Assembly: GCA_027343695.1 (NCBI GenBank)
Contig: DAHWKJ010000074.1
Span: 1-64,000 of the forward strand
Length of the DNA stretch: 64,000 nt
From: Sulfobacillus sp.
Lineage (GTDB): Bacteria > Bacillota > Sulfobacillia > Sulfobacillales > Sulfobacillaceae
Direction: 5' to 3'
Shown: positions 1 to 64,000 of the stretch, piece by piece
Numbering within the stretch: position 1 is the first letter of the stretch
How the letters are laid out: each line of letters opens with the position of its first letter
The notes under the pieces: generated by a model
Databases searched by the model: none
Told to the model about the DNA's origin: nothing
What the model saw: the letters and a program-made list of their open reading frames with translations, nothing else
Position numbers and translations under genes: made by a program

Positions 1-48
1 GTAACGCAACACAAAGGCCCTCAAATGAGGGCCTTTGTGTTGCGTTAC
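1..48. terminator. Perfect 23-bp inverted repeat, likely terminator
   Basis: Bases 1-23 and 26-48 are exact reverse complements separated by the two bases AA. The hairpin lies 11 bases beyond the stop codon of the minus-strand amidohydrolase, so it probably ends that transcript. No uridine run is visible inside the window on the plus side (only a TTTGTGTT stretch within the arm itself), and the minus-strand flank falls outside the window. It may work in both directions. Confidence 0.6.
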
Positions 49-59
49 CTGATGTAGAA

Positions 60-1223
60 CTATTCTTCGACTCGACTCCGGTCATATACCACGCGGCCTT
101 GGATAATGGTCTTGTCCACGCGACTCAGATATTCGAAGGGATGGCCAGACCAAATCACCACATCCCCATCTTTGCCAGGCTCGATGGATCCCAACCGCTC
201 TCCCACCCCGCACATATCCGCAGGGTTTTGCGTCAAGGCCCGAATCGCGTCGGCCTCTTCCATTCCTTCCCGTACAGCAAACGCCCCGCTCACCACGAGG
301 TATTGCACCGGAACTACCGGGTGATCCGTAATGAGCGATACTTTGACTCCATTTTTGGCCAAAATCCCTGGCGTCTTGAAACTCCGCTCCCGCACTTCCA
401 CCTTGACACGGGCCACGAGGCTTGGACCCATCGAGACCGGTGTGTTCGCTTCGAGTAACTGGTCGATAACCTTAAATGCTTCCGTCCCATGTTCAATGAT
501 CTGCCGGAGTCCAAATTCTCGAGCGATCCGCATCGCCGTCAGAATGTCGTCGGCACGATGAGCATGGGTCCGGATGGGAATAGTTCGCTGAAGCACCAAA
601 CCTAGGGCTTCCTTGTCTAAATCTCGTGAGGTTTTCTCGGGATCCTGTTCTCGTTTACGTAAATACTCTTGGGCATCTACCAGGGCTTGACGAAATACTC
701 GAGCCACTCCCATTCGAGTCATGGGAGCCTTCTTATCGGTCCCGTAGACACGTTTGGGGTTTTCTCCCATCGCACTTTTCATTCCCGACGGTGCCACGAG
801 AATCATATCCTCGACATCTTTACCCCAGAGTCGCAGCGTAGCCCCTTGGCCTCCGATCACGTTGCCACTACCCGGAGTGACCCATGCTGCGGTGATACCG
901 CCGCGGATCGCGTCATGCAGGGCCACGTCTTCAGGATAAAATCCGTCGATTGCCCGCACTGCCGGGGTCACGGGGGTAATCATTTCGTTGCCGTCGGCTC
1001 CCTCGCGTCCCTCTCCGTCGTTAAAGACCCCAAGGTGCGTGTGCGAATCGATAAAACCGGGAAAAACGTATTGCCCATGGGCGTCGATGATAGTGGCCTC
1101 GGAAGGTACCACCACATCCGGACCCACGGCCACAATTTTTCCCTCGTCATTGATGAGCACCGTCGCTCCATGCACGGCACCATGGGTTACCGTTTCTACA
1201 CGTCCCCCGACAATAGCAATCAT
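60..1223 (-). CDS. Imidazolonepropionase-like amidohydrolase
   Basis: A 387-residue metal-dependent hydrolase of the amidohydrolase superfamily. The short N-terminal beta sandwich leads into the metal-binding motif GFIDSHTHLG (His61 and His63). Later metal-ligand candidates are the histidines in RTHAHR and in IIEHGTEA, and the aspartate in LITDHPVV. The composite C-terminal motif is GSIEPGKDGDVVIWSG. I place the start at the ATG at 1223, which follows AAAGGGTG at good spacing and matches the family's usual opening (MIAIVGGRVETV); the frame stays open upstream but overlaps the preceding gene. It lies 13 bases downstream of the thioesterase gene and is probably cotranscribed with it. The substrate cannot be read from sequence: imidazolone, a dipeptide or a xenobiotic amide are all possible. 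It is a soluble cytoplasmic protein. Confidence 0.85.
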   Translation of the reverse strand: MIAIVGGRVETVTHGAVHGATVLINDEGKIVAVGPDVVVPSEATIIDAHGQYVFPGFIDSHTHLGVFNDGEGREGADGNEMITPVTPAVRAIDGFYPEDVALHDAIRGGITAAWVTPGSGNVIGGQGATLRLWGKDVEDMILVAPSGMKSAMGENPKRVYGTDKKAPMTRMGVARVFRQALVDAQEYLRKREQDPEKTSRDLDKEALGLVLQRTIPIRTHAHRADDILTAMRIAREFGLRQIIEHGTEAFKVIDQLLEANTPVSMGPSLVARVKVEVRERSFKTPGILAKNGVKVSLITDHPVVPVQYLVVSGAFAVREGMEEADAIRALTQNPADMCGVGERLGSIEPGKDGDVVIWSGHPFEYLSRVDKTIIQGRVVYDRSRVEE

Positions 1224-1236
1224 ACGAACACCCTTT

Positions 1237-1719
1237 CTATTTTTTCGTGTGGGTACGGTTACGTAAGCGTTCCGCGCGCCGCGACTCCGCCGCATGAAAC
1301 CGCTCTTCTTCCTCCGGAGTAGTCAAAATGAGAGGCGGCACCTCGACCGGCTTACCCGTATCGTCTAGCGCCACAAAGGTCAAAAAGGCGGTACTGGTCT
1401 TTTTCACATCGCCGGTCATGTCCTCGCGAAACACCTCGACCCCAATCTCCATCGAGGTGCGACCCGCCCAGTTCACCTGGGCCACCAGTCGCACCACTTG
1501 GCCCACTTTTACGGGATGTAGAAATTCTAAGCTATCCATAGACGCCGTGACCGCGACATGGCCCGCATGGCGTGCAGCTGCCATCGCAGCCGCCAGGTCA
1601 ATCCAGTGCATGACCCGGCCTCCCAGAATATTCCCCAACACATTGGAGTCCCCGGGTAACACGAGTTCTGTCATTTCGGTCCGGGAATTGGCTACCGTTT
1701 TCCCTTGAGTCAGAGACAC
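1237..1719 (-). CDS. Hotdog-fold acyl-CoA thioesterase (YciA/BACH type)
   Basis: A 160-residue single-hotdog protein expected to hydrolyse acyl-CoA to free acid and CoA in the cytoplasm. The family signature is clear: TEMTELVLPGDSN, then GNILGGRVMHWIDLAAA (which carries the catalytic Asn/Asp region), then SMDSLEFLHPVKVGQVV. The start is a GTG at 1719 preceded by GGAGGGA eight bases upstream. The charged tail, rich in Glu, Arg and Lys, is typical of this subgroup. It is the first gene of a two-gene unit with the amidohydrolase and is divergent from the permease at 1822, so the two promoters share about 100 bases. Chain-length preference is unknown. Confidence 0.88.
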   Translation of the reverse strand: MSLTQGKTVANSRTEMTELVLPGDSNVLGNILGGRVMHWIDLAAAMAAARHAGHVAVTASMDSLEFLHPVKVGQVVRLVAQVNWAGRTSMEIGVEVFREDMTGDVKKTSTAFLTFVALDDTGKPVEVPPLILTTPEEEERFHAAESRRAERLRNRTHTKK

Positions 1720-1821
1720 CGTATGTTCCCTCCTGTATAAGCTCTATGTTCTCGCTGCATGCTACCGAGAAAGCACGTCCACGTCTAGTCTACCAGTCAC
1801 GAATAAAAGGAGCGAATCATT

Positions 1822-3249
1822 TTGGGGATTAAGACGCCATCGGGCCACACCAAACATCCGAAGCACAGTGCCGCCAAGCATCAGTCGTTTCAACGGGATT
1901 TGAAATCGGGCACCCTCACTCTCTTAACCCTAGGTGGCATTATGGGTTCAGGTCTCTTTATGGCCAGCGGATTGGCAATCGGCCATGCCGGACCTATCGC
2001 GCTGGGTTTGTTTGCAGTAGGAGCCCTAGCCATGTATTTAGAGATAACGGCCTTGGCTGAAATGTCGATCGCCACACCAACACCGGGATCCTTTTTGGTG
2101 TACATGGAGAAAGTTTTGGGACCTGGTTGGACCTTTGTGTCTGGATGGATCTTTTGGTTCTCGAGCGTCCTGACCATGTCTAGTGAAGTCACCGCGGCGG
2201 CATTATTTACGCGGCTCTGGTTCCCCGGCGTGTCTCTTTGGATTTGGTCTTTAGCCTATTCCATTCTCATTGTGGCGATTAATTTTATTAGTGTCCGTGG
2301 CTTCGGCACGATCGAAGGCGTCATGGCTGGTGTAAAAACCATTGCCGTGCTTGCCTTTATTGGCGCCGCTGCGCTCTCGCTATGGCACATCATCCCCGGC
2401 TCTAGCGCTCCTAAGACTCCGTTATACAACTACACCGCACACGGGGGCCTCCTCCCTCATGGGTGGTATGGGGCCCTTCCCGCGATGCTATTGGTCTTAT
2501 TTAGTTACGCGGGTACTGGGGTCATTGGTCTCGCGGCAGCTGAGGCCAAGACCCCAAAATCGACGATCCCGCCGGCAATTCGTAATACGGTGGGATTAGT
2601 CACGGTGATGTACTTGGGCGCCATTTTTCTCATTATCGGTCTGGTTCCCGCGACGCATATGTCTTCTCATGTGAGTCCCTTTATTTTGGCCTTACGGGCC
2701 ACTCATCTTCCCTACGCCGGCTTTTTGATGAACCTCGTCTTGCTGTTTGCGGTTCTCTCTACGATGAATGCGGCGCTCTATTCTAACGTCCGTGTCTTAT
2801 ATGGGTTAGCCCAGGCCGGTCAAGCTCCTAAGCGCCTCGGCAACCTCAATAAAAAGGGTCTCCCGGCTAATGCCATCTGGATGAGTTCCGGCCTTTTAGC
2901 GTTGACCATCGCCCTCGCCTATTTCCTACCGGCCAAAGCCTACGCGTATCTCGTCACGGCCACCGGGTTTCAAGCCATGTTTATCTGGCTGATGGTTCTC
3001 CTCACGCACCTCTACTATCGACCATACCTCGAGAAACATCATCCCGACAAGCTTTCGTATAAACTGTGGGGATTCCCCTTTACCTCAATTTTTGTGATGG
3101 TCATCGTAGTCGGTGCCTTGCTGGTCTCGCCCTTGGCCAAAGGCGAACTCTATGGTGCCGGCGTGGGCTTCGGGGGCATCGTGATTGCCTGGGTTGCGTG
3201 GATGGCACTGCGCCCCAGGCTTTTGGCTCAATCTCCATCCCGATCCTGA
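1822..3249 (+). CDS. APC-superfamily amino acid permease
   Basis: A 475-residue polytopic membrane protein with about twelve hydrophobic segments and a hydrophilic, Lys/His-rich N-terminus of some 25 residues. The glycine-rich stretch GGIMGSGLFMASG in the first transmembrane helix is the substrate-binding unwound region of amino acid/polyamine/organocation transporters. A conserved acidic/proline segment, MSIATPTPGSF, follows helix 2. Length and layout match the GABA/lysine permease (GabP/LysP-like) branch. Translation starts at a TTG (1822) behind AAAAGGAG. The TGA stop is only two bases from the stop codon of the convergent methyltransferase gene. The transported amino acid cannot be predicted. 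Confidence 0.85.
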   Translation: MGIKTPSGHTKHPKHSAAKHQSFQRDLKSGTLTLLTLGGIMGSGLFMASGLAIGHAGPIALGLFAVGALAMYLEITALAEMSIATPTPGSFLVYMEKVLGPGWTFVSGWIFWFSSVLTMSSEVTAAALFTRLWFPGVSLWIWSLAYSILIVAINFISVRGFGTIEGVMAGVKTIAVLAFIGAAALSLWHIIPGSSAPKTPLYNYTAHGGLLPHGWYGALPAMLLVLFSYAGTGVIGLAAAEAKTPKSTIPPAIRNTVGLVTVMYLGAIFLIIGLVPATHMSSHVSPFILALRATHLPYAGFLMNLVLLFAVLSTMNAALYSNVRVLYGLAQAGQAPKRLGNLNKKGLPANAIWMSSGLLALTIALAYFLPAKAYAYLVTATGFQAMFIWLMVLLTHLYYRPYLEKHHPDKLSYKLWGFPFTSIFVMVIVVGALLVSPLAKGELYGAGVGFGGIVIAWVAWMALRPRLLAQSPSRS

Positions 3250-3251
3250 AC

Positions 3252-4604
3252 CTAGGGTCGTCGTTGTAAAACCGCTACCGTCTCGACATGATCGGTGCGA
3301 GGGAACATATCGACCGGAGTCGCCCCCGCCAAATTATACGACTCCTTCAACAATGCTACATCGCGGGCCAGGGTCTCCGGATTACAGCTAACGTAAACCA
3401 GTTTTTTTGCTTGCAAAGCCAACAGGGACGTTACAACTGGAGTGGCCAAACCAGCTCGGGGCGGGTCTATGATCACGGCCGACGGTGGACCCGAGGCCTC
3501 TCGCACCCAATCCAAAATAATGTGTTCGGCGCGACCCACCGTCATTGTCACGTTGTCCGCGTGATTCAAGTCAATATTGGCGCGCGCATCTTTGGCGGCT
3601 TCTGGGCTCAACTCTAGGGCTCGAACAGCGTGAGCACGGTCAGAAGCCAAGATCGCCAAGGTGCCCACCCCCGCGTAGAGATCCCAAATCATGTCCATGG
3701 GCTCATCGAGAGCGTGCAGCACCAAGCCATAGAGCCTACCCACTTGCTGAGGGTTCACCTGAAAGAATGACTCAAACGACAGGTTAAAGCGTTTATCCAA
3801 AATCGTTTCGGTAACCGACGGATTACCCCGAATCAGCCGTGTTTCAGATCCGAGCACCCGATTGTGAGGCGTTGCATTCACGTTCGCTCCGACTCCCACT
3901 ACGCTCGGCAAAAGGTTCATGAGCTGTTCTGCGGCCATCACCAGCCGGTCATCCCAATGATGCACAATAAACAATACCAGGGCTTCCTGGTTCTCTGTGG
4001 AGCGAATCAGGAGATGGCGCATCACCCCTTGCCGCGTGGCTTCGTCGAAGGGAGGAATCCCGAGCTGATTGACAATACCGGGCATCAAGCCGAGAACTTG
4101 GTTCACGAGGACATCTTGAATATCACAGTGTTCAGCGGGCACCACCTGATGACTGAGCCGGGCATAGAGCCCCAAAAATGCATTCCCAGCGGTGCCTCCC
4201 CAAGGAAATTGGCCCTTATTACGGTACCCGTAGGGTTCCCGGGCCCCTACAATCGGGCGCACCAGGGGATGTTCCAGACGCCCGATGCGAATCAGCGCCT
4301 GCCTGACTCGGTCTTCTTTATGGGCTAATTCCGCATCGTATTCCCAGTGCTGAAACACGCAGCCTCCACATTCCGCGAAGATAGGGCAGCGCGGGGTAAT
4401 CCGATCCGGCGAGGTCTGTTCAATACGGTGAGTCCGAGCCCGCGAAAAGTTGGTCCGGATTTCGGTCACCTCGGCCTCGACCGTCTCTCCCGGTAGGGCG
4501 CCGGCAACAAATACCACCCGGCCGCTGGCGTCTTCTGCAACCCCCTCGCCAGCTTGCCCCATACGCTTGATGCGGAGCGCAACACGCGCCCCCACCTTAG
4601 CCAT
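3252..4604 (-). CDS. rlmD: 23S rRNA (uracil-5-)-methyltransferase, RlmD/RlmCD type
   Basis: A 450-residue RNA methyltransferase that uses SAM to form 5-methyluridine in rRNA. An N-terminal TRAM domain (about residues 3-60) is followed by the 4Fe-4S cluster cysteines in CPIFAECGGC and a fourth in AEHCDIQ. The SAM motif is DLYAGVGTLAI, the substrate motif is IIDPPRAG, and the catalytic cysteine lies in SCNPETLARD. I prefer the ATG at 4604, which overlaps the end of the LD-carboxypeptidase gene by 8 bases; an in-frame TTG at 4613 is the alternative. In Bacillus subtilis the homologue rlmCD (yefA) also lies just downstream of gatB, which supports orthology. The target base (1939, 747 or both) is not decidable here. 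Confidence 0.9.
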   Translation of the reverse strand: MAKVGARVALRIKRMGQAGEGVAEDASGRVVFVAGALPGETVEAEVTEIRTNFSRARTHRIEQTSPDRITPRCPIFAECGGCVFQHWEYDAELAHKEDRVRQALIRIGRLEHPLVRPIVGAREPYGYRNKGQFPWGGTAGNAFLGLYARLSHQVVPAEHCDIQDVLVNQVLGLMPGIVNQLGIPPFDEATRQGVMRHLLIRSTENQEALVLFIVHHWDDRLVMAAEQLMNLLPSVVGVGANVNATPHNRVLGSETRLIRGNPSVTETILDKRFNLSFESFFQVNPQQVGRLYGLVLHALDEPMDMIWDLYAGVGTLAILASDRAHAVRALELSPEAAKDARANIDLNHADNVTMTVGRAEHIILDWVREASGPPSAVIIDPPRAGLATPVVTSLLALQAKKLVYVSCNPETLARDVALLKESYNLAGATPVDMFPRTDHVETVAVLQRRP

Positions 4605-5520
4605 CCACGTCAACCGCCGGGCTCATCATCACGACTCGGTGGTCTTCGATAGCCAACGGAACACCCAAAGGCAGTGTCACTTTGCGCGGACCATGACCCG
4701 CGGGAAGACCCCACCATAATGCCACCCCGGCACGTTGACAGATGTCGGTGACGACGCGGAGTGCCGTATATTCTGGCATATTTTCTGGAGCCTCACAACG
4801 CGTAGCCTCTCCGAACACGACCCCACGGGCCTGAGCCAATTGACCCGACAACCACAGATGCGTCATCATCCGATCAATGCGATAAATCGGCTCGCTCACT
4901 TCTTCCAGGTACAAAATTTTTTCCCGGGCATCCACGGCGTACGGCGTGCCTAGGCTCTGCGCTACTAACGATAAATTCCCTCCGGTCCACGGAATAGCTT
5001 CCAGTGATTCGGGCGTCTCCCGGGTCAACGGTTCCAATGGGGCATCTCCGAGAATCCGCGTGCCCCCCACCAAGATGTCAAACGCCTCATTACCGTTTTC
5101 ACGCGACCAGTCCATTTCCACTACCGGCCCATGAAACGTTACCCACTGATAACGACGCTGGAAATACAAGTGTAATGCGGTGATGTCGCTATAACCGATG
5201 AGAATTTTCGGGGCTCGGTCCGAAAAGTCGACGCGGTCCAGGTGCGGCAAAAGTCTCGAGGATCCCCACCCACCGCGAGCCAAAAAGACCGCGTCCACCG
5301 TCTCATCCAGCAAGGCTGCTACCAAATCCTGAGCCCGGTCTTCGTCATGGCCCGCCAGGTATCCCCACTGGTCCATGATATGCTCGCCCACGGTCACCTC
5401 AAACCCACGCTCTCGAATGGTGCGGATTCCTTCTGCTAAACGGGCGGCATCGATCCGGCCCGCCGTCGCCACAATGCGGATGTGGGAACCTCTTTGGAGG
5501 GCCTTCGGTCGCTTAAACAT
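4597..5520 (-). CDS. ldcA: LD-carboxypeptidase (S66 family)
   Basis: A 307-residue serine peptidase of the muramoyltetrapeptide carboxypeptidase/MccF family, which trims the terminal D-alanine from cell-wall tetrapeptides or acts on related amide substrates. The nucleophile is Ser111 in GYSDITALH. The upstream signature is FLARGGWGSSRLL, and the other catalytic residues are expected in YLEEVSEPIYRIDRMMTHL (Glu) and LPAGHGPRK (His). No signal peptide is visible, so it should be cytoplasmic and work in wall recycling. The chosen ATG at 5520 overlaps the gatB stop by 8 bases; a TTG at 5529 directly behind GGGAAG is also possible. It occupies the slot that dgkB (yerQ) fills between gatB and rlmCD in B. 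subtilis. Confidence 0.87.
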   Translation of the reverse strand: MFKRPKALQRGSHIRIVATAGRIDAARLAEGIRTIRERGFEVTVGEHIMDQWGYLAGHDEDRAQDLVAALLDETVDAVFLARGGWGSSRLLPHLDRVDFSDRAPKILIGYSDITALHLYFQRRYQWVTFHGPVVEMDWSRENGNEAFDILVGGTRILGDAPLEPLTRETPESLEAIPWTGGNLSLVAQSLGTPYAVDAREKILYLEEVSEPIYRIDRMMTHLWLSGQLAQARGVVFGEATRCEAPENMPEYTALRVVTDICQRAGVALWWGLPAGHGPRKVTLPLGVPLAIEDHRVVMMSPAVDVDG

Positions 5521-6973
5521 GGCTCGCAATCACTTCCCGCAACAAGGCATTCACCAAGTCCGGCTTAGCCTGGCCCTTGGTTGCTTTCATCACCTGCCCC
5601 ACTAAAAATGCTAAAGCTTTTTCCTTGCCCCCTAAGAAATCAGCCACCACTGCAGGATTTGCCTCGACAATTTGGGACACAATCAGGCGAATCGCCTCGT
5701 GATCCGTGATTTGGCTTAATCCAAGACGCTTAACTACCACCTGGGGAGATTCCCCCGTGGCAAACATGGATTCGAGGACCTCTTTAGCCATTTTTCCGGA
5801 TAGCGTGCCGTCCTCAATCAGGGCCAGAAGCTCCGCAAGATGCGGCGCGGACACCCCAGGATTGTCAAAAGACAGGCCTTTGGCGTTCATGTGACGCGAA
5901 TAGTCGGATAACAGCCAGTTAGTCACAAGTTTGACGTCTGGATAAATCGCCACCGTTTGGCGCCAAAATCCATATAAAGCACGGTCTTGCACCAGCACAT
6001 CCACGTCACGGGGTAACACACCCTCCGCCGCGAGCTGATGACGCAACTCTTCGGGCAGGCTTGGCATCTGGTTTTTTTGATCCTCCAACCAGACCGCGTC
6101 GAGCACGAGTGGCGGCAGGTCGGGCTCGGGAAAGTATCGGTAATCATTGGCGGCTTCCTTACTCCGTTGGCTATAGGTCGTCCCGGCCGCATCGTCAAAA
6201 CCTCGCGTCTCTTTGACAATCCGAATTCCCTGCTCCAAAAGCTCTCGCTGGCGGATAATCTCATGTTCAATTCCCCGCTGCACGTTTCTAAAAGAGTTCA
6301 CATTTTTAATCTCAACACGGGGCAGGTCGGCTAACGAGCCCGTGTAAGACAACGGCCGCAACGACACATTGGCATCGCAACGCATGGACCCTTCTTCCAT
6401 CCGCAGATCTGAAATGTCCAAGTAGCTCAAAACCGTTCGCAATTCCGTGAGATAGAGCCGTGCCTCTTCTGGCGAATGCATTTCAGGTTGGGACACAATC
6501 TCAATTAACGGGACACCCGCTCGATTCAAGTCGACTAGTGAGCCCGTAGCATCACCGAGACGTTGACCAATATGATTCAACTTGCCCGCGTCTTCTTCCA
6601 GGTGAATCCGTTCAATGCCAATCGCACGCGGGCCAGCCTCGGTGCGAATCGTCACCTGGCCGTGAGTAGCCAACGGTTGATCATACTGTGAGATTTGATA
6701 AGCTTTGGGCAAATCCGGATAAAAATATTGTTTACGGTCAAATTTGGAAAATGAATGCACGGTGCACGAGAGAGCCAATGCGGCTCGAGTTGCCAACGCC
6801 ACCGCATCACGATTCAGGACGGGTAAGGCTCCCGGCATACCGAGGCATACGGGGCACGTGTGGGTATTCGGATCTTGTCCAAACAGATTGGCACACCCAC
6901 AAAAAAGTTTACTGGCAGTCTTTAGCTCAACATGGACTTCTAACCCGATAACGACTTCATAATTGTCACTCAT
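5513..6973 (-). CDS. gatB: Aspartyl/glutamyl-tRNA amidotransferase subunit B
   Basis: The 486-residue kinase/tRNA-binding subunit of GatCAB. It activates Glu-tRNA(Gln) or Asp-tRNA(Asn) with ATP so that ammonia from GatA can convert it to the amide. The N-terminal cradle domain opens with YEVVIGLEVHVEL, followed by the zinc-site cysteines in LFCGCANLFG and TCPVCLGMPG, and a helical GatB/YqeY domain closes the protein (last ~145 residues). The start at 6973 forms an ATGA overlap with the gatA stop, so the two are translationally coupled. Possession of this operon implies that the organism lacks at least one of the direct Gln/Asn tRNA synthetases. Confidence 0.97.
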   Translation of the reverse strand: MSDNYEVVIGLEVHVELKTASKLFCGCANLFGQDPNTHTCPVCLGMPGALPVLNRDAVALATRAALALSCTVHSFSKFDRKQYFYPDLPKAYQISQYDQPLATHGQVTIRTEAGPRAIGIERIHLEEDAGKLNHIGQRLGDATGSLVDLNRAGVPLIEIVSQPEMHSPEEARLYLTELRTVLSYLDISDLRMEEGSMRCDANVSLRPLSYTGSLADLPRVEIKNVNSFRNVQRGIEHEIIRQRELLEQGIRIVKETRGFDDAAGTTYSQRSKEAANDYRYFPEPDLPPLVLDAVWLEDQKNQMPSLPEELRHQLAAEGVLPRDVDVLVQDRALYGFWRQTVAIYPDVKLVTNWLLSDYSRHMNAKGLSFDNPGVSAPHLAELLALIEDGTLSGKMAKEVLESMFATGESPQVVVKRLGLSQITDHEAIRLIVSQIVEANPAVVADFLGGKEKALAFLVGQVMKATKGQAKPDLVNALLREVIASHV

Positions 6974-8436
6974 CGCGACAGTCCTCCTTGCATCGGCCAC
7001 GAGGGCACTGGTAATACGGCCTCAAGCGCACTGGCCATACCCAAGATGCGTTCTTCCTCTAGTGCCGGGGCGATCCACTGCAATCCCACTGGGAGCCCGT
7101 CGGCAAGCCCAATTGGTTGCGATAAGCCCGGAAGTCCAGCGAGGTTGGTTGTGACGGTAAAGATATCGGTCAGGTACATTTGCAAAGGATCCAAGGCTCG
7201 TTCGCCAAATTTGAACGGGAGGTCCGGTACGGTTGGCGTCACGATTAGATCGACCGACTCAAATGCTTGGTCAAAGTCGCGGCGTATCAAGGTCCGTACT
7301 TTCTGTGCTTTAAGGTAGTAGGCGTCATAATAGCCCGCAGACAGCGCATGGGTTCCTAACAGAATCCTACGTTGAACCTCGTCCCCAAAGCCTTGAGAAC
7401 GCGTGCGCGAGTACATTTGGATCAAATCAGGGGCCGTCTCGCGAAATCCGTAGCGCACCCCGTCGTACCGAGATAGATTCGATGACGCCTCCGCATTGGC
7501 AATCAAATAGTAGGTGGCGATGGCGTACCGGGTGTGCGGTAATGAAATCGGTACCAAAGTAGCCCCCAAGCCTTTAAGCGTCTCTAGCGCCGCGTCAACC
7601 TGGGTGCGCACATTGGGGTCGATCCCGTCTCCAAAATATTCTTCCGGTAGCCCTATCCGCATCTGAGTCGGGTCAGCCACTACCACGGTTGGAGCCGTCG
7701 AAGACACATCCACCGACGTCGCGTCATGGGGATCTCTCCCCGATATGACATGCAAGAGTAGCGCTGCATCGCGCACCGTACGGGAAAAAGGCCCCACTTG
7801 GTCAAGACTCGAAGCAAAGGCAATCAGTCCATACCGTGACACCCGACCGTAGGTTGGTTTCATGCCGAAGACCCCACAATAACTGGCTGGCGTGCGTATC
7901 GAGCCGCCGGTGTCTGAACCTAACGCTAACGGTACCATCCCCGCCGCCACCGCCGCAGCGGACCCACCCGAGGAACCGCCCGGGACCCGGGAGATATCCC
8001 ATGGATTTCGTGTCACCTGGTAAGCCGAGTGTTCGGTCGAAGAGCCCATGGCAAATTCATCGAGATTCACCTTGCCGACGGGAATCGCCCCGGCCGCGAG
8101 CAAACGCTCCACCACCGTCGCATCATATGGAGACATAAATCCCTGGAGCATTTTTGATGCAGCAGTCGTCGGCATCTGCCGCGTAACCAGGTTATCCTTG
8201 ATCGCCACCGGGACTCCGGCCAGCGGAAGTGATTTCTTTTGGTCACGCGTCAGTTCAGAATCCAACCGCCGAGCGGATTGTCTGGCCCCTACGTCATCCA
8301 CGTACAAAAAAGCCCCAATATTTGAGTCCACGGCGGCAATTCGCTCCAACGAGGCGTCCACCAACTCGAGCGCGGACACCTCGCCGGATTGGACCCGACG
8401 AGCCATTTCTACCGCATCCCAGTCCAAACCGGCCAT
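6970..8436 (-). CDS. gatA: Aspartyl/glutamyl-tRNA amidotransferase subunit A
   Basis: The 488-residue amidase-signature subunit, which releases ammonia from glutamine for GatB. The Ser-cisSer-Lys triad is visible: Lys in [10 protein letters not shown], cis-Ser in the [12 protein letters not shown] loop, and the nucleophilic Ser in [13 protein letters not shown]. Length is normal for the family. It overlaps gatC by one base (TAATG) and gatB by four (ATGA), giving a tightly coupled gatC-gatA-gatB operon, the same order as in Bacillus. Confidence 0.97.
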
Positions 8437-8735
8437 TATTGGCCACCCCCATCCAGGATCTTTGGGACCACAAACATGGCTGACACGACTTGCGGTCCGT
8501 TTTGAGTGGCCAATTCAGCCGATAGAGAGTCCTGAATGACATCCGATCGCCACACGGTGTGCTGCTCGACTACCTGACTCGTAGGCGACACCGATTCCGT
8601 ATCCAATTCGTTCAATAGATCTATGTACTCCAACACCCGACTTAACGTGCCGGCCATCTCTTCGAGTTCGGATGGTTCAACCGAAAGGCGGGCGAGATTC
8701 GCAACATGTAATACTTCCTCTTTTGACAGCAGCAT
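8436..8735 (-). CDS. gatC: Aspartyl/glutamyl-tRNA amidotransferase subunit C
   Basis: The 99-residue clamp subunit that wraps the GatA-GatB interface. The pattern LSKEEVLHVANLARLSV, followed by LEEMAGTLSRVLEYIDLLNELDT, is the family hallmark. It is the first gene of the operon and has a strong GGAGGGG ribosome binding site 8 bases before the ATG. The C-terminus (VVPKILDGGGQ) is the usual Val-Pro-Lys-Val/Ile segment. Confidence 0.95.
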   Translation of the reverse strand: MLLSKEEVLHVANLARLSVEPSELEEMAGTLSRVLEYIDLLNELDTESVSPTSQVVEQHTVWRSDVIQDSLSAELATQNGPQVVSAMFVVPKILDGGGQ

Positions 8736-8759
8736 AAATTCCCCTCCAATAATCTCAAA

Positions 8760-8768
8760 ATTATATCA
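8760..8768 (-). promoter_or_regulatory. Extended -10 promoter of gatCAB
   Basis: On the minus strand these bases read TGATATAAT, a TGn-extended -10 with a perfect TATAAT, about 25 bases upstream of the gatC start. The hexamer at the usual -35 distance (TTAGAG) is poor, so recognition would rely on the extended element. A housekeeping sigma-A type promoter is inferred. Confidence 0.5.
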
Positions 8769-9019
8769 CGAGTTGACACCAACTCTAAGCCCGAAAGGCC
8801 TTGCGTGTTATCGCACGGCCTTAGACTCTTTACCATTCGGTGAATGTGGCGAGGTACCGCACCGGTTGACGAGTAGCGACGGGGCATGCACGGAACCGAG
8901 CTCCCTTCGAGGCACGCTACATCCGGACATTGTGCTGGAATCAGGGTGGATGTCCTATCACGACCGTCCATTGGTTATGGCCCAAACCGTTGGTCGCATC
9001 CGGCCGCGACACATCAAAA
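8769..9019. other. Intergenic stretch between gatC and the peptide-ABC genes
   Basis: The whole gap between gatC and the ABC ATPase gene is about 335 bases. Apart from the gatC promoter and the terminator entered separately, it holds an imperfect hairpin at 8795-8822 (AAGGCC...GGCCTT with one mismatch), with no clear uridine run. Short open frames across it have no ribosome binding site and no recognisable protein. I see no gene here. Confidence 0.4.
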
Positions 9020-9051
9020 TAAGGGCGCTCTCTTATAAAGTAGCGCCCTTA
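9020..9051 (-). terminator. Rho-independent terminator after the peptide-ABC genes
   Basis: Bases 9020-9029 and 9042-9051 form a perfect 10-bp stem with a 12-base loop. On the minus strand the stem is followed by a TTATTTTGATG tail, a reasonable uridine-rich tract. It lies 20 bases beyond the stop of the ABC ATPase gene at 9071. Confidence 0.7.
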
Positions 9052-9070
9052 CTAGCATCCATTGTGAACC

Positions 9071-10066
9071 CTAACGGAAGTGGCAGGCCACCCAGTGACC
9101 CGGAAGAGATTCTTTGAGTATCGGGCGGTCCACTTTGCACTGATCCTGCGCAATGGGACACCGCGTGTGGAAACGACAACCAGTTGGCGGATTAACCGGA
9201 CTGGGAACATCCCCTTGTAAAATAATCCGTTCCCGCTTTAAAGTTGGGTTTGGGATCGGAATCGCGGAAAACAAAGCCTCTGTGTAGGGGTGTAAAGGCT
9301 TTTGATAGATTTCTTCAGCATCGGCAATCTCTGCCATGGCCCCTAGGTACATCACGCCTACCCGATCGCTGATATGGCGAATAACGTTTAAGCCGTGAGC
9401 AATAAATAAATAGGTCAACCCGAACTCTTTTTGCAGATCTTCCATCAAGTTCAAAATCTGCGACTGAATCGACACGTCTAAAGCCGAAACCGGCTCATCC
9501 GCCACAATCAGCTTGGGGTTTAGCGCAAGTGCACGCGCTATTCCGACACGCTGCCGCTGACCTCCGGAGAACTCATGGGGATACCGACGCATGTGATACC
9601 CAGCGAGCCCCACCACTTCCAGCAGTTCTTTGACGCGGCGCTCCCGCTCGCGTTTGTTGCCCATACGGTGAATGGCCAGTGGCTCTTCGATGATCTCGCC
9701 GACCGACATCCGGGGATTCAACGACCCGAACGGATCCTGAAAGATAATCTGCATCTCGCGACGCAATCCGCGGAGTTCCGACTTCCCTAGACCCACTATT
9801 TCTTTACCTTCAAATTTAATCGACCCCGATGTGGGCTCAATGAGGCGTAACACGGCCCGACCGGTGGTAGTCTTGCCACACCCAGATTCCCCCACGAGCC
9901 CTAAGGTTTCACCGCGTCGCAAATCGAAGCTCACGCCATCTACCGCTTTAACATGGCCCACTACCCGAGAAAATAGCCCTCCCGTAATCGGAAAATACTT
10001 CGACAAATCTTTGACAGATAGAAGGATATCGCCTTCTTCAGGCGGATTGTTTAACACGGCGCTCAT
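9071..10066 (-). CDS. Oligopeptide/dipeptide ABC transporter ATPase (OppF/DppF type)
   Basis: A 331-residue ATP-binding subunit of a peptide/nickel importer. It shows Walker [10 protein letters not shown], signature [15 protein letters not shown], Walker [13 protein letters not shown], and the C-terminal oligopeptide/dipeptide domain with [12 protein letters not shown]. It overlaps the OppD-type gene by ATGA, so the pair is coupled and would form the heterodimeric ATPase. No permease or substrate-binding protein lies nearby: the next genes on this strand are gatC on one side and ligA on the other. The pair must serve permeases encoded elsewhere. Which substrate (peptides, nickel, sugars) cannot be said. 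Confidence 0.92.
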
Positions 10067-11061
10067 GACACAGCCTCCTTGCCTTCAGAGTGCAACCAAC
10101 AACTCACCTTGCGTCCATCGCTGACTTCGGTCAGCACCGGAGCTTCTTGACGGCAGATATCCATCGCCTTCGGACAACGCGGTGCAAACGAGCACCCCTG
10201 GGGAAGGTGAAGCAAGTTCGGTACAGTTCCTTCGATGACATGCAGTTTTTCCTTCGTCCCGACATCCAGACGAGGAATCGATTCTAAGAGACCGAGAGTA
10301 TAGGGGTGCAATGGTTCACGGAACAGATCCACCGTGTCGCATTCTTCTACCACTTTACCTGCATACATCACGGCGACCCGATCCGTCATTTCAGCCACAA
10401 CACCCAAATCATGAGTAATCAGCATAATAGCGGTATGAAATTCACTCTTGAGTTTACGCATCAGGTCCAAAATTTGCGCTTGAATCGTCACGTCGAGTGC
10501 CGTTGTGGGTTCGTCAGCAATCAACAATTTCGGATTACAGGAAAGCGCCATGGCAATCATCACACGTTGACGCATCCCCCCTGACATTTGGTGGGGATAT
10601 TCACGGGCACGCCGCTCTGGGGAAGGAATCCCCACCAGTCGCAACATGTCTACGGAACGCTGAAAGGCTTCGCGTTTCGATAACTTCTGATGTAGGATGA
10701 TTGATTCCGAAATCTGGTCACCGATGGTATAGACCGGATTAAGCGAAGTCATAGGTTCCTGAAAGATCATAGCAATATCATTACCACGAATCCTGCGCAT
10801 TTGGTCCGCAGTCTTCTTGAGTAAATTCTCCCCTTGGAAAAAAATCTCGCCAGCTACAATTTTCCCGGGAGGGTTGGGAACCAATTGCATAATGGACAAC
10901 GATGTGACACTCTTACCGCATCCGGATTCCCCCACAATCCCTAGGGTCTCTTCCGAATCGATATGAAAGCTTACACCATCTACCGACTTGACAACCCCCT
11001 CATCGGTAAAGAAGTGGGTATTAAGATCTTTGACTTCCAGGACCTTGTCTGCCACGGTCAT
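10063..11061 (-). CDS. Oligopeptide/dipeptide ABC transporter ATPase (OppD/DppD type)
   Basis: A 332-residue ATPase partner of the OppF-type protein, with Walker [13 protein letters not shown], signature [15 protein letters not shown], Walker [13 protein letters not shown] and the C-terminal [14 protein letters not shown] cysteine cluster that some members of the family use to bind Fe-S. The ribosome binding site GGAAGGAGAGA precedes the ATG. A good sigma-A promoter lies about 90 bases upstream, so the pair is an independent two-gene operon despite having ligA directly upstream on the same strand. Confidence 0.92.
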
Positions 11062-11150
11062 TCTCTCCTTCCACCCATTGCGTCTCAGTTCGTCTTAAAA
11101 ATTTTCAAAAATTAATTGAGATGACACAATCCGACAACCTATCGCATCCC

Positions 11151-11179
11151 ATTATACGGGCGACTTCGGTGAACGACAA
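11151..11179 (-). promoter_or_regulatory. Sigma-A promoter of the OppD/OppF-type operon
   Basis: On the minus strand, -35 TTGTCG (11174-11179) and -10 TATAAT (11151-11156) are separated by 17 bases. Transcription from here would give a leader of about 80 bases, AT-rich near TTAATTTTTGAAAATTTTT, before the start codon at 11061. Confidence 0.65.
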
Positions 11180-11207
11180 TGGGTATTCATTCCTGGACCA
11201 TCTCCGA

Positions 11208-15375
<4,168 letters not shown>

Positions 15376-15407
15376 TCGTGATAGCCTCCCGGCGCATGCT
15401 TAGCTTC

Positions 15408-15416
15408 ATTATACCA
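15408..15416 (-). promoter_or_regulatory. Extended -10 promoter of pcrA-ligA
   Basis: Read on the minus strand this is TGGTATAAT, a TGn element attached to a perfect TATAAT, about 33 bases upstream of the pcrA start. The sequence 17 bases further upstream does not resemble TTGACA. Confidence 0.6.
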
Positions 15417-15436
15417 TGCAGACTTTGGGCTCGCCT

Positions 15437-15787
15437 CTAATGGATTGTCTCCCCTGGACCGAAATTCATTACCAAGTCGAAATCCGGGAAACTCTGAGGA
15501 TCGCCGCTTCCATGGCCGACAACAATCGCGCCAGTTACCGCGTCTTGAGCGTGAATCCGAGCACTCATGTTATGGCGTGACCAGACCAAAGTGTCCGGTT
15601 CGAGGGGGTCCGATTCGGGAATTCCAAAAGCCCAACTCAAAAGATTCTCGATTTCACTACGCCCTAGTGCCGAATTCTGGACTCGGTACCATACCTCTAA
15701 CTGATCCGCCGAAAAACGCCATCCTTTGATTTTCCCTTGATGTAAAAAGCCCGTACCCGAAGTCGCTTCACGCCAAGACACGACCAT
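15437..15787 (-). CDS. Hypothetical protein (116 residues)
   Basis: I do not recognise this protein. It is soluble, mixed alpha/beta in character and rich in tryptophan (WREA, WRFS, WYRV, LLSWAFG, VWSRHN), with an acidic, glycine-containing C-terminus (GHGSGDPQSFPDF). No signal peptide, metal motif or repeat is visible. The ATG at 15787 is preceded by AGAGAGGTG; a GTG three codons upstream (15796) is the alternative. It has its own extended -10 promoter and ends just before the pcrA promoter. It sits between yerC and pcrA, where Bacillus carries pcrB, but does not resemble that prenyltransferase. Confidence 0.65.
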   Translation of the reverse strand: MVVSWREATSGTGFLHQGKIKGWRFSADQLEVWYRVQNSALGRSEIENLLSWAFGIPESDPLEPDTLVWSRHNMSARIHAQDAVTGAIVVGHGSGDPQSFPDFDLVMNFGPGETIH

Positions 15788-15815
15788 CCACCACACCTCT
15801 CTAATGTACTAAAGT

Positions 15816-15824
15816 AGTATAGCA
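15816..15824 (-). promoter_or_regulatory. Extended -10 promoter of the 116-residue orphan
   Basis: The minus strand reads TGCTATACT, i.e. TGn plus TATACT, about 28 bases upstream of the start codon. There is no convincing -35. Confidence 0.45.
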
Positions 15825-15897
15825 TAAAAACTTCAAAGAGGATTTGCCGTTTTTGGATGGTCGGTTTCGAAGTAATGATCAGAAAAGAACGCTATGG

Positions 15898-16194
15898 CTA
15901 TGGGGTGGTTGACGTCATACGATCCAAAACGAGCCGGTATCCATCGGCCCCAAACGTTAACGACCGTTTAACGCGTGAGATAGTTGCCGACGACGCTCCA
16001 GTAATTCGAGCAATGTCTTCGTAGGTTTGACCTTCATCTAACATTTGTGCGACGGCCATCCGTTGAGCAATCGACTGAATTTCCGCTGCCGTGAGAATAT
16101 CTTCCAAGAACTTGTAGGTGTCCTCTACCGTGTTGAGGCTTAATATCGCCCGACACAGCAAGTCTGCCTCACTGCTCCGAAGCTTCGAATTCAT
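15898..16194 (-). CDS. yerC: YerC-like TrpR-family transcriptional regulator
   Basis: A 98-residue helical protein of the YerC/YecD group of the Trp-repressor superfamily. The helix-turn-helix is clear at QTYEDIARITGASSATISRVKRSL (about residues 57-80); the preceding part (LEDILTAAEIQSIAQRMAVAQML) is the dimerising helix bundle. The start at 16194 follows an AGGTGAGGTG ribosome binding site, and a GTG four codons upstream overlaps that site. In B. subtilis the homologue lies upstream of pcrB-pcrA-ligA, so the position is conserved. The regulated genes and any ligand are unknown; the neighbouring purine operon is an untested candidate. Confidence 0.85.
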   Translation of the reverse strand: MNSKLRSSEADLLCRAILSLNTVEDTYKFLEDILTAAEIQSIAQRMAVAQMLDEGQTYEDIARITGASSATISRVKRSLTFGADGYRLVLDRMTSTTP

Positions 16195-16266
16195 AGTGCA
16201 CCTCACCTATCCATTTGATAGGTATTGTGCGCGTCCCGTAGCCGAATTACAAGTTAGTAACTCAGT

Positions 16267-17022
16267 TTAGGCTCCAGAGCCTCCTCCTGAACTTCCCAAT
16301 CCTCCACTACTACCACCAGAAGATCCGCCCGAAGAACTCGAACCCCCACTACTACCACCGGAGGATCCCCCCGAAGAACTCGAACCTCCGCTACTACCAC
16401 CGGAGGATCCGCCAGAAGAACTCGAACCTCCGCTACTCGACGAGCCGCCTGAAGAGCTCGACGACGAGCTAGAGCCGACCATCTTGAGGATGCTCGCCTT
16501 CACCGAAGAATCAATGGCCATCGTGATAGTGGGAGACGCCATAGCCTTTTGTACGTCAGACTCCAGGGTTTTTTGAAACGTTGGACTTGACATCGCCAAC
16601 ATGACGGATTTTTCGAGAGCGGTTTGGCCCATCGGCGTCATAAGACTTTGTTGTAATTGGGTTGTGGAGATGCTTTCGGCGATCACGCGTTGCATCCGGG
16701 GCGTTTCCATTTCATCCCGAACCGCCTTTTGAATCTCCATTGACGGCATCGAGGAGGAACTCGAAGAGCCCCCGGAAGACGACCCTCCGCCCGAACTTGA
16801 ACCACCGGAGCTCGAACCTCCCGAACTGCTGGACCCGCCAGAGCTTGAACCACCGGAGCTTGAACCTCCCGAACCGCTGGACCCGCCAGAGCTACCGCCA
16901 CCATGACTGGTCGCGGTGCTCCCGTGTTGGGGGGAGGGCGCTCCCATCGTAAACGCACATCCACCAAGCATTGAGGCGAGCACACCGCCTGCCACCACTA
17001 ATGCGCCTATCTTCTGTACCAC
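16267..17022 (-). CDS. Ser/Gly-rich lipoprotein with a GerD-like helical core
   Basis: A 251-residue secreted lipoprotein. The signal peptide ends in the lipobox MLGGC, giving lipidation at Cys22. Residues ~40-91 and ~183-251 are low-complexity Ser/Gly linkers. Between them is a compact helical core (92-182) built of repeated units anchored on (S/T)P at residues 108, 130, 147 and 164, for example SSPTFQKTLESDVQKAM. The same proline-anchored helical repeat pattern is typical of the spore germination lipoprotein GerD, so a role in the spore inner membrane or germinosome is possible, but the match is by pattern only. The start is a GTG behind GGAGGTG. In B. subtilis an unrelated-looking lipoprotein, YerB, occupies the same place next to yerC. 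Confidence 0.7.
   Translation of the reverse strand: MVQKIGALVVAGGVLASMLGGCAFTMGAPSPQHGSTATSHGGGSSGGSSGSGGSSSGGSSSGGSSSSGGSSSGGSSSGGGSSSGGSSSSSSMPSMEIQKAVRDEMETPRMQRVIAESISTTQLQQSLMTPMGQTALEKSVMLAMSSPTFQKTLESDVQKAMASPTITMAIDSSVKASILKMVGSSSSSSSSGGSSSSGGSSSSGGSSGGSSGGSSSSGGSSGGSSGGSSSSGGSSGGSSGGLGSSGGGSGA
16322..16436. repeat. 42-bp tandem repeat in the lipoprotein C-terminal tail
   Basis: Two near-identical 42-base units (16322-16363 and 16364-16405) and a partial third unit encode a 14-residue Gly/Ser block. Degenerate extensions continue on both sides. The number of copies could vary between strains. Confidence 0.75.
16796..16891. repeat. 48-bp tandem repeat in the lipoprotein N-terminal linker
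   Basis: Two 48-base units, 16796-16843 and 16844-16891, differ at only a few positions and encode a 16-residue Ser/Gly block just after the lipidated cysteine. Confidence 0.75.
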
Positions 17023-17380
17023 ACCGCACCTCCATGACGTTTGTGGGTAGTGTTACCCGACCATGGAGATTCTAGTACCCGATCACGTGGTATTACCCAC
17101 CCATGATGCCATAATACGGTGCGAGATTTTAAAGACAATCCGGAAGAAAACTGCCGAGTTTATCGTTCTAGTCCAAGGCCGATCATCGAACTTTTCGCCA
17201 CCTTCCTGTTTCATGGCGTCATGGTTTTGTCAGGAAAGGGTGAGCCGCCGCGTGCATCGGGTAGGGTTTTGCGCAACGCGGCGGGACGATGAAACGGTTC
17301 GGGTCGTATCCGCGCTCAGTCATAACGCCGATAGTCACCCGGTGTCCGTTCAACCCTAGGTAAATTTTTAAGAAACTGTT
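17023..17380. promoter_or_regulatory. Intergenic region with repeated GGGTA/TACCC elements
   Basis: This ~360-base region between purD and the lipoprotein gene has no convincing gene: a 98-codon plus-strand frame (17063-17359) lacks a ribosome binding site and recognisable sequence. Close to the lipoprotein start it carries a palindrome GGGTAGTGTTACCC (17045-17058), TACCC at 17076-17080 and GGTATTACCC at 17089-17098. GTGGGTA (17043-17049) and TACCCAC (17094-17100) also form an inverted pair. These may be operator half-sites or non-housekeeping sigma elements controlling the lipoprotein gene; this is inference. Confidence 0.35.
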
Positions 17381-17398
17381 AAAAGCCTCTGCGGCTCC
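17381..17398 (-). terminator. Weak terminator candidate at the end of the purine operon
   Basis: On the minus strand a short AGCC/GGCT stem (extendable by wobble pairs) is followed by TTTTAACAG. It begins only a few bases after the purD stop codon. The stem is short, so the call is weak. Confidence 0.3.
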
Positions 17399-17403
17399 AA
17401 AGT

Positions 17404-18669
17404 TTAGGAGTCACGGTGTTCCAAGGCAATATCCTGGCGATATTGCGTGCCCGGTGCATCAATTTGGCTCATAACCTGATACGCTTGGCGTCTAGCGTTC
17501 GAAACATCGGGTCCAACGCCTACCACCGTTAAGATCCTTCCTCCATTACCTTCTAAAACGCCATCAACTAACCGGGTAGCTCCTTGAAACACTAAACCGT
17601 CTAGATTTTGGGGAATATGAAGCGGTTGTCCTCCTGTGGTAGGATTCGGATAACGCTCATCGGCCAGTACCACCGCGACCGCAGCCTTACCGAAATGGTC
17701 GGCGATCCGGGGTAGCCTGCCTTGGGCTAGTTGCATCCACAGTGCTCCCCAATCTTGTTCCACCATGGGGACGATAACCTCCGTTTCAGGATCCCCCATC
17801 CGGACATTAAACTCGAGAACTTGGGGACCGCTGGCGGTCAGCATTAGTCCTACATAAAGGACCCCTCGGTACAGCATTCGCTCATCACGAAGAAATTGCA
17901 TGACCGGGTCTAGGATTTCTTTATTGATCCGATCCTTGGTTTCGGGGTCGAGGCCCGGGACCGGCCCAAATGCCCCCATGCCGCCGGTATTAGGCGCATC
18001 AGACCGCGCGTTGACTCGTTTATAATCGCGGGTCAACGGCAACCAGGCATACTCGTGACCGTTGGTAAGGACGTGCACCGAAATTTCCTCACCAATCAGG
18101 CACTCTTCCCACAGAATCCCTTCGTCAAAGAGTTCAGGTCGTTCCGTCCACGATTCCGCCACATGCCACGCGGCTTCTCTCGAGTCCACGATCACCACCC
18201 CCTTGCCGCCGGCAAGGCCGCTCTGTTTCATCACATGAGGCCACATGGTTTCCTCCTCAATCCAGGCTTGCAATTGAGCCGGGGTGCGCGCCATCTGTGC
18301 CCGGGCAGTCGGAATATTGTAGCGTCGCATCACTTCCTTAGCGTAGGTTTTACTGCCTTCCAAAGCGGCCGCAGCTTGACTCGGTCCCACAACCCAATGC
18401 CCCTGACTTCTGAGCGCATCGGCCAATCCAGCGACCAGGGGCGCCTCAGGCCCTATAATCACGAGGAGCGGCTCCCGCTTGGCACACCAACTGATCAGTT
18501 CTGGGAGATTCTGATACGCAATGCATTCGGCAAGACCGGCAATCCCGGGATTACCCGGTGCCGCATAGACTTTGCTAAAGTGCTTAGATTCGGTAAGACT
18601 ATAGACCAGAGCGTGTTCTCGGCTCCCCTGGCCCACCACTAAGGCATGTTGCGGTCGCTGCTGATCCAT
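17404..18669 (-). CDS. purD: Phosphoribosylamine-glycine ligase
   Basis: A 421-residue ATP-grasp enzyme joining glycine to phosphoribosylamine to give GAR, step 2 of IMP synthesis. The N-terminus has the nucleotide-binding-like GQGSREHALVYSL, the ATP-grasp part shows KQSGLAGGKGVVI and the metal-site region FNVRMGDPETEVI. It is the last gene of the operon, nine bases after purH, with GGGGGT before the ATG. Length is normal. Confidence 0.97.
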   Translation of the reverse strand: MDQQRPQHALVVGQGSREHALVYSLTESKHFSKVYAAPGNPGIAGLAECIAYQNLPELISWCAKREPLLVIIGPEAPLVAGLADALRSQGHWVVGPSQAAAALEGSKTYAKEVMRRYNIPTARAQMARTPAQLQAWIEEETMWPHVMKQSGLAGGKGVVIVDSREAAWHVAESWTERPELFDEGILWEECLIGEEISVHVLTNGHEYAWLPLTRDYKRVNARSDAPNTGGMGAFGPVPGLDPETKDRINKEILDPVMQFLRDERMLYRGVLYVGLMLTASGPQVLEFNVRMGDPETEVIVPMVEQDWGALWMQLAQGRLPRIADHFGKAAVAVVLADERYPNPTTGGQPLHIPQNLDGLVFQGATRLVDGVLEGNGGRILTVVGVGPDVSNARRQAYQVMSQIDAPGTQYRQDIALEHRDS

Positions 18670-18678
18670 GGGTACCCC

Positions 18679-20196
18679 CTAATGACGAAAATGACGTTCA
18701 TGAGTGAAGAATAAGGGAATGTGGCCTTGATTCGCTCGATCGATGGACTCTTGGTCCCGTTGAGACCCGCCCGGTTGTATCACCAAACCGATCCCTGCTT
18801 GACTCGCGAGCTCCATCACATCGCCAAACGGAAAGAAGGCGTCGGAAGCCAAAACCGCGCCGCGGGCATGCTCGCCGGCCCGCTCGATGGCTTCTCGTGC
18901 AGCATCAACCCGATTGGTTTGCCCCGAGCCTATGCCTCGAGTTACGCCGCCCGCTGCCAGTACGATAGCGTTTGACTTGGCCCAAGCCACGGTGGTCCAC
19001 GCCAATTCGATATCGGTCAGATAGGACGCAATGTCGACAGCCGGACCTGCCACCTGTTCGAATTGAGACGGCACCGCGATCAGTTGGTCCTGACTCTGAA
19101 CGATCACGCCGCCGTCAATGGCCCGGATCTCCCATGGTTTCCAGGAGTGTGCCGGCATTTCTAACACGCGAAGGTTCTTTTTAGATTTAAGTACCTCCAA
19201 GGCTGCGGGATCGTAACCCGGCGCCAGTATGACTTCCAGAAAGATCTCGCGTAGGGCCTCGGCTGCCTCTTTGGAGACTTCCCTATTAAAGGCTACGATC
19301 CCGCCAAAAATGGAGATCGGGTCGGCTGCATGTGCCGCCTCCAAGGCCAACAGCGCCGTCTTGCCGATCGCGACGGCCGCTGGGTTTTGATGTTTAATCA
19401 CGGCCACGCCACAATCTTTTAATGCACTGACCACGCCCCAAGCCGCATCCGCGTCGGCGAGATTGTTATACGAGAGTTCCTTACCTTGCCATTGCCGGGC
19501 TCCAGCAAAACCCGATCCCAACTTGACAGGATAGAACGCGCCCGTTTGATGCGGATTCTCTCCATAGCGGAGGGCATCTCGTCGGATTCCGGACACCACC
19601 CAATCCGCGTCCAAAGGAAAGTGTTGGCTAAAGGTGAGCGCAATGGCGGCATCGTATGCCGCCACATGCTTAAAAGCATAAGCGGCCCAGCGCAATCGAT
19701 CGGTTTCCGTCACCTTGGCCCAATCGCTACCCATTAGCTCTGGATACTGCTGCGGCTCGACCAAGACCACCACGTGGGCATAATTTTTAGCAGCCGCACG
19801 AATCAAAGACACCCCACCCACATCGATTTCTTCGACGAGGGATGCGGTCGGCGTAGTTGCCGTCACTTCTTGCGCGCGCTCTCGAAACGGGTAGAGATTC
19901 ACCACAACCGCGACAATGTTTCGAGAGCCTAGCTGTTCCACATCTTCTTGATCCGTGGGAGTCCGTCGACTTAAGAGACCCGCATAGATGACGGGATGTA
20001 ATGTTTTCACGCGACCATCCAAGACTTCATCAAAGCCTGTCAGATCTTCCAATGCGGTGGCCGTAATCCCGTGTTCGACCAAATGCCGATAAGTTCCACC
20101 ACTTGCTAAGATGCCAATCCCCTGCTCATTAAACCACCGGGCCAATTCCACGCTCCCCGCCTTATCGCTTACACTAAATAAAGCCCACGCATCCAT
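18679..20196 (-). CDS. purH: Bifunctional AICAR transformylase / IMP cyclohydrolase
   Basis: A 505-residue fusion enzyme for the last two steps to IMP. The N-terminal MGS-like domain (WALFSVSDKAG, GGTYRHL, KTLHPVIYAGLL) is the cyclohydrolase. The remainder is the formyltransferase, with the catalytic Lys-His in VIKHQNPAAVA; the family norm here is KHxNPCG, so the Cys-Gly pair is replaced by Ala-Ala, a tolerated but notable variation. The ATG follows a strong AAGGAGG site that lies inside the end of purN. Confidence 0.96.
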   Translation of the reverse strand: MDAWALFSVSDKAGSVELARWFNEQGIGILASGGTYRHLVEHGITATALEDLTGFDEVLDGRVKTLHPVIYAGLLSRRTPTDQEDVEQLGSRNIVAVVVNLYPFRERAQEVTATTPTASLVEEIDVGGVSLIRAAAKNYAHVVVLVEPQQYPELMGSDWAKVTETDRLRWAAYAFKHVAAYDAAIALTFSQHFPLDADWVVSGIRRDALRYGENPHQTGAFYPVKLGSGFAGARQWQGKELSYNNLADADAAWGVVSALKDCGVAVIKHQNPAAVAIGKTALLALEAAHAADPISIFGGIVAFNREVSKEAAEALREIFLEVILAPGYDPAALEVLKSKKNLRVLEMPAHSWKPWEIRAIDGGVIVQSQDQLIAVPSQFEQVAGPAVDIASYLTDIELAWTTVAWAKSNAIVLAAGGVTRGIGSGQTNRVDAAREAIERAGEHARGAVLASDAFFPFGDVMELASQAGIGLVIQPGGSQRDQESIDRANQGHIPLFFTHERHFRH

Positions 20197-20801
20197 GATT
20201 CGACCTCCTTATGAGATAAATCCCAGATCACTCGGCCATCGACACCGAGGTGTACCCACCCCCGTTCCAGTGCCCAAACGACTTGTGGATACAACCGATG
20301 CTCTGCCATATGAATCTTGGATTCCAAGGCCTCCTGGCTTTCGCCAGGAGGGATCGGTACCGGCTGTTGCATGATAATGGGACCGGTATCTTGACCCTCG
20401 TCGACGAAGTGAATGGTCACCCCCGTCCAGCGCACTCCGTGCCGATAGGCCTGGTCAAGCGCGTGCATCCCCGGAAAAGCCGGCAATAGCGAAGGATGTA
20501 CATTCACGATTCGGCCACGATAGGCCGCCACCGTCTCTGAGGTCAGCCAGCGCATATATCCGGCTAGTGCGATGGCTTCAATGTGGTGGGCGTCTAAAAT
20601 CTTGCACAGTGCCTCATCGTAACGCTCCCGGTTCCGAATCGTCTTCGAATCGAGAACGACCGCCAACACCCCATAGCGCTCGGCAATCCCCAGAGCTGGA
20701 ACCTCAGCCCGATGTGAAACCACTAAAGACACTGGGACATTGGCTCGGAGCATTGCGTCAAGGTTACTCCCGGTGCCTCCGACCAATACCGCCCACCTCA
20801 T
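20169..20801 (-). CDS. purN: Phosphoribosylglycinamide formyltransferase
   Basis: A 210-residue folate-dependent GAR transformylase (step 3). Visible signatures are VGGTGSNLDAML at the phosphate-binding end, the Asn/His region IVNVHPSLLPAFPG and the catalytic Asp region HFVDEGQDTGPII. Its ATG overlaps the purM stop by ATGA. The last nine codons run over the start of purH, a 28-base overlap that is unusual for this pair and makes the protein a little longer than average. Confidence 0.95.
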   Translation of the reverse strand: MRWAVLVGGTGSNLDAMLRANVPVSLVVSHRAEVPALGIAERYGVLAVVLDSKTIRNRERYDEALCKILDAHHIEAIALAGYMRWLTSETVAAYRGRIVNVHPSLLPAFPGMHALDQAYRHGVRWTGVTIHFVDEGQDTGPIIMQQPVPIPPGESQEALESKIHMAEHRLYPQVVWALERGWVHLGVDGRVIWDLSHKEVESWMRGLYLV

Positions 20802-21805
20802 ACCAACACCACACCCGGCTGTTCCACCACTTCACCGACATCAAAGGCTTGGAGACCCGTTTGATGGAGCAAATCTAACGCCGATTGCGCCTCGCCGGCG
20901 GGGATGACCACCATGAATCCAATGCCCATGTTAAAGGTCCGAAACATCTCGGCTTCAGTCACCTGTCCCAACGACCCAAACCAAGAGAAGAGTTCAGGGA
21001 TTGGCCAAGAGTCACGGATAATGCGCGCCCCTTGACCCGGCGCTAAGGTGCGAGGCAAGTTTTCTAGAATCCCGCCCCCGGTGATGTGGGCTAATCCCCG
21101 CACCGAATGCGATTCCCAAAGCCGCCGAATGGCTTGGACATAGATAACCGTTGGCGCCAAGAGACATTCGCCCAATGTCTTGTCCTGGCACTGAGGATAT
21201 ACCTGGTCCCAGGCCAATCCATGGTCCGCTATAATACGATGCAGCAACGCATATCCATTCGAATGAAATCCGGAGGATGCCACCCCGAGAATCCGATCTC
21301 CGGGAACCGGAGGCTCCCATCGCTTGACTTGACGCCCCACTACAAATCCGGCCAGATCGTAGACCCCTCGGCTATACAGGGCGGGCATTTCTGCGGTTTC
21401 TCCCCCCAGCAATGCGCAATTCGCCTGGCGACAGCCTTCCCCGATACCTTGCACGAGGCTGGCAATGAGCGACGGGTCCAAATATCCTACGGCAATATAA
21501 TCGAGAAAAAACAGCGGCTCACCACCGCTCGCTAAAATATCATTCACGTTCATGGCCACCAAATCGATGCCCACGGTGTCATGCCGATCCAACGCTTGCG
21601 CCACCAACAGCTTCGAGCCCACGCCATCGGCGCCTGCCAATAGGGTCCCGGCATCGTCCCACCGAAATGCCCCCGAAAAAGATCCAATGCCCCCCATCAC
21701 TTCCGGTCGATGCGTGCTTTCCGCAATCGCTTTAATCCGGTTGACCGCTTCGTTCCCCCTCGTGATGTCCACTCCTGCGTCCCGGTAGGTCAAATGTTTA
21801 GGCAC
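20798..21805 (-). CDS. purM: Phosphoribosylformylglycinamidine cyclo-ligase
   Basis: A 335-residue AIR synthetase (step 5). It opens with LTYRDAGVDITRGNEAV, and has GSFSGAF and the nucleotide-binding LLAGADGVGSKL; GGGILENLPRTL lies near the C-terminus. I set the start at a GTG (21805) eight bases after AAGGAGG and overlapping the purF stop by 8 bases; this removes a 36-residue non-conserved extension that would overlap purF. Confidence 0.96.
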   Translation of the reverse strand: MPKHLTYRDAGVDITRGNEAVNRIKAIAESTHRPEVMGGIGSFSGAFRWDDAGTLLAGADGVGSKLLVAQALDRHDTVGIDLVAMNVNDILASGGEPLFFLDYIAVGYLDPSLIASLVQGIGEGCRQANCALLGGETAEMPALYSRGVYDLAGFVVGRQVKRWEPPVPGDRILGVASSGFHSNGYALLHRIIADHGLAWDQVYPQCQDKTLGECLLAPTVIYVQAIRRLWESHSVRGLAHITGGGILENLPRTLAPGQGARIIRDSWPIPELFSWFGSLGQVTEAEMFRTFNMGIGFMVVIPAGEAQSALDLLHQTGLQAFDVGEVVEQPGVVLV

Positions 21806-23198
21806 GGCTCGGGGCCTCCTTTTCTTGGGGAGGAATCGCCACGGGATAGCCCGCACCAAAGCAGGCCATACACCAGCCATTTTGCGGCCCAAGTCCTGCG
21901 GAGAGACCCTCAATCGACAGATATGCGAGCGTGTCGGCTCCCACGGATTTCCTGAGAGCCTCCAGCGACATGGTGCGTGCCGCTAATTCTCCCGCACGGG
22001 AGGTATCAATGCCATAATGGCAGGGATCGGTGTACGGAGGTGATGCGATACGCATATGGACCTCTTTGGCCCCCGCTTTACGCAACAGCGATACCAAGCG
22101 ACGTGATGTGGTTCCCCGCACCAGACTGTCATCGATTAAAATCACGCGTTTACCTGCCACCACTTCCCGCACCGCCGACAGTTTCAGTTGCACGCTAGAT
22201 TCTCGACCGGTCTGGGTAGGGGAAATGAACGTCCGGGCAATATACCGATTTTTCACCAACCCAAAATCAAATGGGATCCCCGAGGCTTGCGCGTAGCCCA
22301 TAGCGGCTGGCAAGCTAGAATCCGGAACCCCAACCACAACGTCCGCTTCCACTGGCGATTCTTCTGCGAGACGTCGTCCTAGTTGACGCCGACTCAAATG
22401 TGCACTTTGCCCATCGATTTGGGAATCGGGCCGCGCGAAATACACGGATTCGAAAGCACACACCGCCCTTTTAGGAAGACTCTCGGCTGAAATATAAGAG
22501 CGAAAGCTGACTCCCTGGTCGCGGATACAAATCAGCTCCGCTGGGTCCACGTCCCTTAGCCACTCGGCTTGCACGGTATCCAAAGCACAGGTTTCCGATG
22601 CCAGCATCGTCCCCCCTTCCGGCGATCGTCCTAAGACCAGCGGCCGTATCCCATGAGGATCGCGTGCGGCATAAAGCCCTTCATTCGATAAGACCGCGAA
22701 GGCAAAACCCCCTTCTAGTTTCGGCAAACTCTCCAAGAGCGCCTCTTCTAACCCAGTCTGAGAACTTTTCGCCAATAAATGCGCCAAGATTTCACTGTCG
22801 GAAGTCCCCTGAAAAATAGAGCCTTCACGTGCTAACTTGGCCCGTAGTTCGCTAGCGTTCACCAGATTCCCGTTATGCGCCAATGCTAACGGCCCGAACC
22901 GAGTCTGCATCAACAGCGGTTGCGCGTTGACCAACGAGGATTCGCCGGTCGTGGAATATCGGACGTGACCCAGGGCGGCCTCGCCTTCCCGTAGGATTTC
23001 CTCTTCAACCTGCAGCGCTTCCGTCACAAGACCCATACCCTTATGCACGGTAATATTGCCGCGAGAAAGCACCGCGATACCCGCGCTTTCTTGCCCTCGA
23101 TGTTGCAAGCTAAAAGTCCCCCAATACGCCTTTAGTGCAGCTTGAGGATGTCCCCACACGGCAAAGATCCCACATTCTTCATGAAGTTCACCCCACAC
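21798..23198 (-). CDS. purF: Amidophosphoribosyltransferase
   Basis: The 466-residue committed-step enzyme making phosphoribosylamine from PRPP and glutamine. The catalytic cysteine lies in ECGIFAVWGH; with the GTG start at 23198 it becomes Cys9 after an eight-residue propeptide that must be cleaved. This GTG sits seven bases after GGAGGTGAG, which is why I prefer it to an upstream GTG at 23219. The PRPP loop is VILIDDSLVRGTT. The cysteine-bearing C-terminal segment NGWCMACFGAGYP fits the Bacillus-type Fe-S-containing, oxygen-sensitive class. It overlaps purL by 11 bases. Confidence 0.96.
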   Translation of the reverse strand: MWGELHEECGIFAVWGHPQAALKAYWGTFSLQHRGQESAGIAVLSRGNITVHKGMGLVTEALQVEEEILREGEAALGHVRYSTTGESSLVNAQPLLMQTRFGPLALAHNGNLVNASELRAKLAREGSIFQGTSDSEILAHLLAKSSQTGLEEALLESLPKLEGGFAFAVLSNEGLYAARDPHGIRPLVLGRSPEGGTMLASETCALDTVQAEWLRDVDPAELICIRDQGVSFRSYISAESLPKRAVCAFESVYFARPDSQIDGQSAHLSRRQLGRRLAEESPVEADVVVGVPDSSLPAAMGYAQASGIPFDFGLVKNRYIARTFISPTQTGRESSVQLKLSAVREVVAGKRVILIDDSLVRGTTSRRLVSLLRKAGAKEVHMRIASPPYTDPCHYGIDTSRAGELAARTMSLEALRKSVGADTLAYLSIEGLSAGLGPQNGWCMACFGAGYPVAIPPQEKEAPSRA

Positions 23199-25383
23199 GA
23201 TGGTACTCACCTCCCTCACGAAATGCTTGCCATAACGCCTGGAGTTCCCAGGTCACCGTGCGTCCCGCTTGGATCTTAATCTGGGGAGAATCCGTGGTTT
23301 CTCCGAGAATCGCTATCGTCATCCCTGCCCTCTTTGCACTGTGCTCCCAAGTCGCTTGACGGCTGGGGTCTAAAAACACCAGAAACTGTCCGGCTGTTTC
23401 GTTAAAGAGCTCCAGTGCGGCTCGATCCGAGCTCAGACGAAGGTCTGCCCCATATTCGGGAGAGGCACTCATCAACGCACGCGCCAATGCGACAAAGAGC
23501 CCGCCAATCCCCACACTACGACATGCGAGCAGCCCCACGGTGTCGGGATCACGAGCCCAATCCCCCATCAGTCGGAGCGCCTGGACCGTTCGATCCGGAA
23601 CAATTCGCGGGTAGGCACCGATTCGGCCTAACAATTCGGCTAACACACTGCCTCCCAACGAAAGCTCTTCGGGAGGGTTAAGCACCGCAATCTTTAGACC
23701 CTTGCCGGACGGCCTATCGGGTATCGGGGTTTCTGGATGCGGATGGCGCGCCACAACCCCAAGGGCTGCGGTGGGCCAAATTGCTTGGGAGTGAGTCTCG
23801 TTGTGTAAAGAGACGTTGCCCCCCGTCACGGGCACTCCAAAATCTTGCGCCGCTTGGGCGATTCCCCAGACTAAGCCTGCTACCCGCTGATATTCTTCAG
23901 GTTTATCGGGGTTTCCCCCGTTAATCCCATCGGTTAACCCCAGCGGCACCGATCCTTGGGTGGCGATGCGGCTCAACACATCAACCACGGCCCCATAGCC
24001 TCCCGCCACACTGTCCATCAGAGCCCATCGGGAAGGGGCGGCCACCGCAATCTGTAGGCCGTCAGCCCCCTCTCCGATGCGCAAGATCGCACTGTCATGT
24101 TGGGGTCCCCACACCGTACGTACCTGTATCATGGAATCATAACGCTGATAAATGGGCGAACGATCCTGACAATCCGGGTGACCTATGACGCGCAATCCCA
24201 AATCGTGGTCCAGCGTTAAGGGTACCGGAGCGGACTCGCCCACAGGCGGTTCCGTAAAGCGTTCCACAAAGTCGTCCGCCAGCACCTGGCGGGGACAGGA
24301 CGCGACCAGGACTTGGGTGGGCACATCCGCGAGTAGCTGTGTCTCGCAAACGATTCGGAGAAAGTCTCCAGGCATTACCCGGCCCACCTCCGCCACCGGC
24401 AGTGCGAAAGTCTCGATCGCGGACAGAGCCGCTTCCAAATTGGCTTCCGGGATAGAGAGCAACATGCGCTCTTGGGTTTCCGACAACATGATATCGTATG
24501 CGCTCATACCCGTTTCTCGACAGGGCACTGCTGCAACGTCTAAGCTCACGCCAACGTGTGAAGCATAGGCCAGTTCCGCCAATGCCGAGGTGAGCCCTGC
24601 GGCACCCAGATCCTGTACGGCATCCGCCAACCCTTCCCGAACAATGCGTAAGGTCGCTTCCATCAAGAGCTTGCCCATAAACGGATCGCCGACCTGAACC
24701 GTAGGACGCATGGCTTCAGTTTCGGTTCCAAAATCTTGTGACGCCAGAAGGCTCGCCCCATGAATTCCATCGCGCCCAGTGGCCTGACCCATTAAGAGGA
24801 GCACCGAACCTGGTTTGGCCCCATCGGCTCCGATATGTTGCAAATGAGGGAGCAGCCCCACGGCCAGCACGTTAACCAGAGGATTGGCATCGTAAAGCGC
24901 ACTATAACCAACGCTTCCCGTCACCGTAGGAATCCCAATCGCATTGCCATAGGCACCAATCCCTTCCACGATCCCTTGGCGTAAGGCTCGGGCTTTGTCG
25001 TTGGTGCCAAACTTGAGCACATCCGCCACAGCAATCGGTCGGGCCCCCATGGCAATGATATCCCGTAAAATGCCTCCCACTCCTGTGGCCGCCCCTTGCA
25101 CCGGCTCCACGTACGAAGGATGATTGTGACTCTCGATTTTGAAGGCCACATCGTAGTCCTGATTAAACAGCACCACACCGGCATTACCCCCTGGGCCTTG
25201 AACCACAAAGGGCCCCTGGTTAGGCAGCCAGGCCAAAAACGGCTTAGAATTCTTGTAACTGCAATGTTCGGACCACAAGGCTCCAAATAGGCCTAGTTCC
25301 AAATCGTTTGGGTTGCGGGACAAGAGTCGCTGGATCTCTTGATATTCACTTAGGGTCAGCCCCACCTCAGCATACGTTAGCAT
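23188..25383 (-). CDS. purL: FGAM synthase subunit PurL (small type)
   Basis: The 731-residue catalytic subunit of the three-part phosphoribosylformylglycinamidine synthase (step 4), working with PurQ and PurS. Visible family signatures include ALWSEHCSYKNSKPFL, KIESHNHPSYVEPVQGAATGVGG and the repeated AIR-synthase-like nucleotide sites (QDLGAAGL, VTGGNVSLHNE). It overlaps purQ by 7 bases. The length identifies the Gram-positive small form lacking a fused glutaminase. Confidence 0.97.
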   Translation of the reverse strand: MLTYAEVGLTLSEYQEIQRLLSRNPNDLELGLFGALWSEHCSYKNSKPFLAWLPNQGPFVVQGPGGNAGVVLFNQDYDVAFKIESHNHPSYVEPVQGAATGVGGILRDIIAMGARPIAVADVLKFGTNDKARALRQGIVEGIGAYGNAIGIPTVTGSVGYSALYDANPLVNVLAVGLLPHLQHIGADGAKPGSVLLLMGQATGRDGIHGASLLASQDFGTETEAMRPTVQVGDPFMGKLLMEATLRIVREGLADAVQDLGAAGLTSALAELAYASHVGVSLDVAAVPCRETGMSAYDIMLSETQERMLLSIPEANLEAALSAIETFALPVAEVGRVMPGDFLRIVCETQLLADVPTQVLVASCPRQVLADDFVERFTEPPVGESAPVPLTLDHDLGLRVIGHPDCQDRSPIYQRYDSMIQVRTVWGPQHDSAILRIGEGADGLQIAVAAPSRWALMDSVAGGYGAVVDVLSRIATQGSVPLGLTDGINGGNPDKPEEYQRVAGLVWGIAQAAQDFGVPVTGGNVSLHNETHSQAIWPTAALGVVARHPHPETPIPDRPSGKGLKIAVLNPPEELSLGGSVLAELLGRIGAYPRIVPDRTVQALRLMGDWARDPDTVGLLACRSVGIGGLFVALARALMSASPEYGADLRLSSDRAALELFNETAGQFLVFLDPSRQATWEHSAKRAGMTIAILGETTDSPQIKIQAGRTVTWELQALWQAFREGGEYHRVG

Positions 25384-26087
25384 CCATGCCCTCCTTTCTG
25401 TCCGAACCAGGCTTGGAGCAAACGCCGACCGTCCGCCGAGCCCAAATACTCCGCCATCGCACGCTCTGGGTGCGGCATTAACCCTACAACCGATCCTTGA
25501 GTGACTCCTGCGATATTCGCCACCGACCCGTTAGGATTCGTCAAGGGATGCACCACCCCATCCGGGTCGCTATATTGCAAAAACACCTGCCCTTGTTCAA
25601 AGAGCTCATGGAGTTTGCCATCCGACACCCGATAGGAGCCCTCGTGATGGGCAATCGGGAGGGCCAAACGGTCTCCGACCGAGAGTCCTTGAAATCCGCT
25701 TGGGACCGCCGTCACGCGGAGCGTCTCCAATCTGCAGACAAACTCCCCATGGGGATTAGGCAATAGCGCCCCGGGCAATAATCCTCTTTCGCAGAGAATC
25801 TGAAACCCATTGCAAATCCCTAACACGGGCATCCCGGCTGTGGCGGCTTCGCCCACGGCATCCATGATCGGTGCCGCCGCCGCTAAAGCGCCACTTCGGA
25901 GGTAGTCACCGTATGAAAAACCTCCTGGTAAAATCAGACGGTCTATCGCGGGAAGCTGTCTCAGACGGTAGTCCAATACCCGCGGGATTGCTCCCAGATC
26001 CATGATGGCTTGAATGGTGTCCTGGTCGCAGTTGGATCCTGGAAATACCACAATTCCGACGACCTGGCGGGTCTCCTCGAGGGTCAT
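25377..26087 (-). CDS. purQ: FGAM synthase glutaminase subunit PurQ
   Basis: A 236-residue class I glutamine amidotransferase supplying ammonia to PurL. The nucleophile is in GMPVLGICNGFQIL. The start of the fold reads VGIVVFPGSNCDQDT, and the His/Glu pair is in GLMPHPERAMAEYLGS. The ATG overlaps the purS stop by ATGA. Confidence 0.97.
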   Translation of the reverse strand: MTLEETRQVVGIVVFPGSNCDQDTIQAIMDLGAIPRVLDYRLRQLPAIDRLILPGGFSYGDYLRSGALAAAAPIMDAVGEAATAGMPVLGICNGFQILCERGLLPGALLPNPHGEFVCRLETLRVTAVPSGFQGLSVGDRLALPIAHHEGSYRVSDGKLHELFEQGQVFLQYSDPDGVVHPLTNPNGSVANIAGVTQGSVVGLMPHPERAMAEYLGSADGRRLLQAWFGQKGGHGC

Positions 26088-26335
26088 AAGGGCGTCACCG
26101 TCACGTCAAAGGCCTCCATCACCGGGTTGGCCAACAATCGACGCCCCATTTCATCTCCGATCGCCAGGGCGCGGACCTCGTCCTCCGCCTCAATCACCAC
26201 CTGAATCCATTTCCCGATCCGGACTTCTGTGGCCGCAAACTCCATCTGGTGTAGGACCTGGAGCGTGGCTTGTCCTGCCGGATCCAGGACTCCTTCCTTA
26301 AGACCGACGTGCAACCCCAATCGATAGGTTTTCAT
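26084..26335 (-). CDS. purS: FGAM synthase subunit PurS
   Basis: An 83-residue small subunit that bridges PurL and PurQ and helps channel ammonia. It shows the typical KTYRLGLHVGLKEGVLDPAG opening and an RIGKWIQVVIEAEDE strand segment. It overlaps both neighbours by four bases. Confidence 0.94.
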   Translation of the reverse strand: MKTYRLGLHVGLKEGVLDPAGQATLQVLHQMEFAATEVRIGKWIQVVIEAEDEVRALAIGDEMGRRLLANPVMEAFDVTVTPL

Positions 26336-27039
26336 CGGGACACAATCCGATCGTGGACTTCTTGATAGGCTTCCTCGACCGTCCCTAAGTCTTGACGAAA
26401 CCGATCCTTGTCCAATTTTTTACCGGTCTCTTTATCCCACAAACGACACGTGTCCGGAGAAATTTCGTCACCCAACTTCAAGACCCCCTCGTCCGTGATG
26501 CCGAATTCTAATTTGAAATCTACTAAGATTAGACCTCTCCCCTCCAGGTATGGCGACAACACTGCGTTCACCCCAAGGGCCTCGTCCTTTAATCGCGCCG
26601 TCAACTCTACACCGGCCAGGTTAAGCACCCGGATATGGTCGTCGTTGAGCAATGGATCGCCCAGATCATCGCTCTTGTAATACATTTCGACGACCGGGAA
26701 ATCCAGGATTGTCCCGTCTTCCAAGCCTGTGCGTTTTTGAAGCGATCCCGCCACCCGATTGCGCACCACTACTTCTAGGGGAACGATGCTTAGACGCTCC
26801 ACCAAGAGATGCCTAGGTTTAGGATCGTCAACGAAATGGGTCGGGATCCCGTGTTGACCGAGGAGTCGGAATAAGTGGGCCGAAAGGGACGCGTTGATAA
26901 GCCCCTTACCCGCAATTTGGCCGCGTTTTTGTCCGTTAAATGCCGTCGCGTCATCCTTAAATTCCACCAGTACTTGATTGGGATTCTGGGTTGCGAAAAC
27001 CTTTTTGGCTTTCCCTTCGTACAATAATTTCACGCTCAT
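26332..27039 (-). CDS. purC: SAICAR synthetase
   Basis: A 235-residue phosphoribosylaminoimidazole-succinocarboxamide synthase (step 7). It has KLLYEGKAKKVFAT at the N-terminus, EVVVRNRVAGSLQKRTG and the ATP/Mg segment LILVDFKLEFG followed by DEISPDTCRLWD. The ATG at 27039 follows GAGGAGG at six bases, next to the purB stop; an upstream in-frame extension of 44 residues overlaps purB and is not family-like. Confidence 0.97.
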   Translation of the reverse strand: MSVKLLYEGKAKKVFATQNPNQVLVEFKDDATAFNGQKRGQIAGKGLINASLSAHLFRLLGQHGIPTHFVDDPKPRHLLVERLSIVPLEVVVRNRVAGSLQKRTGLEDGTILDFPVVEMYYKSDDLGDPLLNDDHIRVLNLAGVELTARLKDEALGVNAVLSPYLEGRGLILVDFKLEFGITDEGVLKLGDEISPDTCRLWDKETGKKLDKDRFRQDLGTVEEAYQEVHDRIVSR

Positions 27040-27040
27040 A

Positions 27041-28351
27041 CTAAGCCTCCTCGGATTCGATGCCAATACGATCGTAAATTTCATCGACAGCGGCCAAGTA
27101 GGGCCCAATGTCGAAAAGTTGACTGAGTGCCCCGCCGGGTAACCTTTGGGCCACTTCGGAATCCTGTTCAAGTCGGAACCGGAAAGTTTGGGACGGATCC
27201 TTTAAGGCCGCCATGGCGTGGCCTTGTACCAACTTATAGGCCGCTTCCCGCGTCATGCCTTGTTCGACCAGGGCCAGTAAGACTTTTTGAGAAAACACTA
27301 GGCCCCCGGACAAGTGAATATTGTGCAACATCCGCTCGGGGTTGACGACGAGTCCATCGATGATGCGATGCATCTGCGTTAATAGGTAATCGGTCAAAAT
27401 CGTCACATCGGGGAGCATCACACGTTCGGCCGAGGAATGAGAAATATCGCGTTCATGCCACAAAGGAACGTCTTCCAAAGCCGGGACGACATAGCCGCGC
27501 AAAATGCGCGCCAGCCCGGAGATTTGTTCCGCCTTTACAGGATTGCGTTTATGCGGCATCGCTGACGAACCTCGTTGGCCGACCGCAAAAGGCTCCTCGA
27601 CCTCCCCGACCTCACTCCTTTGAAGATGGCGAATTTCCGTCGCCATCTTGTCCAATGTGGTGCCGATCAAGGCGAGCACCATGACCACTTCGGCATGACG
27701 GTCGCGTTGCAGTACTTGTGTCGAAAGGGGGGCGGGTTCAAGACCGAGAGCATCGCCCACATGTTGTTCCACCGCGGTTGGGATATTGGCATAGTTCCCG
27801 ACGGCGCCCGAGATTTTCATCACCCGCATCCGGCGACTCGCAGCCTCCAGCCTTTCCATATTGCGACCCAATTCGAGCCACCACAAAAGAGCCTTCAATC
27901 CGAAGCTGGTCGGTTCGGCATGCATCCCATGAGTCCGTCCCATGATCGGCGTCATCTTATGCGTCAACGCAATGTGGCGCACCGCCTTCCGTAAGGCGAC
28001 CAAATCTTGATGAATAATGACAAGCGCTTCATTCAACAACGAAGATAGCGCGGTATCCACCACATCCGTCGAAGTTAGGCCGTAATGGATGTACTTCGCA
28101 TCTTCGGGGTCGACGCTTTCACCCACCGCGCTTAAAAAAGCCAGCACATCGTGATGATATTGGGCCTCCCAATATTCCACACGTTCAGGGCTCACGGTAG
28201 CGTTGCGAAGACGTGACGACACGCCTTCAGGTATTTTCCCCAAGCGTTCCCACGCCTGTACCGCCAATATTTCCACCTCTAGCCATCGATCATAGCGATG
28301 TTGTTCAGACCACAAGTCTCGCATCACGGCCCGGCTGTAGCGTTCAATCAT
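27041..28351 (-). CDS. purB: Adenylosuccinate lyase
   Basis: A 436-residue fumarase/aspartase-superfamily enzyme acting twice in purine synthesis, on SAICAR and on adenylosuccinate. The signature GSSAMPHKRNPVKAEQ carries the flexible catalytic loop; the catalytic histidines are expected in GRTHGMHAEPT and near KYIHYGLTSTDVVD. It is the first gene of the operon in this window, with GGAGGGACACT before the ATG. No purE or purK is present upstream, where Bacillus has them; the next gene is divergent. Confidence 0.97.
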   Translation of the reverse strand: MIERYSRAVMRDLWSEQHRYDRWLEVEILAVQAWERLGKIPEGVSSRLRNATVSPERVEYWEAQYHHDVLAFLSAVGESVDPEDAKYIHYGLTSTDVVDTALSSLLNEALVIIHQDLVALRKAVRHIALTHKMTPIMGRTHGMHAEPTSFGLKALLWWLELGRNMERLEAASRRMRVMKISGAVGNYANIPTAVEQHVGDALGLEPAPLSTQVLQRDRHAEVVMVLALIGTTLDKMATEIRHLQRSEVGEVEEPFAVGQRGSSAMPHKRNPVKAEQISGLARILRGYVVPALEDVPLWHERDISHSSAERVMLPDVTILTDYLLTQMHRIIDGLVVNPERMLHNIHLSGGLVFSQKVLLALVEQGMTREAAYKLVQGHAMAALKDPSQTFRFRLEQDSEVAQRLPGGALSQLFDIGPYLAAVDEIYDRIGIESEEA

Positions 28352-28373
28352 AGTGTCCCTCCAAATTTAAAAT

Positions 28374-28409
28374 CCGAACATTATGTACCAATCTTACACC
28401 AATCGTTCG
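28374..28409. promoter_or_regulatory. PurR-box-like inverted repeat upstream of purB
   Basis: CCGAACATTA (28374-28383) on the plus strand faces the inverted copy CGAACGATT (complement of 28401-28409), which is preceded on the minus strand by AAACA. These two AT-flanked CGAA(C) half-sites, in opposite orientation with about 17-19 bases between them, match the arrangement of B. subtilis PurR boxes. A minus-strand promoter candidate (TTCACG, 18 bases, TAAGAT) overlaps the same stretch. Repression relieved by PRPP would be expected if a PurR homologue exists, which cannot be seen in this window. Confidence 0.5.
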
Positions 28410-28543
28410 TGTTTCGTGAAGTCTCCGGTGCAATTAGTATGGACCTTTTGCTGAAACCCTACGCTGGCCCATTTTCCCCTATTCGCCGTCGTCACCGCGT
28501 GATAGTGTTAAATCGAATAGGCTCTCATTGAGGAGGATGCTGA

Positions 28544-29101
28544 TTGTCGGTGAACGCTCGTGCTAATCCCGTTTTGTTACTCATCGATGTCCAAAAGACA
28601 TGGAGCGACCCCGCTTGGGGACCACGCAATAACGAATCCGCGGAAGACAACATTGCGGCCTTGCTCCATTGGTGGCGCCGCCACGACCTCCCAAGAATCA
28701 TCGTACAGCATCATTCAAAGTCTCCCGCTTCGCGACTGGCCATGGGCCAACCCGGATGCGCCTTGCGGAGTGAAGTGACACCCGAACCCGGCGAACTACT
28801 CCTGACCAAATCAGTCAACAGTGCCTTCATCGGAACCAATCTCGAAGATGTTTTAATCGCCAACGGATGGACCGATGTCGTAGTCGTCGGACTCACCACA
28901 GTCCATTGCTGCAGCACCACGATTCGGATGGGCGCTAACCTGGGGTTTAAAATGTCTGCGGTAGCGGATGCCATGGCAACCTTTGACGCAAAAACCCTAC
29001 AAGGCCAGACAGTGCCCGCAGAAATCATGCATCAGGTAGAGCTGGCCGCGTTGAACGATGAATTTGCCACCATTCTAAACACTAAAGACCTCATCGGTTA
29101 G
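28544..29101 (+). CDS. Isochorismatase-family cysteine hydrolase
   Basis: A 185-residue alpha/beta cysteine hydrolase. The triad is visible as Asp15 (LLLIDVQKTW), Lys89 (LLLTKSVNSAF) and Cys123 (TTVHCCSTT). The family includes isochorismatases, nicotinamidases and ureido/biuret amidohydrolases; the absence of a distinct metal site and a short middle region suggest a general amidohydrolase rather than a nicotinamidase. Translation starts at TTG behind GAGGAGG. It is divergent from purB, so its promoter shares about 190 bases with the purine operon control region, and it is convergent with guaA. Confidence 0.85.
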   Translation: MSVNARANPVLLLIDVQKTWSDPAWGPRNNESAEDNIAALLHWWRRHDLPRIIVQHHSKSPASRLAMGQPGCALRSEVTPEPGELLLTKSVNSAFIGTNLEDVLIANGWTDVVVVGLTTVHCCSTTIRMGANLGFKMSAVADAMATFDAKTLQGQTVPAEIMHQVELAALNDEFATILNTKDLIG

Positions 29102-29130
29102 TCCTAAGACGGCACCCCACTTAGCGTAAT

Positions 29131-30648
29131 CTACTCCCATTCGATGGTTCCCGGTGGTTTAGATGTAATGTCATACACCACCCGATTGACGCCGGGAACC
29201 TCGCCGATTACGCGGGCGGCCATCCGTTCTAATAAGTCAGGGGAGAGTCGTACCCAGTCGGCCGTCATTCCATCTTGGCTTTCCACGGCTCGGATAACAA
29301 TGGGTTGTCCATACGTCCGCCCATCGCCCATAACCCCAACCGAGCGGATATCGAGTAGAACCGCAAACGCTTGCCAAATTTCTTTCTCTAATCCTGCTCG
29401 TCGTACCTCTTCACGAATAATTGCATCGGCCGCTCTTACCATCGCGAGCCCCTCCTGGGTCACTTCTCCCACGATGCGAACCGCGAGCCCCGGCCCCGGA
29501 AACGGCTGCCGCCAGACGATCGAATCGGGAAGACCGAGCGCCGTACCCAGTTCCCTGACTTCGTCCTTAAAAAACCAACGTAACGGTTCCACAATGCTAA
29601 AATCCGCGTCGTCGGGCATCCCGCCTACATTATGATGCGATTTGATGGTAGAGCCTTTCCCGCCACCCGATTCGATTACATCGGGATACACAGTGCCTTG
29701 GATCAAATGCGCCACCGACCCGATCGATTCGCGGGCCCGTTCAAACGCACGGATAAATTCACGCCCGATAATCTTACGTTTCGCCTCCGGATCGCGAATC
29801 CCGTGCAACGCATCCAAAAATTGCTGCTCGGCATATTCGACTCGCAAATCTAGATCGGGAAACGCCGCGAGTACTTCTTCGATTTCTCCTTCACGCATGA
29901 GTCCATGGTCGATGAGTACGGCGGTCAACCGATCTCCTAACGCCCGATGTGCCAAGGCAGCTGCAACCGCCGAGTCGACTCCCCCCGACAGGGCCACCAA
30001 CGCCCGCCCTGTCCCCACTTCTGCTTGAATTTGTCGGACGCCTTCTTGTACCCGGTCCTTGGGATCCCAATCGGGAGTCAAGTGCGCAATGTCATAAAGA
30101 AAATTTCGTAGCATGACCTGTCCCTCAGGGGTATGGTGCACCTCGGGATGATACTGGACCGCCCATAAGTTACGTTGCGGGTTTGCCATCGCTGCGATCG
30201 GCGTCGTAGCTGTCGTGGCCATTACTTGAAAGCCTTTCGGGACAGCGAGCACCACGTCCCCGTGACTCATCCACACCGTCGAACTTTGGGGAATACCATG
30301 GAACAGAGGGCTTTCTTCCGTGCGTTGCATGAGCGTGCGCCCATATTCCCGTTTTGTGGCGGGTTCCACGTGCCCTCCTAAGAGCCGCGTCATAAGCTGC
30401 ATCCCGTAGCAAATTCCAAGAACCGGGATCCCCTGTGTCAACAGCGCGGCGTCCATCGACGGTGCGTCGGCAGCAAACACGCTGGAAGGTCCGCCGGATA
30501 AGATCAACGCATCCGGTTTCTTCGCCAAAATCTCCGCGGCAGGCGTATCTCCTGGCAACACTTCACAAAAAATTCGAGCCTCTCGGACGCGACGCGCAAT
30601 CAGGTGATTATATTGGGCGCCAAAGTCTAACACGATCACGTAACTCAT
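29131..30648 (-). CDS. guaA: GMP synthase (glutamine-hydrolysing)
   Basis: A 505-residue enzyme converting XMP to GMP. The glutaminase domain has the nucleophile in PVLGICYGMQLM and the His/Glu in VQYHPEVHHT. The ATP pyrophosphatase P-loop is ALSGGVDSAV, and the C-terminal dimerisation domain ends in DITSKPPGTIEWE, the family's hallmark terminus. It lies three bases after hpt and is probably cotranscribed with it. Confidence 0.97.
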   Translation of the reverse strand: MSYVIVLDFGAQYNHLIARRVREARIFCEVLPGDTPAAEILAKKPDALILSGGPSSVFAADAPSMDAALLTQGIPVLGICYGMQLMTRLLGGHVEPATKREYGRTLMQRTEESPLFHGIPQSSTVWMSHGDVVLAVPKGFQVMATTATTPIAAMANPQRNLWAVQYHPEVHHTPEGQVMLRNFLYDIAHLTPDWDPKDRVQEGVRQIQAEVGTGRALVALSGGVDSAVAAALAHRALGDRLTAVLIDHGLMREGEIEEVLAAFPDLDLRVEYAEQQFLDALHGIRDPEAKRKIIGREFIRAFERARESIGSVAHLIQGTVYPDVIESGGGKGSTIKSHHNVGGMPDDADFSIVEPLRWFFKDEVRELGTALGLPDSIVWRQPFPGPGLAVRIVGEVTQEGLAMVRAADAIIREEVRRAGLEKEIWQAFAVLLDIRSVGVMGDGRTYGQPIVIRAVESQDGMTADWVRLSPDLLERMAARVIGEVPGVNRVVYDITSKPPGTIEWE

Positions 30649-30651
30649 CGG

Positions 30652-31188
30652 TTACTCCCTTATCAGCCGACAGACATCAGGCAAATTCCGATATCTCTCG
30701 TCCACGTCGAGGCCATATCCTACAACAAATTCGTCGGGAATTTCAAAACCTTTATAATGCAAAGGTACCGCCACTTGGCGCCGACTCGGCTTGTCTAATA
30801 GCGAGCATATTTTAACACTGGCGGCCCCGCGAGAACGCATATGCCCATAAATGTAGTTCAGCGTCAGCCCGGTATCGACCACGTCCTCCACCACTAACAC
30901 ATGACGCCCATCTACACCTTGCTCCAAATCCTTTAAGATGCGCACCACCCCAGAAGATTTCGTAGCGGCTCCATACGACGACATGGCCATGAAGTCGATC
31001 GAAATAGGTAAATCGATACAACGGATGAGGTCTGCCATAAAAACAAAAGATCCTTTGAGGATCCCAACCAACAGCAGTTCTTTGCCCGCATAATCTAGGG
31101 TTATGCGCTTCCCCAAGTTATCTACTCGGGCCTGAATCTCTTTATGGAGCAATAAGGGTTCCAGTCGTTCTCCGGGATGGGTTACCAA
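30652..31188 (-). CDS. hpt: Hypoxanthine-guanine phosphoribosyltransferase
   Basis: A 178-residue purine salvage enzyme using PRPP to make IMP or GMP. It has LLLVGILKGSFVFMADL, a flexible loop near SSYGAATKSSGVV, and the PRPP motif VLVVEDVVDTGLTL. The frame remains open upstream, but the TTG at 31188 follows AGGAGG at nine bases and gives the family's normal N-terminal length; the longer version would overlap the MerR gene. It is operonic with guaA. Confidence 0.92.
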   Translation of the reverse strand: MVTHPGERLEPLLLHKEIQARVDNLGKRITLDYAGKELLLVGILKGSFVFMADLIRCIDLPISIDFMAMSSYGAATKSSGVVRILKDLEQGVDGRHVLVVEDVVDTGLTLNYIYGHMRSRGAASVKICSLLDKPSRRQVAVPLHYKGFEIPDEFVVGYGLDVDERYRNLPDVCRLIRE

Positions 31189-31210
31189 TGTACATGGCCT
31201 CCTAGGTAAA

Positions 31211-31624
31211 TTAGTGAGGATTTTCATCATCGCGGTGGATCCGACGCAAGATATCCGCCCGGTTAGTGAGCGGATAGAGCGACTCTCGGGTCACCGCATC
31301 TCTTCTGGCGATTAATTTGCCTTGAAAATAACTCTCGGCATCCCGCTCCACTTCCTCAGTCCGGCCCCGTTCCATGGCCGCATCTTCATGCTCCAAGTAA
31401 TGACGGATTTCTTTGAGCGAAATGCCGTTATCTAGTAGTTCTTTGATCCGCTTCAGACGTTCAATATCATGTTGCGAATAGAGCCGTTGATTTCCGCTCG
31501 TCCGCTTAGGTTGCAACAGCTGTAGCGTTTCATAATAGCGAATACGTCGATCCGTAAGGCCTGTGGCTTCCTTCACCACACGAATCGAGTGGAGGGTCTG
31601 GTTGGGCTCTCGCACGGTTCTCAT
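31211..31624 (-). CDS. MerR-family regulator, GlnR/TnrA-like
   Basis: A 137-residue regulator. A winged HTH of the MerR type occupies the first ~85 residues: VVKEATGLTDRRIRYYETL, then a wing of the form KRTSGNQRLYSQHDIERLKRI. The RQIRYYE-like recognition helix and the short C-terminal part, without cysteines for metal binding, resemble the GlnR/TnrA nitrogen-regulator branch more than metal sensors. No glnA is nearby; downstream are hpt and guaA, and GMP synthesis consumes glutamine, so a nitrogen link is conceivable. The function is inferred, not shown. Confidence 0.75.
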   Translation of the reverse strand: MRTVREPNQTLHSIRVVKEATGLTDRRIRYYETLQLLQPKRTSGNQRLYSQHDIERLKRIKELLDNGISLKEIRHYLEHEDAAMERGRTEEVERDAESYFQGKLIARRDAVTRESLYPLTNRADILRRIHRDDENPH

Positions 31625-31724
31625 CCGCTCTCTCTAGAGATGAACTCTTCTTTAATATTTACCCTATATTACCGGACTTCTTACATAAACTAAACCCCTA
31701 GGCGCAAATACCTGCCAAAGTTGT

Positions 31725-31748
31725 AAGGACCCCCGAGTGGGAGTCCTT
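31725..31748 (-). terminator. Hairpin at the end of the DUF1540 gene
   Basis: Arms 31725-31734 and 31739-31748 pair (AAGGACCCCC with GGGAGTCCTT, one mismatch) around a four-base loop. The stem overlaps the stop codon of the 58-residue gene and is followed on the minus strand by TTACAACTTT. Confidence 0.5.
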
Positions 31749-31923
31749 ATTTGGGATCATACGAACCACAAAATGTCTCAAAAGGTCCTGACGGATGCTC
31801 CGGGGGTTCTGCACTCCCTCCGGGCACTTGCGCTTGGATCACGATTTGATTCAAGCTGCAAACCTCGCCGTGTTCATTGTAGCGACAATATGACACAGAA
31901 CACTGAATGAGTTGGTTCGCCAT
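31747..31923 (-). CDS. DUF1540 small cysteine-rich protein
   Basis: A 58-residue protein (MANQLIQCSVSYCRYNEHGE... ending CGSYDPK). The cysteine arrangement C-V-xx-C-x-Y-N, then VCSLNQIVIQ, then a T-x-C near the end is the DUF1540 pattern, found as small domains in spore-forming Firmicutes and thought to bind metal. The ribosome binding site GGGGAGGG lies seven bases before the ATG, and a hairpin follows. The gene is below common length cut-offs. Four cysteines (residues 8, 13, 22, 52) could coordinate a metal ion. Confidence 0.8.
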   Translation of the reverse strand: MANQLIQCSVSYCRYNEHGEVCSLNQIVIQAQVPGGSAEPPEHPSGPFETFCGSYDPK

Positions 31924-31981
31924 CACACACCCTCCCCATTTTTAGCTGGTAGACAGATAGTGTGGCCAAGACTCTCACTTT

Positions 31982-32476
31982 TTACGCCTGTTCCTGGCGT
32001 CCCATTCTTTCGGTTAACAAGCGCTCCAAGCGCTCGCCTTTTTGATGCGCCTGTCCGAGTTTATAGGAAATTTCTTGCATCTCCCGACTCTGCCGGTCAT
32101 AGCGATCATGGCTTTGTTGCATCTCATGCAAAAAGACATTAATCATCTGTTGCAACATGCCATGTTGGGATTCCAGCATTTTGAGTAATGGCTGCCATGC
32201 CTCTTCCCCCATCGTCGGGGTGGGGCGGAACGTTTCCGCACGGGAAGCAACACTGCGTCGCAATTGGAGTCGTTCAGGATTGTTGACCAATTGTTGAGCC
32301 AACATCCGGTAGGCCTCCCGATCCGACTTTAATAGCACCTCACTATCGAGCACATAGGGTCGCCCTGCCACCCCGGTCTTTCGAGTAGCGGAGAGTTTGC
32401 CTTGCCGAATGTCATTGCGCAACGTCATCGCTAACTCAGGGGCTTGGTCAATCAGTTGGTTCAGCGTGATTTCCAT
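31982..32476 (-). CDS. HTH plus coiled-coil protein of unknown function
   Basis: A 164-residue protein that I cannot assign to a named family. The first ~55 residues (ITLNQLIDQAPELAMTLRND, then KTGVAGRPYVLDSEVLL) look like a MerR/Xis-type winged helix with a conserved wing glycine-arginine-proline. The rest is strongly helical and charged, with a run of glutamines, and is predicted to form a coiled coil (LLKMLESQHGMLQQMINVF, then RLERLLTERMG). The ATG at 32476 has a perfect AAGGAGG site; the open frame further upstream is not credible. A DNA-binding, oligomerising structural or sporulation-type regulator is one possibility. Confidence 0.7.
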   Translation of the reverse strand: MEITLNQLIDQAPELAMTLRNDIRQGKLSATRKTGVAGRPYVLDSEVLLKSDREAYRMLAQQLVNNPERLQLRRSVASRAETFRPTPTMGEEAWQPLLKMLESQHGMLQQMINVFLHEMQQSHDRYDRQSREMQEISYKLGQAHQKGERLERLLTERMGRQEQA

Positions 32477-32567
32477 GGGTTGTCCTCCTTCAGGGATAAT
32501 TCCTCGTCTATGGAATATCTTTCCCATCAAAAGGCGGTTGGAAACCTTATCCTCTAAAAATTTTCTC

Positions 32568-33155
32568 TCAAGACTTTCCAAACTTCGGCTCTTGCCCCTT
32601 AACCAATCTATCCCAATTCTTCCGATGAGCCCAAATCGTCAGCAGCATAGCCGGTGCCGCAAACGACCAAAACTCTGCCTTAGGTGCGGCCAGTGCCATC
32701 CAGACGACCACCCCGGCAATTCCCGCCAATGATGCCAAAGAGATAATCCGGGTCGCGACGGCAAAGAGGCCAAACGCCAGAACCGCAATGACGGCCGCTT
32801 GGGGACTCATAATCGCGATAGCTCCTAGACCAGTCGCGATCCCCTTCCCCCCACGAAAACGCAAAAATGGGGAAAATACGTGACCGCCAATCGCGACAAA
32901 CCCCGAGAATCCCACCAGCCATAAGACGTGCCCAAAATAGATCTGGGTCAGACCGACCACCAGCGCCCCTTTAAAAGCATCTAAAAGAAGAACCGCCACA
33001 CCCGCTTTCATCCCTAAAGTCCGTGCCACATTAGTGGCTCCAATGTTCTGACTCCCATGCTCACGGATGTCTGTCTTGAAATGCAGGTGTGCCACCAAAT
33101 AGCCCCAGGGAATAGCCCCTACAATAAATGCACCCAGTAACCATAATATAGCCAT
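32568..33155 (-). CDS. plsY: Acyl-phosphate:glycerol-3-phosphate acyltransferase
   Basis: A 195-residue integral membrane enzyme making lysophosphatidate from acyl-phosphate. The three conserved cytoplasmic loops are present: GSQNIGATNVARTLG, LLDAFKGALVV and RFRGGKGIATGLGA, with about five hydrophobic spans. A GTG directly in front of the ATG is an alternative start. It is downstream of groEL on the same strand but separated from it by a terminator-like hairpin. Confidence 0.95.
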   Translation of the reverse strand: MAILWLLGAFIVGAIPWGYLVAHLHFKTDIREHGSQNIGATNVARTLGMKAGVAVLLLDAFKGALVVGLTQIYFGHVLWLVGFSGFVAIGGHVFSPFLRFRGGKGIATGLGAIAIMSPQAAVIAVLAFGLFAVATRIISLASLAGIAGVVVWMALAAPKAEFWSFAAPAMLLTIWAHRKNWDRLVKGQEPKFGKS

Positions 33156-33335
33156 CACCTGACCGTCCTTTCCTCACTACTCTCCTCATTATTATGGGGC
33201 AACAATCAAAAGAAAAGCACCTTTATTTTTTGTCCTCGAAAAAACACGCCCTTCGCGATGAACGTCAACCCAGCGCACAGGACCCCCGTCGGGAATCTTA
33301 CGGATAACAACACGACGGGCTATCGATACACCAAA

Positions 33336-33365
33336 GCGGCGTGGGGATAATCTCCCACACGCCGC
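33336..33365 (-). terminator. Terminator-like hairpin after groEL
   Basis: A 12-bp GC-rich stem (GCGGCGTG-GGGA paired with TCCCACACGCCGC, one bulged base) around a five-base loop begins about 40 bases after the groEL stop. Its minus-strand tail is TTTGGTGT, only weakly uridine-rich. The remaining ~170 bases towards plsY show no gene. Confidence 0.6.
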
Positions 33366-33403
33366 TCCATACCCTTCTTCATCAATCACCGAAGAGAGGG
33401 GTG

Positions 33404-35086
<1,683 letters not shown>

Positions 35087-35389
35087 TTAGACTAAGGCTT
35101 TAGCGGGGGCCAATACCGCGAGGATACTGGATTCCGATACCAAACGCAGATCCCGATTCTCTAACCGCAGTTTGGTCGCTAACCTATCATCAAACAACAC
35201 GACGTCGTCCACATGAACCTCAAGGGGCGCCCGGTTCCCATTCTCCAGCAACCGACCGATGCCCACGGCTACCACACGTCCGCGCTGCGAATTCTCTTTA
35301 GCGGTATCGGGCAATACAATACCAGAGGCGGTAGTTTCCTCTGAAACCAGCTCGATCACCACATGGTCAGCTAATGGACGAATATCCAT
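35087..35389 (-). CDS. groES: Co-chaperonin GroES
   Basis: A 100-residue lid protein. It opens IRPLADHVVIELVSEE, and the mobile loop ETTASGIVLPDTAKE that docks on GroEL is clear, followed by GRVVAVGIGR. The ATG at 35389 follows GGAGGAG; an upstream in-frame methionine would place translation inside the CIRCE element. Residues 60-80 (VDDVVLFDDRLATKLRL) are more divergent than in most GroES proteins. Confidence 0.96.
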   Translation of the reverse strand: MDIRPLADHVVIELVSEETTASGIVLPDTAKENSQRGRVVAVGIGRLLENGNRAPLEVHVDDVVLFDDRLATKLRLENRDLRLVSESSILAVLAPAKALV

Positions 35390-35421
35390 TGGTGCTCTCC
35401 TCCTACCACTATGTTGATTTG

Positions 35422-35448
35422 TTAGCACTCTCTTCTAGTGAGTGCTAA
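35422..35448. promoter_or_regulatory. CIRCE operator (HrcA binding site)
   Basis: TTAGCACTC, nine bases, GAGTGCTAA: a perfect 9-9-9 CIRCE inverted repeat between the promoter and the groES start codon. It predicts repression by HrcA and heat induction of groES-groEL; hrcA itself is not in this window. Confidence 0.95.
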
Positions 35449-35462
35449 TCGTTCCAAATCAG

Positions 35463-35491
35463 AGTGTACTCAAAACTTGTGTAATCGTCAA
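35463..35491 (-). promoter_or_regulatory. Sigma-A promoter of groES-groEL
   Basis: On the minus strand -35 TTGACG (35486-35491) and -10 TACACT (35463-35468) are 17 bases apart, and the CIRCE element starts about 15 bases downstream of the -10, as in other HrcA-regulated operons. Confidence 0.8.
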
Positions 35492-35524
35492 ATCCCCCAA
35501 GCCCCGTGATCGAAAGATTTTTCT

Positions 35525-36019
35525 CTACGAATCGTGTCGGGTATGTCCCGCAATCAAGTCCAACGCATGCGGAATTACCGGGCTCACCAGAGCCCATAGT
35601 TGTTCGATGGATTTGGGCGATCCCGGAAAATTAATGATTAGCGTCTTTTGACTAACTCCTACCAGCCCTCGCGATAACATGCCCATTGGGGTATATGCCA
35701 ATGATGCATGCCGCATTGCTTCCGCCATCCCTGGCACTTCACGGTCAATGATCCGTGATGTCACTTCGGGCATGACATCGCGGGGTCCCAGACCAGTCCC
35801 TCCGGTGCTCAAGACAAGGTCGATCTGGTCCCCAACCCACTGGCGAATCTGGCTGTCCAAGAGGTCGGGCTCGTCCGGCAATATTGCCGTATCCACCACG
35901 GTCCCTATACGAGCGGCTTTGGTGCTCAAGAGCCGGCCGGATACATCATCGCGTTCTCCGCGGGATCCCGCGTCACTACTGGTTAGAATCGCGATGCGAT
36001 AGGCGGGCTTACTCGGCAT
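35525..36019 (-). CDS. mogA: Molybdopterin adenylyltransferase/MoaB family protein
   Basis: A 164-residue MogA/MoaB protein of molybdenum-cofactor synthesis, which adenylylates molybdopterin before metal insertion. The MPT-binding motif is LVLSTGGTGLGPRDVMPE, followed by EAMRHASL and the conserved IINFPGSPKSIEQ. The ATG at 36019 overlaps the moaC stop by 11 bases and has GGAGA upstream. In Firmicutes this protein is often called MoaB; the exact reaction is not separable by sequence alone. Confidence 0.9.
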   Translation of the reverse strand: MPSKPAYRIAILTSSDAGSRGERDDVSGRLLSTKAARIGTVVDTAILPDEPDLLDSQIRQWVGDQIDLVLSTGGTGLGPRDVMPEVTSRIIDREVPGMAEAMRHASLAYTPMGMLSRGLVGVSQKTLIINFPGSPKSIEQLWALVSPVIPHALDLIAGHTRHDS

Positions 36020-36491
36020 AGAAATAGTCTCCAGTTTTCCCGCCGGTCTTTGCAACTAAATGAATCCCGGTCAACACGAGTCCTCGGTGCTGTGCTTTGA
36101 GCATATCGTAGAGGGTGAGAAGAGCCGCGGACACCGCCGTCATGGCCTCCATTTCCACACCGGTGCTGGCCCGTGTTTCAGTCTCGGCGGTCACGACAAA
36201 ACCGCTGTCTTCCATCTCGATGGTGATGCTAATTCCTGTGAGCGCAATGGGGTGGCACAAGGGAATCCATTCCGCCGTGCGTTTAGCCGCCATGATCCCT
36301 GCCACCCGTGCTACGGCTAATACGTCGCCTTTTTTTGCCACCCCTTGTCGGACCGATTCTACCACCGCGGCCGGTGCTAACACACGGCCTTCTGCCTTGG
36401 CCCGCCTGACCGTGTCATCTTTACTGGTCACCGACACCATATGCACTTCACCCACCGGATTCAGGTGAGGAAATGCACCGGACTCTCCCAT
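36009..36491 (-). CDS. moaC: Cyclic pyranopterin monophosphate synthase
   Basis: A 160-residue MoaC enzyme, which with MoaA turns GTP into cyclic pyranopterin. Conserved segments are AAKRTAEWIPLCHPIALTGI, ETETRASTGVEMEAMTA and KAQHRGLVLTGIHLVAKTGGKTG. It precedes mogA and follows the M20 peptidase at 17 bases. No moaA is in the window. Confidence 0.95.
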   Translation of the reverse strand: MGESGAFPHLNPVGEVHMVSVTSKDDTVRRAKAEGRVLAPAAVVESVRQGVAKKGDVLAVARVAGIMAAKRTAEWIPLCHPIALTGISITIEMEDSGFVVTAETETRASTGVEMEAMTAVSAALLTLYDMLKAQHRGLVLTGIHLVAKTGGKTGDYFYAE

Positions 36492-36508
36492 CAACTCACC
36501 CCCTAAGG

Positions 36509-37687
36509 TTACGACCCGCTGTCTAGAGCGATGGCCGCTAAAGCTCGTGCTCCCACACCAATCGCACCTTCATTAAGAATGAAATTAGGGGAATGGATCC
36601 CGCTCTGAGAACCCGAGCCCACAACCCCCACCTTAAGACTGGTAGCAGGAACTCTTTGGGCTATATACGCAAAGTCCTCCGCTCCCATAGAAGGCGCCGT
36701 GAGCCAGCGTACCTGGTTGGCCCCCAGCACACTGTTGAGCCGCTTACCAACCTTCGTTGTAAACGTGACGTCTGCTACAAGAGCGGGATAACCCGGGTTG
36801 ACGGTGACCTCGACGTGAGCCCGGTATGCCTGTGCCGTATGGTGAATCAAGTCCTGGAACCGTTGAAGAAACGTTTTTTGTTGCGCGGGGTCCAAAATCC
36901 TAATGGTTCCGCTCATCGTCACCCGATCGGCGAGGACATTTTCTCGATACCCACCCGAGATCGTCCCAAAGGTCACCACCAAAGGCACGACCGGATCCTG
37001 CTCTCGACTCACTAGCGTCTGGCAGGCTTGAATAATCGCCGCCGCTGTGACGATGGCATCCACTCCCTTGTCGGGATGGGCTCCATGACCACCCTGGCCT
37101 TTTACCACAATGGTGAATGCGTTAGGCGACGCCATCGCTGGTCCAGACTTCAACCCAATGACCCCAACCGGAAGATCGGAGTCGACGTGCACCATGACCG
37201 CCTCTGTGACCTCAGGATCCTTTAACACGCCCGCCTCAATCATGGGCAGTGCTCCCCCCGGGCCTTCTTCACCCGGCTGAAACATGAGTACGACTGGGCG
37301 TTTTAACTGATTCTGATGCTCTTTTAAATATCGCGCCGCTCCCAGCAACATGGCGGTGTGCGCGTCGTGGCCACATGCGTGCATACGGCCTGGGTACTCC
37401 GAGGCGAAATCAAGACCGGTCTCTTCGTTAATCGGTAGACCGTCCATGTCCGCACGAAGCAGAATAGCAGGACCTTCACGGGGACCCAGGTGACCCACCA
37501 CGCCATGGGTAATGGGTCGGCTATGTACAATCCCCAAACCCTCTAATGCGGCTTCGATCACGGATTGGGTATGCGGTGTCTCCAAGCCTATCTCTGGCTG
37601 CCGATGAATCTGACGCCGAATCTGAATCGCCCATTCATCGATCTCTATCCAACTCGCATCGGCGGACAGCACCGGTGTATTTTCCAT
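36509..37687 (-). CDS. M20-family metallo-aminoacylase/amidohydrolase
   Basis: A 392-residue M20D peptidase of the hippurate hydrolase/N-acyl-amino-acid amidohydrolase type. Metal and catalytic residues are expected in ILLRADMDGLPI, GRMHACGHDAHTAMLLGAA and FQPGEEGPGG, and a His lies in SQSGIHSPNF. The central segment is the dimerisation domain. Cytoplasmic, with no signal peptide. GGAGGCTCGGG precedes the ATG. It may be cotranscribed with moaC and mogA, although no functional link is evident. The acyl substrate is unknown. Confidence 0.9.
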   Translation of the reverse strand: MENTPVLSADASWIEIDEWAIQIRRQIHRQPEIGLETPHTQSVIEAALEGLGIVHSRPITHGVVGHLGPREGPAILLRADMDGLPINEETGLDFASEYPGRMHACGHDAHTAMLLGAARYLKEHQNQLKRPVVLMFQPGEEGPGGALPMIEAGVLKDPEVTEAVMVHVDSDLPVGVIGLKSGPAMASPNAFTIVVKGQGGHGAHPDKGVDAIVTAAAIIQACQTLVSREQDPVVPLVVTFGTISGGYRENVLADRVTMSGTIRILDPAQQKTFLQRFQDLIHHTAQAYRAHVEVTVNPGYPALVADVTFTTKVGKRLNSVLGANQVRWLTAPSMGAEDFAYIAQRVPATSLKVGVVGSGSQSGIHSPNFILNEGAIGVGARALAAIALDSGS

Positions 37688-37775
37688 CCCGAGCCTCCTC
37701 TGTGGTTTTCATATTGTCCAGTGGTACTGCGTAAGATGGGGAAGACCGATACATGCTCAAAAAAGGAGTCAATCG

Positions 37776-38486
37776 ATGTTGCACCGTTGGTACGTCACTA
37801 CCCCCATCGTCATTCTCACCGCTGCACTCTGGCTCTTATGGATCGAGCCCACGGCACCTGCCTTAAGCCATGTGACCACCACTCAACGCATGGTGGCTCT
37901 AACATTCGATGATGGCCCGTCATCCCATTATACTCCAGCCATTTTGAAGCTGCTTTCCCAGTACCATGCCACCGCGACGTTCTTCGTTCTCGGAAGTCAG
38001 GCCAAGCGCTACCCGAATCTGGTGAAGGCCGAAGTGGCTGAAGGGTCCGAAGTCGCCAACCACGGTTGGGCACACTTAAACTTGCGCCAGGTCGGCGCCC
38101 CCCGAATGTGGCAAGACGCCCTTGGCACCAGTCGGTTACTGGAGTCGTTGGGCGTCCCCGAATCGCCGTTTTACCGGCCACCCTATGGCATGATGAGTAA
38201 TAGCCTCTTACGCCTCTTTGAGTCGCACGGGTACACCGTCACCCTATGGTCTATCGACACCCGCGACTGGGCCTTACCTGGGGTGAACGCCATGACCGCC
38301 ACCATCGGAAGCCAAATCAAGCCCGGAGCCATCATCCTCATGCATGACGGGGGTGGGAGGCGGGAGCAAACATTAGCGGCTTTACGCTGGCTTTTGTCCA
38401 CCTATACTCGCCGCGGTTGGCGTTTTGTCACTTTGTCCCAGCTCACCCATCCCGACGCGGTCCCCATTACCACTAACCATAAATGA
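37776..38486 (+). CDS. Polysaccharide deacetylase (NodB domain)
   Basis: A 236-residue exported carbohydrate esterase-4 protein, probably acting on peptidoglycan or another amino-sugar polymer outside the membrane. A single hydrophobic N-terminal segment (residues ~9-25) is a signal anchor or peptide. NodB motifs in order: ALTFDDGPSSHY, VANHGWAHLNL (metal histidines), YRPPYGMMS, LWSIDTRDW and AIILMHDGGG. The ribosome binding site AAAAGGAG precedes the ATG. The closest named groups are PdaA/PdaB-like and xylanase/chitin deacetylases; which one cannot be settled. The 3' end overlaps the convergent S9 peptidase gene by 14 bases. Confidence 0.92.
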   Translation: MLHRWYVTTPIVILTAALWLLWIEPTAPALSHVTTTQRMVALTFDDGPSSHYTPAILKLLSQYHATATFFVLGSQAKRYPNLVKAEVAEGSEVANHGWAHLNLRQVGAPRMWQDALGTSRLLESLGVPESPFYRPPYGMMSNSLLRLFESHGYTVTLWSIDTRDWALPGVNAMTATIGSQIKPGAIILMHDGGGRREQTLAALRWLLSTYTRRGWRFVTLSQLTHPDAVPITTNHK

Positions 38487-40347
38487 CGTGCTGCACCAAA
38501 AATCGATGAAGGCTTTGATAAAACGTCTCTATCGTTTCCGCCTTTCGCCAACCATGGCCTTCGCCAGGATACACTTCATAAAAGTGAGGCACCCCCCGTC
38601 GCTCCAGGATTTTGACTAAACTATCCGCCTGATTGCGGGGCACCACCACATCTTCCTCTCCCTGAAAAACCGCCAGGGCATCCTGAATTTTCTCCGCATA
38701 ATAGATCGGAGAACGGTCGTGATAAACCTCACTCGCTTCCGGTAACGGTCCGAGCATGGAATCCAAGTACCGCGACTCAAACTTGTGCGTCTCCGCTGCC
38801 AGCGTAAAAAGATTCGAAACGCCAAACAGCGAGACCCCCGCCTTAAAGAATCCGGGATGGTCCACCAAGGTCTTCAGAACCGTGTAGCCGCCCGCACTCC
38901 CCCCCATGATCACCAGCTGTCGAGGATTGACCCAGCCTTGGTTCACACAAAATTGGGCACCGGACACGGCGTCCGCCACGTCGAAAATTCCCCAGTTATG
39001 CTCGAGTGCCTTCCGATACTCTCGACCGTAGCCGGTACTCCCGCGGTAGTTCACACGGAGCACTGCAAACCCACGTGTCGTAAAATACTGCGTCTGCGCA
39101 CTGTACGACCGTGCTTCGTGTCCGGTCGGCCCCCCATGAACCAAAACCACCATCGGGGGGCGCCCCGTCGAGGTGTAGTCAGGGTTCATCGGCCGGTAAA
39201 AGAGCCCATGTACCGAGGCATCCTGGCTCTTCCAAGTGATCGGCTCCGCGGTCGCCAGATAGTGCCGCGCAATGTCATTGGTCCCTGTGTAACGCACCGC
39301 AGTCGGCGAGTCTCCCAGACCCATGATCGTGATCTGACTCGGATCCTGGTCTCCCGAGGTAATCGCCGCAATCACGTTCGCCGTGGGAGAGCTAGAAATT
39401 TGAGCCCAATAGGTAGCTCCCGGTATGGATACGGGACGCGCCCCCGGTTCGGATAAAGACAACCGCACGGGCTCTTCTGTTCCAAGGGCTGCTCGGATGG
39501 CGACCAGGGTTTGGCTATCCGAGCTCCAAGCAAGACTATGCTCTCCTTGTCCCCATGCCGGAGGTGCATACTCTGCGGCGTCGGAGGTCCATTGCGACAC
39601 CGCTCCCGTCTTGCGATCCTTTAAAAACACCTGACTCCATCCGTTCACCTCATGGACGAAAGCCAGAAATTTGCCGTCGGGAGAATAGGCGGGCTGAAAA
39701 ACCAGCCCGCTGCCGTCGGTGGCAGTCAGAGTGTCTTCCACGTGAAGGCCAAGGGGTCCCTCTTGCAGCAATAGCGTAATAAGATGAGTATCGTCCCATG
39801 GCATATTCGGATGATTCCATGCCACGAAGGATAGTTCCAATCCCTCCGGGCTAAAGGTCGGCTGCATATAGAAATCAAAGCCAGTAGCCAGTTTTTGAGG
39901 CCAGCGTTCGCCCTTGGCATCCACGACCCCAAGGCCATCTTGCTGTCCGTCGGAGTAGACGTACGCTACCCACGTTTCGTCTGCCGATAGGGTTGGCGAG
40001 GCCACATCCAGCGAACCCGGTGGCGTGATGGCCACGGGGACTCCTGGTCCGATGGGTTTTTTCCACAATCGACGATCCGCCACAAAATACACGGTATCGC
40101 GGCCAACCGTGAAGTCGCCCCCACCATACCCGACCCGTGCCCGTACTGAAAGTTCTGCCGTAAGATCGCGGGTTGCCCCTCCACTCACGGGCCTGGTGAC
40201 CAAGACCCCAATTCCCGAGCGATCTTCCAGCCACACCAGATGATTCCCGTCGCGACTAAATTGGACATCTCGCAGTCTCAAGTCTTGGGCCAATCGTTTG
40301 GGCGTCACCGGACTCTGCCACACCCCATAAGGCTTTTCTATCGCCAC
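38473..40347 (-). CDS. S9-family prolyl oligopeptidase/acylaminoacyl peptidase
   Basis: A 624-residue cytoplasmic serine peptidase. The first ~380 residues are a beta-propeller with several WD/TolB-like blades (for example FSPEGLELSFVAW, YSPDGKFLAFVHE). The C-terminal alpha/beta hydrolase domain has the oxyanion region VLVHGGPTGHE, nucleophile Ser484 in MGGSAGG, Asp566 in GEEDVVVP and His598 in GEGHGW. It starts at a GTG behind GAGGAGG. Substrates are usually short or N-acylated peptides. It is the last gene before a convergent deacetylase. Confidence 0.92.
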   Translation of the reverse strand: MAIEKPYGVWQSPVTPKRLAQDLRLRDVQFSRDGNHLVWLEDRSGIGVLVTRPVSGGATRDLTAELSVRARVGYGGGDFTVGRDTVYFVADRRLWKKPIGPGVPVAITPPGSLDVASPTLSADETWVAYVYSDGQQDGLGVVDAKGERWPQKLATGFDFYMQPTFSPEGLELSFVAWNHPNMPWDDTHLITLLLQEGPLGLHVEDTLTATDGSGLVFQPAYSPDGKFLAFVHEVNGWSQVFLKDRKTGAVSQWTSDAAEYAPPAWGQGEHSLAWSSDSQTLVAIRAALGTEEPVRLSLSEPGARPVSIPGATYWAQISSSPTANVIAAITSGDQDPSQITIMGLGDSPTAVRYTGTNDIARHYLATAEPITWKSQDASVHGLFYRPMNPDYTSTGRPPMVVLVHGGPTGHEARSYSAQTQYFTTRGFAVLRVNYRGSTGYGREYRKALEHNWGIFDVADAVSGAQFCVNQGWVNPRQLVIMGGSAGGYTVLKTLVDHPGFFKAGVSLFGVSNLFTLAAETHKFESRYLDSMLGPLPEASEVYHDRSPIYYAEKIQDALAVFQGEEDVVVPRNQADSLVKILERRGVPHFYEVYPGEGHGWRKAETIETFYQSLHRFLVQHVIYG

Positions 40348-40434
40348 CTAGTAGTCCTCCTCTGTCCCTGATCGACTTCGGTCAGGCGCACGTTTGCATC
40401 TGTTAAACCCCTCATGGTTGAGGCCCGGCAGAAT

Positions 40435-41280
40435 CTAGTAGGAATAGAACCCGCGCCCACTTTTCTTGCCGAAAAGCCCAGCATCAACCATCTTTTTCAA
40501 TAAGGGTGCTGGACGATATTTCGGGTCGCCAAACCCATCATAGAGCACTTGCATAATAAAGAGACAGGTGTCTAACCCAATAAAATCCGCCAGGGCTAGT
40601 GGCCCCATCGGGTGATTCATGCCCAATTTCATCACGGTATCAATGCCTTCGGGTGTCCCCACGCCCTCTTGTAGTGCAAAAATGGCTTCGTTAATCATCG
40701 GCATCAAGATCCGATTGGCAAGGAAGCCCGGGTAGTCTTGTGCCTCGACTGGGGTCTTACCCATAACCTTGGCCGTCTCGATGACCTCAGCCACCGTTTC
40801 GGCATCAGTCAAAGCACCCCGAATGACTTCCACTAACGCCATCACCGGCACCGGGTTCATAAAGTGCATGCCAATAAATCGGTTGGGTCGCCGCGTCGCA
40901 TTCGCAAGCCGCGTGATCGCAATCGACGACGTGTTAGAGGCTAGAATGGTGGACGGCGGGAACCATTCGTCAGCTGCTTCGAACACTGTACGTTTGACAT
41001 CCTCGCGCTCGACGATGGCCTCGATTACTAGGTCTACCGCGCTAACATCGCGAATGCTCTGCACCATGGTCAACCGCGCTAATGCCTGGTCCCGGTCGGA
41101 GACATTTATCTGGCCTTTCTCCACTTGCCGATTTAATCGGGTTGCAATCCCGTTACGGCCGCTTTCCCGTTGTTCCGGATCCGCGTCGGTTAGAAACGTG
41201 GGGATGCCGTGGGTAATGGCGGTCTGCGCAATGCCAGCCCCCATTTGACCGGACCCAATCACCAATATTGTCTTGATCAT
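40435..41280 (-). CDS. hbd: 3-hydroxybutyryl-CoA dehydrogenase
   Basis: A 281-residue NAD(P)-dependent dehydrogenase interconverting 3-hydroxyacyl-CoA and 3-oxoacyl-CoA. The Rossmann motif is [14 protein letters not shown], and the catalytic His region is [21 protein letters not shown]. The C-terminal dimer domain contains [19 protein letters not shown] and the terminus [10 protein letters not shown]. It follows thl at 49 bases with GGAGGGATC before the ATG. With thl it forms the core of acetoacetyl-CoA/butyryl-CoA or fatty-acid metabolism. Confidence 0.95.
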
Positions 41281-41329
41281 CGTTTTGATCCCTCCTGAAA
41301 AAATGACTTCTGCATTGAATCAGGATCCT

Positions 41330-42508
41330 TTAGTCCACCCGAATTAAGGTCGCTTCGCCTTGGCCCCCGCCGCTACAAATGGTCGCCACCCCAATCCCAC
41401 CGCCCCGCTCTTGCAACTCCAGAATTAAAGTCATGAGAATCCGCGCGCCGGACGCCCCAATGGGATGCCCCAACGCCACCGCGCCTCCATTGACATTCAC
41501 AATGTCCGGATCGAATTCGGCCAAACGCATACTGGTCAGCGCGACCGCGGCAAAGGCTTCGTTGATTTCTGCCAAATGCACGTCACGGGTGGTCAGGTGG
41601 GCTTTTTTCAAGGCGGCTTGGGCCGCATAGGCCGGGACCGTATGGAGGTATTTAGGTTCACTGGAATATTGGCCCGAGGCAAGAATCCTCGCCAAAATCT
41701 GGAGTCCACGCCGCTCCGCTTCCTGTCGTTCCATCAATACCAAGGCCGTCGCGCCGTCGGTGAGGCCTGGGGCATTACCCGCCGTAACGCTGCCATCACT
41801 CACGAAGACGGGCCGCAACGCCGCCAGTTTCTCTAACGAGGTGTCAGCCCGCGGTCCAACATCCTCGGATACCACGGTACTGCCTTTTTTACCAGGGACC
41901 GTGACCGGAACAATTTCTTTGGCAAACCGGCCCCGCTGCATGGCGTGCAGTGCCCTTACATGGCTGCGGTAAGCCCATTCGTCTTGAGCTTGTCGAGTAA
42001 TCTTGAATTCCCGAGCGACCTCGCTCCCATAAACCCCCATGTGGCAATCACCGAAGCTACACCACAAGCCATCATGGACCACCGAGTCCACCAGAGTACT
42101 GTCGCCCATCCGAAGGCCCCACCGGGCATTCGGCACCAGATAGGGTGCACGGCTCATGGATTCCATGCCCCCGGCTACCGCCGACCGAATTTCTCCCAGG
42201 CGAATCGCCATGTCTGCCAGATTCACTGCCCGAAGGCTCGAGGCACAGACTTTGTTAATGGTGTCCGAGGGTACCGTGTTGGGCAGTCCGGCTTTTATCG
42301 AGGCTTGCCGCGAGGGGATTTGACCTTCGCCGGCCTGCACCACTTGACCCATGAATACATAATCGATTCCATCGGCCGGAACTTGGGCTCGTTCCAGCGC
42401 CCCCCGAATGGCCGTTGCACCTAAATCCGTGGCGGGAAGGTCTTTCAATCCTCCACCAAAAGACACAAACGGTGTCCGAGCCAGGCTGACCACTACCGTC
42501 TCTGACAT
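41330..42508 (-). CDS. thl: Acetyl-CoA acetyltransferase (thiolase)
   Basis: A 392-residue thiolase. The acyl-accepting Cys is in INKVCASSLRAV, the His in GHPIGASGARI and the second Cys in ATICSGGGQGEA; INEAFAAVA is also present. The small size and active-site set fit biosynthetic acetoacetyl-CoA thiolases. GTGAGGCG precedes the ATG. It sits between murA and hbd, all on the same strand. Confidence 0.95.
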   Translation of the reverse strand: MSETVVVSLARTPFVSFGGGLKDLPATDLGATAIRGALERAQVPADGIDYVFMGQVVQAGEGQIPSRQASIKAGLPNTVPSDTINKVCASSLRAVNLADMAIRLGEIRSAVAGGMESMSRAPYLVPNARWGLRMGDSTLVDSVVHDGLWCSFGDCHMGVYGSEVAREFKITRQAQDEWAYRSHVRALHAMQRGRFAKEIVPVTVPGKKGSTVVSEDVGPRADTSLEKLAALRPVFVSDGSVTAGNAPGLTDGATALVLMERQEAERRGLQILARILASGQYSSEPKYLHTVPAYAAQAALKKAHLTTRDVHLAEINEAFAAVALTSMRLAEFDPDIVNVNGGAVALGHPIGASGARILMTLILELQERGGGIGVATICSGGGQGEATLIRVD

Positions 42509-42523
42509 ATAAACGCCTCACTT

Positions 42524-43783
42524 TCAAGACTCTCGGTGAACTTTCGCTCCTAATTGTGCTAACTTCTTTTCGATTGCGTGATAGCCCCGATCAATATATT
42601 CCACTTGGTCTACCACGGTTGTGCCCAACGCCCCTAAGGCTGCCAGTACCAGCGCGGCGCCTCCACGAATATCTTGAGCTTCCACCGGAGCGGCTGTCAA
42701 CGCATCGACCCCGCGAACAATGGCGGTTTCATGCTCCACTTTAATATTGGCCCCCAATCGGACCAGATCATGGGTATACCCAAATCGATTCTCAAAAACG
42801 GTTTCTTGTACCACTGCCACCCCGTCCGCCACACTCAGCAAGGACACCATTTGTGGGTGCAAATCAGTAGGGAAGCCGGGATAGGGCAGCGTCTCGATGT
42901 CCACCGCAACCGCGCGTTGACGCATCGACAAACGAATCCAATCCATGTCCTCCTCAACTACCGCGCCAACTTGTTCCAATTTCAACAACACGGTGCGTAA
43001 ATGTTCTGGGATCACATTAGTCACGGTCACCACCCCACCCGTGATTGCGGCGGCTATGAGATAGGTGCCTGCCTCCAGCCGGTCGGGAATAATTTCATGG
43101 TGAGCCCCGTGTAACGACGCCACCCCCGCGATGCGAATCAGATTGGTACCGGCACCACGCACCCGCGCCCCCATGGCATTTAAGAAATTAGCCATGTCCA
43201 CAATTTCCGGTTCCATGGCCGCATTTTCAAGAATCGTGGTGCCACGGGCCAGGCTGCCCGCAATCATCAAGTTAATAGTAGTGCCGAATGAAGCTCGCTC
43301 AATGTAGATCCGGGTTCCTTGAAGACGACCATCGACCTCGCCAATAATCGATCCATGTTCGAGGCCCATTGTGGCACCGAGCGCCTCAAATCCGCGAACA
43401 TGAAAATTTACGGGTCGTGACCCAATTTGGCATCCACCCGGGAAGGCCACATTGGCCTTACCGAGGCGCGCCAACAATAGACCGACAACATATGTGGAGC
43501 CCCGCAACTTACGAGCTAGTTCGTATGGCGCCTCATAATGCTGGAGTCCTCGGGCATCAATCCTGAGGCGAGTTGCACTATCCCATTCGACCATCGCCCC
43601 GAGTTGGCGTAGAATTTCGCACAGATCAAGAATATCCGTGTAGCGTGGGACATTTTCCAGCACCGTGACCCCTTCGGCCGCCAATGCGGCCGCCGTAATA
43701 ATAGGGAGGGCGCTATTCTTGGACCCCTCGATCACGACCTCTCCCGCTAAGGAGTGCTGGCCTTCAATCACCAAACGTGCCAA
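42524..43783 (-). CDS. murA: UDP-N-acetylglucosamine 1-carboxyvinyltransferase
   Basis: A 419-residue enzyme of the first committed step of peptidoglycan synthesis, transferring enolpyruvate to UDP-GlcNAc. The EPSP-synthase-like fold starts LAGEVVIEGSKNSALPI, and the reactive cysteine is in PGGCQIGSRPVNFH, so the enzyme should be fosfomycin-sensitive. It starts at a TTG seven bases after GGAGGGG, 17 bases downstream of guaB. Another murA copy may exist elsewhere, as in many Firmicutes. Confidence 0.95.
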   Translation of the reverse strand: MARLVIEGQHSLAGEVVIEGSKNSALPIITAAALAAEGVTVLENVPRYTDILDLCEILRQLGAMVEWDSATRLRIDARGLQHYEAPYELARKLRGSTYVVGLLLARLGKANVAFPGGCQIGSRPVNFHVRGFEALGATMGLEHGSIIGEVDGRLQGTRIYIERASFGTTINLMIAGSLARGTTILENAAMEPEIVDMANFLNAMGARVRGAGTNLIRIAGVASLHGAHHEIIPDRLEAGTYLIAAAITGGVVTVTNVIPEHLRTVLLKLEQVGAVVEEDMDWIRLSMRQRAVAVDIETLPYPGFPTDLHPQMVSLLSVADGVAVVQETVFENRFGYTHDLVRLGANIKVEHETAIVRGVDALTAAPVEAQDIRGGAALVLAALGALGTTVVDQVEYIDRGYHAIEKKLAQLGAKVHRES

Positions 43784-43800
43784 AGTGTTCCCCTCCGCGG

Positions 43801-45282
<1,482 letters not shown>

Positions 45283-45311
45283 CTAAAGTTTAACCAAGTC
45301 TACCAGAGCAA

Positions 45312-46676
45312 TCACCTCGATCGCAATTGGTCTGCAATAATTTGTGCCACCTGATAGACGTTTCCGGCCCCCATCGTGATGAAGGTATCTCCAGGTCGTA
45401 TGTCGAACAAAATCGGCTCCACGGCACCCATCATATCGGGATAAAAGTACACATCTTTGCCCTGGCGATCCGCGACGGCCTGAGCGAGCGCCGCTCCGGT
45501 GACCCCAGGAATTGTAGGTTCGCCGGGCGGGGCATAGATGTCAGTCAAGTACAGTTCGTCAGCTTCCCCGAAACTATCCACAAACTGATTCCAGAGATTT
45601 TTGGTACGGACATAGCGCTGGGGTTGGAATAGCGCAATCACTCGTCCTGACGTGACTTGTCGTGCTGCACGCAATGTCGATTGGATTTCGGTCGGATGAT
45701 GCGCGTAGTCATCCACCACGCGGCTTGGCCCGTCAAATAACACTTGAAAGCGGCGCTCAGCGTTTTTGAACTGCCGCATGCTTTCGACGCCATCCAACCA
45801 TGCCACCCCCACGTGGTGCGCTGCCGTTAAGGCACCAAGCGCATTCACCACATTGTGAATTCCAGGCACCCGCAATTCGGCGGGACCTAGGGTCTGGCCT
45901 TTGACTTCGAGCCTAAACGTCGTCCCGGTCTGTGACGTCTTAATGTCCCGGGCTCGCACCATCGCGTTGTCGTCCAATCCATATCCTACCATCGGTACTG
46001 AGAGGTGTTCACCAATTTGCCTCAGAATCGCATTATCGATCCCAATCACTGCCAACCCATCAGTTGGTACCTTAGCTAAATATTCATCAAATGCCGCCAC
46101 TAAGCGTTCAAACCGGCCCCCATAATGGTCTAAGTGCTCCGCCTCCACATTCGTGGCCACAGCGACCAAAGGCTGATACCGCAAGAAGGTGCCATCGCTT
46201 TCATCCGCCTCAGCGACTGCGTAAGCGCCATGGCCGACTAATAAATTGCCGTTGAATTGGGAGACTTCTCCGCCCACCAAAACGGTCGGATCAAGCCCTT
46301 GATGCTGCAGAATGGTCCCGATCATGGTGGTGGTCGTCGTCTTGCCGTGGGTTCCACTGACCGTGATGGCTTGATACGGCAAGAGCGCTTCCGCTAAAAT
46401 CTCCGACCGATGGGCTAGCCGAATCCCTTGATGTAGAGCTTCTCTCCGTTCAGGGTTATCCGGCGAGACATCCGTGTTATAAACCACCAGGTCTTGCCCC
46501 TGGATCCATTCCGGACGATGTTCGTAATACACCGGGATCCCGGCCGCTTCAAGCCGCTCAGTGCGGCTCGAGCGCTTCATATCGGATCCCGTGACGCGAC
46601 GTCCCTGACCGTGTAATAAGAGGGCCAGCCCGCTCATACTGTACCCACCGATTCCGATAAAATGCACCTGCTTCAT
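45312..46676 (-). CDS. murC: UDP-N-acetylmuramate-L-alanine ligase
   Basis: A 454-residue Mur ligase adding L-alanine to UDP-MurNAc. The N-terminal Rossmann-like domain has VHFIGIGGYSMSGLA, the ATP loop is SGTHGKTTTTTM, the central domain has EADESDGTF and NVEAEHLDHYG, and the C-terminal domain has VVDDYAHHPTEI. The ATG at 46676 follows GGGAGG. The longer open frame upstream overlaps the next gene and is not family-like. Confidence 0.94.
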   Translation of the reverse strand: MKQVHFIGIGGYSMSGLALLLHGQGRRVTGSDMKRSSRTERLEAAGIPVYYEHRPEWIQGQDLVVYNTDVSPDNPERREALHQGIRLAHRSEILAEALLPYQAITVSGTHGKTTTTTMIGTILQHQGLDPTVLVGGEVSQFNGNLLVGHGAYAVAEADESDGTFLRYQPLVAVATNVEAEHLDHYGGRFERLVAAFDEYLAKVPTDGLAVIGIDNAILRQIGEHLSVPMVGYGLDDNAMVRARDIKTSQTGTTFRLEVKGQTLGPAELRVPGIHNVVNALGALTAAHHVGVAWLDGVESMRQFKNAERRFQVLFDGPSRVVDDYAHHPTEIQSTLRAARQVTSGRVIALFQPQRYVRTKNLWNQFVDSFGEADELYLTDIYAPPGEPTIPGVTGAALAQAVADRQGKDVYFYPDMMGAVEPILFDIRPGDTFITMGAGNVYQVAQIIADQLRSR

Positions 46677-46710
46677 TATTGGGGAGCCTCCCTGTATCTC
46701 TGATGTGACT

Positions 46711-47232
46711 CTAATGGAACGACCAGTTTTGGTCCACCCATAGATCCACATAATGCTGAGCGGCCTGTTCAATATGTACCGTCTCTTGCTGATTCAAAAC
46801 CCGCACCACGCGAGCTGGAACGCCCAACACCAAGCTGAATGGCGGAATCACGATCCCTTCGGGGATCACGGCGCCAGCGCCGATAATACAATGATGACCA
46901 ATCTGTGCGCCGTTCATAATGATGGCGCCCATCCCGACCAACACATAGTCTTCTAAAATGGCCCCGTGGATCACAGCACGATGCCCAATCGTCACATCAT
47001 GGCCAATTTGACACGGATAGCCGGGATCCGCATGCAGCACCGCGCCATCTTGCACATTGGTGCGGTGACCAATGGTAATCGGCGTAGTGTCCGCCCGCAC
47101 CACCGCATTAAACCAAATGGAAGCCTCTTTTTCGACACGCACCTGCCCAATCAGATACGATCCGGGCCCAATAAACACCGGGTTGGCTATCGAGGGTTCG
47201 TATTCCCCAAATTTTAGCAACATGCCCTTCAT
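46711..47232 (-). CDS. Gamma-carbonic-anhydrase-like hexapeptide-repeat protein
   Basis: A 173-residue left-handed beta-helix protein of the YrdA/PaaY/gamma-CA family, expected to trimerise and bind a metal between subunits. Hexapeptide turns run through SIWFNAVVRADTTPITIG, NVQDGAVLHAD, IGHDVTIGHRAVIHG and VGMGAIIMNGAQI. The candidate metal histidines are in VLHAD and in TIGHRAVIHG. Whether it hydrates CO2 or has another role is unknown. A second methionine three codons in is an alternative start. Confidence 0.85.
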   Translation of the reverse strand: MKGMLLKFGEYEPSIANPVFIGPGSYLIGQVRVEKEASIWFNAVVRADTTPITIGHRTNVQDGAVLHADPGYPCQIGHDVTIGHRAVIHGAILEDYVLVGMGAIIMNGAQIGHHCIIGAGAVIPEGIVIPPFSLVLGVPARVVRVLNQQETVHIEQAAQHYVDLWVDQNWSFH

Positions 47233-47252
47233 TCTCCCTTAAGGTGACATAA

Positions 47253-47281
47253 TTATCCACGCTATCCACAGCTTATACACA
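47253..47281. promoter_or_regulatory. Cluster of three DnaA-box-like 9-mers
   Basis: TTATCCACG (47253), CTATCCACA (47262) and TTATACACA (47273) follow each other in the same orientation between tsaD and the gamma-CA-like gene. The third fits the TTATNCACA consensus exactly; the first two each differ by one base. The stretch also lies in the upstream region of the gamma-CA-like gene. Confidence 0.45.
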
Positions 47282-47286
47282 GGGAC

Positions 47287-48288
47287 TTACCGTCCCAGGG
47301 GATAATTCGTCCGTGGCGAGGCTCCCATATCCATTCGATGCCCTGCTTCAAGCCGATAATACCCTAAAGCTGCCACCATGGCCGCGTTGTCGGTACATAA
47401 TTCCACCGGTGGAATGTGAAGCCGCACAGCATGGCGGGCCGCTAATAGACTCATCTGCTCTCTCAGCGCCGTGTTGGCACTCACACCTCCAGCCAGATAT
47501 AGCTCATGGACCGGATGGCGGGTTAAGGCGCGCGTCATGGTTTTGACCAGTGCCCGCACCACGGCATCTTCAAGCGCCCACGCAATATCCCCCGGGCGAT
47601 CAGGATAGGCGACCACCATTTCTCTGGTGGCAGTTTTGAGTCCGCTGAAACTAAAGTCGAGGCTCTCGGGCCCTAAATTTGCCAGCGGCAGACGAAGCCG
47701 CGGCTCCACTCGTGCAGTGCGGGCCAAACGTTCAATCTGTGGGCCACCCGGGTAGGGAAGGCCTAGCGCTCGCGCTCCTTTATCAAAGGCTTCACCCGCG
47801 GCGTCGTCCCGAGTTTCCCCTAAAACGTCGAGGCGGCCATGGCCCTGCCACAGCACAATCGTCGTATGCCCGCCGGAGACCAGCAGTCCCAATGCAGGAA
47901 AGGCAATCGGTTCGATTAGGGCATTCGCGTAAAGATGGGCTTCGAGATGATGCACGCCGACCACCGGAATTCCAAGCCCCATCCCCAAAGCTTTGGCGAA
48001 GGTGACCCCGATTAGGAGCGCGCCTAAAAGCCCCGGGCCCTCGGTCACCGCGATGGCGTCGATGGCCGACAAGGAGATGCGGGAACGTTCGAGCGTTTCC
48101 TCGAGGACCGGTAAAATCGCCATGGTATGCTCGCGAGCCGCCACTTCCGGCACCACCCCGCCATACCGTGCATGAATCTTAGCAGAGGAAGCCACTGCTT
48201 GCGATACTAAGTGGCGACCATCTTGGACCACGGCAATCGCTGTATCATCGCATGAGGATTCGATTCCTAAAACGTTCAGAACTCCCAC
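47287..48288 (-). CDS. tsaD: tRNA threonylcarbamoyladenosine synthase subunit TsaD
   Basis: A 333-residue Kae1/YgjD ASKHA-fold protein that transfers threonylcarbamoyl to A37 of ANN-decoding tRNAs together with TsaB and TsaE. It has GIESSCDDTAIAV, the metal histidines in VGVHHLEAHLYAN, LLVSGGHTTIV and LAGGVSANTALRE. The start is a GTG (48288) with GAGGGG upstream. It is separated from tsaE-tsaB-rimI by a small gene on the opposite strand. Confidence 0.96.
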   Translation of the reverse strand: MGVLNVLGIESSCDDTAIAVVQDGRHLVSQAVASSAKIHARYGGVVPEVAAREHTMAILPVLEETLERSRISLSAIDAIAVTEGPGLLGALLIGVTFAKALGMGLGIPVVGVHHLEAHLYANALIEPIAFPALGLLVSGGHTTIVLWQGHGRLDVLGETRDDAAGEAFDKGARALGLPYPGGPQIERLARTARVEPRLRLPLANLGPESLDFSFSGLKTATREMVVAYPDRPGDIAWALEDAVVRALVKTMTRALTRHPVHELYLAGGVSANTALREQMSLLAARHAVRLHIPPVELCTDNAAMVAALGYYRLEAGHRMDMGASPRTNYPLGR

Positions 48289-48363
48289 CTCCGTTGACCC
48301 CTCGAGTTAATTTTACCGGTTTTGCCCATACTACATCCATCCCAGCGAGAGGAGCCCCACGAC

Positions 48364-48828
48364 ATGTTACTGGCATATGGTTTTCTACTATTTCTAGTGT
48401 TCGCGGCACCAGCACCTCTGGTGCTCTCACCGACCACCTATCGTCTCTTGACGTTAGGCCATTTCTTTGTGTTCTTAATTAGTATCATTCTTTTTGTGTT
48501 ATTAGGACGCAGCCTGGCCAAACGGCACCGCAAGTTTATCTTTCCAACCTTTTTAGTCGGTCTCTTAACCGCCTTTTTAGGCGCGTTGGCTTACCAGTAT
48601 ATGTTGCGCTTACCGATAGCCCAAGCCGCTTTCCTTAGCCAGTTGCATGGGGTTCCGAGCGACGCCGCGCTCACCATGCTCCGTCTTCACGTGGTCACCA
48701 GCACGCTCTTAATTAGCCTGATGGGGGGGATTTTCTATGGGATACTCGGGGTCTTTGCCGCCTGGTGGGGAGGGCGAATCGTGCGGCGCCATCCCGCCGA
48801 TGAAACTAGAGTGGATCCTTCCACATAA
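48364..48828 (+). CDS. Small polytopic membrane protein, unknown function
   Basis: A 154-residue protein with four likely transmembrane helices (about residues 3-20, 28-46, 58-78 and 113-140) and basic loops (RSLAKRHRKF, RIVRRHP). No motif identifies a function. GAGAGGAG precedes the ATG at 48364; the frame is open upstream but lacks a site. It is the only plus-strand gene inside the tsa block, and its end overlaps rimI by 23 bases in convergent orientation. Confidence 0.65.
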   Translation: MLLAYGFLLFLVFAAPAPLVLSPTTYRLLTLGHFFVFLISIILFVLLGRSLAKRHRKFIFPTFLVGLLTAFLGALAYQYMLRLPIAQAAFLSQLHGVPSDAALTMLRLHVVTSTLLISLMGGIFYGILGVFAAWWGGRIVRRHPADETRVDPST

Positions 48829-49288
48829 TAAAGGCATCTTCATGGGTATCCGTGTAGTAGCCGCGCCGCACTCCTAGTTGCACAAATCCCATCTTGTGAT
48901 AAAGATTTTGAGCCACAATGTTGCCACGTCGCACTTCTAAGGTCATCCGCTGTACCCCTAACGCCCGTGCCCGCTCAACCATGCCTTCCATCATACGTTC
49001 ACCCAAGTGGTGTCCCCGGTAATCGGGATGCACCGCGACATTGGTCACATGCGCTTCGTCGAGAATAATCCACATCCCACCGTACGAGACCACGCGTCCG
49101 TGAAAGTCCAAAACCAAATAGGTGGCGAACGTATTTTCCAGGATTTCGGTCTGGAACGCGTTGCGAGACCAAGGCGTGGGAAAGGAGTGCGCCTCAATCG
49201 CCATCACCGCATCCAGGTCCACCAAATACATGTCGCGAACCAAAACCTCGGATGGAGCGTGTTCTGAAGCATCATCACTGACCGCCAT
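48806..49288 (-). CDS. rimI: Ribosomal-protein-alanine N-acetyltransferase
   Basis: A 160-residue GNAT acetyltransferase. The acetyl-CoA loop is VTNVAVHPDYRGHHLGERMM. Substrate-side residues are in HSFPTPWSRNAF, and the C-terminus has NLYHKMGFVQLGVRRGYY, all typical of RimI beside tsaB. The ATG at 49288 follows GAGGGTGA and overlaps tsaB by 14 bases. Confidence 0.92.
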   Translation of the reverse strand: MAVSDDASEHAPSEVLVRDMYLVDLDAVMAIEAHSFPTPWSRNAFQTEILENTFATYLVLDFHGRVVSYGGMWIILDEAHVTNVAVHPDYRGHHLGERMMEGMVERARALGVQRMTLEVRRGNIVAQNLYHKMGFVQLGVRRGYYTDTHEDAFIMWKDPL

Positions 49289-49970
49289 TGACGTCATCAC
49301 CCTCAATTCCGTAAACCTGTCTAGTTACGGTAATGGCAGGAGGCCGGGTATACGCTGGGCTGAGGCCCACGATCGAATCACTCTGGCCTACCATTAATGC
49401 TGTTCGAGCTAATAATGCCACGGATGACCCTAAGAGTGCAATCTTCCAAGGTACGGCTCGCGGTCCAACTAACCCTAGACCCTCCGCAGAGTCGGCCAAC
49501 GGACCAATCACGAACACCGGTTCCGCGACCGGAAACGGGTCGGGCAATAGATTCCGGTCAATCGGCAGGTCAGGGATCAGCGTCCGGCTCCCGCCTTCAG
49601 CATTCTCGTAGTATCCTGCATAAAAGGCTCCACCCCGTCGCTCACTCGTCACCAACACCCGTGCTCCCGGAGGCGCCCCAAGCGACCACGCTTTTAGGGA
49701 TGACACCCCTTGGACGGGGATCTGCCAGGCATAGGCCAATGCCTTGGCCGTCGTCACGGCAATCCTAACGCCGGTAAAAGACCCGGGTCCGACCCCCACC
49801 GCGAGCGCATCGGGGCGGCCAAATTCTTCTACAATGCGACTGATCCAGGGCACCAATTGACTTCCCGCGGTCCGTGGCCGGGTCCACATGAATTCGGCGA
49901 CAATGGTCGTCTCCTCGATTAACGAAACCGCCAAGGACGGTCCTGACGCGTCAATCCCAATGATTCGCAT
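49275..49970 (-). CDS. tsaB: tRNA threonylcarbamoyladenosine protein TsaB
   Basis: A 231-residue non-catalytic TsaD paralogue that scaffolds the t6A complex. IIGIDASGPSLAVSLIE and ALAVGVGPGSFTGVRIAVTTAKALAY are the family signatures. It overlaps tsaE by 20 bases and rimI by 14, giving a compact thiL-tsaE-tsaB-rimI operon. Confidence 0.94.
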   Translation of the reverse strand: MRIIGIDASGPSLAVSLIEETTIVAEFMWTRPRTAGSQLVPWISRIVEEFGRPDALAVGVGPGSFTGVRIAVTTAKALAYAWQIPVQGVSSLKAWSLGAPPGARVLVTSERRGGAFYAGYYENAEGGSRTLIPDLPIDRNLLPDPFPVAEPVFVIGPLADSAEGLGLVGPRAVPWKIALLGSSVALLARTALMVGQSDSIVGLSPAYTRPPAITVTRQVYGIEGDDVNGGQ

Positions 49971-50448
49971 GTGCAGTCTCTCCCCATTCCGCCATCCGTT
50001 GCACGGGTACTCGGCCGTGGGCTCTCAGCGCCAAAACGCGGGTGCCGTCGGGATCCCTCGTCAAGTGCGCATCCCAGCGTTCCGGATACCAATCCCTTAC
50101 CCATTCTCCCCATTCCACCAGGAGAACCTGGTGAGATAGAGGTTCCGGAAGGTCCAGCGTCTCTAATTCTTCCGCCTGGCGGATCCGGTAGAGGTCGGCA
50201 TGATACACCGTGGTCGATGTCAATTCATAAATATGAACCAGATCAAACGTTGGCGATTTGACACGGCCTCTGACCCCCCACAGCTTTAAAACCGCTTGGA
50301 CTAATGCGGTTTTACCTACCCCCAGGTCGCCTTCCAACAACACCACCGCCGGCGCGCACCAGAGGACGGCGCAGATCGTAGCCACCCGTTCCATCTCGGA
50401 GAGACTATGCCACTGGAAAGTGATTGTAGATCTTTCCCTGGATGACAT
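49951..50448 (-). CDS. tsaE: tRNA threonylcarbamoyladenosine ATPase TsaE
   Basis: A 165-residue P-loop ATPase with VVLLEGDLGVGKTALVQA, VKSPTFDLVHIY and LLVEWGEW. The ATG at 50448 has GAAGGAG nine bases upstream and gives the family's normal N-terminus, so the gene overlaps thiL by 44 bases, more than usual. The C-terminal ~40 residues (HLTRDPDGTRVLALRAHG and onwards) are less conserved. Confidence 0.92.
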   Translation of the reverse strand: MSSRERSTITFQWHSLSEMERVATICAVLWCAPAVVLLEGDLGVGKTALVQAVLKLWGVRGRVKSPTFDLVHIYELTSTTVYHADLYRIRQAEELETLDLPEPLSHQVLLVEWGEWVRDWYPERWDAHLTRDPDGTRVLALRAHGRVPVQRMAEWGETAHANHWD

Positions 50449-51409
50449 GCTCCGCTTCTCCTTCCGAGGGCGCCATGCGAATTCCCGGCGTTTCGGTGAT
50501 CACCCCAATTTCTGTCATCACAACGCCAGTCCGCGCCTCAATTTCTTGCACTTCGGCGACCCGTGACGGAGGAATTGCAGCCAGCAACTCATAATCTTCG
50601 CCTCCATATAAGGCAAAATGGGTGGGATCGCTAGCAAAACGTTCCGCTATAACCTTGGTGGCCGCATCAATCGGTAGGCGGTCTTCAAAGATCACCGCCC
50701 CAATCCGCCCAAACCGCGTAATTTCCTCCAATTCTGCCACTAGACCATCACTGATATCGGTTAACGCGTGGGCCCAAGTCCCTAACTGTTGCCCCACCTT
50801 GACCCGGGCGATCGGAGTAATATGCGCCATCAGTACACTGCGTTCTGCAACCACGGTACTCGGCCACGTAGTGCCATGGGAGAGCAACATGAAGCCGGCG
50901 TAGGACGCGCCAAGTCTACCGGAGACGAACAGACGATCCCCTGGACGCGCCCCGGTTTTTAAGATCGGACCAGAGGGCCCAGGTTCGCCGAGTACGGTAA
51001 CATCCAGCGTAATCCGATCTTGTGAACCCACGGTGTCGCCGCCGATCAGGACCACGCCATAACGGTCTAACGCTTTGGCTATCCCCCGGTACAAAGATTC
51101 CACCCAATCTACGTCGAGTGGACCGGGCACCGAAAGACTGGTCAAAAGAGCTAAGGGAGTCCCCCCCATCGCGGCAATATCACTGACATTCACGGCGACC
51201 GCCTTCTCCCCGAGTTGCTCAGGAGTCATCCAATCTCCTCGAAAGTGTAGGTTTTCCACCAACATATCCTGACTAATCAAGATGCCCCGGGAATTCGGAG
51301 GAATAAATGCCGCATCGTCACCAATCCCAATATAGCCCATGGGCGGCCGAGCCTGTAAACGATGAATAATCGATATGAGTTCTCGTTCTCCGATATCCTG
51401 GATTCTCAC
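50405..51409 (-). CDS. thiL: Thiamine-monophosphate kinase
   Basis: A 334-residue kinase making thiamine diphosphate. It starts ERELISIIHRL and has the metal/substrate motifs GIGDDAAFI, VNVSDIAAMGGTP and LIGGDTVGS, then ALTDISDGL and ALYGGEDYELL. The GTG start follows GAGGTG at five bases. It heads the thiL-tsaE-tsaB-rimI operon, as in Bacillus (ydiA-B-C-D). Confidence 0.95.
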   Translation of the reverse strand: MRIQDIGERELISIIHRLQARPPMGYIGIGDDAAFIPPNSRGILISQDMLVENLHFRGDWMTPEQLGEKAVAVNVSDIAAMGGTPLALLTSLSVPGPLDVDWVESLYRGIAKALDRYGVVLIGGDTVGSQDRITLDVTVLGEPGPSGPILKTGARPGDRLFVSGRLGASYAGFMLLSHGTTWPSTVVAERSVLMAHITPIARVKVGQQLGTWAHALTDISDGLVAELEEITRFGRIGAVIFEDRLPIDAATKVIAERFASDPTHFALYGGEDYELLAAIPPSRVAEVQEIEARTGVVMTEIGVITETPGIRMAPSEGEAEHVIQGKIYNHFPVA

Positions 51410-51548
51410 CCAAACACCTCGATATAGTAATCCGTGGAGCGTAGCTCGGCGTCCAGCACGGTTGGTCTGCTACAGGCATCTTACCAGAATCCTTGTCCGA
51501 CTATCAAAGACAGTGTGCCCAAACGATGTTCCTTGAGGTCCCGGCCGG

Positions 51549-51577
51549 TTGCCAGAGCCCCCGAAAAAGTATAAAAT
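51549..51577 (+). promoter_or_regulatory. Promoter candidate of the alpha/beta hydrolase gene
   Basis: TTGCCA (51549-51554) and TAAAAT (51572-51577) are 17 bases apart, about 55 bases upstream of the start codon. The remaining ~140 bases towards thiL hold no gene that I can support. Confidence 0.45.
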
Positions 51578-51631
51578 TGAGCAATTGTTAAGGACCCAAA
51601 CTGTTGGAACAACGAAGAGCAGGAGCGAATT

Positions 51632-52435
51632 ATGGCTACTACGATCGAAAGAAAACAGGCCACCTGGCGCGGTGAAACCTGGAGTTGGTTCGAAGCCGGT
51701 CAAGGTGACGTGCTCTGCCTCTTGCATGGCGGAGGCGGCACCGGTAAAGCATGGTTGCATCAACTTGAATATTTTCAAACCCGTTACCGAGTGATTTGCC
51801 CTGATTTGCCGGGATTCGGGCAATCGGCATATCTCCCAGGCTTCGATTCTCCCGATGCGTTGGGCACCATCGTCCTAGAGTGGATGGCAAGTCTTGGCAT
51901 TACCGAATTTATCCTGGGTGGCAACTCGATGGGAGGCCGCGTGTCCCTCTCCGCAACTCTCAAAGCTCCAGAACGAATCCGGGCCCTTCTCCTATTAAAC
52001 GCCGTCGGGGTTACCTTAACCGACGTACCTATCGTAAACCCCTTAAGTTTACCGCCCGATCAATTTATGTCAGGGCTGGTCTACGATCGCGAGAACTACA
52101 AGCGAAACACCCCGTATCGCACGCTCGAAGATGCGAAAGAACTCAATCACGGGCGTGCGGTCTTTGCCCAGTACTTAGATAACACCCCGATTGGCGCCGA
52201 CCCTTCGTGGGACCTCACGCACATCACCTGTCCCACACTACTGCTCTGGGGACGCCATGACCAGATTATTCCGGTGCCCTATGCTCGCGCCATGGCCCAG
52301 ATCTTACCGGAGGCCGAGCTTCTCGTGGTGGAGGATTGCGGCCACTTACCCCACATCGAAGAGCCCGCTATCGTGAACGCCACCATCCAAGACTTCTTAA
52401 CTCGACGGCTAGGGGCCTCAGGAACCCGTCGCTAG
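51632..52435 (+). CDS. Alpha/beta-fold hydrolase
   Basis: A 267-residue hydrolase. The oxyanion loop is LLHGGGGTGKAW, the nucleophile is Ser99 in GGNSMGGRVS, Asp210 lies in WGRHDQIIP and His238 in EDCGHLPHIE. The length and the small cap (residues ~125-170) resemble meta-cleavage-product hydrolases and esterases such as MhpC, but the family is too broad for a substrate call. The ATG follows CAGGAG. Monocistronic: a perfect hairpin follows the stop. Confidence 0.87.
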   Translation: MATTIERKQATWRGETWSWFEAGQGDVLCLLHGGGGTGKAWLHQLEYFQTRYRVICPDLPGFGQSAYLPGFDSPDALGTIVLEWMASLGITEFILGGNSMGGRVSLSATLKAPERIRALLLLNAVGVTLTDVPIVNPLSLPPDQFMSGLVYDRENYKRNTPYRTLEDAKELNHGRAVFAQYLDNTPIGADPSWDLTHITCPTLLLWGRHDQIIPVPYARAMAQILPEAELLVVEDCGHLPHIEEPAIVNATIQDFLTRRLGASGTRR

Positions 52436-52447
52436 ACATTGTGACGA

Positions 52448-52479
52448 TTACAGGCGCACCACGAGGAGTGCGCCTGTAA
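52448..52479. terminator. Perfect 12-bp hairpin between convergent genes
   Basis: TTACAGGCGCAC (52448-52459) pairs exactly with GTGCGCCTGTAA (52468-52479) around an eight-base loop. It lies between the stops of the hydrolase and the YceI gene and can serve both strands. Neither flank has a uridine run. Confidence 0.65.
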
Positions 52480-52492
52480 TGGGTGAAGCGAT

Positions 52493-53026
52493 TCAGTCGG
52501 CTTGACGAATCGCTTCAATTTCAACATTGATCTTGACCTCGTCGCCGACCATAACTCCCCCGGCTTCGAGCGCCACATTCCACTGCAATCCATAGTCCTT
52601 GCGGTTAATTTTACTGGTTCCGCTAAATCCAGCGCGTTCTCCACCCCAGGGATCTTTGGCCCGGCCCTCAAATGTCACGTCAAAAGTCTCGCTCCGCGTC
52701 ACGCCATGAATCGAGAGATCGCCCACCACCGTGTATCGGTTATTCCCGGCAGGAATAATCTTGGTACTCTTAAACAGCATCTGGGGGAACTTCTCGACAT
52801 CGAAGAAATCAGCAGACCGCAAATGTACATCGCGTTCGGCCTGTCTGGTGTCGACACTCGCAATGTCCAAAGTCACTTCCACGCTGCCATTTTCTAAATG
52901 TTCAGGTTCGCCAACAATGGCACCCTCAATGCCACTAAAACGCCCCTTCACGGTGGAAATCATCAAATGTCGGATAGAGAATTCCGCCGTACTATGGGCC
53001 ACATCAATGTTCCAACGACTCATCAT
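52493..53026 (-). CDS. YceI-family lipid-binding protein
   Basis: A 177-residue lipocalin-like beta-barrel, of the family whose members bind isoprenoid or fatty-acyl chains. It opens WNIDVAHSTAEFSIRHLMIS, and has VKGRFSGIEGAI, LRSADFFDVEKFPQMLFKS and GDLSIHGVTRSETFDV. No signal peptide is present, so it should be cytoplasmic. Two adjacent ATG codons lie behind AAGGAG. It is divergent from the crotonase gene; a chain-binding carrier role with the neighbouring acyl enzymes is conceivable but unproven. Confidence 0.9.
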   Translation of the reverse strand: MMSRWNIDVAHSTAEFSIRHLMISTVKGRFSGIEGAIVGEPEHLENGSVEVTLDIASVDTRQAERDVHLRSADFFDVEKFPQMLFKSTKIIPAGNNRYTVVGDLSIHGVTRSETFDVTFEGRAKDPWGGERAGFSGTSKINRKDYGLQWNVALEAGGVMVGDEVKINVEIEAIRQAD

Positions 53027-53136
53027 ATCGACTCCTTAGTTTCATATTGATAGCAACTTCCTTTAATATATCACAAACCTCTCCTCGTGAGAAGAACTTG
53101 GAAAATTTTATCCACCCCTATTTTCTCCAAGATGTT

Positions 53137-53158
53137 AGGGTACAATCGAAGTTACCCT
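53137..53158. promoter_or_regulatory. AGGGTA/TACCCT inverted repeat before the crotonase operon
   Basis: AGGGTA (53137-53142) and TACCCT (53153-53158) are separated by ten bases and overlap a plausible -10 (TACAAT, 53141-53146). They lie about 30 bases before the crotonase start, where an operator would be expected. The regulator is unknown. Confidence 0.4.
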
Positions 53159-53185
53159 GGGTGATATTACGTAAGGAGGTTTATC

Positions 53186-53986
53186 TTGGTGTCTACTGAA
53201 TCCTTAGTTCTGTCCAGCATTGACCATTCAGTCCTAACCATTCGGCTGAATCGGCCCACAGCACTGAATGCGTTGACATATCGTCTCCGTCAAGAGCTGT
53301 TAGAGCTTCTGCTGGAGGCAGAAAAGAACGCTGCAGTACGCGCAGTCCTCATCACCGGTGTTGGCCGAGCATTTTCGGTCGGCCAAGACGTCAAAGAAAT
53401 GCAAGAAATGTACGCGAAAGCCGACCCCGATTTAGGAAGCCTCGTGCGTGACGAATATAATCCCCTGATTGCGGCCCTTTTGGATCTCTCCAAACCGACC
53501 ATTGCACTGGTTCAGGGCCCGGCCGTTGGTGGTGGCTTATCTTTGGCTTTGGCCTGTGACATCCGGGTTATCACGGATTCCGCGAGTTTCATCCCGGCCT
53601 TTGTCAAGGTAGGCTTAGCTCCTGATACAGGGGCCAGTTATCTTCTATCCCGGAGCCTCGGGTGGTCGCGAGCGTTAGGGGTCGCCCTGTCGGGACAAGC
53701 CATTGGCGCAGACGATGCGGTTGCCTGGGGACTCGCGCATCATCGCTATGCGACCGTTGAAGAAGCGGAAGTAAAGGCCAGCGCACTCGCCAAGCAATGG
53801 GCCGAAGGCCCGACGAGAGCCATGGCAGAAATCCGACGGCTTCTCTTAGATGTTCAGGGGGTGTCCTGGCGTGATGCCCTGGTTAAAGAGGCCAGCACCC
53901 AGGACAGGCTCGGTCGTACGGCGGACCACCAAGAGGCGGTCGCCGCATTTTTAGAGCGCCGGGCACCGGAGTTTCGGGGTCAATAA
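53186..53986 (+). CDS. Crotonase-family enoyl-CoA hydratase/isomerase (PaaG-like)
   Basis: A 266-residue crotonase. The CoA/oxyanion parts are RAFSVGQDVKEM and VQGPAVGGGLSLALACDIR. The second acidic position is the Asp of GLAPDTGASYLL, and the C-terminal pattern EASTQDRLGRTADHQEAVAAFLERRAPEF is typical of the PaaG branch, whose members isomerise double bonds (delta-3 to delta-2) or oxepin rings rather than simply hydrate. The start is TTG behind AAGGAGG, with a GTG next to it. It is the first gene of a four-gene acyl-chain cluster. Confidence 0.88.
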   Translation: MVSTESLVLSSIDHSVLTIRLNRPTALNALTYRLRQELLELLLEAEKNAAVRAVLITGVGRAFSVGQDVKEMQEMYAKADPDLGSLVRDEYNPLIAALLDLSKPTIALVQGPAVGGGLSLALACDIRVITDSASFIPAFVKVGLAPDTGASYLLSRSLGWSRALGVALSGQAIGADDAVAWGLAHHRYATVEEAEVKASALAKQWAEGPTRAMAEIRRLLLDVQGVSWRDALVKEASTQDRLGRTADHQEAVAAFLERRAPEFRGQ

Positions 53987-54017
53987 CATATCATCATTGT
54001 TCAAGGGAGGTTTTTCA

Positions 54018-54812
54018 ATGTCATCGTCAACCATGCTTCCGTCCGAGACGCTTCGGGGGAAAGTTGCAGTCATTACCGGGGGCGCCACCGGAATCGGGTT
54101 TGGCATCGCCGAAGAACTTGGCCGACTCGGTGCCAAGGTCGTCCTAGCCAGCCGCAATACCGAACGCTTAGACAGTGCACGTCAGGCCCTCACCCAAGCA
54201 GGACACCCAGTTCACGTCATTCCCACCGATGTGCGTCAACCCGACCAGGTCGAGGCCCTCATGAATGGTACCCTGGAGCACTGGGGACAACTCGATATTT
54301 TGGTCAACAGTGCCGCCGGAAACTTTATAGTGGATGCCGAAAAACTTTCGGTCAATGGGTGGAACGCCGTGGTGAATAGTGTTCTCAATGGGACCTTTTA
54401 CTGCACCCGCGCTGCCGGCCTCAAAATGATTGAACAGGGCACTGGCGGGAAAATCCTGTCTATCGTCGCCAGCTATGCTTGGACTGGGGGACCTCAAACG
54501 GTCCATTCAGCGGCCGCCAAAGCCGGGATTGTCGCGATGACGCGCACCCTGGCCGTCGAATGGGCCCATTACGGAATTCGTGTCAATGCTCTGTGCCCCG
54601 GCCCTACAGATACCGAAGGTGCACGTCCCTTGTGGGCTAACCCGGCTGACAAAGAGCGCCTCACCGCCAAGATTCCCGTGGGCCGCTTTGGCACGGTGAC
54701 CGAGGTTTCGCAAGCCGCTAGTTACCTCCTCTCGCCGTTCGCTGACTTTGTCAACGGAGAAGTGATGGTGATGGATGGTGGTGAATGGCTCGGGAAAGGA
54801 CTGAACGGATAA
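54018..54812 (+). CDS. Short-chain reductase, 2,4-dienoyl-CoA reductase type
   Basis: A 264-residue SDR. The NADP site is VITGGATGIGFGIAEEL with a basic residue in LASRNTERL, and NSAAGNFI follows. The segment SYAWTGGPQTVHSAAAKAG lacks the usual Tyr of YxxxK: Ser stands four residues before the Lys, as in the 2,4-dienoyl-CoA reductase (DECR/FadH-SDR) branch. The diagnostic GWNAVVNSVLNGTFYCTRA agrees. It should reduce a conjugated or enoyl-CoA double bond with NADPH. GGGAGG precedes the ATG, and the gene directly abuts the next one. Confidence 0.85.
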   Translation: MSSSTMLPSETLRGKVAVITGGATGIGFGIAEELGRLGAKVVLASRNTERLDSARQALTQAGHPVHVIPTDVRQPDQVEALMNGTLEHWGQLDILVNSAAGNFIVDAEKLSVNGWNAVVNSVLNGTFYCTRAAGLKMIEQGTGGKILSIVASYAWTGGPQTVHSAAAKAGIVAMTRTLAVEWAHYGIRVNALCPGPTDTEGARPLWANPADKERLTAKIPVGRFGTVTEVSQAASYLLSPFADFVNGEVMVMDGGEWLGKGLNG

Positions 54813-55613
54813 ATGGGTACGCTCACCGGAAAAATTGCGCTTGTCACCGGGAGTTCACGGGGAATTGGTCAAGCTACTGCTGAGCTCTTCGGGCGCGAGG
54901 GCGCCACGGTTGTCGTCCATTATCGGAAATCCGAAGCGGCCGCAGCCGATGTCGTCGCGCGGATTCGCGATGCGGGCGGGCAATCTTTCGCGCTAGGTGC
55001 AGATCTCGAAGACCCCGAGGCGATTGATGCGCTATTCACCACCATCGAGGATCGCCTAGGCTCTCTTGACATCCTCATGGCCAACGCCGCATCGACGGCC
55101 TTCAAACCCATCTTAGATCTTAAGCCCCACCATATCACAAGAACGTTTGACGTGGTATTTGGGAGTTTGGTCCATATGGTACAACGGGCGGTGCCACTCA
55201 TGGCCAGAGACGGTCGAGGCCTCGGCCGGATCATCACCGTGTCTGGCCACGGGACTCCCTTTACTTTACCTGCCTACGCAACCATCGGCGCAGCCAAGGG
55301 AGCGGTGGAAACCCTTACCCGCTATCTGGCCTATGAGTTGGGGTCTCGGCAGATTACCTGTAACGCGATTGCTCCGGGCGTGATTGCCACCGACTCGGCG
55401 CGCTATTACATGGGAGAACGATATGACGCCTTTGATCGGGAAGTCACGGCTCAAACCCCCCTAGGTCGAATAGGATCGCCGGACGATATAGCCAGGGTTG
55501 CACTTTTTCTGGCGTCGCCCCTATCGGATTTCGTCACCGGTCAAGTTATTCGCGTTGATGGGGGGTTGACACTAGCCTCCGGCCCATTCGAAAACATGAA
55601 ACACATCGAATAG
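54813..55613 (+). CDS. Short-chain reductase, FabL-like enoyl reductase
   Basis: A 266-residue SDR starting at the base after the previous stop (TAA-ATG), hence coupled. NADP motif VTGSSRGIGQATAEL with HYRKSEAAA. The active-site spacing is Tyr-x6-Lys (YATIGAAKGAVETLTRYLA), as in FabL/FabI enoyl-ACP reductases and unlike the Tyr-x3-Lys of ketoreductases. The NAAS motif and TRYLAYELGSRQITCNAI also resemble FabL. It probably reduces an enoyl-ACP or enoyl-CoA. Whether it serves general fatty-acid synthesis or a special chain is open. Confidence 0.83.
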   Translation: MGTLTGKIALVTGSSRGIGQATAELFGREGATVVVHYRKSEAAAADVVARIRDAGGQSFALGADLEDPEAIDALFTTIEDRLGSLDILMANAASTAFKPILDLKPHHITRTFDVVFGSLVHMVQRAVPLMARDGRGLGRIITVSGHGTPFTLPAYATIGAAKGAVETLTRYLAYELGSRQITCNAIAPGVIATDSARYYMGERYDAFDREVTAQTPLGRIGSPDDIARVALFLASPLSDFVTGQVIRVDGGLTLASGPFENMKHIE

Positions 55614-55639
55614 GACATGTGTAGAAAGGTAGGATCGAG

Positions 55640-56392
55640 ATGACTACCCGCAAACAAAGACGAGTTCTGGTAACTGGAGGTTCTCGCGGCATTGGTCTCG
55701 AGTGCGCCAAACAGTTTTTGCACGCCGGCGACCAGGTCACGATTTGGGCACTTCATCCTGAAGGTCTCATCGAGGCCCAAAAAGTCCTCGGCGCCGACCT
55801 CGATGCGAGGGCCTTAGACATTGGCGATCACGATCAAGTCACCACCGCGCTCCGGGCCAGTGTAGAAAATGACCGCCTATTCGATATTGTGGTGAATAAC
55901 GCGGGATGGACCGAAACCCACCCCTTTCTGACGGAGGACTCTCCTTATTGGAAGCGCGTGTTGGACACCAACCTATGGGGCCCCATCCACATCTGTCATG
56001 GTGTGTTGCCCTTCATGGTGTCTCAACAAAACGGCGTAGTCATTAACGTGGTCTCCGATGCAGCGCGGGTCGGAATGGCGGGTGAAGCCGTCTACTCGGC
56101 CGCGAAAGGTGGTCTGATCGCGTTGACGAAATCCCTAGCCCAAGAAATGGCACGCCACCAAGTCCGGGTGAACGCGGTCTCGCCAGGGCCCGTCGACACC
56201 CAAATGTTGGATGACAATGCCGCCACACCGCAAGCACAACGTCTCATCGAAAAAATGGTGCAAAAGGTCCCGCTGCGCCGGGTCGGACAGCCCGCCGATA
56301 TCGCTGCGGCCGTCCTCTTTTTGGCCAGCGACGAGGCCCGTTACATCACGGGTCAAACCCTTTCAATATCAGGTGGGCTCACGATGGTGTAG
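55640..56392 (+). CDS. Short-chain dehydrogenase, FabG/BadH-like
   Basis: A 250-residue classical SDR with VLVTGGSRGIGLECA, NNAGW and the canonical VYSAAKGGLIALTKSLA (Tyr-x3-Lys), PGPVDTQML and GQTLSISGG. It fits 3-oxoacyl reductases or hydroxyacyl-CoA dehydrogenases such as those of alicyclic acid degradation. AGAAAGGTAGG precedes the ATG, 26 bases after the FabL-like gene. Its end overlaps the convergent LysR gene by 24 bases. Confidence 0.87.
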   Translation: MTTRKQRRVLVTGGSRGIGLECAKQFLHAGDQVTIWALHPEGLIEAQKVLGADLDARALDIGDHDQVTTALRASVENDRLFDIVVNNAGWTETHPFLTEDSPYWKRVLDTNLWGPIHICHGVLPFMVSQQNGVVINVVSDAARVGMAGEAVYSAAKGGLIALTKSLAQEMARHQVRVNAVSPGPVDTQMLDDNAATPQAQRLIEKMVQKVPLRRVGQPADIAAAVLFLASDEARYITGQTLSISGGLTMV

Positions 56393-57271
56393 TCGTCGCG
56401 TAATCCTTTCACTCCAAACCTCTAACCATGGAGGCGTTGGCCGGCCTCTACGCGTCACGAACGCGACCGTACGGGTCGGCCATATTACATCGTGAATCGG
56501 GATCACTGCTAATCGTGATGTTGCAAGATGGTGTGCCACCAGCGACTTTGGCAGCACAGCCACCCCTCGGCCCACCAAAACCAAGGCCAATGCCGATTCC
56601 AAGGCATCCACCTCAAGCGACGAAATTTGTCGCCATTCCATATGGGAAAACACTTGGTTAACCGTCTGCCCGTGACTCAACCCCGCGTCAAATCGGATCC
56701 ACGGCCAGGTTTCTGGAGAGGCCACCACGAGGGTGCGAATCAGAGTCGGGGCCGCCACCGCAACCAGCACATCCTGATCCAAAACGTGGAGCTCCACCCC
56801 CCAAAATCCATGGTCGGTGCGCACCAGACCGGCATCAAGATTCCCCTTGCGCACTCCATCCACGATTTCCTCAGAGGTTCCCGTGTACACCTTCCAACGC
56901 AGTGGGCTTTTATCGGATGCGACCTCTGGCAACAAGGTTTCAGCCCACCCCGAAAGGATTCGGGCAATCCCGACCGCAGTCGCACCGGACGGCGCTGTGT
57001 GCATGGTATGGGTGGCGTCGCGAAGATTCTGGAGCGCGGATTTGAGAAAGGGGATCGCCCCCGCGATGTGCTCGGTCACTATTAGGTCGCGGCCTGACCG
57101 GCGAGTCACCGGAAACGGCATCCGAGCTTGTAAACGGCCCAATCTGTGTGAGACCGCCGAGGCCGACAGCCCGAGAACTTCGGCCACCTCGCCTAAATTT
57201 TTGCCGTCGGCCATTTCGACGAGCATCGCGATATCAACCAGATCCATTTCCACGAGGTCACGGCTCTCCAC
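56369..57271 (-). CDS. LysR-family transcriptional regulator
   Basis: A 300-residue regulator. An N-terminal winged HTH (NLGEVAEVLGLSASAVSHRLGRLQ) is followed by a linker helix and a periplasmic-binding-like effector domain (about 90-295). The HTH core matches LysR but the first 15 residues are atypical. The GTG start at 57271 has AAGGA upstream; an ATG at 57247 is the alternative. It is divergent from the methyltransferase gene (100-base gap) and convergent with the SDR cluster. By the usual LysR rule it would act on the divergent gene, and control of the SDR cluster is also possible. Confidence 0.85.
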   Translation of the reverse strand: MESRDLVEMDLVDIAMLVEMADGKNLGEVAEVLGLSASAVSHRLGRLQARMPFPVTRRSGRDLIVTEHIAGAIPFLKSALQNLRDATHTMHTAPSGATAVGIARILSGWAETLLPEVASDKSPLRWKVYTGTSEEIVDGVRKGNLDAGLVRTDHGFWGVELHVLDQDVLVAVAAPTLIRTLVVASPETWPWIRFDAGLSHGQTVNQVFSHMEWRQISSLEVDALESALALVLVGRGVAVLPKSLVAHHLATSRLAVIPIHDVIWPTRTVAFVTRRGRPTPPWLEVWSERITRRLHHREPT

Positions 57272-57370
57272 ACCTGCACATCCTTCATATATTCATGCTC
57301 CCATCATCCCACAAGCGACCCATTTCCTCCACTATCATGAGGCTATCTTCATCAAAGGAGGCTGATTCCG

Positions 57371-58111
57371 ATGAACGCCGACCACCAAAAAGTCACCCAA
57401 TATTTTGCTCGCTACCACGAGGCCTATTTATCCAGCCCTCGGCATGCCCGAGGCGAAGATTTAGAAGCCCTAATTGAGGCACTCGCCCTGGCTCCCGCAA
57501 GCCGGGTACTGGATGCGGCCTGCGGCACCGGCCACACAACCGTGGCGCTGGCAGCCCGGGGTCATATCGCGACGGGTCTTGACCTCACCCCGGAAATGCT
57601 GGGGGCAGCCGAAAAGTTAGCCGCTTCGCGCCACGTCTCCATAACCTGGGTTCTCGGGGACGTCCATCAGTTGGCATGGCCCGATCGTAGCTTCGATGCG
57701 GTCACCTGCCGACGAGCCGCACACCACTTTCACGACCTCAGTCTTTTCATCTCCGAAGCCGCGCGGGTGTTAAAGTCCGGGGGCCGCCTCGGGATCTCGG
57801 ATATGACGGCACCGACCAATGCCATCGAAGGACTGAATGCGCTTGAACGATTTCGCGATGACTCTCACTGTGCTGCACGGACCGCCAATGAATGGGCTCA
57901 AGTGATAAGTCCTCACGGTCTCGATCTGTTAACCCTCGCAGTGCACGGGGAACCGATGACGCCCGAGGAATGGCTGTCGCCGGTTAGCCCAAATTCACCG
58001 GAAGGGCAAGAGGCGCTGAGATTCCTAAAAGATCCAAGTTTTCCCCAAGGCATCTTAGTCAATGACCAATTTATTAAGTATCGGATCATATTAGTCGCGG
58101 TGAAACGATAA
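57371..58111 (+). CDS. Class I SAM-dependent methyltransferase
   Basis: A 246-residue Rossmann methyltransferase of the UbiE/Methyltransf_11 group. SAM motif I is VLDAACGTGHTTVALA, the acidic loop TGLDLTPEML, motif II SFDAVTCRRAAHHFHD and motif III VLKSGGRLGISDM. The ribosome binding site AAAGGAGG precedes the ATG. A long perfect hairpin follows, so it is probably transcribed alone, perhaps under the divergent LysR protein. The substrate is unknown; a small molecule or quinone-like compound is typical. Confidence 0.88.
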   Translation: MNADHQKVTQYFARYHEAYLSSPRHARGEDLEALIEALALAPASRVLDAACGTGHTTVALAARGHIATGLDLTPEMLGAAEKLAASRHVSITWVLGDVHQLAWPDRSFDAVTCRRAAHHFHDLSLFISEAARVLKSGGRLGISDMTAPTNAIEGLNALERFRDDSHCAARTANEWAQVISPHGLDLLTLAVHGEPMTPEEWLSPVSPNSPEGQEALRFLKDPSFPQGILVNDQFIKYRIILVAVKR

Positions 58112-58161
58112 CATTCGGCAAACCTTGTGGTTTCCGGTGCGCTATTTCTGAAAATCAGCAA

Positions 58162-58203
58162 GCTATGGGATCTCGGCGACCACTGCGGTCGAGATCCCAT
58201 AGC
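58162..58203. terminator. Perfect 14-bp hairpin after the methyltransferase
   Basis: GCTATGGGATCTCG (58162-58175) pairs exactly with CGAGATCCCATAGC (58190-58203). The loop (58176-58189) can itself fold further. It lies 50 bases after the methyltransferase stop and has no uridine run. Confidence 0.6.
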
Positions 58204-58562
58204 CCGTAAGGCTCGTCTTCAATTGTCTAGCACTCGGTCTTTGTGATGGCGGTTTATAGTGGAAGACTCCAGATTTCGCGAGAGCTGTCGGTTCCAGTCT
58301 TCGAAGACGGCTGCGAGTGGACCCAAGCCCCCATTTACGGGTAGGGTCTCGCGTGGCGAGGTCGCGCATTGTGACCAGAGCATCATTCGACAGGTCGGGA
58401 TTTTACCCCCGGTCACCTTCTGTAATTAGCGGTGAAAGCGTCCAGCTCGTCGGGTTCGATTGCCTCGTTCCACGCTACCGATACGTTGCGAGCTGGCGTA
58501 AATCCCCCATCTTCCTCCAACGAAGGCGTACCATAGGCACTCGGCATCAGATGCGCATCCCA
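58204..58562. other. Gene-free stretch, possibly decayed coding DNA
   Basis: About 360 bases between the hairpin and the uracil-DNA glycosylase gene. Two overlapping minus-strand frames (58163-58369 and 58219-58416) run through it without a ribosome binding site. They shift frame relative to each other in a way that could reflect a broken gene. I do not recognise either translation and see no terminal inverted repeats, so no pseudogene is called. Confidence 0.3.
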
Positions 58563-59150
58563 TCAAAGAAAACGCTTGGGCACCACCGGATTAGAGACCA
58601 CGCCGCGAGCCGCCAACGCTTGATGCAATCGATCTAAGTCTTCGCGATACTGCGGCATGGATGAACGACGATAAATGAGATACGCTGGGTGAGCTAGCGG
58701 AAATATTTCTGGAATCGACGGGTCAGAAGCTTTATAGAGGCGTCCGCGACAGCCCTGAAAATCGGTTTCTCCCGTTAAGGATTCAAATGCCATCCGGCCT
58801 AAGGTCACGATAATCGCAGGCCTCACCCGACCAATGTCTTCGAGCATCCAGGGGCGACAGGCATCGAGTTCCTCCCCTCGTGGCGGCCGGTTCTTCTTCC
58901 CGGTATCCGTAGGTCGGCAACGCACCACATTGTTAAGCCAGATTTCCCCGCGAGTCAGGCCCAGGTATGACAAGACGTCCTCGAATATTTTGCCAGCACT
59001 CCCCTGAAATCCCATACCGGTCCGGTCTTCCTCTTTACCTGGGGCCTCACCCGTAAACATCACCCGAGCCGTTTCAGAACCGCGGCCGATGACAACCTGG
59101 GTCCTGATTTCCGCCAATCCACATCGGGTACACTGAGCCATCGATTCCAT
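58563..59150 (-). CDS. Family-4 uracil-DNA glycosylase
   Basis: A 195-residue thermostable-type UDG that removes uracil from DNA. Motif 1 is GEAPGKEEDRTGMGFQG and the second active-site motif is HPAYLIYRRS. The four Fe-S cysteines are in CTRCGL, VVRCRPT and DACRPW. The protein is cytoplasmic. The ATG at 59150 and an in-frame ATG three codons on are both possible. It follows the DUF3501 gene at 16 bases and may be cotranscribed with the oxidative-stress cluster, which would link repair of deaminated DNA with redox defence; this is inference. Confidence 0.93.
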   Translation of the reverse strand: MESMAQCTRCGLAEIRTQVVIGRGSETARVMFTGEAPGKEEDRTGMGFQGSAGKIFEDVLSYLGLTRGEIWLNNVVRCRPTDTGKKNRPPRGEELDACRPWMLEDIGRVRPAIIVTLGRMAFESLTGETDFQGCRGRLYKASDPSIPEIFPLAHPAYLIYRRSSMPQYREDLDRLHQALAARGVVSNPVVPKRFL

Positions 59151-59166
59151 TCGTAAGAACTCCCAC

Positions 59167-59751
59167 CTATTCCATAGACGCCAGGTCCCGAACCAAGAGC
59201 GTCACGGTCTCCTGGGGAACTGCCACCGTATACGAATATCCAGGGTGTTCAATCGCGATAGACACCCGATCTACATGCTCCATCAAAGCCGTACGGTCCT
59301 CCGGTGTGAAGACAAAGGTGAGGTAGTGCACGGAGCTCGTTTTTTCTTCGGTAGACCGGCCGGCTTCGGCGATTGCCGCGACCGCACGGTCGCCCACCAC
59401 GAGGCGGACGTGCTCCTCTATCCCCGAGAGTTCGCGTAGAATCTCCGGCATGTTGTCAGATTGCGTCAATTCGATGAGTAACGTAGCCCCGATGGCCATG
59501 CCACGCGGCAGTAAATCGTTGTATACCAAAATCTCTTCGTGGATCTTCTCGAGGTCCTCAATGTGTTCAATCCGCATCATCTCTTGCACTTGGAACTTCA
59601 TGGTCTCAGTATTCTCAAAGACCAATGAAACTCTCGGCCCGATGAGGACCCGCCTCATCTTTTTGAGTTGAATAATGCGGCGACGAAACTCGGGGCGGAC
59701 CAATTCATATTCCTGGTTCGGAACCAGGTCCTGCATGGTCAGTTGTCTCAT
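59167..59751 (-). CDS. DUF3501 family protein
   Basis: A 194-residue protein of the DUF3501 family. The conserved opening is LTMQDLVPNQEYELVRPEFRR, followed by RRVLIGPRVSLVFEN and MKFQVQEMMRIEHI. It is a soluble alpha/beta protein with no cysteine or metal motif. In other bacteria the family regularly lies beside rubrerythrin and a two-cluster Fe-S oxidoreductase, exactly the arrangement here (12 bases from the Fe-S gene). Its biochemical function is unknown; an accessory role in the redox complex is the natural guess. Confidence 0.85.
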   Translation of the reverse strand: MRQLTMQDLVPNQEYELVRPEFRRRIIQLKKMRRVLIGPRVSLVFENTETMKFQVQEMMRIEHIEDLEKIHEEILVYNDLLPRGMAIGATLLIELTQSDNMPEILRELSGIEEHVRLVVGDRAVAAIAEAGRSTEEKTSSVHYLTFVFTPEDRTALMEHVDRVSIAIEHPGYSYTVAVPQETVTLLVRDLASME

Positions 59752-59763
59752 ATGTGAACCTCC

Positions 59764-61017
59764 TTACTTGCTTAGACCATAGGCCGTGGATAGAATTTGA
59801 ACTGGATGTTGGGGGGGACGATCCGATGCCACCTCAATTTGTAGACCCGCTAAGGCACAATCGGAACAAGCCACCGTGTCATGCGCTGCCCGAAATGCAT
59901 CGGTCATTTTCTTCGAGACCTTTTGCGATTCATCATAGTACTCCGCCTTAAGCCCCCAGGTTCCATCGATCCCCGCGCAACGGTCGACCATGTTCACCGT
60001 GGTCCCGTCAATCCCTGACAGCAAATCTTGCGCCGCCTTTTTTAGACCTTGTGCTTTAGTATGGCACGATAAGTGATAAGTCACCGTACCCGGACTCGAT
60101 ACAAAATCCTTTTTCAGTCGACCACCACGCATTTCTTGCGCTAAGTACTCGGTAATGTCGACGGTGGCGTCCGCCACCTTGGTAGCCGCTTCGCTGCCTA
60201 ACAACATTGGATAGTCTTGTTTCAAGACATAGGCACAGGTGGGTTGGAGCGCCAAAATTTTCTTTCCAGACTCCGCATAGGAAGCCAGTTGGGCAACATT
60301 ATGTTGAGCCCGTTCGGTCGCGCCCGCGATATCGCCCCCATCGAGAGCAGGCATCCCACAACATCGGAGATTGTCCGGCACTGCCGCGTGAATCCCATTG
60401 TGCTCTAAAATTTTTATGGCTGCCTGACCAATTTCGGATTCATGATATTCCACGGTACAGGTGGAAAAAATGACGACATCGGGGTCCGCGACCCGCGTTT
60501 GATGTGTTTTAACCCAAGCAGAAAAGCGCGTCAAAGCAAATTTGGGTAAGTGTCGACGTCGGTCAATCCCTAAACGACGCTCCATTTGGCGCCGAATCAA
60601 AGGTTGGGTCAGACTCCAGTTCGAGAGGCTCGGGACGATCGTCCCGAGTTTGCCAGATCGTTCCGGATCCCCCAGAAACTTGTCACTGGCACTCATACCG
60701 GTTTTTCGGGTGCGAATAGCCTTGGACCGCAACATAAGCCGAGGAAAGTCCAGGTCAAATCGATGAGGTGGCACGTAGGGACATTTTACATAGCAAAGCT
60801 TACACTGGTAGCATAAATCAGCAACGTGTGCCATTTCACCCATAGTCAGCAGATCCACATCATCATCATGGCCCTCAACAGCCTCAAACAGGACCGGAAA
60901 CGAGGGACAAAGATTGTGACAGAGGCGACACCCATTACACACATCAAACGCCATCTTCATGTCGGTAGCTAGACGCGACTCATCCCAATATTCCGGTTCT
61001 CGCGGGTTATAGTCCAT
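59764..61017 (-). CDS. Two-cluster 4Fe-4S / CCG-domain oxidoreductase
   Basis: A 417-residue protein related to GlpC, GlcF and HdrB-type subunits. Two ferredoxin cluster sites lie near the N-terminus (CNGCRLCHNLCP and CYQCKLCYVKCP). They are followed by two cysteine-rich CCG domains with LRCCGMPALDGGD and YHLSCHTKAQG...DRCAGIDG, which bind a further cluster. No membrane segment is seen. The start at 61017 follows AGGAGGAATCC. With rubrerythrin and DUF3501 it likely carries electrons for peroxide or oxygen reduction, possibly from a dehydrogenase. Confidence 0.88.
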   Translation of the reverse strand: MDYNPREPEYWDESRLATDMKMAFDVCNGCRLCHNLCPSFPVLFEAVEGHDDDVDLLTMGEMAHVADLCYQCKLCYVKCPYVPPHRFDLDFPRLMLRSKAIRTRKTGMSASDKFLGDPERSGKLGTIVPSLSNWSLTQPLIRRQMERRLGIDRRRHLPKFALTRFSAWVKTHQTRVADPDVVIFSTCTVEYHESEIGQAAIKILEHNGIHAAVPDNLRCCGMPALDGGDIAGATERAQHNVAQLASYAESGKKILALQPTCAYVLKQDYPMLLGSEAATKVADATVDITEYLAQEMRGGRLKKDFVSSPGTVTYHLSCHTKAQGLKKAAQDLLSGIDGTTVNMVDRCAGIDGTWGLKAEYYDESQKVSKKMTDAFRAAHDTVACSDCALAGLQIEVASDRPPQHPVQILSTAYGLSK

Positions 61018-61060
61018 GATGGATTCCTCCTGCAACGTGGGGTAGGCCTTACCAATGGAA

Positions 61061-61081
61061 GGGGGCCGAATCTCGGCCCCC
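61061..61081. terminator. Hairpin between the rubrerythrin and Fe-S genes
   Basis: GGGGGCCGA (61061-61069) and TCGGCCCCC (61073-61081) form a 9-bp GC-rich stem with a three-base loop just after the rubrerythrin stop. With no uridine run it may act as a partial terminator or as an mRNA 3' stabiliser, so that rubrerythrin is made in excess over the downstream genes. Confidence 0.5.
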
Positions 61082-61088
61082 CACACAC

Positions 61089-61514
61089 CTAGTCCTTACC
61101 GAGGGTGTCTAAGCCTTTGGTAAATCGCCCTGCATGGCTCTTCTCAGCACGTGCCAAGGTCTCGAACCATTCGGCAATCTCATCAAATCCTTCTTCGCGA
61201 GCTTCTTTCGCAAACCCTGGATACATCTGGGTATATTCGTATGTTTCACCTTCAATGGCGCTCTTTAGGTTTTGCTCAGTGCTCCCGACTGCGACGCCCG
61301 TGACCGGATCCCCCACTTCTTCTAAGAACTCAAAGTGTCCAAACGCATGACCGGTTTCGCCTTCCGCAACGTTTCGGAACAGTCCCGCTACCTCTGGTTG
61401 TCCTTCCACGTCCGCCTTTTGTGCAAAGTATAGATACCGGCGATTAGCCTGGGACTCGCCAGCGAAAGCCTCTTTAAGATTGCCGTGCGTCTTGCTGTTC
61501 AGTAATGCGGCCAT
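61089..61514 (-). CDS. Rubrerythrin without rubredoxin domain (sulerythrin-like)
   Basis: A 141-residue four-helix-bundle diiron protein that reduces peroxide. Iron ligands are visible in [49 protein letters not shown] and [12 protein letters not shown]. The usual C-terminal rubredoxin domain is absent, as in sulerythrin of acidophilic aerobes, so an outside electron donor is required; the adjacent Fe-S protein is the obvious candidate. A PerR/Fur-like box lies about 45 bases upstream of the ATG. Confidence 0.92.
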
Positions 61515-61555
61515 TCTATGTGCCTCCCCTTCTCAAACCTATTAAAATACTTACC

Positions 61556-61570
61556 TAAGAATCATTCTAA
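61556..61570. promoter_or_regulatory. PerR/Fur-like 7-1-7 operator
   Basis: The minus strand reads TTAGAATGATTCTTA, a 7-1-7 inverted repeat agreeing at 11 of 14 arm positions with the Bacillus Per box TTATAATNATTATAA. It is about 45 bases before the rubrerythrin start and overlaps the likely promoter. Repression relieved by peroxide (PerR) or by iron lack (Fur) is predicted. Confidence 0.6.
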
Positions 61571-61729
61571 ACTGAGGCCATTGCTTAAGCAAGCATAAAA
61601 CCTCGACTCAACGGACTACGTCTTTGGTCTTAGATCCGTTCTAGGTCCCTAGTCGGATGGCTTTTTCCCAGCACCCGTCCATACTGAAGAATGTCCAGAT
61701 TGCCCATAGGCGCAGAGGAGGTTTTTCTC

Positions 61730-63103
61730 ATGCATCAAGAATATCAATGGCCGCGTAGGTTAGATGCTGCGTTAAAAGAGATCGAATCATTAGACCGTCC
61801 CGACATCGCACCATGGTTGCGAGACCAGCGTCAGGAGCATTGGAGTGATGCCACCATCCATCTTCGGTTAGCCTTGGCGTCATCCCGATATATCGACCAT
61901 CACGGTCCTTATATCGGACATGGAACCTTTAACGGTGGCCCTATGCTACGGGCATCCACTCTATTGGACCAAGCGTACCGCGACTTGGCGCTGTTGCAGA
62001 CCACCACCTACGTGGTGGATTTACTCCAGAATCCAAACTATGGACCGTATCTTCTCATGCATATGAATCCCGTATTGGAATCCACTCCCGAGGCATCAAA
62101 GCGAGCCTTTCTGCAGTCACTCGAAGCCGGGGACCAGGTTCTGGCAGCCGAGCATCGAATGATCGGGCTGCTCCATCAAATCAGCGCGGAGGTGCCCGAC
62201 ATCCTCAGATACGCAAGTCTCCTGCAATACGGCGAAAATGAGCATCGGCTTTTGATGGTGCATCGCAGTCTCCAATTAGTGGACGATAGCGCTGGTTGGC
62301 TTTTCGCCGAACCCATTCTACGGGCAGCCACGCAATATCTAGCGAGTCGCCCGAGCGTCATCGTCCCAGAATCTCCTCAGTGGCCTCAGAACACGACAGG
62401 ACTCATCAGCGCTCTCGACCCCATCGACGCCAAGGCCATCTACCAGGCGATAGACCGGCTGCAAAACGTTTCCTTTGGTGAGGAGCCCGCGGTGATTCAT
62501 GACTTAATCGCGCAGCAGATGAATCCATCGAGCCTCTACGAAGCCCTCTCATTAACCGCGAGTCACATCTTAAGTCAGACTCATTTCGATGCGCACGGTG
62601 TCACCGGTGTCCACTGCCTTATGGATCTGCTCCACGATACCCACACGCCAGAGACCATCCGTGACGGAGCATGGGTCTCTGTCTTATCCGGTTCACGGAT
62701 TCGGCGTCAAAAGGCAATCCGCGGCGAATGGCGGAAGCTTCCCCCGGTATCCGGTCATCCTGTGAGCTTAGATACAATCCGCGAAGTACTCTCCGGCCAT
62801 TCCGATGGTCTCGAGGCCATCCAAGTTATCGGCAATTACTTATTGGCTGGTGGTAATCCTCGGGCACTGACTCAAATTCTCATGCAATACGCCTTGACAA
62901 CCGCCGGTCCCTTTGACGCCATTCATAACGTGAAAATGCTGTGGGGCCAACTCCAAGAGACACAGCGGTCTCGACTGCCACAGGAATCCTGGAGGCACTT
63001 AGCCGCAGGAGCCCGGGTCATCGTCGAAACCGCCACGTCCGAACGCCGCGAGGCTCTACCCATCCTGGATATGTGGCATCAATTCCATCCGATCCAGCCC
63101 TAA
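61730..63103 (+). CDS. Unrecognised 457-residue helical protein
   Basis: I cannot assign this protein to a family. It is soluble and almost entirely helical, with no signal peptide and only one cysteine. Histidines cluster in HHGPYIGHG (residues ~57-65), HRMIGLLHQ, ENEHRLLMVHRSL, SHILSQTHFDAHGV and LLHDTHTPE, a distribution that could bind metal or a cofactor. The two halves (to ~220 and from ~240) each look like a helical bundle. The ATG at 61730 is chosen because GAGGAGG lies just upstream; the frame is open 13 codons further. It is divergent from rubrerythrin, so the Per-like box could also influence it. The small membrane gene follows 74 bases later. Confidence 0.6.
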   Translation: MHQEYQWPRRLDAALKEIESLDRPDIAPWLRDQRQEHWSDATIHLRLALASSRYIDHHGPYIGHGTFNGGPMLRASTLLDQAYRDLALLQTTTYVVDLLQNPNYGPYLLMHMNPVLESTPEASKRAFLQSLEAGDQVLAAEHRMIGLLHQISAEVPDILRYASLLQYGENEHRLLMVHRSLQLVDDSAGWLFAEPILRAATQYLASRPSVIVPESPQWPQNTTGLISALDPIDAKAIYQAIDRLQNVSFGEEPAVIHDLIAQQMNPSSLYEALSLTASHILSQTHFDAHGVTGVHCLMDLLHDTHTPETIRDGAWVSVLSGSRIRRQKAIRGEWRKLPPVSGHPVSLDTIREVLSGHSDGLEAIQVIGNYLLAGGNPRALTQILMQYALTTAGPFDAIHNVKMLWGQLQETQRSRLPQESWRHLAAGARVIVETATSERREALPILDMWHQFHPIQP

Positions 63104-63177
63104 GTTCCCGGAGTCCTATTCTTCATTGCCGAGCATATCCATAAGATCAACCAGTCGATGGAGGAGGCCTCACGCAT

Positions 63178-63528
63178 TTGGCTTACCGATTGCGAATCCG
63201 GCCCTTGTATGTTGGGCTAGCCCTGAGCACTATTATCACGGTCGCATTATCTGCTCTGCTCTACAGTGAAACGGTGGAGTTCCTGGTGATTGCGATCGTG
63301 CTCGCGCTGGGCATCATGGCGTGCCAAGCAACGGGCCTCTTGGCATTCCGCTCCAGTCATGACATGATGGCCACGATGGTAGGCGGTACGGCCGGTGGCC
63401 TAATTGGGGGACTTATCGTGTTACTGCTCATGCCGTCTCATTGCGATGGACACACCATGACCATGATGACGGATAGCATGGCGGGCATGGTGGGATGCAC
63501 CCTTGCCGGGTGGCAGCACTATCGATAG
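63178..63528 (+). CDS. Small membrane protein with Met/His-rich loop
   Basis: A 116-residue protein with about four hydrophobic spans (residues ~9-27, 32-56, 66-82 and a shorter one at 98-110). Between spans 3 and 4 is a Met/His/Asp-rich loop (MPSHCDGHTMTMMTDSMAGM), which suggests copper or another soft metal but proves nothing. Translation probably starts at the TTG at 63178 behind GGAGGAGG. It follows the unrecognised gene on the same strand and may be its partner. Not assignable to a family. Confidence 0.6.
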   Translation: MAYRLRIRPLYVGLALSTIITVALSALLYSETVEFLVIAIVLALGIMACQATGLLAFRSSHDMMATMVGGTAGGLIGGLIVLLLMPSHCDGHTMTMMTDSMAGMVGCTLAGWQHYR

Positions 63529-63559
63529 CGCGGGTCTTCGCCCAGTGCCCCGAACGCGG

Positions 63560-64000
63560 CTAGATTCGCGATAAGATATAGCGCGGGGAAGGCAGACGCT
63601 CAAATCCCCTGGGCACCCACCCCTGAGCCAAGTAGTCCATGAATTGAGTCCTCACGTGCCTTTGCCACGCTGCAGCCGAACCCAAATCGGTCTCTTTCAG
63701 CGTTCCGATATCTGGCGGAATCTCAATCTCGAGGATCCGGTCACGGCCAAGAGCGGTGGGGAGCGCAAAAGGATCGACGCTCCATTCGCAAAACACCCGA
63801 TCGGTCGGCAATCCCCGGTTTAAGTTGCTATCCAAAATTCCATAATAGTCCAGGAAGTAACGGGTTATTTGAGCTCCCAAGACCGCTAAATTAAAATGTG
63901 CATTACTGGCGCGTAGCGGATCGAACGTCCAGCCAATCCGGGGATACCCGCGACGATGAGCCCACTCGCGCTGCGCCAACTTGAGTGCTCGCCCCACCCC
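63560..64000 (-). CDS. Predicted GNAT-type acetyltransferase, COG3375-like (5' part outside window)
   Basis: The C-terminal ~146 residues of a larger protein; the frame runs to the window edge. The segment GRALKLAQREWAHRRGYPRI, followed by WTFDPLRASNAHFNLAVLGA, then YGILDSNLNRGLPTDRVFCEW, is characteristic of the predicted acetyltransferase group COG3375, where this part forms the acetyl-CoA end of the GNAT fold and its C-terminal extension. A GTG at 63997 is in frame but is unlikely to be the true start because the conserved domain begins earlier. Convergent with the membrane gene. Confidence 0.75.
   Translation of the reverse strand, partial: GVGRALKLAQREWAHRRGYPRIGWTFDPLRASNAHFNLAVLGAQITRYFLDYYGILDSNLNRGLPTDRVFCEWSVDPFALPTALGRDRILEIEIPPDIGTLKETDLGSAAAWQRHVRTQFMDYLAQGWVPRGFERLPSPRYILSRI

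Follow-up and report, generated by a model that had tools for sequence, protein, structure and literature searches.

In Bacillus spores, the nutrient sensors are gathered by GerD. This lipoprotein co-localises with the receptors, is required for their clustering and lies near the B subunit (PMC8539644), and it is built as a trimer of intertwined helices (PMC11841064). According to a 2025 review, GerD is absent in Clostridiales, and the type of germinosome that it organizes is most likely absent there as well (PMC11878537). The NCBI taxonomy places Sulfobacillus within Clostridia/Eubacteriales, and literature searches for GerD in Sulfobacillus found nothing relevant. Another spore lipoprotein required for germination, GerS of C. 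difficile, has no reported homology to GerD (PMC4619724).

Here we describe a lipoprotein gene from a 64,000-nucleotide stretch of Sulfobacillus DNA (the window). With GerD, the scaffold of the Bacillales germinosome (PF17898, NF040801, 4o8w), the encoded protein has in common a lipobox Cys followed by a short helix, a chain of amphipathic helices broken by prolines and then a Gly/Ser tail, and a single gene copy in genomes that hold GerA/GerAC receptors. Unlike GerD, it has a shorter core, a long uncharged N-terminal linker and repeats of 17 residues, where those of GerD mostly have 13; because of this repeat length it is not GerD itself. Our preferred reading, held with some reserve, is a divergent GerD-like spore lipoprotein that brings germinant receptors together on the inner membrane of the spore.

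Layout of the lipoprotein and its locus

The original prediction described a lipidated Cys22, a Ser/Gly linker of about 50 residues, a 90-residue core with Pro108, Pro130, Pro147 and Pro164, and a Ser/Gly tail of about 70 residues. This layout proved accurate, the Cys and proline positions being exact (Table 1), and can be regarded as established at the level of sequence. Ser and Gly make up 98% of the linker and 97% of the tail, and neither arm contains Asp, Glu, Lys or Arg. Pro93 is the only further proline of the core; from Pro108 to Pro164 the spacing is 22, 17 and 17 residues. The LGGC22 lipobox, from which lipidation is predicted, is also found in relatives. Since lipobox, core and both linkers are retained in the examined members of the order, and the core shares 75-91% identity with its nearest relatives, the reading frame is not a product of chance. 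The stretch directly at the lipobox LGG-C22 (residues 22-38, CAFTMGAPSPQHGSTAT) had previously been overlooked; its start, C-[SA]-x-[ST]-x-G (CSxSxG-type), reappears in relatives far beyond the order.

Table 1. Features of the lipoprotein gene and its neighbours, in positions of the window
Feature	Position	Strand	Remarks and basis
ligA	11208..13319	(-)	conserved downstream neighbour; Pfam
pcrA helicase	13243..15375	(-)	conserved downstream neighbour; Pfam
yerC (TrpR-related YerC/YecD)	15898..16206	(-)	conserved downstream neighbour; Pfam, NCBIfam
GerD-like lipoprotein gene	16267..17022	(-)	251 aa, GTG start; core matches GerD below cut-offs
Ser/Gly tail, residues 183-251	16270..16476	(-)	charge-free; sequence composition
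GerD-like helical core, residues 92-182	16477..16749	(-)	five helices; profile matches, AlphaFold2
Ser/Gly linker 1, residues 39-91	16750..16908	(-)	free of Asp/Glu/Lys/Arg; sequence composition
Conserved post-Cys stretch, residues 22-38, CAFTMGAPSPQHGST	16909..16959	(-)	sequence, relatives
Signal peptide and lipobox LGGC, predicted lipidated Cys22	16957..17022	(-)	sequence; nearly all examined relatives
Ribosome-binding site GGAGGTG	17027..17033	(-)	read in sequence; GGAGG 6 nt 5' of start
purD	17404..18669	(-)	conserved upstream neighbour; NCBIfam and neighbourhood comparison

AlphaFold2 models the core as five helices (core residues 6-16, 19-38, 41-55, 58-73 and 75-94; pLDDT 76, pTM 0.30), four of which begin exactly at Pro108, Pro130, Pro147 and Pro164. 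A Foldseek search of the PDB with this monomer model returned five matches, all with E >7, so that neither GerD nor any other fold was matched significantly; VIA-align comparison of the model with six chains gave one Z of 2.8. Little can be read from the null result of a monomer fold search here, GerD, its known relative, being made of three intertwined chains.

The gene order purD, lipoprotein gene, yerC-pcrA-ligA is retained across most of the taxonomic order, including on contigs of complete genomes, and stands in place of the Bacilli-type gerD neighbourhood, whose recurrent members we take to be cwlD-mrp-gerD-kbaA. Consensus sequences for sigma F, G, A, E and K gave no signal above Markov shuffles in 28 upstream regions. 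In several genomes, what looks like a GAGTA box seems to coincide partly with the stop codon of purD. Between yerC and pcrA lies an ORF of 119 aa (15437-15796, (-)) with no Pfam or NCBIfam match, whose relatives (46-55% identity) were found in just two genera of the family, its own included.

The original prediction regarded Ser/Gly arms on both sides of a GerD-like core as a new architecture. The long uncharged N-terminal linker is indeed unusual; the tail, by contrast, is already present in most Bacilli GerDs (L075 and L078-L080, though not L076), so arms flanking such a core are not new in kind. One Bacilli GerD even has an additional Gly/Ser insert inside the core. From Cys to core there are 18-72 residues in the clearly parsed members of the order, as against 5-17 in distant members of the class, and by sequence the long first linker and the near-absence of charge appear peculiar to the order. 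Whether the uncharged linkers are an adaptation to acid surroundings can only be guessed.

Similarity of the core to GerD

Searches with the whole protein return a single family in both Pfam (GerD, PF17898, E 4.2e-4, 20.7 bits) and NCBIfam (GerD, NF040801, E 1.7e-4, 21.1 bits), and the core alone matches PF17898 with 25.0 bits (E 1.9e-5). Neither membership cut-off is reached, these being 29.5 bits (Pfam gathering) and 100 bits (NCBIfam equivalog). GerD is likewise matched by 27 of 28 orthologue cores from the order and by all nine distant members, below the cut-offs in those shown. When family profiles were compared with 177,635 PDB sequences, GerD (4o8w) was the clear best match (5.7e-6 and 3.8e-6). 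In the reverse direction, the family profile recovers Bacillus-type GerD from whole genomes (4e-5 in G325, 4e-4 in G199).

Any repeat in which prolines interrupt the helices might be picked up by a model built on this feature, and a pattern-matched control was therefore applied. Against a GerD model made from six Bacilli sequences, the core from the window scores 17.0 bits and the cores of the order 13.8 on average; full shuffles average 1.0 bits and shuffles that preserve the proline and hydrophobic pattern 7.1, with 1.8% of the latter above 15 bits. Pattern thus accounts for roughly half of what a single sequence scores. Proteins with Met-rich, proline-capped repeats of 13 residues were also encountered in several Bacillota families (L086, L087, L089, L090, L092, L096). 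They surpass the Pfam GerD cut-off, for which reason single-sequence E-values alone were distrusted, and some carry a lipobox. Like the Sulfobacillus lipoprotein they consist of proline-capped helical repeats that match the GerD model; they differ in the length and Met-richness of the repeats, and match the lipoprotein family no better than permutations do. Either they are related to GerD or PF17898 picks them up falsely.

The success of these Met-rich proteins, the wide gap between pattern-preserving and full shuffles and the unequal repeat lengths would all be expected if the Sulfobacillus core had acquired proline-capped amphipathic repeats independently and matched GerD by pattern only. 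However, we consider such convergence improbable in view of the profile comparisons. In hhalign, the broad core alignment matches the Bacilli GerD core with a probability of 95% and a score of 50.0, whereas the maximum among 100 permutations preserving prolines and hydrophobic pattern is 35.8 and the Met-rich family reaches 34.2. With relatives from outside the order alone the score is 42.6 (permutations <=34.8), so that two separate alignments beat every permutation as well as the Met-rich family. From lipobox through N-helix and repeats to Gly/Ser tail, the parts also follow each other as in GerD. Full-length distant relatives match Bacilli GerD at 99% from lipobox through Gly tail, signal and tail contributing to this value. 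The order's own profile is shallow and matches GerD less strongly in a direct comparison (54%); it joins its distant relatives at 99.6%, and its link to GerD therefore depends on them.

Kinship with GerD above the pattern-matched null is, as far as sequence can tell, established, and the alignments favour common descent, with the core as a probable remote relative. Of the GerD likeness originally proposed, a remote similarity has stood (4o8w at 4e-6; hhalign 95%, with 50.0 against <=35.8 in the HMM-HMM comparison suggested as its check), while the protein stays under every curated cut-off.

Distribution and link to sporulation

Of the 42 genomes examined from the order, 41 carry the gene, each in one copy, a pattern that we regard as settled single-copy vertical inheritance on the sequences compared. 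Several further families of the class have the gene as well; among relatives that bear a name, Sulfobacillus benefaciens and 'Bacillota bacterium' bins come closest. In its own genome (84% complete) it is the only PF17898 match (E 0.003), leaving no second GerD candidate. This genome encodes Spo0A, SpoIVA and SpoVAC/Eb and, as a search for ger genes had been recommended, it is relevant that four GerA and three GerAC matches were found. In proteins of some other members of the class (L031/L069 in G049, L035 in G053, L050 in G046), the GerD-like stretch follows a hydrophobic segment at the N terminus that has no lipobox; these may be membrane-spanning versions.

The sole exception in the order is genome G036 (97% complete). 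At its pcrA-ligA locus (L148, G036:C9:10000-24000), at least 7 kb lie upstream on the contig and the lipoprotein gene is absent; in its congener G037 the gene adjoins pcrA. SpoIVA, SpoVAC/Eb, GerA and GerAC are also missing from G036, which retains Spo0A, so that the gene was lost together with the sporulation and receptor genes. This is apparently a recent loss of sporulation within a sporulating genus, and on its account the lipoprotein gene tracks sporulation. G047, another member of the class, lacks the gene and the sporulation genes in the same way, and Spo0A too. Presence in strict non-spore-formers, which had been named as evidence against a GerD-like role, was thus not what these relatives showed.

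The association with receptors is looser. GerAC is found in 47 of 48 genomes with the lipoprotein (the exception is 63% complete), and ten of the 61 related genomes hold GerAC while no family member was detected in them; co-occurrence across these 61 genomes is modest (Fisher p 0.028, kinship not removed). In a phylum sample of 299 genomes, the family profile finds a match in 22 (in three cases a GerD or GerD-type gene), and GerAC is present in 21 of the 22 against a background of 247/299 (p 0.08). In no genome of this sample were a strong Bacillus-type GerD and a member of the lipoprotein family found as separate genes.

These distributions bear on two other readings. If the protein served vegetative acidophile cells as a surface lipoprotein with a Ser/Gly spacer, uncharged linkers and a place among housekeeping genes would suit it, but such a protein should hardly vanish in G036 and G047 along with sporulation, nor have relatives in several other Bacillota families whose genomes possess Ger receptors in 21 of 22 cases; we give this reading almost no credence. 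A structural lipoprotein of the spore or its envelope, for example a tether or spacer from membrane to cortex that does not cluster receptors, with or without GerD ancestry, is a more serious contender, though still unlikely. Losses in asporogenous genomes fit any spore protein, G036 and G047 having shed all sporulation genes and not the receptors alone; the ten genomes with GerAC and no detected family member, the housekeeping neighbourhood and the long flexible arms, suited to a tether, point the same way. Against it, GerD is the one known family matched by sequence and profile, and G060 has SpoIVA, SpoVA and GerA yet neither GerAC nor the lipoprotein, detection being weak at that distance.

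Unannotated lipoproteins of the same kind occur in other Bacillota (families f23, f24, f25, f35, f43 and f78; loci L118-L133). They share with the Sulfobacillus protein the core (hhalign 99.4%), the 17-residue repeats, the Gly-rich tail and, in most, a C-x-x-x-x-G type start after the lipobox; members of f35 and f78 have one extra 17-residue repeat. They differ in their short N-terminal spacer, and a common neighbourhood was not found. Nearly all of their genomes have Ger receptors, and Bacillus-type GerD was undetected in those families whose relatives combine lipobox, core and Gly tail. Neighbourhoods of the distant relatives revealed no common germination gene, ORF calling being unsure there (high GC); the sole exception is a YtxC-type sporulation gene that adjoins one GerD-type gene of f74.

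Proposed role and wider meaning

For the GerD-like lipoprotein, the gathering of receptors on the spore inner membrane is the most likely function by analogy. The protein would be exported and, lipidated at Cys22, stay anchored at the outer surface of the (spore inner) membrane, where its core of proline-capped amphipathic helices would self-associate, as the GerD trimer does, and gather Ger-type germinant receptors into a cluster, allowing a faster response to nutrients. The uncharged linker may space the core from the membrane by a contour length estimated at up to ~20 nm, and the tail may extend into the germ-cell-wall/cortex space. Expression in the forespore, trimerisation, clustering of receptors and the role of the linkers are what we infer from these comparisons.

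With GerD currently viewed as absent from such bacteria (PMC11878537), a family of unannotated GerD-like lipoproteins beyond Bacilli is of greater interest than the linkers, and suggests that a gathering device exists in bacteria thought to be without it. It is conceivable, although we put it forward tentatively, that a second and ancient branch of GerD, characterised by 17-residue repeats, extends across both the Sulfobacillus class and other non-Bacilli Bacillota, that receptor-clustering germinosomes are general among spore-formers and no invention of Bacilli, and that the acidophile order added the long uncharged spacers. If these lipoproteins do cluster receptors, the nutrient sensitivity of non-Bacilli spores would become directly testable with the unannotated candidates listed here, and the germinosome scaffold would date from much earlier in Bacillota.

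Follow-up and report, generated by a model that had tools for sequence, protein, structure and literature searches.

According to PMC8789054, the PurBoxes of Bacillus subtilis are 14-bp inverted repeats with a CGAA core and a spacer of 16 or 17 bp, one PurR dimer binds to each PurBox, and PRPP and ppGpp serve as the inducer and anti-inducer, respectively. The stretch analyzed here, 64,000 nucleotides of Sulfobacillus sp. DNA (hereafter the window), comes from a member of the Sulfobacillus group and carries a pur operon. It shares with the B. subtilis purEKBCSQLFMNHD operon described in PMC8789054 the regulator family, the inverted 14-bp CGAA boxes with a spacer of 16–17 bp, and the purine operon as target. 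On the other hand, the B. subtilis boxes are located just upstream of the −35 element (PMC8789054), whereas in the window a putative −10 element lies between the boxes. Unlike that of B. subtilis, the window operon starts with purB, purEK are located elsewhere, the genome's own purR is not preceded by a box pair, and the window gave no Rfam match.

We consider, with a probability of roughly 85%, that PurR controls the pur operon through an operator at positions 28370–28414, where bound PurR would block the core promoter and PRPP would release it. The system itself is known; new are its promoter geometry and, as described below, a permease target, and the internal −10 and the permease target were absent from the original prediction. 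Our literature search found no paper joining Sulfobacillus and PurR; older PurBox studies were probably outside its scope, and the layout may be described in other literature.

PurBox pair upstream of the pur operon

The genes purB-C-S-Q-L-F-M-N-H-D lie on one strand, and each matches one or more NCBIfam models above cut-off (Table 1); purE and purK are side by side on another contig. The B. subtilis pur leader carries a guanine riboswitch. No Rfam family was found in the window at the gathering score, and RNA control of the operon was therefore rejected. Downstream of purD, positions 16267–17022 hold an open frame for a low-complexity protein with Gly/Ser repeats. At 29131–31624, three consecutive genes are guaA, one resembling hpt, and one encoding a MerR-family regulator (PF13411), and the MerR/hpt/guaA order is found upstream of purB in 10 of the 14 relatives defined below.

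Table 1 Coordinates of the pur genes, the predicted operator and promoter, and the divergent gene in the window
Feature	Coordinates	Strand	Basis or remark
purD, final gene of the pur series	17404..18669	-	TIGR00877 over cut-off
purH	18679..20196	-	NF002049 over cut-off; TIGR00355 below its cut-off
purN	20169..20801	-	TIGR00639 over cut-off
purM, true start probably internal	20798..21913	-	TIGR00878 over cut-off, from residue 41
purF	21798..23219	-	TIGR01134 over cut-off
purL	23188..25383	-	NF002290 and TIGR01736 over cut-off
purQ	25377..26087	-	NF002957 and TIGR01737 over cut-off
purS	26084..26335	-	TIGR00302 over cut-off
purC, start codon chosen by reading	26332..27039	-	TIGR00081 over cut-off
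purB, adenylosuccinate lyase, first operon gene	27041..28351	-	TIGR00928 over cut-off
Ribosome-binding sequence of purB, GGAGGG	28357..28362	-	Read from the sequence
PurBox proximal to purB, AAATCCGAACATTA	28370..28383	+	14 bp
Spacer separating both PurBoxes	28384..28400		17 bp
Putative −10 of the purB promoter, TAAGAT, within the spacer	28391..28396	-	TAnnAT at that offset in 15/15; inferred
PurBox distal to purB, inverted, AAACACGAACGATT	28401..28414	-	14 bp
Putative weak −35, TCACGA, 17 nt from −10	28414..28419	-	First T invariant, 15/15
Alternative putative −35, TTCACG, if 18 nt from −10	28415-28420	-	
Isochorismatase-family gene, divergent	28544..29101	+	PF00857

The region in front of purB shows all features of the PurBox definition, namely two inverted 14-bp CGAA boxes, a spacer within 16–17 bp, and AT-rich flanks, and the proximal box is 18 bp from the purB start codon. 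The consensus of a single PurBox is AWWWCCGAACWWT, and the proximal box is the sole perfect match to it among the 12 matches in the window at up to two mismatches. Such loose single boxes are not enriched in the window (12 observed, 24.9 expected). With one mismatch allowed, the bare core CGAAC-N25-GTTCG matches twice in the window (3.1 expected), the purB site being the only exact match, and by itself it would not be convincing.

The fuller pair CCGAACRWT-N19-AWYGTTCGG matches the purB site with one mismatch, and at that threshold, for core spacings of N27 or N26, it did not occur in 6 Mb of sequence simulated from the window's first-order base statistics. In the own genome, the fuller pair was found at nine places at up to three mismatches, and the eight others all have exactly three (reversed-pattern control, four places). 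No second place below three mismatches was found at the 27-base core spacing in this assembly, which is 83.6% complete, may still hold weak sites or sites of other spacings, and may lack some of the genes concerned. Two of the six own-genome places with the exact core besides the purB site, L004 and L007, were rejected as they lie within open frames; the L004 place is also one of the eight with three mismatches.

A palindrome that arose by chance and has no function is hardly credible. With one mismatch allowed, the window should indeed contain the bare core about three times, but the boxes are conserved against unconserved flanks, a second target carries the same pair, and in one family member the pair is absent together with PurR. 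The boxes, their 17-bp spacing, and their conservation in relatives bear out the original prediction of a PurR-type operator before the purine operon, and its Bacillus-like box arrangement is confirmed exactly, with a spacer of precisely 17 bp.

Conservation of the predicted operator and co-occurrence with PurR

The genome encodes a PurR with a full-length match to TIGR01743 (273.7 bits; curated cut-off, 258.7), composed of the PuR_N winged-helix (PF09182) and phosphoribosyltransferase (PF00156) domains. The B. subtilis-type purR that had been predicted is thus present. Its best PDB matches are 1p4a and 1o57 (E = 1.2e-63), and the closest solved structures are 1p4a/7rmw and 1o57 (pur operon repressor). 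The PRPP loop, DDFMKAGG, is retained and identical to that of 1p4a. In the alignment, Phe takes the position of B. subtilis Tyr102, and Phe at this position also occurs in other homologues according to PMC8789054. By reading, the purR gene is preceded by ispE-like and nucleotidyltransferase-like genes and followed by an ilvA-like gene.

As relatives, we took, from the best 80 of 275, the 14 closest purB loci belonging to named records; they comprise ten metagenome-assembled genomes (MAGs) called Bacillota bacterium, plus four records under the names S. benefaciens, S. thermotolerans, S. acidophilus, and S. harzensis. With spacings of 20–33 scanned, CGAA-N27-TTCG was found before purB in all 14 loci, 50–87 bp off, in agreement with the predicted conservation. 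Over 105 row pairs, identity is 86% in the boxes, whose CGAA and TTCG served to register the rows, which makes these eight bases alike by construction; it is 100% at the TA..AT positions, 44% in the remaining spacer, 29% in the 45 bp upstream, and 35% in the 14 bp downstream.

PurR was found in 13 of the 14 genomes, over the cut-off in 10, and was not found in G003, a MAG with the operator. In the class, 83 of 121 members have PurR. The pair at up to one mismatch occurs in 23 class members, 22 of them with PurR, and in one of the 38 without PurR (Fisher p = 0.001, kinship of the genomes ignored); G138, G191, G216, and G246 have the coordinates of G001, G002, G008, and G010, and the pattern searches of the 14 genomes and of the class overlap accordingly. 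The boxes are kept before purine genes in genomes with PurR and absent in those without it, with the exceptions of G003 and G190. In G242, a member of the same family (97% complete), neither PurR nor a pair before purB was found. In G234, purB lies outside the operon and has no pair; there, the pair is found in front of purC. The gene divergent from this purC operator (L264, 1603–2556) reads by eye like a nucleoside hydrolase; if it is one, a salvage gene of G234 would face purC across the same operator. Other pairs are placed differently: those of the order members G208 and G230 lie only at −324 and −159 from purB, and none of the query genes was found alongside the pair sites of G154, G190, G203, and G232. 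These comparisons extend the predicted PurR regulation to relatives of the acidophile Sulfobacillus with a comparative test.

Putative −10 element between the PurBoxes

In all 15 purB sites (the window and the 14 relatives), TAnnAT is invariant at offset 14, inside the spacer, and 17 nt upstream lies a hexamer that always opens with T, e.g., TCGACA in L014, L019, and L020; L019 is the locus of Sulfobacillus thermotolerans Kr1, CP019454. Among further family members with boxes, TAnnAT was read at offset 14 in G179, G200, G224, and G238 and was not found there in G163, which keeps the boxes. With a home-made promoter score, used throughout the comparison across sites, the offset-14 hexamer ranks top in 13 of the 15 purB sites and second in L012 and L016. 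TAnnAT is best read as the −10 element, and the order at purB as −35, box, −10, box, and purB. A consensus scan of 28300–28600 found no sigma-70 promoter because the −35 is weak. The predicted overlap of the operator with a candidate promoter is consequently supported by comparison with the relatives and not by the consensus scan.

The B. subtilis pur layout, with boxes just upstream of −35, is not what we see at purB, where the putative −10 lies within the spacer. The position of the boxes relative to −35 is a feature of the B. subtilis promoter and not of the PurBox definition. The locus might still be an ordinary Bacillus-type operator, with the promoter outside the boxes and the conserved TAnnAT as a part of the operator read by PurR; the weak −35 and the empty consensus scan would fit this alternative, which we consider unlikely. 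In 14 of the 15 sites, the purB-proximal box ends only 10–21 bp from the start codon (47 bp in L014), and this gap is too short for a promoter downstream. Comparison with other pur operators also speaks against it. Of 66 outgroup purB loci (L024–L089), 36 have no pair at up to two mismatches, and the 30 that do were compared for promoters. These sites, from Alicyclobacillus, Bacillales, and other Firmicutes, share the pair pattern, but their best-scoring −10 is in every case at offset 54–69, downstream of both boxes, which agrees with the B. subtilis layout in PMC8789054, and TAnnAT at offsets 13–15 is missing from 30/30 (two have it at 16). With the −10 downstream in the outgroup and, by our reading, inside the pair in the Sulfobacillus group, promoter and operator would have moved together.

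The core-promoter reading suggests the following mechanism. PurR would bind both inverted PurBoxes and, as these bracket the −10, would cover the −10 and the transcription start, which is predicted some 30 nt upstream of purB, and thereby block RNA polymerase at the core promoter. A rise in PRPP would release PurR and allow transcription of the operon. PurR binding, repression, and the response to PRPP, perhaps also to ppGpp, at the predicted operator are what we infer from sequence comparison. PurR-type proteins can act as activators, as in Lactococcus lactis, which also has a TIGR01743 protein according to our profile-search control. Activation of the pur operon by PurR in that manner is very improbable here, as boxes bracketing the −10 should leave no space for polymerase beside bound PurR.

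A draw of 29 purB loci from the phylum (L174–L202) yielded a perfect pair in L189 and, before purE, a clear or weaker pair (1–3 mismatches) in L174, L175, L176, and L197; the rest have none at up to three mismatches. The purE-headed pur operons of L204 and L209 (class) and of L189 and L197 (phylum) retain the Bacillus layout (−10 at offset 69–71). Upstream of purE in L175 and L176, which belong to the same class, TTGACA directly adjoins the second box of a weak pair (three mismatches); this may represent an intermediate layout. The site at 1501 in L223 and L224, from two genomes of a single class family, is a pair followed downstream by TTGACA...TACACT with the −10 at offset 69; it stands before none of the query genes and is a candidate PurR target in the Bacillus layout.

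NCS1 permease gene as a predicted second target

A search of the 14 genomes with the pair pattern, in which places with AT-rich spacers were examined, revealed a second predicted target, located between a gene for an NCS1 cytosine/purine permease (PF02133) and a divergent phosphomannomutase-like gene. Pairs at L139, L142, L143, and L144, alongside which no purine gene was recognized, were taken as chance. The permease orthologue is present in 10 of the 14 genomes (at least 64% identity, the query's own genome counted), and all ten have the pair in front of it at up to two mismatches, eight with N27 and two with N28. Neither the orthologue nor its neighbor gene was found in the window's 83.6%-complete assembly; both are present in the genus mate G138, which is the same genome as G001.

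TAnnAT directed to the permease gene was found at offsets 13–15 in nine of the ten sites, and these offsets rank top in promoter scoring in seven. The position of the hexamer varies from offset 13 to 15, and four sites have TTGACT or TTGACC as the corresponding −35 hexamer, 17–18 nt away, which further argues against TAnnAT as a mere part of the operator. In distant permease genes, the best −10 is at offset 13 in L206 and L207 (class), L212 (order), and L214 and L219 (family) and at offset 10 in L205. The stretches scanned in 16 distant permease paralogues and a second copy in G013 have no pair at up to three mismatches; the paralogue L156 has one at four mismatches far upstream, and the placing in L159, a partial stretch, is imprecise.

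B. subtilis pbuG (Table 1 of PMC8789054) is comparable as a purine-uptake gene in the PurR regulon. Unlike pbuG, the target in the Sulfobacillus group encodes a permease of the NCS1 type (PF02133), and its divergent neighbor is a phosphomannomutase-like gene. We regard it as likely that PurR of the Sulfobacillus group acts on the core promoter through boxes clamped around the −10, that the pur operon took over the promoter layout of the NCS1 permease gene, which is seen beyond the family, with a shift of about 55 bp, near five helix turns, and that the recognizable regulon narrowed to purine synthesis and one permease. One repressor and one operator would then be found at two promoter positions, and the strength and the PRPP and ppGpp responses of upstream-bound (Bacillus) and core-promoter-bound PurR become comparable.

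Extent of the regulon and the divergent gene

The original prediction had also placed boxes before purE/K; no pair was found in front of these genes in this genome. As for guaB, glyA, and folD, for which the motif had likewise been proposed, the genome-wide search at the 27-base core spacing gave no place below three mismatches besides the purB site in the incomplete assembly. At up to three mismatches, no pair precedes purR or purE in L001, L090, and L145, and the purR loci of the own genome (L001) and 13 relatives show none below three mismatches, with one at three in L118, L122, and L125.

Co-regulation of the divergent isochorismatase-family gene, which had been suggested, finds no support. 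That the operator also serves this gene is quite unlikely: its start lies 129 bp past the distal box, in head-to-head orientation relative to purB, but the operator is kept in 14/14 relatives and the gene lies beside purB only in L010, the nearest relative (2/15 with the window; in L012, this neighbor check covered only 740 bp of upstream sequence). No TAnnAT was found at the matching offset on the gene's own strand.

In a genome of the same class (L211, site at 1501), a pair stands just upstream of purR. The purR gene of that genome may be self-regulated, unlike that of the window's genome.
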